Source: an uncultured Alphaproteobacteria bacterium (GTDB taxonomy: Bacteria > Pseudomonadota > Alphaproteobacteria > Puniceispirillales > UBA1172). From it: a stretch of DNA of 13,012 nucleotides. Within the stretch, counting starts at the first letter, position 1; each line of letters opens with the position of its first letter. The stretch spans positions 1 through 13,012 of the forward strand of contig CAJXME010000008.1 of NCBI GenBank assembly GCA_913056245.1. Direction: 5' to 3'. This document shows, piece after piece, positions 1 through 13,012 of the stretch. The notes under the pieces were generated by a model. The model was not told the DNA's origin. It saw only the letters and a program-made list of their open reading frames with translations, and searched no databases. Both the position numbers and the translations under genes were made by a program.

Positions 1-585
1 TCTGCTAAGCAAATAAGCAAATCGATTTTGAAGCAAATCAGTCAAGGTTATTCTGATGATTTGCGCCGCATGCCCACGGATAAATCCCTTATTACCGATA
101 AAATGCCGCTGAATTTCAAATGGATCGGTATAATTCGTGCTATTTTTCCGGAGGCGCCAATTTTGCATCTCAAGCGCCATCCCATGGCGGTATGTTTTTC
201 AAATTTCCGCAATTTCTTCCGCGCTGAGGGCATGAGTTATAGCCATGATCTGATGGATATTGGCCGCTTTTACCTCGCCTATGATGCCTTGATGCAACAT
301 TGGTATCAATTATACGGCGATGAGATTACGACGGTTGATTATGAAAAACTGACAGAAAACCCAAAAGAAGAAATCGCGAAATTATTGCAAGTTGTTGGAC
401 TCGACTGGCAAGACGCTTGCCTTAAAATCGAAGACAATAAGCGGAGCGTTAAAACCGTATCCAACACGCAAATTCGCCAGAAGATTTATACCAAAAGTTC
501 CGAAGAATGGCAGCATTATGAAGAAGAATTGGCGCCGCTTAAAGAGATGCTGATGCCTATCTTAGAGCGCGACGGCTGGGTTTAA
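1..585 (+). CDS. Sulfotransferase family protein, C-terminal part (cut by window start)
   Basis: The frame is open from base 1, so the 5' part lies outside the window; the TTG at 28 is only the first internal start-like codon. The visible 194 residues match the C-terminal half of a PAPS-dependent sulfotransferase: a DKMPLNFKW segment, then FPEAPILHLKRHPMAVCFS, which corresponds to the 3'-phosphate-binding region (Arg, then a Ser about 8 residues on), and a later VDYEKLTENP segment. The same order occurs in the complete neighbour on the other strand (DKLPHNFKW, HCHRDPMDNCWS, VSYDELVKNP), so the two are paralogues. By that likeness the missing part probably carries the 5'-phosphosulfate loop and perhaps TPRs. 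The substrate is unknown; members of this group sulfate glycans, peptides or small molecules. The stop overlaps the convergent neighbour's stop by 4 bases. Confidence 0.85.
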   Translation, partial: SAKQISKSILKQISQGYSDDLRRMPTDKSLITDKMPLNFKWIGIIRAIFPEAPILHLKRHPMAVCFSNFRNFFRAEGMSYSHDLMDIGRFYLAYDALMQHWYQLYGDEITTVDYEKLTENPKEEIAKLLQVVGLDWQDACLKIEDNKRSVKTVSNTQIRQKIYTKSSEEWQHYEEELAPLKEMLMPILERDGWV

Positions 586-2351
586 CCCGCTTTCAGCTCA
601 TAAACGGGCAAGCCAAGACGCTGTTGTTGTTTTTGCAGGGCAATCAAAACCGGCTCTAAAAACTCGTCATGACGCCGCCAGCCACCTAGGGATTGGGTTG
701 AAATCGGTTGTTGAACTTGCGCAGAACTGGCAGTGCGGGAAAAATAATTTTGCCCCCGCTTGGCTTCGTCAAATTGATAACCCTCAAGGCCAATGTAATC
801 AAAAATGCGCTGGGATTCGCCGTCGGGGTTTTTGACAAGTTCATCATAGGACACGGAAAGCATCTGATCGCCCATCATCTCTTCATAACTTTTCATGAGA
901 TTTTGGTAATAAGCGTAATATTGGCCAAGGGCTTTTCGATCAAAGCAATAAGCATGGCCGTTTTCAAAATTAGCCCGATATAGCGACCAGCAATTATCCA
1001 TCGGATCACGGTGACAATGGAGTATCTTTGCTTCGGGGAATATATCCGCAATCAGCGGCGCCCATTTGAAATTATGCGGCAGTTTATCGATCAGCCATTG
1101 ATCGTCATCACGCATCCATTGGGTCTTATCTTTATAATGCTGAGCGATCGCCTTAATTTCATCTGCCGTCATCACGGGCGATTTTGGGTCTAGCCGCGCC
1201 ACGGCTTTATCCAATTGATCATTGAGGTAAGGCAATTCATCCCCCGCCGCGATGGCATCGCAACTTGCCAGCATCGATTCGAGCAGCGTGGTGCCTGAAC
1301 GCGGCATGCCGATGATAAAGATAATCTTTTGATCGGCAGCATGGGGCGCTGTTTTGGGCTGAGACGTTGAAAACCGCCGCCATAAGTCAAATTGTTGTTG
1401 TGTTTTGTGATTGTCATAAGGGCGTTGCCGCGCCACGTGGCGATTGCCTTTCAGATAATAGGCCTCGGATTTGGCGGTATTTTTTTGCTTTTGATAAAAC
1501 TGCGCCAGCGCAAACAACCCTTTGTCGAGAAAATGCGTTAAGCCTTGGGTGTTGATCTGCTCTTCCAGTTGAGCAATGACGGCGCGGAGGTCATCGTCGG
1601 TCAAATCATCAAGATTAGAGAGATTGAAATAGGCTTTGCCATCATGCGGATGCTTAGCGATGGCGTCTTGAAACATGGCTTTCGCCGCGTCGGTTTGACG
1701 TTGATAAAGATACACCAGCCCCAGATTATTAAGACCATTGAGGTAATGAGGATTAATCGCCAGACAGGCTTTGAATTTGCCTTCAGCCGCTTCGAGTTGA
1801 TTTAATTTGGTATAGACAATGCCTTGATTGGACAACGCGCGGTAATGCTTTGAGTCACGTTCCAGCGCTTGATCATAAATCGCCAGCGCTTCATCAAACC
1901 GTTCCAATTGTTCAAGCGTAATGGCAAGGTTATGGTAAATTTCGGCATAATGCGGGTTGTTGTCTTGCGCTTGACGTAACATGGCTTCGGATTGGTCAAA
2001 AAACCCGTGTTCGCGCAACAAGACGCCATAATTCATTTTATATTTGAACTCATTAGGCTTGAGGTTAATCAAACGCTGATAGGCCTTTTCAGCGTCCGTA
2101 AATTGCCGCAATTGCGCATGGCAAATGGCGGCGCCAAAAAGATAATCGATGTTAAGAGGCGCTGATTTCAACAAATCACGATAGATTTTAAGCGCTTTGG
2201 TAAATTCACCGCCATTGATCAGAACAAACCCAAGGCATGTCTTCACGGGAATGCTGTCGCGATTGGCTTTCAGCAATTTGCTGGCCGCCGCAATCGCTTC
2301 CTGATGCTGGCCTTGTTTCGACAGGCGCTGGATGCTGGGGATGTCAAGCAT
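582..2351 (-). CDS. TPR-sulfotransferase fusion protein
   Basis: This 589-residue protein has two parts. Residues about 1-245 are tandem tetratricopeptide repeats (for example NLAITLEQLERFDEALAIYD and NQGIVYTKLNQLEAAEGKF), a protein-binding superhelix. Residues about 340-580 are a sulfotransferase domain: the 5'-phosphosulfate loop GMPRSGTTLLE at 348-358, and the 3'-phosphate-binding stretch HCHRDPMDNCWS near 445-456 (Arg448, Ser456). It should move a sulfuryl group from PAPS to an acceptor that cannot be named from sequence; the TPRs may choose the protein partner. There is no signal peptide, so it is probably cytoplasmic. The start is ATG at 2351; no convincing Shine-Dalgarno precedes it. 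It converges on a second sulfotransferase with shared stop bases. TPR-sulfotransferase fusions are common in marine alphaproteobacteria, often as several paralogues. Confidence 0.9.
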   Translation of the reverse strand: MLDIPSIQRLSKQGQHQEAIAAASKLLKANRDSIPVKTCLGFVLINGGEFTKALKIYRDLLKSAPLNIDYLFGAAICHAQLRQFTDAEKAYQRLINLKPNEFKYKMNYGVLLREHGFFDQSEAMLRQAQDNNPHYAEIYHNLAITLEQLERFDEALAIYDQALERDSKHYRALSNQGIVYTKLNQLEAAEGKFKACLAINPHYLNGLNNLGLVYLYQRQTDAAKAMFQDAIAKHPHDGKAYFNLSNLDDLTDDDLRAVIAQLEEQINTQGLTHFLDKGLFALAQFYQKQKNTAKSEAYYLKGNRHVARQRPYDNHKTQQQFDLWRRFSTSQPKTAPHAADQKIIFIIGMPRSGTTLLESMLASCDAIAAGDELPYLNDQLDKAVARLDPKSPVMTADEIKAIAQHYKDKTQWMRDDDQWLIDKLPHNFKWAPLIADIFPEAKILHCHRDPMDNCWSLYRANFENGHAYCFDRKALGQYYAYYQNLMKSYEEMMGDQMLSVSYDELVKNPDGESQRIFDYIGLEGYQFDEAKRGQNYFSRTASSAQVQQPISTQSLGGWRRHDEFLEPVLIALQKQQQRLGLPVYELKAG

Positions 2352-2470
2352 GGGAAAACTCGATGGATTTCTAAGTGATTTGACCTTAACCCTTTTGTTA
2401 TACTGATTTCATGCTAAATAGACGATAAGAATTTCAAATTTTATGAGCGCATCCCAGCATGACGATGGCA

Positions 2471-2475
2471 AAAGG
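2471..2475 (+). promoter_or_regulatory. Shine-Dalgarno that decides the yggS start
   Basis: AAAGG lies 6 bases before ATG 2482. The upstream in-frame ATG at 2443 follows an A/T-rich stretch without purine-rich complementarity to 16S rRNA, so the shorter protein is preferred. Confidence 0.5.
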
Positions 2476-2481
2476 CTATTG

Positions 2482-3171
2482 ATGACAACCGTTTCTCCCC
2501 TAAGCAGCATCACCGAACAGCGTGACCTTATCCGCGCCGATATTGCCGCCGCCGCTAAAGCCGATGGACGCGGTGCCGATGACGTGACGCTGATCGCGGT
2601 GTCGAAAAAACAGCCCGATGACCGCATTGACGCCGCGCTTGAAGCGGGGCTTCGCGTCTTTGGCGAAAATCGTGTCCAAGAAGCGCAGATGCGATGGACG
2701 GAGCGGCGCGCGTCATACCCTGATTTGCGCCTTCATTTGATTGGCCCGTTGCAAACCAATAAAGCGGGGGATGCGGTGGCGCTTTTTGATGTCATCGAAA
2801 CTCTTGACCGTGAAAAATTGGCCGTCAGCCTTGCGCGTGAGATGCAAAAACAAAACCTTGAGCGCGAGTGCCTCATTCAAGTCAATACCGGCGATGAGGA
2901 TCAAAAGGCGGGCATCACCCCCCAAGAGGCGGTGGCCTTCAGCCGCCATTGCCGGCAAACCCATGGCCTGAACATCACGGGCATGATGTGCATTCCCCCG
3001 GTGGATGAAGAGCCGGCGATGCATTTTGCGCTCTTGAAAACATTAGCCGCTGAGGCTGGCCTTGATGTTTTATCCATGGGGATGAGCGGCGATTATGAAA
3101 CCGCGATTCGCTTTGGCGCCACCCATATTCGCGTGGGATCATCGCTCTTTGGCGCCCGCCCCATGGCTTAA
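2482..3171 (+). CDS. yggS: PLP homeostasis protein, YggS/PLPBP family
   Basis: Pyridoxal-5'-phosphate-binding protein with an alanine-racemase-like TIM-barrel fold and no known catalytic reaction; the family buffers PLP and affects amino-acid and keto-acid balance. Family hallmarks are all present: IAVSKKQP with the PLP-binding Lys after Ser, FGENRVQE, LIGPLQTNK, the IPP turn, and the C-terminal GMSGDYETAIRFGATHIRVGSSLFG phosphate-binding block. I placed the start at ATG 2482 because AAAGG at 2471-2475 stands 6 bases upstream and because the 229-residue product fits the family. An in-frame ATG at 2443 would add 13 unconserved residues and has no Shine-Dalgarno. It converges on ribA, 41 bases away. 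Confidence 0.93.
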   Translation: MTTVSPLSSITEQRDLIRADIAAAAKADGRGADDVTLIAVSKKQPDDRIDAALEAGLRVFGENRVQEAQMRWTERRASYPDLRLHLIGPLQTNKAGDAVALFDVIETLDREKLAVSLAREMQKQNLERECLIQVNTGDEDQKAGITPQEAVAFSRHCRQTHGLNITGMMCIPPVDEEPAMHFALLKTLAAEAGLDVLSMGMSGDYETAIRFGATHIRVGSSLFGARPMA

Positions 3172-3176
3172 AATCT

Positions 3177-3199
3177 GGCCGCTTAAGGCCTTTAATTTT
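3177..3199 (+). terminator. Weak terminator-like hairpin after yggS
   Basis: GGCC at 3177-3180 pairs with GGCC at 3187-3190 across a 6-base loop, followed by a T-rich tract (TTTAATTTT). The position, 6 bases after the yggS stop and between convergent genes, fits a terminator, but a 4-bp stem is short. Confidence 0.35.
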
Positions 3200-3212
3200 A
3201 ACCTAAGATTTC

Positions 3213-4328
3213 TTAATCGATCAGATGACCGGTGCGGGTTTTTTTGGTGTTCAAATACCCGTCATTATGAGGATTGGCGCTGGTAATAAGCGGGATGCGT
3301 TCATCGACCGTAATGCCGCAATCTTCAATCTGGGCAATTTTATCAGGATTATTGGTCAGCAAACGGATTTTGCTTTTGCCGAGCAGTTTCAGCATCGCCG
3401 CCGCGGGCAGGTAAAACCGATGATCGGTTTCAAAGCCGATGGCGTGATTGGCGTCAACCGTATCCAGCCCTTCATGTTGCAAAGCATAGGTGCGCAATTT
3501 ATTGACCAAGCCAATATCACGGCCTTCTTGCGCCAGGTAAATCAGCAAGCCGCCTCCAGCCTCAGACATTTGCTGGATGGCCATTTGCAATTGGTCGCCG
3601 CAATCGCATTTCAAACTGCCGAGCAAATCGCCGGTGATGCATTGCGAATGGATGCGCACCAGCGGCGCTTCATGTTGATCGGCATTGTTGATGATCAGCA
3701 CAAAATGTTCGGTGCCGCCATCTTTCGGTTGAAAGATCGCGATTTCACTATTTTCAGCGCCTTTAATCGGTAATTTGGCGCGCGCCGCTTCGCGCAACAA
3801 GGCGGCGGATGTTTCTTCAAAAGACCGAATGGTGTTTTCGCTGATCATGATATAACCGCGATCTTCCGCCCAGCGGTTGAGGCTGCGCGCGTCTTGATCA
3901 GGGATATGCGCCGCCAGCGCGGCGGGCATCAACCGCGCCGAACGCATCAGCATCAAGACCAAGACGGCCATGCTGTTTTCGCCTTCCGGCAGGATGGTCA
4001 ATTTCTTGGGATCAATCTTAATGGGCAGATCGCCGATCAATTGCAAAATCTCGTTTGGGCCAACGTCTTCGGAGATTAAAATCGAACAGGCCTGAACGCC
4101 CTTTTTGGGGTTAAGACCAATGGCGCGGGCACGTTGCGCGGTGATCAGCAAATACGGCATCGATTGGCTGGCTTCCGCCAAATCCCTGAGGCTATCGGTG
4201 CTGACCTGTTCGGCGGGTTTGACGATGCCGGCATAGCCAGATTTCGATAAAAACAACACAGGCGCGCCACGGCGCAAATCAGCAATCGCACGATGAGCGG
4301 TGTTCTGCATGGTCACTGATGGCGTCAT
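3213..4328 (-). CDS. ribA: GTP cyclohydrolase II with degenerate RibB-like N-terminal domain
   Basis: The C-terminal part (about 195-371) is GTP cyclohydrolase II, which opens GTP to 2,5-diamino-6-ribosylamino-4(3H)-pyrimidinone 5'-phosphate, formate and pyrophosphate, the first step of riboflavin synthesis. Zinc ligands Cys230, Cys241 and Cys243 keep the E. coli RibA spacing (11 then 2); IYLAQEGRDIGL, ANHAIGF, RLLTNNPDK and the end GYLNTKK..GHLI are all family blocks. E. coli RibA is about 196 residues; the extra 190 N-terminal residues resemble a shrunken RibB (DHBP synthase): AIADLRRGAPVLFL matches the RibB start and GENSMAVLVLMLMRSARLMPAAL matches GGHTEA..DL..LAG..PAGVL. The acidic DDEDRENEGD catalytic stretch is replaced by SKSGYAGIVKP, so RibB activity is unlikely. 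Start ATG 4328; ATG at codon 7 is an alternative. It is divergent from the response regulator, 186 bp away. Confidence 0.93.
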   Translation of the reverse strand: MTPSVTMQNTAHRAIADLRRGAPVLFLSKSGYAGIVKPAEQVSTDSLRDLAEASQSMPYLLITAQRARAIGLNPKKGVQACSILISEDVGPNEILQLIGDLPIKIDPKKLTILPEGENSMAVLVLMLMRSARLMPAALAAHIPDQDARSLNRWAEDRGYIMISENTIRSFEETSAALLREAARAKLPIKGAENSEIAIFQPKDGGTEHFVLIINNADQHEAPLVRIHSQCITGDLLGSLKCDCGDQLQMAIQQMSEAGGGLLIYLAQEGRDIGLVNKLRTYALQHEGLDTVDANHAIGFETDHRFYLPAAAMLKLLGKSKIRLLTNNPDKIAQIEDCGITVDERIPLITSANPHNDGYLNTKKTRTGHLID

Positions 4329-4514
4329 TTTTTAATCCAGTTGCTGTTGTTGAAGGCCCAATTGCCGCAATTGTTATCTAGCGATTGATCGCGCCTGATA
4401 ATTAATTTAGGTTTAACCCAAGGGTAAATTTCTGGTCTCAGGTGTATTGCTGTCGTTTATATGGTCTTCCTTAACCGATGTGGCCAGACTCAACAATAGG
4501 AAAGCGCATCCCTC

Positions 4515-5189
4515 ATGGTCAAGATCATTACGGTTGAAGATGATTCCCTGCTGTTAGAGACCCTGATCGATCAATTGTCCCAAGAAGATGATTTTGACGC
4601 TCTTGGTGCGTCCACCCTCGCGGAAGGACGGCAATTGATCACCGATCACGATCCCGATTTGGTCTTGCTTGATGTTATGTTGCCCGATGGCGATGGCCGC
4701 GATATGTGCCGGTGGATTCGCGACCAAGGCTATTCCATGCCCATCTTGATGTTGACGGGGCAAGACAGCGAAGCCGACACCATCGAAGGACTGGAAGCGG
4801 GCGCCAATGATTATATTGCCAAACCGTTAAGGCTTGGTGAATTGCTCGCGCGCATACGCGGCCAATTGCGGCAATACCAACAACAAGAAAACGCGCGCAT
4901 CAAAATCGGGGCATTCCATTTTATTCAGGGCGGCAAAACCTTGACCCATCGTGCCAGCAATCAATCGCTCAACCTGACCGAAAAAGAAGCGGCGATCATC
5001 AAATATCTGCTCAAAAAAAACGGCGATGTGACGCCGAAAGCCGAATTGCTGGAACAGGTCTGGGGTTATAGCGATCAGGTCTCAACCCATACGCTGGAAA
5101 CCCATATCTATCGCTTGCGCCAGAAGATCAATTACATCGACGACGCGCCCTTCATCGTCACCAAAGACAACGGCTATCAATTGGCGTGA
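4515..5189 (+). CDS. OmpR/PhoB-family response regulator (orphan)
   Basis: A 224-residue two-domain regulator. Residues 1-118 form the receiver: acidic pocket Asp9/Asp10, phospho-acceptor Asp53 in LLDVMLPDGDG, Thr81 and Lys103 (IAKPLRL). Residues about 130-224 form an OmpR-type winged helix: LNLTEKEAAIIKYLL, then the recognition region VSTHTLETHIYRLRQKI and the wing TKDNGYQLA. Phosphorylation should promote dimerisation on direct-repeat DNA sites and change transcription. No histidine kinase is visible in the window, so the partner and targets are unknown. ATG 4515 is preceded by GGAAAG 10 bases upstream, which is slightly far but acceptable. In the 186-bp gap to ribA I see no convincing promoter; it holds CAATTG-NNN-CAATTG near 4360. 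Confidence 0.92.
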   Translation: MVKIITVEDDSLLLETLIDQLSQEDDFDALGASTLAEGRQLITDHDPDLVLLDVMLPDGDGRDMCRWIRDQGYSMPILMLTGQDSEADTIEGLEAGANDYIAKPLRLGELLARIRGQLRQYQQQENARIKIGAFHFIQGGKTLTHRASNQSLNLTEKEAAIIKYLLKKNGDVTPKAELLEQVWGYSDQVSTHTLETHIYRLRQKINYIDDAPFIVTKDNGYQLA

Positions 5190-5195
5190 TGCAAA

Positions 5196-5237
5196 ACCGC
5201 CGCTAATCAGAAAAAAAGATTGAGTTAAGGCGGCGGT
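5196..5237. other. Hairpin after the response regulator
   Basis: ACCGCCGC at 5196-5203 is the exact reverse complement of GCGGCGGT at 5230-5237. AATC/GATT can add an inner stem, with AAAAAAA in the loop. It starts 7 bases after the response regulator stop. No T-run follows on the plus strand, so intrinsic termination is uncertain. The right arm overlaps the tRNA-like repeat at 5232-5248. Confidence 0.45.
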
Positions 5238-5248
5238 AGGATCAAACC
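5232..5248 (+). repeat. Possible att-site remnant: partial copy of the tRNA-Gln 3' region
   Basis: GGCGGTAGGATCAAACC here matches GGCGGTAGGATTCGAACC inside the tRNA gene at 7049-7066: 11 identical bases, then one gap and one mismatch (16 of 18). Both copies have the same orientation. The tRNA lies on the minus strand, so its 3' end faces hipA and the displaced copy is expected on the far side of an insert, which is where this one is. The terminal acceptor bases are not conserved and no integrase is present, so this is a candidate only. Confidence 0.4.
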
Positions 5249-5285
5249 ATTTTATTGCAACCGAACAGGCCATTTTCCGCGCGGC

Positions 5286-5313
5286 TTGACTCAAACGTAA
5301 AAAACGCCATAAT
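5286..5313 (+). promoter_or_regulatory. Predicted sigma70-like hipBA promoter
   Basis: TTGACT (5286-5291) and CATAAT (5308-5313) are separated by 16 bases, each one base off consensus. Transcription would start near 5320, about 50 bases before hipB. The last base of the -10 box is the first base of the upstream operator-like site, which fits autorepression. Confidence 0.65.
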
Positions 5314-5330
5314 GGTTTATAAATAGTCCA
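5313..5330 (+). promoter_or_regulatory. Predicted HipB operator 1
   Basis: TGGTTTATAAATAGTCCA is an imperfect palindrome with TGG/CCA ends. It is identical to operator 2 at 14 of 18 positions in direct orientation and at 16 of 18 as an inverted copy. It covers the -10 edge and the predicted transcription start. Confidence 0.55.
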
Positions 5331-5343
5331 ATAAATAATATAG

Positions 5344-5361
5344 TGGTCTATTAATAAACCA
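5344..5361 (+). promoter_or_regulatory. Predicted HipB operator 2
   Basis: TGGTCTATTAATAAACCA is a near-perfect palindrome (all but one base pair symmetric). It starts exactly 31 bp after operator 1, about three helical turns, so two HipB dimers would lie on the same DNA face. It abuts the hipB Shine-Dalgarno. Confidence 0.6.
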
Positions 5362-5371
5362 AGAGGTTGTT

Positions 5372-5710
5372 GTGCCAAAAAAAGAAAACCGCGTATATTC
5401 ACGCTACACCAATGAAGCGCTTGAACTTTTATCTGGGCGCATCAAGGCAACACGTCTTGAGCGCAGGATTACAACGCAAGAGCTTTCAGAGCGCGCGGGG
5501 ATATCGCGTGGATTATTACGGCGCATTGAAAACGCAGACCCAGCCTGTGGCATTGGCGTTGTGTTTGAAGTCGCCACATTGCTGAATTTAACCTTGTTTC
5601 AATCCGATTATGACGATTTACTTGTAAAAAATAAAACGCTTGAAGACAAAATAGCACTTTTGCCAAGCCGCGCACGACGCACAAAAATGAAGGTAGATGA
5701 TGACTTCTAA
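5372..5710 (+). CDS. hipB: HipB-type antitoxin, XRE-family repressor
   Basis: A 112-residue helix-turn-helix protein. Residues about 33-75 form the XRE/Cro fold (TTQELSERAGISRGLLRRIEN, then ATLLNLTLF). The tail (about 85-112) is charged and ends in KVDDDF. In HipBA systems this partner binds and neutralises the HipA kinase and represses the operon through palindromic operators; the two sites just upstream fit. The start is GTG at 5372, fixed by AAGAGG at 5361-5366 with 5 bases of spacing. The stop lies inside hipA: the genes overlap by 14 bases in different frames, which suggests coupled translation. I am sure of the family and rely on gene order for the HipB role. Confidence 0.88.
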   Translation: MPKKENRVYSRYTNEALELLSGRIKATRLERRITTQELSERAGISRGLLRRIENADPACGIGVVFEVATLLNLTLFQSDYDDLLVKNKTLEDKIALLPSRARRTKMKVDDDF

Positions 5711-6974
5711 CGCGGGCAAAAATGAAATTTTTGTATGGATTTGGTTGCCCGGCGCAACAACCCCTATTGTTGCAGGCAAACTGACCAAACTCAATCAACG
5801 TGTGATCTTCACCTACGGCCAAAGCTATTTGAACAATCCAACAGCGATACCAATCTATGATAAAGAACTTCCCCTCGAAACTGGAGCGCAGGAAAAGCGT
5901 TTCGGGACGGAAGCCATGCCTGGATGTATTCGGGATGCGGCGCCGGATGCATGGGGGCGGCGCGTCATTCTCAATAAACTCCTAGGCGCAAAAGCCAAAA
6001 CAGTGGATGCTGGTGTTTTGGATGAATTTACCTATCTGATGGAATCTGGGTCTGATCGTATTGGCGGCATGGATTTTCAGGTCTCCCCGAAAACATATCA
6101 GCCGCGTTTAGCAGGTCAGGCTTCCCTTGAAGAATTGCGGCGCTCCGCTGAGTTGATTGAAAAAGGTGAATTATTAACCCCTGAACTCGCGCAGGCTATC
6201 CATCACGGCACTTCTATTGGAGGCGCTCGCCCAAAAGCGCTCCTTAATGATGATCAAGCAAAATATATCGCTAAATTTTCATCCAGCACGGATCATTACA
6301 ATGTGATTAAGGCAGAGTTTATGGCCATGCGGTTGGCGAAACGGTGTGCGCTGAATGTCGCGACGGTTAAATTGACCAAGGCATCTGGAAAAGATGTCTT
6401 ATTGATCGAACGCTTTGACCGAGAATTAAGAAACAATGGATGGACGCGAAAACTCATGCTCTCGGCGTTAACGCTTCTTGGGCTGGATGAAATGACGCCG
6501 CATTACGCCAGTTATGAAGATTTGGCAGAACTCATTCGTCACCGCTTTACGAATCCCAAAGAAACATTGCAAGAAATGTTCAAACGCATGGTCTTTAATA
6601 TCTTATGCGGCAACACCGATGATCACGCGCGCAATCACGCGGCTTTTTGGGATGGCAAGCATTTGACGCTGACCCCGGCCTATGATTTATGCCCTCAAAT
6701 GCGCCAAGGCGGTGAAGCCTCACAAGCCATGATGATTGCAGGCAATGACCGATCCAGCCGGCTGGTCACATGCCTAGACAGCGCAAAAAATTTCATGCTG
6801 AGTGACGCTCAAGCGCGTCAAATTATTGATGCGCAAATTCGATGCATCAAGGAACATTGGGAGGCGGTATGCGAAGAAGCAAACTTGCCGCCGATGGATC
6901 GTGCTTTATTTAAGGATCGTTTGTTTTTGAACAGCTACGCGTTCGAGCATTATCAAACATCATCTCAAAATTAG
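5697..6974 (+). CDS. hipA: HipA-type serine/threonine kinase toxin
   Basis: A 425-residue HipA-fold protein, close to E. coli HipA (440). Residues about 12-115 match the N-terminal subdomain found in HipA and HipS. The kinase core follows: P-loop-like GTSIGGARPKALL at 171-183, with Ser173 at the place of the autophosphorylated Ser150 of E. coli HipA; Lys193 for ATP; catalytic loop NTDDHARNH with Asp308; and the metal-binding YD with Asp330. All key residues seem present, so it is probably active. Characterised HipA kinases phosphorylate aminoacyl-tRNA synthetases such as GltX and stop translation; the target here is unknown. Two adjacent ATGs exist (5697 and 5700); AAGG at 5690-5693 fits the second slightly better. 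It converges on the tRNA-Gln gene, 67 bases away. Confidence 0.93.
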   Translation: MMTSNAGKNEIFVWIWLPGATTPIVAGKLTKLNQRVIFTYGQSYLNNPTAIPIYDKELPLETGAQEKRFGTEAMPGCIRDAAPDAWGRRVILNKLLGAKAKTVDAGVLDEFTYLMESGSDRIGGMDFQVSPKTYQPRLAGQASLEELRRSAELIEKGELLTPELAQAIHHGTSIGGARPKALLNDDQAKYIAKFSSSTDHYNVIKAEFMAMRLAKRCALNVATVKLTKASGKDVLLIERFDRELRNNGWTRKLMLSALTLLGLDEMTPHYASYEDLAELIRHRFTNPKETLQEMFKRMVFNILCGNTDDHARNHAAFWDGKHLTLTPAYDLCPQMRQGGEASQAMMIAGNDRSSRLVTCLDSAKNFMLSDAQARQIIDAQIRCIKEHWEAVCEEANLPPMDRALFKDRLFLNSYAFEHYQTSSQN

Positions 6975-7041
6975 CAGGTCGGCATTTTCGGCACATTAAA
7001 CCAACGCTACCGATCAGAATATATCATCAATTTCGAGAAGA

Positions 7042-7116
7042 TGGCTGGGGCGGTAGGATTCGAACCTACGGTACACGATACCAAAAACCGTTGCCTTACC
7101 ACTTGGCTACGCCCCA
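7042..7116 (-). tRNA. tRNA-Gln (anticodon UUG)
   Basis: The minus strand folds into a full cloverleaf: acceptor TGGGGCG pairing with CGCCCCA, D-arm GCC..GGC, anticodon stem ACGGT/ATCGT with loop TTTTGGT (anticodon TTG, reading CAA), T-arm GTAGG-TTCGAAT-CCTAC, discriminator G, and an encoded CCA. It closely resembles E. coli tRNA-Gln. It stands alone between the convergent hipA and the same-strand oligosaccharyltransferase gene. Its T-arm/acceptor part has a degraded partial copy at 5232-5248. Confidence 0.97.
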
Positions 7117-7129
7117 GCAAGTGTTGTGC

Positions 7130-7158
7130 AACATAACGACTTAACATCGCCTCATCAA
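7130..7158 (-). promoter_or_regulatory. Predicted tRNA-Gln promoter
   Basis: On the minus strand, TTGATG (7158 to 7153) and TATGTT (7135 to 7130) are 17 bases apart. The -10 box ends 13 bases before the mature 5' end, a normal distance for a tRNA leader. Confidence 0.5.
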
Positions 7159-7183
7159 GACTGTTTTTTGGCGAAAGTTAAAT

Positions 7184-9295
7184 TTATTGCAAAACCCGAT
7201 AAACCCGCGCCGCTGGATAGCGATCCAGCACCAATTCAAGCCGCGTTTGGTCATAGGCCGCGCGATGGAAAAGCGCGTTGAAATTGCTCATCCATAACGG
7301 CATCGGCACCAGCGCTAAATTGGTTTTCTGGCCTTCGATATTCACCACCATCAGGACAAATTGCCCATTGGGGTTGATGGTTTTTTGCGCGGTTTGAAAC
7401 CCATTACGCACTTCCGCCATGGTGTGAATGATCGGCTGACCATCGAGGGTGCCGTGTTGCAAATCCAACAACCCAAGGTTGCATTCTAGTTTTTGGTCTT
7501 GCACTGGCTTGCATTGAAGGGGGTTGTATTGATAGCCGCGCAACAGCGCAGGCGGCGGCGCCACCCCATTGACCACATCATGCTTGCCGAGCGTGGCGAT
7601 GGTGTTCATCCAGCCCTGCATCTGCTGTGTCATCACCAAATATAAGGGTCGATCGGGCATCTCAGCCGCTATGATCGCTTGATTGAGGCTGTCCAAACTG
7701 GCCGCGTTGTTTTCAATGCCCAGATTGCCCTCACGGGTGATGAATTTGGTGATTTGAATCAATTCGCCGGTCTCAGCGCTCACCAAGCCGCGGGCAAAAA
7801 GATGGGTGCGCGGTGTTTGTTGGCCGCCGCCATCATGGAGCGTCGCCATGCCGCTTTTCAAATGCGCCATATAGCCGTAATCCCACCATGTCGCGATGAT
7901 GCCAGTGTTGTTTTGGTCAAACCCGCGCATCGCGCTGAAACTTTCTATGGTGGGGCGATCAAAAGACGGTTTAGGAATATAATTCAGCATCGAGGTCGAC
8001 GCGGTGGCTAAAATCAACGCCCCAGCGACCCCTAAGACAGCCCCATCCGCCGCCATCGAAAAGCCTGATGATGGGGCGCGCGCAAAAAACCGTGCCACAA
8101 GGCGGGTTGCGCTCAAAGCCAGCCAAGCCGCCCCGAACCAAACAAAAGGCGCGGCAAAAAAAGCAAACCGCCGTCCCGCGATAAACGCCAACATCCCCAT
8201 CACAAAGAACGGCAGGAAAACAAGCCCTTTAGAAGGACGCGCGATGGTGAATAACAAAAACCCAACCGCGCCAACAACGCCGATATAAGGGTGCGTTGTC
8301 ATCAACCCAAGCGTTTCGAGAAAATCAAGATGCGTCAATTCCGTGATCGTTGAAAACGTATTGGGGAAAGATAATCCAATATGATCAGTGGTCAGGTCTG
8401 CTTGGGTATTGGCGCCAGAAAGATAACCAAAGACATCCATCATAAAAGACCAAAGCGTCGCGGCAAAAAAGATCGGGTTGATTACAAGTATCACGATGGC
8501 CGTCGCCAAGAGCGCGCGTTTGACGTTAAATTGATGCGCCCAAACCGCCGCCCCCATCATCAAGGGCAGGATCACCACAAAGGGTGATTTCAAATACCAC
8601 CAGAAAAACAATTGCAGGGCGAGACCCGTTAGCATGGCTACGCCGATGGTTAGCACCATTCGTTTTTGCCGTGCCGCCAATATGATCAATGTCAGGCATA
8701 ACGCCAAAAAGAACACCACCAATTGATCGGTATCGATCCGGCCAATGGAACTGCGCACCAGATAAGTCGTGCTTAACCCCATGCCCGTGGCGGCAATCGC
8801 CCCTTCGGCGGGATAGCCAGCGGCCCAGAACATCACCCCGATCATGGCCGCGGTGAGCAATGCCGTAACAGGAATCATCATATTGCCCGCGGTGAGCAAA
8901 TCTCCGTTGGAAACCCACTCCGCCACATGGGCGATGATCACCGATAAGAGCGGCAGATCACGAAGGTTACGCGCCTCAGTATCATCAGCATTATCGGGAT
9001 AAAGGCGGCTTTGATTAAAGTCATACCCCATCACGCCGCGGCTGTAATTTTCAGCGTAACTGAGAAAATATCCCGCGTCGGTGGTGCTGACCAAAGGCGA
9101 TTGATCGGCAAAAAAGACGTCTTGGTGATCGTGCCAATACTGCCATTGATTGTGCCGCACCTCGTAATTGATCATGGCGGCCAGCGCAATCAGGATCGCC
9201 GCGCCGATCACATAACGCCAATCGCGACACGAAGTCATAAAAGGCTGAGACATCACGCGATGGTGCCATTGCTGGACTTTGGACAAAAACAACAT
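7184..9295 (-). CDS. STT3/PglB-type oligosaccharyltransferase
   Basis: A 703-residue polytopic membrane protein (C. lari PglB has 712). Hydrophobic segments fill about 28-432; about 436-703 form a periplasmic domain. Catalytic motifs in order: STTDAGYF with Asp73 (PglB Asp56); GRIDTD with Asp188 and Asp190 (PglB Asp154/Asp156); TITEL with Glu319 in the large external loop (PglB Glu319); GRRF with Arg375/Arg376 (PglB Arg375); and WWDYG at 470-474, the sequon-binding signature. It should move a glycan from a polyprenyl-pyrophosphate carrier to Asn in N-x-S/T sequons on the periplasmic side. Cys594 and Cys605 might form a disulfide. No glycan-assembly genes are in the window. It follows ispE by 67 bases, probably in the same transcript. 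Start ATG 9295; ATG at codon 15 is an alternative with a poorer ribosome site. Confidence 0.9.
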   Translation of the reverse strand: MLFLSKVQQWHHRVMSQPFMTSCRDWRYVIGAAILIALAAMINYEVRHNQWQYWHDHQDVFFADQSPLVSTTDAGYFLSYAENYSRGVMGYDFNQSRLYPDNADDTEARNLRDLPLLSVIIAHVAEWVSNGDLLTAGNMMIPVTALLTAAMIGVMFWAAGYPAEGAIAATGMGLSTTYLVRSSIGRIDTDQLVVFFLALCLTLIILAARQKRMVLTIGVAMLTGLALQLFFWWYLKSPFVVILPLMMGAAVWAHQFNVKRALLATAIVILVINPIFFAATLWSFMMDVFGYLSGANTQADLTTDHIGLSFPNTFSTITELTHLDFLETLGLMTTHPYIGVVGAVGFLLFTIARPSKGLVFLPFFVMGMLAFIAGRRFAFFAAPFVWFGAAWLALSATRLVARFFARAPSSGFSMAADGAVLGVAGALILATASTSMLNYIPKPSFDRPTIESFSAMRGFDQNNTGIIATWWDYGYMAHLKSGMATLHDGGGQQTPRTHLFARGLVSAETGELIQITKFITREGNLGIENNAASLDSLNQAIIAAEMPDRPLYLVMTQQMQGWMNTIATLGKHDVVNGVAPPPALLRGYQYNPLQCKPVQDQKLECNLGLLDLQHGTLDGQPIIHTMAEVRNGFQTAQKTINPNGQFVLMVVNIEGQKTNLALVPMPLWMSNFNALFHRAAYDQTRLELVLDRYPAARVYRVLQ

Positions 9296-9362
9296 AAAAA
9301 ACTTACCCCGATTGCGAGGTTATTCTGGCAAAAGACAGGCGGTGATGCAATCCATCATTGGT

Positions 9363-10244
9363 TTAGGCCAAAGCGCCAGCCCATCGCCAAAACGCTTTTT
9401 CTTCAAGTGAGCCTGCCGCTTTTTTCGCCTGATCAGCGGTATCAAAAAGCGCAAAGCAAGTCGCGCCACTGCCGCTCATGCCATGGGCGCGATAGCCCTG
9501 ATGCGATGATAATCGCGATAAATCCGAAAGACATGGGCCAATTTCAGGCGCCAATGTTTGCGCGGGCGGTAGCAAATCATTGCCGCGCTCTAGCCAAGAA
9601 CTTAAATCCGAGGGCGCTTGCTCGGGGATCAATTTTGAGGATGAGGGGAAGTTGAGCCGTGTGAAGACATCTTTGGTGGATAGGCTGACTTGCGGGTTGA
9701 GCAAAATCAATCCCGCTGATGACAGAGACGGCAGGGATAATGGAGCAACCTTTTCGCCAATCCCCCACATGCGCCAAGCCTTGATGTCGCTTTGGAAATG
9801 CTTGGCCAAACAGATGGAAATATCAGCCCCAAGGGTTAGCCCTAGCGCCATCAATTCATCAGGGGGTAATGGGGTGGGGCTGTGGCGATTGAGCGCTGAT
9901 AAGACCGCCGCCGCGTCGCTTGACCCACCGCCAATCCCAGCGGCGATGGGAATGTTTTTTTCAAGATGAACCGCCAAAGGTTGCGCCCAACCAGCGGCGT
10001 TTCGATAGGCGATTATCGCCTTCATGATCAGGTTATCGCGGGGGTCAATATCCATGAGCGGTGCCGCTTGCCCACCCGCTATGATAAGGTGATCCCCATC
10101 CGCAGGCTCAAGGGTGATGACATCGGCCAGTTGAGCAAAAACCACCAGCGAATCCATCAGATGATAGCCATCGTCACGGCGACCGGTGATCGTCAAGGTG
10201 AGGTTTATTTTAGCAGGCGCATGAGCGGTGATCGGCGTCATCAT
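9363..10244 (-). CDS. ispE: 4-diphosphocytidyl-2-C-methyl-D-erythritol kinase
   Basis: GHMP-family kinase of the MEP isoprenoid pathway; it phosphorylates CDP-methylerythritol at the 2-hydroxyl. At 293 residues it has the family length. Visible blocks: APAKINLTLTITGRRDDGYHLMDSL with Lys12, the glycine-rich ATP loop PIAAGIGGGSSDAAAVLSALN at 99-119, LGADISICL with the catalytic Asp141, and the C-terminal GMSGSGATCFALF motif. The ATG overlaps the TPR lipoprotein stop (ATGA, 4 bases), so the two are translationally coupled; a second ATG follows directly. Products feed quinone and polyprenyl carrier synthesis, which the two flanking enzymes (ETF-QO and the oligosaccharyltransferase) depend on. Confidence 0.96.
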   Translation of the reverse strand: MMTPITAHAPAKINLTLTITGRRDDGYHLMDSLVVFAQLADVITLEPADGDHLIIAGGQAAPLMDIDPRDNLIMKAIIAYRNAAGWAQPLAVHLEKNIPIAAGIGGGSSDAAAVLSALNRHSPTPLPPDELMALGLTLGADISICLAKHFQSDIKAWRMWGIGEKVAPLSLPSLSSAGLILLNPQVSLSTKDVFTRLNFPSSSKLIPEQAPSDLSSWLERGNDLLPPAQTLAPEIGPCLSDLSRLSSHQGYRAHGMSGSGATCFALFDTADQAKKAAGSLEEKAFWRWAGALA

Positions 10245-12007
10245 GGGGTCGATTTCACCCGCGCGCGCTGGATTTTTTCTGTGAGCATATCCAAGGTCAA
10301 GCCATCAGCCGTTTGCCCTTCTTTGATCAAATCAAGGGCGCGTTGCCATTGGAAAACCGCTTCATGCCATCGGTCAAGCGCGGCGTAAACATCGCCCAAA
10401 TGATCCGTGATCAAAGGGTCCACCGGGCGCAAGATGACCGCTTTTTCCATGAAGACCAGCGCTTGGTCGAGATCACCCAGTTTGAAATAGCCCCAGCCCA
10501 GCGAATCCATGAAATACCCGTTATCAGGCTGTTTTTCGATCGCATCACGAATAAACCCCAGCGCTTCCTCGGCGTCACCGCCCTCTTCCAACAGCCAATA
10601 GCCAAGGTAATTAAGGGCATAGGCATCACCGCCATCCAAGGCCAGCGATTGCCGCAAGGCTTCTTCAGCGGCATCTTTTTGATCAAGCTGATCAAGAGCA
10701 AGCCCTCGGTAGTAATGCAAGCGCGCGTTCTCAGGCGTGAGGGATAACGCCTTATTATAGGCGTTCAACGCCGTGTCATAATCCCCATTCCAGCGCGCGG
10801 TATGGCCTTTCTGCATCCATAGCGCTGGATTATTGGCATCAACCGTCACCAGACGATCAAAAATACCGATCGCTTCGCGGAACAGCGCCTCATCGGATTC
10901 CGCGCCCATAAAACGAGCTTTGATGAATTGCGTTGGATGATGCCAAAGGCTCGCTTCATCGATTTGATCATGGTAAACCCGCGCTAAATCATGGCGTTCA
11001 AGATCAATGTAATAAAGCCCCAGCAAATAATTGATCATGTCGAAATCAGGGGCGATGCGTTTGGCCAAATGCAGCCGCGCGCTTTCGCTGGACGGCAAGG
11101 ATGTGCGAATGCCGGAGGCGTCAATAATAGCCTTGGCCAAGAGGGTTTCGAGCGAAGGCTTTTCAAATAACGGCGATGATCCTTGTTCAAGGGAAGACAA
11201 AACCCCATCCCGATCCAGATAAGACCCTAAATAAGGCAATAGCAATATTTTGGCCTCTTGCCTCTCACCTTGACGAGCCATCACCCCAGCCATGGCCATC
11301 GCCGATAGCGTATCGAGATTAGGATGAGCCATCGCCCGCCGCGCGGCCTCAAGCGCATCCATGGGGCGCGATAAATATTCCGACAAAAGCGCCGATTGCG
11401 TCCAAAACGCCGGTGGCCATTCGTCCTTTAAGGGCATTTGCAATTCTTTAAGCCGCGTCAGACCAGCATCCCCTTGATCTTGCAAGGCCAAAGCCCAAGC
11501 GCCCATCACCACCCCCATGGGTTGCGTCGCGCTGTCTTCAAGCAACCCATCGGCCACCACCAAGGCTCCGGACCAATCTTGCGCATCAAACGCAAGAATG
11601 AGCGCCGGCTCACTGCCATAAGCCAAAAACTGCCCGCTTTGTTGGGCGCGGCTGGCAAGAGCGGCGGCGTGATCGATATTGCCCTCGATGTAATGCGCCC
11701 GAAAACTCATCTCCAGCAAGTCCATATTATCAGGATCAGTCAGCAGGACATGGGTAAATTGGTCTGCCGCCAAGCCCATATCCGAATCGCGGCTGGCGCG
11801 TTGAGCCAATAAGAATGCCGAGGCTGGCGATGGTGATGAGCCGGGGATAAACGCGGTCGGTTGCGCGTCATCTGTATCCGTCGTGAGGGGCGACGGCGTA
11901 AGCGGTAAATGAGCCGTAGGGGCATCAAGGCTCTGGCATCCCGCAAGAAACGCCAAAAGCATCACAGGGAGCATCACCCGAAAAACCTGAAAATATTTGA
12001 CCACCAC
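10241..12007 (-). CDS. TPR-repeat lipoprotein
   Basis: The N-terminus is a lipoprotein signal: a short basic stretch (K, R), a hydrophobic core VMLPVMLLAFLAGC and a Cys just after LAG, so the protein is probably anchored in the envelope facing the periplasm. The middle is helical with weak repeats. About the last 190 residues carry at least five clear TPRs (GDYDTALNAYNKALSLTPEN, DAAEEALRQSLALD, DAEEALGFIRDAIEKQPDN, GDLDQALVFMEKAVILRP, WHEAVFQWQRALDL). No enzyme motif is seen; a scaffold role is likely. I chose GTG 12007 because AGGGG (12020-12016) lies 8 bases upstream; TTG at 12013 would leave only 2 bases. ATG at 11974 would lose the basic residues. The stop overlaps ispE by 4 bases. Confidence 0.88.
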   Translation of the reverse strand: MVVKYFQVFRVMLPVMLLAFLAGCQSLDAPTAHLPLTPSPLTTDTDDAQPTAFIPGSSPSPASAFLLAQRASRDSDMGLAADQFTHVLLTDPDNMDLLEMSFRAHYIEGNIDHAAALASRAQQSGQFLAYGSEPALILAFDAQDWSGALVVADGLLEDSATQPMGVVMGAWALALQDQGDAGLTRLKELQMPLKDEWPPAFWTQSALLSEYLSRPMDALEAARRAMAHPNLDTLSAMAMAGVMARQGERQEAKILLLPYLGSYLDRDGVLSSLEQGSSPLFEKPSLETLLAKAIIDASGIRTSLPSSESARLHLAKRIAPDFDMINYLLGLYYIDLERHDLARVYHDQIDEASLWHHPTQFIKARFMGAESDEALFREAIGIFDRLVTVDANNPALWMQKGHTARWNGDYDTALNAYNKALSLTPENARLHYYRGLALDQLDQKDAAEEALRQSLALDGGDAYALNYLGYWLLEEGGDAEEALGFIRDAIEKQPDNGYFMDSLGWGYFKLGDLDQALVFMEKAVILRPVDPLITDHLGDVYAALDRWHEAVFQWQRALDLIKEGQTADGLTLDMLTEKIQRARVKSTP

Positions 12008-12013
12008 GCGCAA

Positions 12014-12060
12014 AGCCCCTGTCCTTTCCTGTTCACACTATGACGGATAGGACAGGGGCT
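12014..12060 (-). promoter_or_regulatory. Strong hairpin before the TPR lipoprotein gene
   Basis: AGCCCCTGTCCT (12014-12025) and AGGACAGGGGCT (12049-12060) form a perfect 12-bp stem with a 23-base loop that can pair further. In the transcript the last arm contains the AGGGG ribosome site of the TPR gene, so the fold would hide it. No U-run follows, so it is not a standard intrinsic terminator, though it may protect or end the ETF-QO mRNA. Confidence 0.6.
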
Positions 12061-12107
12061 GTCATGATTAAAGTCTCAGGGGTTAAACTCTTAGCAAAAC
12101 CTCAGCG

Positions 12108-13012
12108 TTACATATTTGGATAGGCTGGCCCGCCACCGCCTTCTGGCGTGACCCAAGTGATGTTTTGGGTGGGGTCCTTAATGTCACAGGTTTTGCAATG
12201 CACACAGTTTTGCGCGTTGATTTGCAAACGAGGGTTAGAGCCATCATCATCGCGGATGATTTCGTAAACCCCGGCGGGGCAATAACGCTGTTCTGGCGCG
12301 TCGTAAATCGCAAGGTTATGTTCAACCGGCACAGACGCGTCTTTCAAGGTCAAATGCGCGGGCTGATTTTCATTGTGATTCGTTCCCGACAGATAAACCG
12401 ATGAATTGCGATCAAAACTGACCACGCCATCAGGCTTAGGGTAGTCAATTTTCGGCATTTCCGCCGCTGGTTTCAGCGCGGTGTGATCAGCATGGTGATG
12501 GAAAGTCCAAGGCGCTTTGCCGCGGAAGAGGTAAGTGTCCAGCCCCGCATAAGCCATCCCCAGCCACAGGCCTTTGTGGAAGCCCGGGCGAATATTGCGC
12601 ACCCGATAGAGTTCATCCCACAGCCATGATTGCTCGATCTTTTCGCCATAAGTCTGTGGTTCAGCGCTAGCAGAAGCTTCGCCCGTGATCACTTCAAACA
12701 CGGCTTCGGCGGCCAGCATACCGGATTTCATCGACGTATGGGTGCCTTTAATCTTAGGCACATTGAGGAAGCCAGCGGTGCAGCCCACCAAACATCCCCC
12801 GGGGAAGGTCAATTTCGGGATCGATTGGAACCCGCCTTCGTTCAGCGCCCTTGCGCCATAGGATACGCGGCGGCCGCCTTCAAACACATCGCGGACTTTT
12901 GGATGGGTTTTGAAGCGTTGAAATTCTTCAAACGGCGACAGATGCGGGTTTTGGTAATCAAGACCGATGACATAACCCACCGCCACTTGATTGCCGTTGA
13001 GGTGATAAAGGA
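12108..13012 (-). CDS. Electron transfer flavoprotein-ubiquinone oxidoreductase, C-terminal part
   Basis: The frame stays open to the window edge (300 residues visible), so the N-terminal FAD-binding part is outside; GTG 12986 is internal. The visible start reads [22 protein letters not shown], a conserved ETF-QO stretch, followed by [11 protein letters not shown], the [24 protein letters not shown]/quinone region and the C-terminal 4Fe-4S domain: one Cys in RYCPAGVYE and three in [13 protein letters not shown], the expected four ligands. The end [10 protein letters not shown] is typical. The enzyme is membrane-associated and takes electrons from reduced ETF, fed by acyl-CoA and other dehydrogenases, to ubiquinone. 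The next gene on this strand is the TPR lipoprotein, about 100 bases on, behind a strong hairpin. Confidence 0.96.

Follow-up and report, generated by a model that had tools for sequence, protein, structure and literature searches.

In the bacterial single-subunit oligosaccharyltransferase (OST) PglB, D56 and E319 have been described to activate the amide of the acceptor Asn, and further roles have been assigned in metal binding, in contacting the pyrophosphate and in reading the Ser/Thr at position +2 (PMC7226087). According to the same source, PglB carries an M-x-x-I motif after the core, in which Ile572 helps to hold the +2 residue and where archaea and eukaryotes have Lys; moreover, Arg331, which is conserved in bacterial single-subunit OSTs, reads the acidic residue at -2. 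The Desulfovibrio PglBs, which are also bacterial single-subunit OSTs, glycosylate N-x-T without an acidic -2 residue, and some have been modelled without an equivalent of Arg331; specifically, the proteins of D. vulgaris and D. desulfuricans lack this Arg and are relaxed at -2, and that of D. gigas keeps it and is also relaxed (PMC4894442). An Aquificae homologue was also tested in that work. According to a review-style analysis from 2016, lipid-carrier-dependent N-glycosylation was believed to be confined to delta- and epsilonproteobacteria (PMC4973528). A PglL-type O-OST appears in a phosphonate study of Prochlorococcus and SAR11 (PMC8931226), and the sections of a further paper that treat STT3/PglB relatives do so without naming a SAR116 group (PMC10584680). 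Likewise, the main text of a SAR116 pangenome paper contains none of the terms glycosyl, PglB, STT3 and oligosaccharyl (PMC12262181). Altogether, our search of the open-access literature found no published description of an N-OST from SAR116 or other Alphaproteobacteria.

The DNA analysed here, referred to as the window, is an entire contig (C8) of 13,012 bp from a genome of 1.74 Mb in 377 contigs with an estimated completeness of 88.85%. The initial annotation proposed a PglB-like OST in an apparent alphaproteobacterium. The open reading frame is borne out, and extends over positions 7184-9295 on the minus strand, starts with ATG and encodes a bacterial single-subunit OST of the STT3/PglB type of 703 aa. 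As for the host, the top named homologues are, among the matches listed, mostly SAR116 cluster or alphaproteobacterial records; judged by these homologues, it is a SAR116-type alphaproteobacterium. A search of the host genome found one OST gene of this type. The C-terminal part of the protein, from approximately residue 441 to the end (7184-7975, minus strand), contains the WWDYG motif and the motif M559-x-x-W562 and is periplasmic by homology.

Several lines of evidence make the identification as an STT3/PglB-type OST firm. In the profile search, the window protein exceeds the curated cut-offs of both the Pfam STT3 N-terminal family PF02516 (25.2 bits; cut-off 24.5) and the STT3-PglB core family PF21436 (31.5 bits; cut-off 23). 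Its sole NCBIfam match is the PglB equivalog NF050801, at 70.8 bits and thus below the cut-off of 1300. The top solved structure by sequence alone is PglB 3rce (E 8e-7), and the protein is predicted to consist of a GT-C membrane domain followed by a C-terminal periplasmic domain with the OST fold. In comparison to the Campylobacter lari and C. jejuni PglBs (PDB 5ogl, 6gxc and 3rce), this model has the same fold over 614-638 aligned residues at 17-18% identity. Archaeal AglB and eukaryotic STT3 share the superfamily fold as well as the WWD motif and the metal site with the window protein. Unlike Campylobacterota PglB, however, the window OST lies outside of any pgl cluster and far under the PglB equivalog cut-off.

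To follow individual residues, two alignments were used. Alignment A1 contains the window protein and 14 order-level homologues (15 rows) drawn from 19 other loci; outside of it are three contig-end pieces (L009, L015 and L019), a split copy (L020) and a near-duplicate (L012). Alignment A2 contains the window protein and 40 wider relatives (41 rows), the 40 coming from the best 80 of 174 relatives, with L031 (in-frame stop), L035, L046, L052, L068 and other partial or redundant rows excluded. In A1, PF21436 matches all 15 rows at E 0.001, and PF02516 four of 15. The metal-binding and catalytic residues of the OST superfamily and its WWD motif are present and conserved: D73, R181, D188, D190, E319, R375, R376 and W470-W471-D472-Y473-G474 were all located, and D73, R181, D190, E319, R376 and WWDYGY are identical in 15/15 rows of A1 and 41/41 rows of A2, as is D188 in 15/15 and 40/41 rows, respectively. 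This conservation is not due to chance. By contrast, position 375 is poorly kept, with Arg in three rows of either alignment (3/15 and 3/41). Thus, the functional positions named in the initial annotation (D73, D188, D190, E319, R376 and WWDYG) stand with the exception of R375; on the conservation pattern, R376 and not R375 is the functional Arg. In the family alignments, D73/R181/D188/D190/E319/R376/WWD470-472 of the window protein correspond to D56/R147/D154/D156/E319/R375/WWD of Campylobacter PglB, and in a pairwise alignment with PglB 3rce, E319 falls over E319 and Leu331 over R331.

Based on these data, we suggest that the protein is a working bacterial single-subunit N-oligosaccharyltransferase with a PglB-like mechanism that was ancestral to three SAR116 families and was then moved or lost, a reading to which we assign a probability of roughly 0.8. 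We infer the enzymatic activity, and with it the donor, acceptor rule and targets, from the predicted fold and the conserved residues. In this model, D73, D188, D190 and E319, together with R181, would hold a metal ion, and this ion and R376, which would bind the pyrophosphate, would bring an undecaprenyl-diphosphate-linked glycan into position. D73 and E319 would flank the side-chain amide of the acceptor Asn and activate it, and the Ser/Thr at +2 would be read by WWD470-472 on the periplasmic side.

The pocket for the acceptor has a mark of its own, Trp562, that is absent from the initial annotation. Position 562, which we compared in the ungapped block 552-569 of A2, is Trp in all 15 rows of A1 and in 8/41 rows of A2, these being exactly the window protein and seven SAR116/alphaproteobacterial rows. 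It is Ile in all ten rows of the Campylobacterota clade in A2, Lys in 20/41 rows (12 Thermodesulfobacteriota, three Aquificota, three Desulfurellales, one Omnitrophota MAG and one “Deltaproteobacteria” MAG), and N, T or S in the other three. In other words, by this alignment the +2 pocket splits most of the sampled bacterial OSTs into Ile, Lys and Trp types. The OSTs of Thermodesulfobacteria, Aquificota and Desulfurellales, e.g. L040, L045 and L047, have the Lys at a DK-type position, as do archaea and eukaryotes; these bacteria are the nearest groups in the tree and have the same catalytic residues and mostly no Arg331, and differ in this respect from the SAR116 proteins with their Trp. Compared with Campylobacter PglB, the window protein lacks MxxI, with Ile572 replaced by Trp562, and has Leu in place of Arg331. 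Arg is found at position 331 in 3/15 rows of A1 and in four of the eight SAR116 rows of A2, and in all ten Campylobacterota rows of A2. With Trp562 in place of Ile572 or Lys, the +2 pocket is probably built differently, and with Leu331, an acidic -2 residue is probably unneeded. Because D. gigas PglB has the Arg and is nevertheless relaxed, the relaxed SAR116 sequon is a prediction only, whereas the acceptor use of the Desulfovibrio proteins was measured. As judged from alignment and tree, the SAR116 OSTs form a divergent clade among the bacterial single-subunit OSTs that has been maintained by vertical descent and has an acceptor-pocket mark of its own, and we therefore class them as more than merely a further PglB.

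The partners of such an enzyme were sought in the host and in its relatives. The host has a WecA-like initiating phosphoglycosyltransferase, whose role with the OST is putative, on a 5.2-kb contig (C104) beside two NAD-dependent sugar epimerases; this protein matches PF00953 at 108.2 bits (cut-off 27) and TIGR02380 at 213.5 bits, below the cut-off of 326. Neither PF02397 nor the Wzx flippase PF01943 was found in the host genome, which is ~89% complete such that ~11% may be missing. Thus, the search for flippase and glycosyltransferase partners yielded an initiating transferase and no Wzx. Among the relatives, G003, G005 and G039 have a PF02397 transferase at a distance of 11-15 kb from the OST, and G018 and G021 have a WecA-like PF00953 gene at ~20 kb, the single PF00953 match of G021 being itself WecA-like by clustering. 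We considered the regions 11-20 kb from the OST in these five genomes as a dedicated glycan cluster and rejected them, as they appear to contain general surface-polysaccharide and sugar-nucleotide genes together with malate synthase. In lineages in which the OST has moved, most of the scanned neighbours are metabolic. In G025, the OST adjoins an O-antigen-ligase-domain protein. In G027, a sugar epimerase lies 3 kb from the OST, and a member of the epimerase's cluster is immediately next to the OST in G035. In G055, a group-1 glycosyltransferase is less than 2 kb away, and its cluster is also represented in G043. No single glycan-type gene recurs across all moved-OST loci. Among 61 genomes, co-occurrence with the OST was seen neither for PF02397 (9/21 genomes with OST vs 12/40 without; p 0.40), nor for two PF00953 matches (11/21 vs 17/40; p 0.59), nor for any initiating transferase, i.e. 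PF02397 or two PF00953 (15/21 vs 27/40; p 1.0). Here, two PF00953 refers to matches per genome and may miss or double-count genes on split contigs. Wzx PF01943 was found in 7/21 genomes with and 4/40 without the OST (p = 0.036, uncorrected for four tests). Hence, no partner gene clearly tracks the OST.

Sequon usage was compared in 400 kb each from two genomes with OST (G003 and G016) and two without (G006 and G022), using complete ORFs of at least 120 aa and an ad hoc rule for signal peptides, which gave 26-46 putative secreted proteins per genome and low power. The ratios of N-x-S/T to the mirror motif S/T-x-N in these proteins were 42:33 in G003, 48:72 in G016, 53:46 in G006 and 57:70 in G022. 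When pooled, they gave 90:105 with OST vs 110:116 without (p 0.63), i.e. no enrichment among the putative secreted proteins at this low power. In G016, sequons were relatively scarcer in the secreted set than in the remaining proteins (p 0.04). The ratio of sequons to shuffles was highest (1.46) in G006, which lacks the OST.

These null results, together with a PF02516 score barely over its cut-off, the match of PF02516 to 4/15 rows of A1, an NF050801 score of 70.8 vs 1300 and the lack of a match in 40/61 genomes, count against a working N-OST. A rival reading is a GT-C transferase whose fold resembles that of an OST and which passes a lipid-linked sugar on to an acceptor other than a protein, e.g. 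a lipid or a surface polysaccharide. In its favour, no dedicated glycoprotein glycan cluster was found, some relatives have surface-polysaccharide and sugar-nucleotide genes at 11-20 kb from the OST, PF02397 and PF01943 were not found in the host genome, and there was no sequon signal. However, the WWDYG motif, the TIxE-type glutamate of EL5 and the C-terminal PglB domain are all retained, non-OST GT-C folds score far lower, and the WWD motif of known OSTs functions in recognising Ser/Thr (PMC7226087). We therefore consider a non-protein acceptor unlikely, although it is the strongest of the alternatives. With regard to the initial interpretation as a whole, the OST identity stands, while the partner and sequon tests lent no support to a general N-glycosylation system, and a putative system of this kind in SAR116 is plausible. 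More tentatively, and with the odds somewhat against it, SAR116 may have an N-glycosylation that was inherited from the ancestor of the order, with a third kind of pocket (Trp, mostly no Arg331), hence a separate sequon rule, and probably also a distinct glycan.

The history of the gene can be read from its neighbourhood. As initially described, the OST is beside a housekeeping isoprenoid gene and apart from any glycan-assembly cluster, its neighbours being ispE, a TPR protein, ETF-QO, tRNA-Gln, a HipA-like pair and a response regulator. The ispE gene (4-diphosphocytidyl-2-C-methylerythritol kinase; 9363-10244, minus strand; NCBIfam NF011202 271.8 bits and TIGR00154 149.9 bits, both above cut-off) is 67 bp upstream of the OST start. 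It is overlapped by 4 bp by an ORF with Pfam TPR matches for a TPR-repeat protein with, by eye, a lipoprotein-like N-terminus (10241-12013, minus strand), which is kept beside ispE in relatives; the two are likely transcribed as one unit. The C-terminal part of an electron-transfer flavoprotein:ubiquinone oxidoreductase (12108-13010, minus strand; PF05187 and PF21162), also in a conserved block, runs off the contig. On the other side, 67 bp downstream of the OST, tRNA-Gln (TTG; 7042-7116, minus strand; ARAGORN) forms the other border of the slot. Between it and a PhoB-like regulator is a HipBA-type pair of HTH and HipA-like genes (5372-6974, plus strand; Pfam HTH_3 and HipA_C). In G001 and G005 the regulator directly adjoins tRNA-Gln without this pair, which is therefore probably an insertion; it is outside of the OST system. 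HipA has a third-position GC of 0.479, below the values for RibA, YggS and the OST. At the contig start (1-2351), a C-terminal sulfotransferase fragment and a TPR-sulfotransferase face each other, and genes related to this pair adjoin the OST in G003.

The OST is directly beside ispE in 9/16 loci of relatives, which cover three families, and tRNA-Gln is directly on its other side in eight of these nine, the ninth being at a contig end. In G003 the OST is a few genes off within the same block, and in 6/16 loci it is elsewhere. Empty sites were inspected in 13 of 40 OST-less genomes: in all 11 in which ispE was found, the ispE match is separated from tRNA-Gln by ~80-430 bp that contain no OST. 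Overall, 21/61 genomes, including the host's own, have an OST match, i.e. 5/12 in the window's family, 4/5 and 12/22 in two others and 0/22 in a fourth. Since 40/61 genomes, some of them incomplete, have no match, the OST is dispensable; an assembly gap is an unlikely cause in G006 and G022, which lack the OST despite being single contigs and 99-100% complete. The patchy distribution would also be expected for a decaying relic with no current substrate, as would a copy split over two frames in G019 (G019:C37:4665-6742) and an in-frame stop in L031 (L031:1451-3691), which is of another lineage, although both of these interruptions are due to either decay or sequencing error. In G002, G033 and G057, the contig ends within the OST copy. 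However, the 14 other rows of A1 are open and stop-free and keep all catalytic residues at 26-52% identity, and the gene is kept in three families over deep divergence, making a relic very improbable.

In samples drawn from across the Alphaproteobacteria, PF21436 was found in 2/289 genomes, both of this order, and the A1 profile in 4/385 genomes, three of this order and one with a weak match to a different WWDxG protein. The latter, L155 (G075:C5; an 849-aa frame in another alphaproteobacterial family; E 9.6e-10 over 98/684 positions), is GT-C-like with WWDVGHW and an AELTEP loop and may represent a second, AglB/STT3-like lineage in Alphaproteobacteria. Among the best 80 of 174 relatives, the top named matches are mostly SAR116 and other alphaproteobacterial MAGs, along with one “Deltaproteobacteria” MAG (L026), and are followed by Desulfurellales, Thermodesulfobacteria, Aquificota, an Omnitrophota MAG and Campylobacterota. 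A quick ML tree with SH-aLRT support only was calculated from 52 rows (39 of the 80 loci, 12 loci from the genome set and the window), in which four loci of the genome set were treated as identical to named loci, their contigs being equal in length, and entered once. All 20 rows from SAR116 group into a single clade (100), within which the families make up sub-clades (99, 100 and 99), and their sister set comprises five rows joined at 99, i.e. three Desulfurellales, a “Deltaproteobacteria” MAG and a Nitrospirae MAG. Of 14 pattern-matching stretches on viral contigs, none encodes an OST relative, and there is thus no sign of a phage gene. Recent horizontal transfer from a thermodesulfobacterial or campylobacterotal donor, to which the nearest rows outside the order among the matches listed (Desulfurellales and other deep lineages) might point, is the least credible alternative, given the single SAR116 clade split by family, the same slot in three families and a codon-position GC of the OST like that of neighbours such as ribA. 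The ancestor of the order may have acquired the gene by ancient transfer. In the simplest history, the common ancestor of three SAR116 families probably already had the gene in the ispE-tRNA-Gln slot, and vertical descent followed, with relocation in some lineages and repeated clean loss in others; the direction, loss rather than gain, we infer from the shared slot and the tree rather than from a rooted model.

The SAR116 order has cultured members (PMC12262181), and as the OST is vertically kept in this order, glycoproteomics is directly feasible. An OST in Alphaproteobacteria points to a possible N-glycosylation pathway in a class for which we found none described. SAR116 is ubiquitous in the surface ocean, and an active enzyme would mean that the cell envelope of this clade contains N-glycans. 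An active enzyme with a Trp-type acceptor pocket and no acidic requirement would also represent a new kind of enzyme for glycoengineering.
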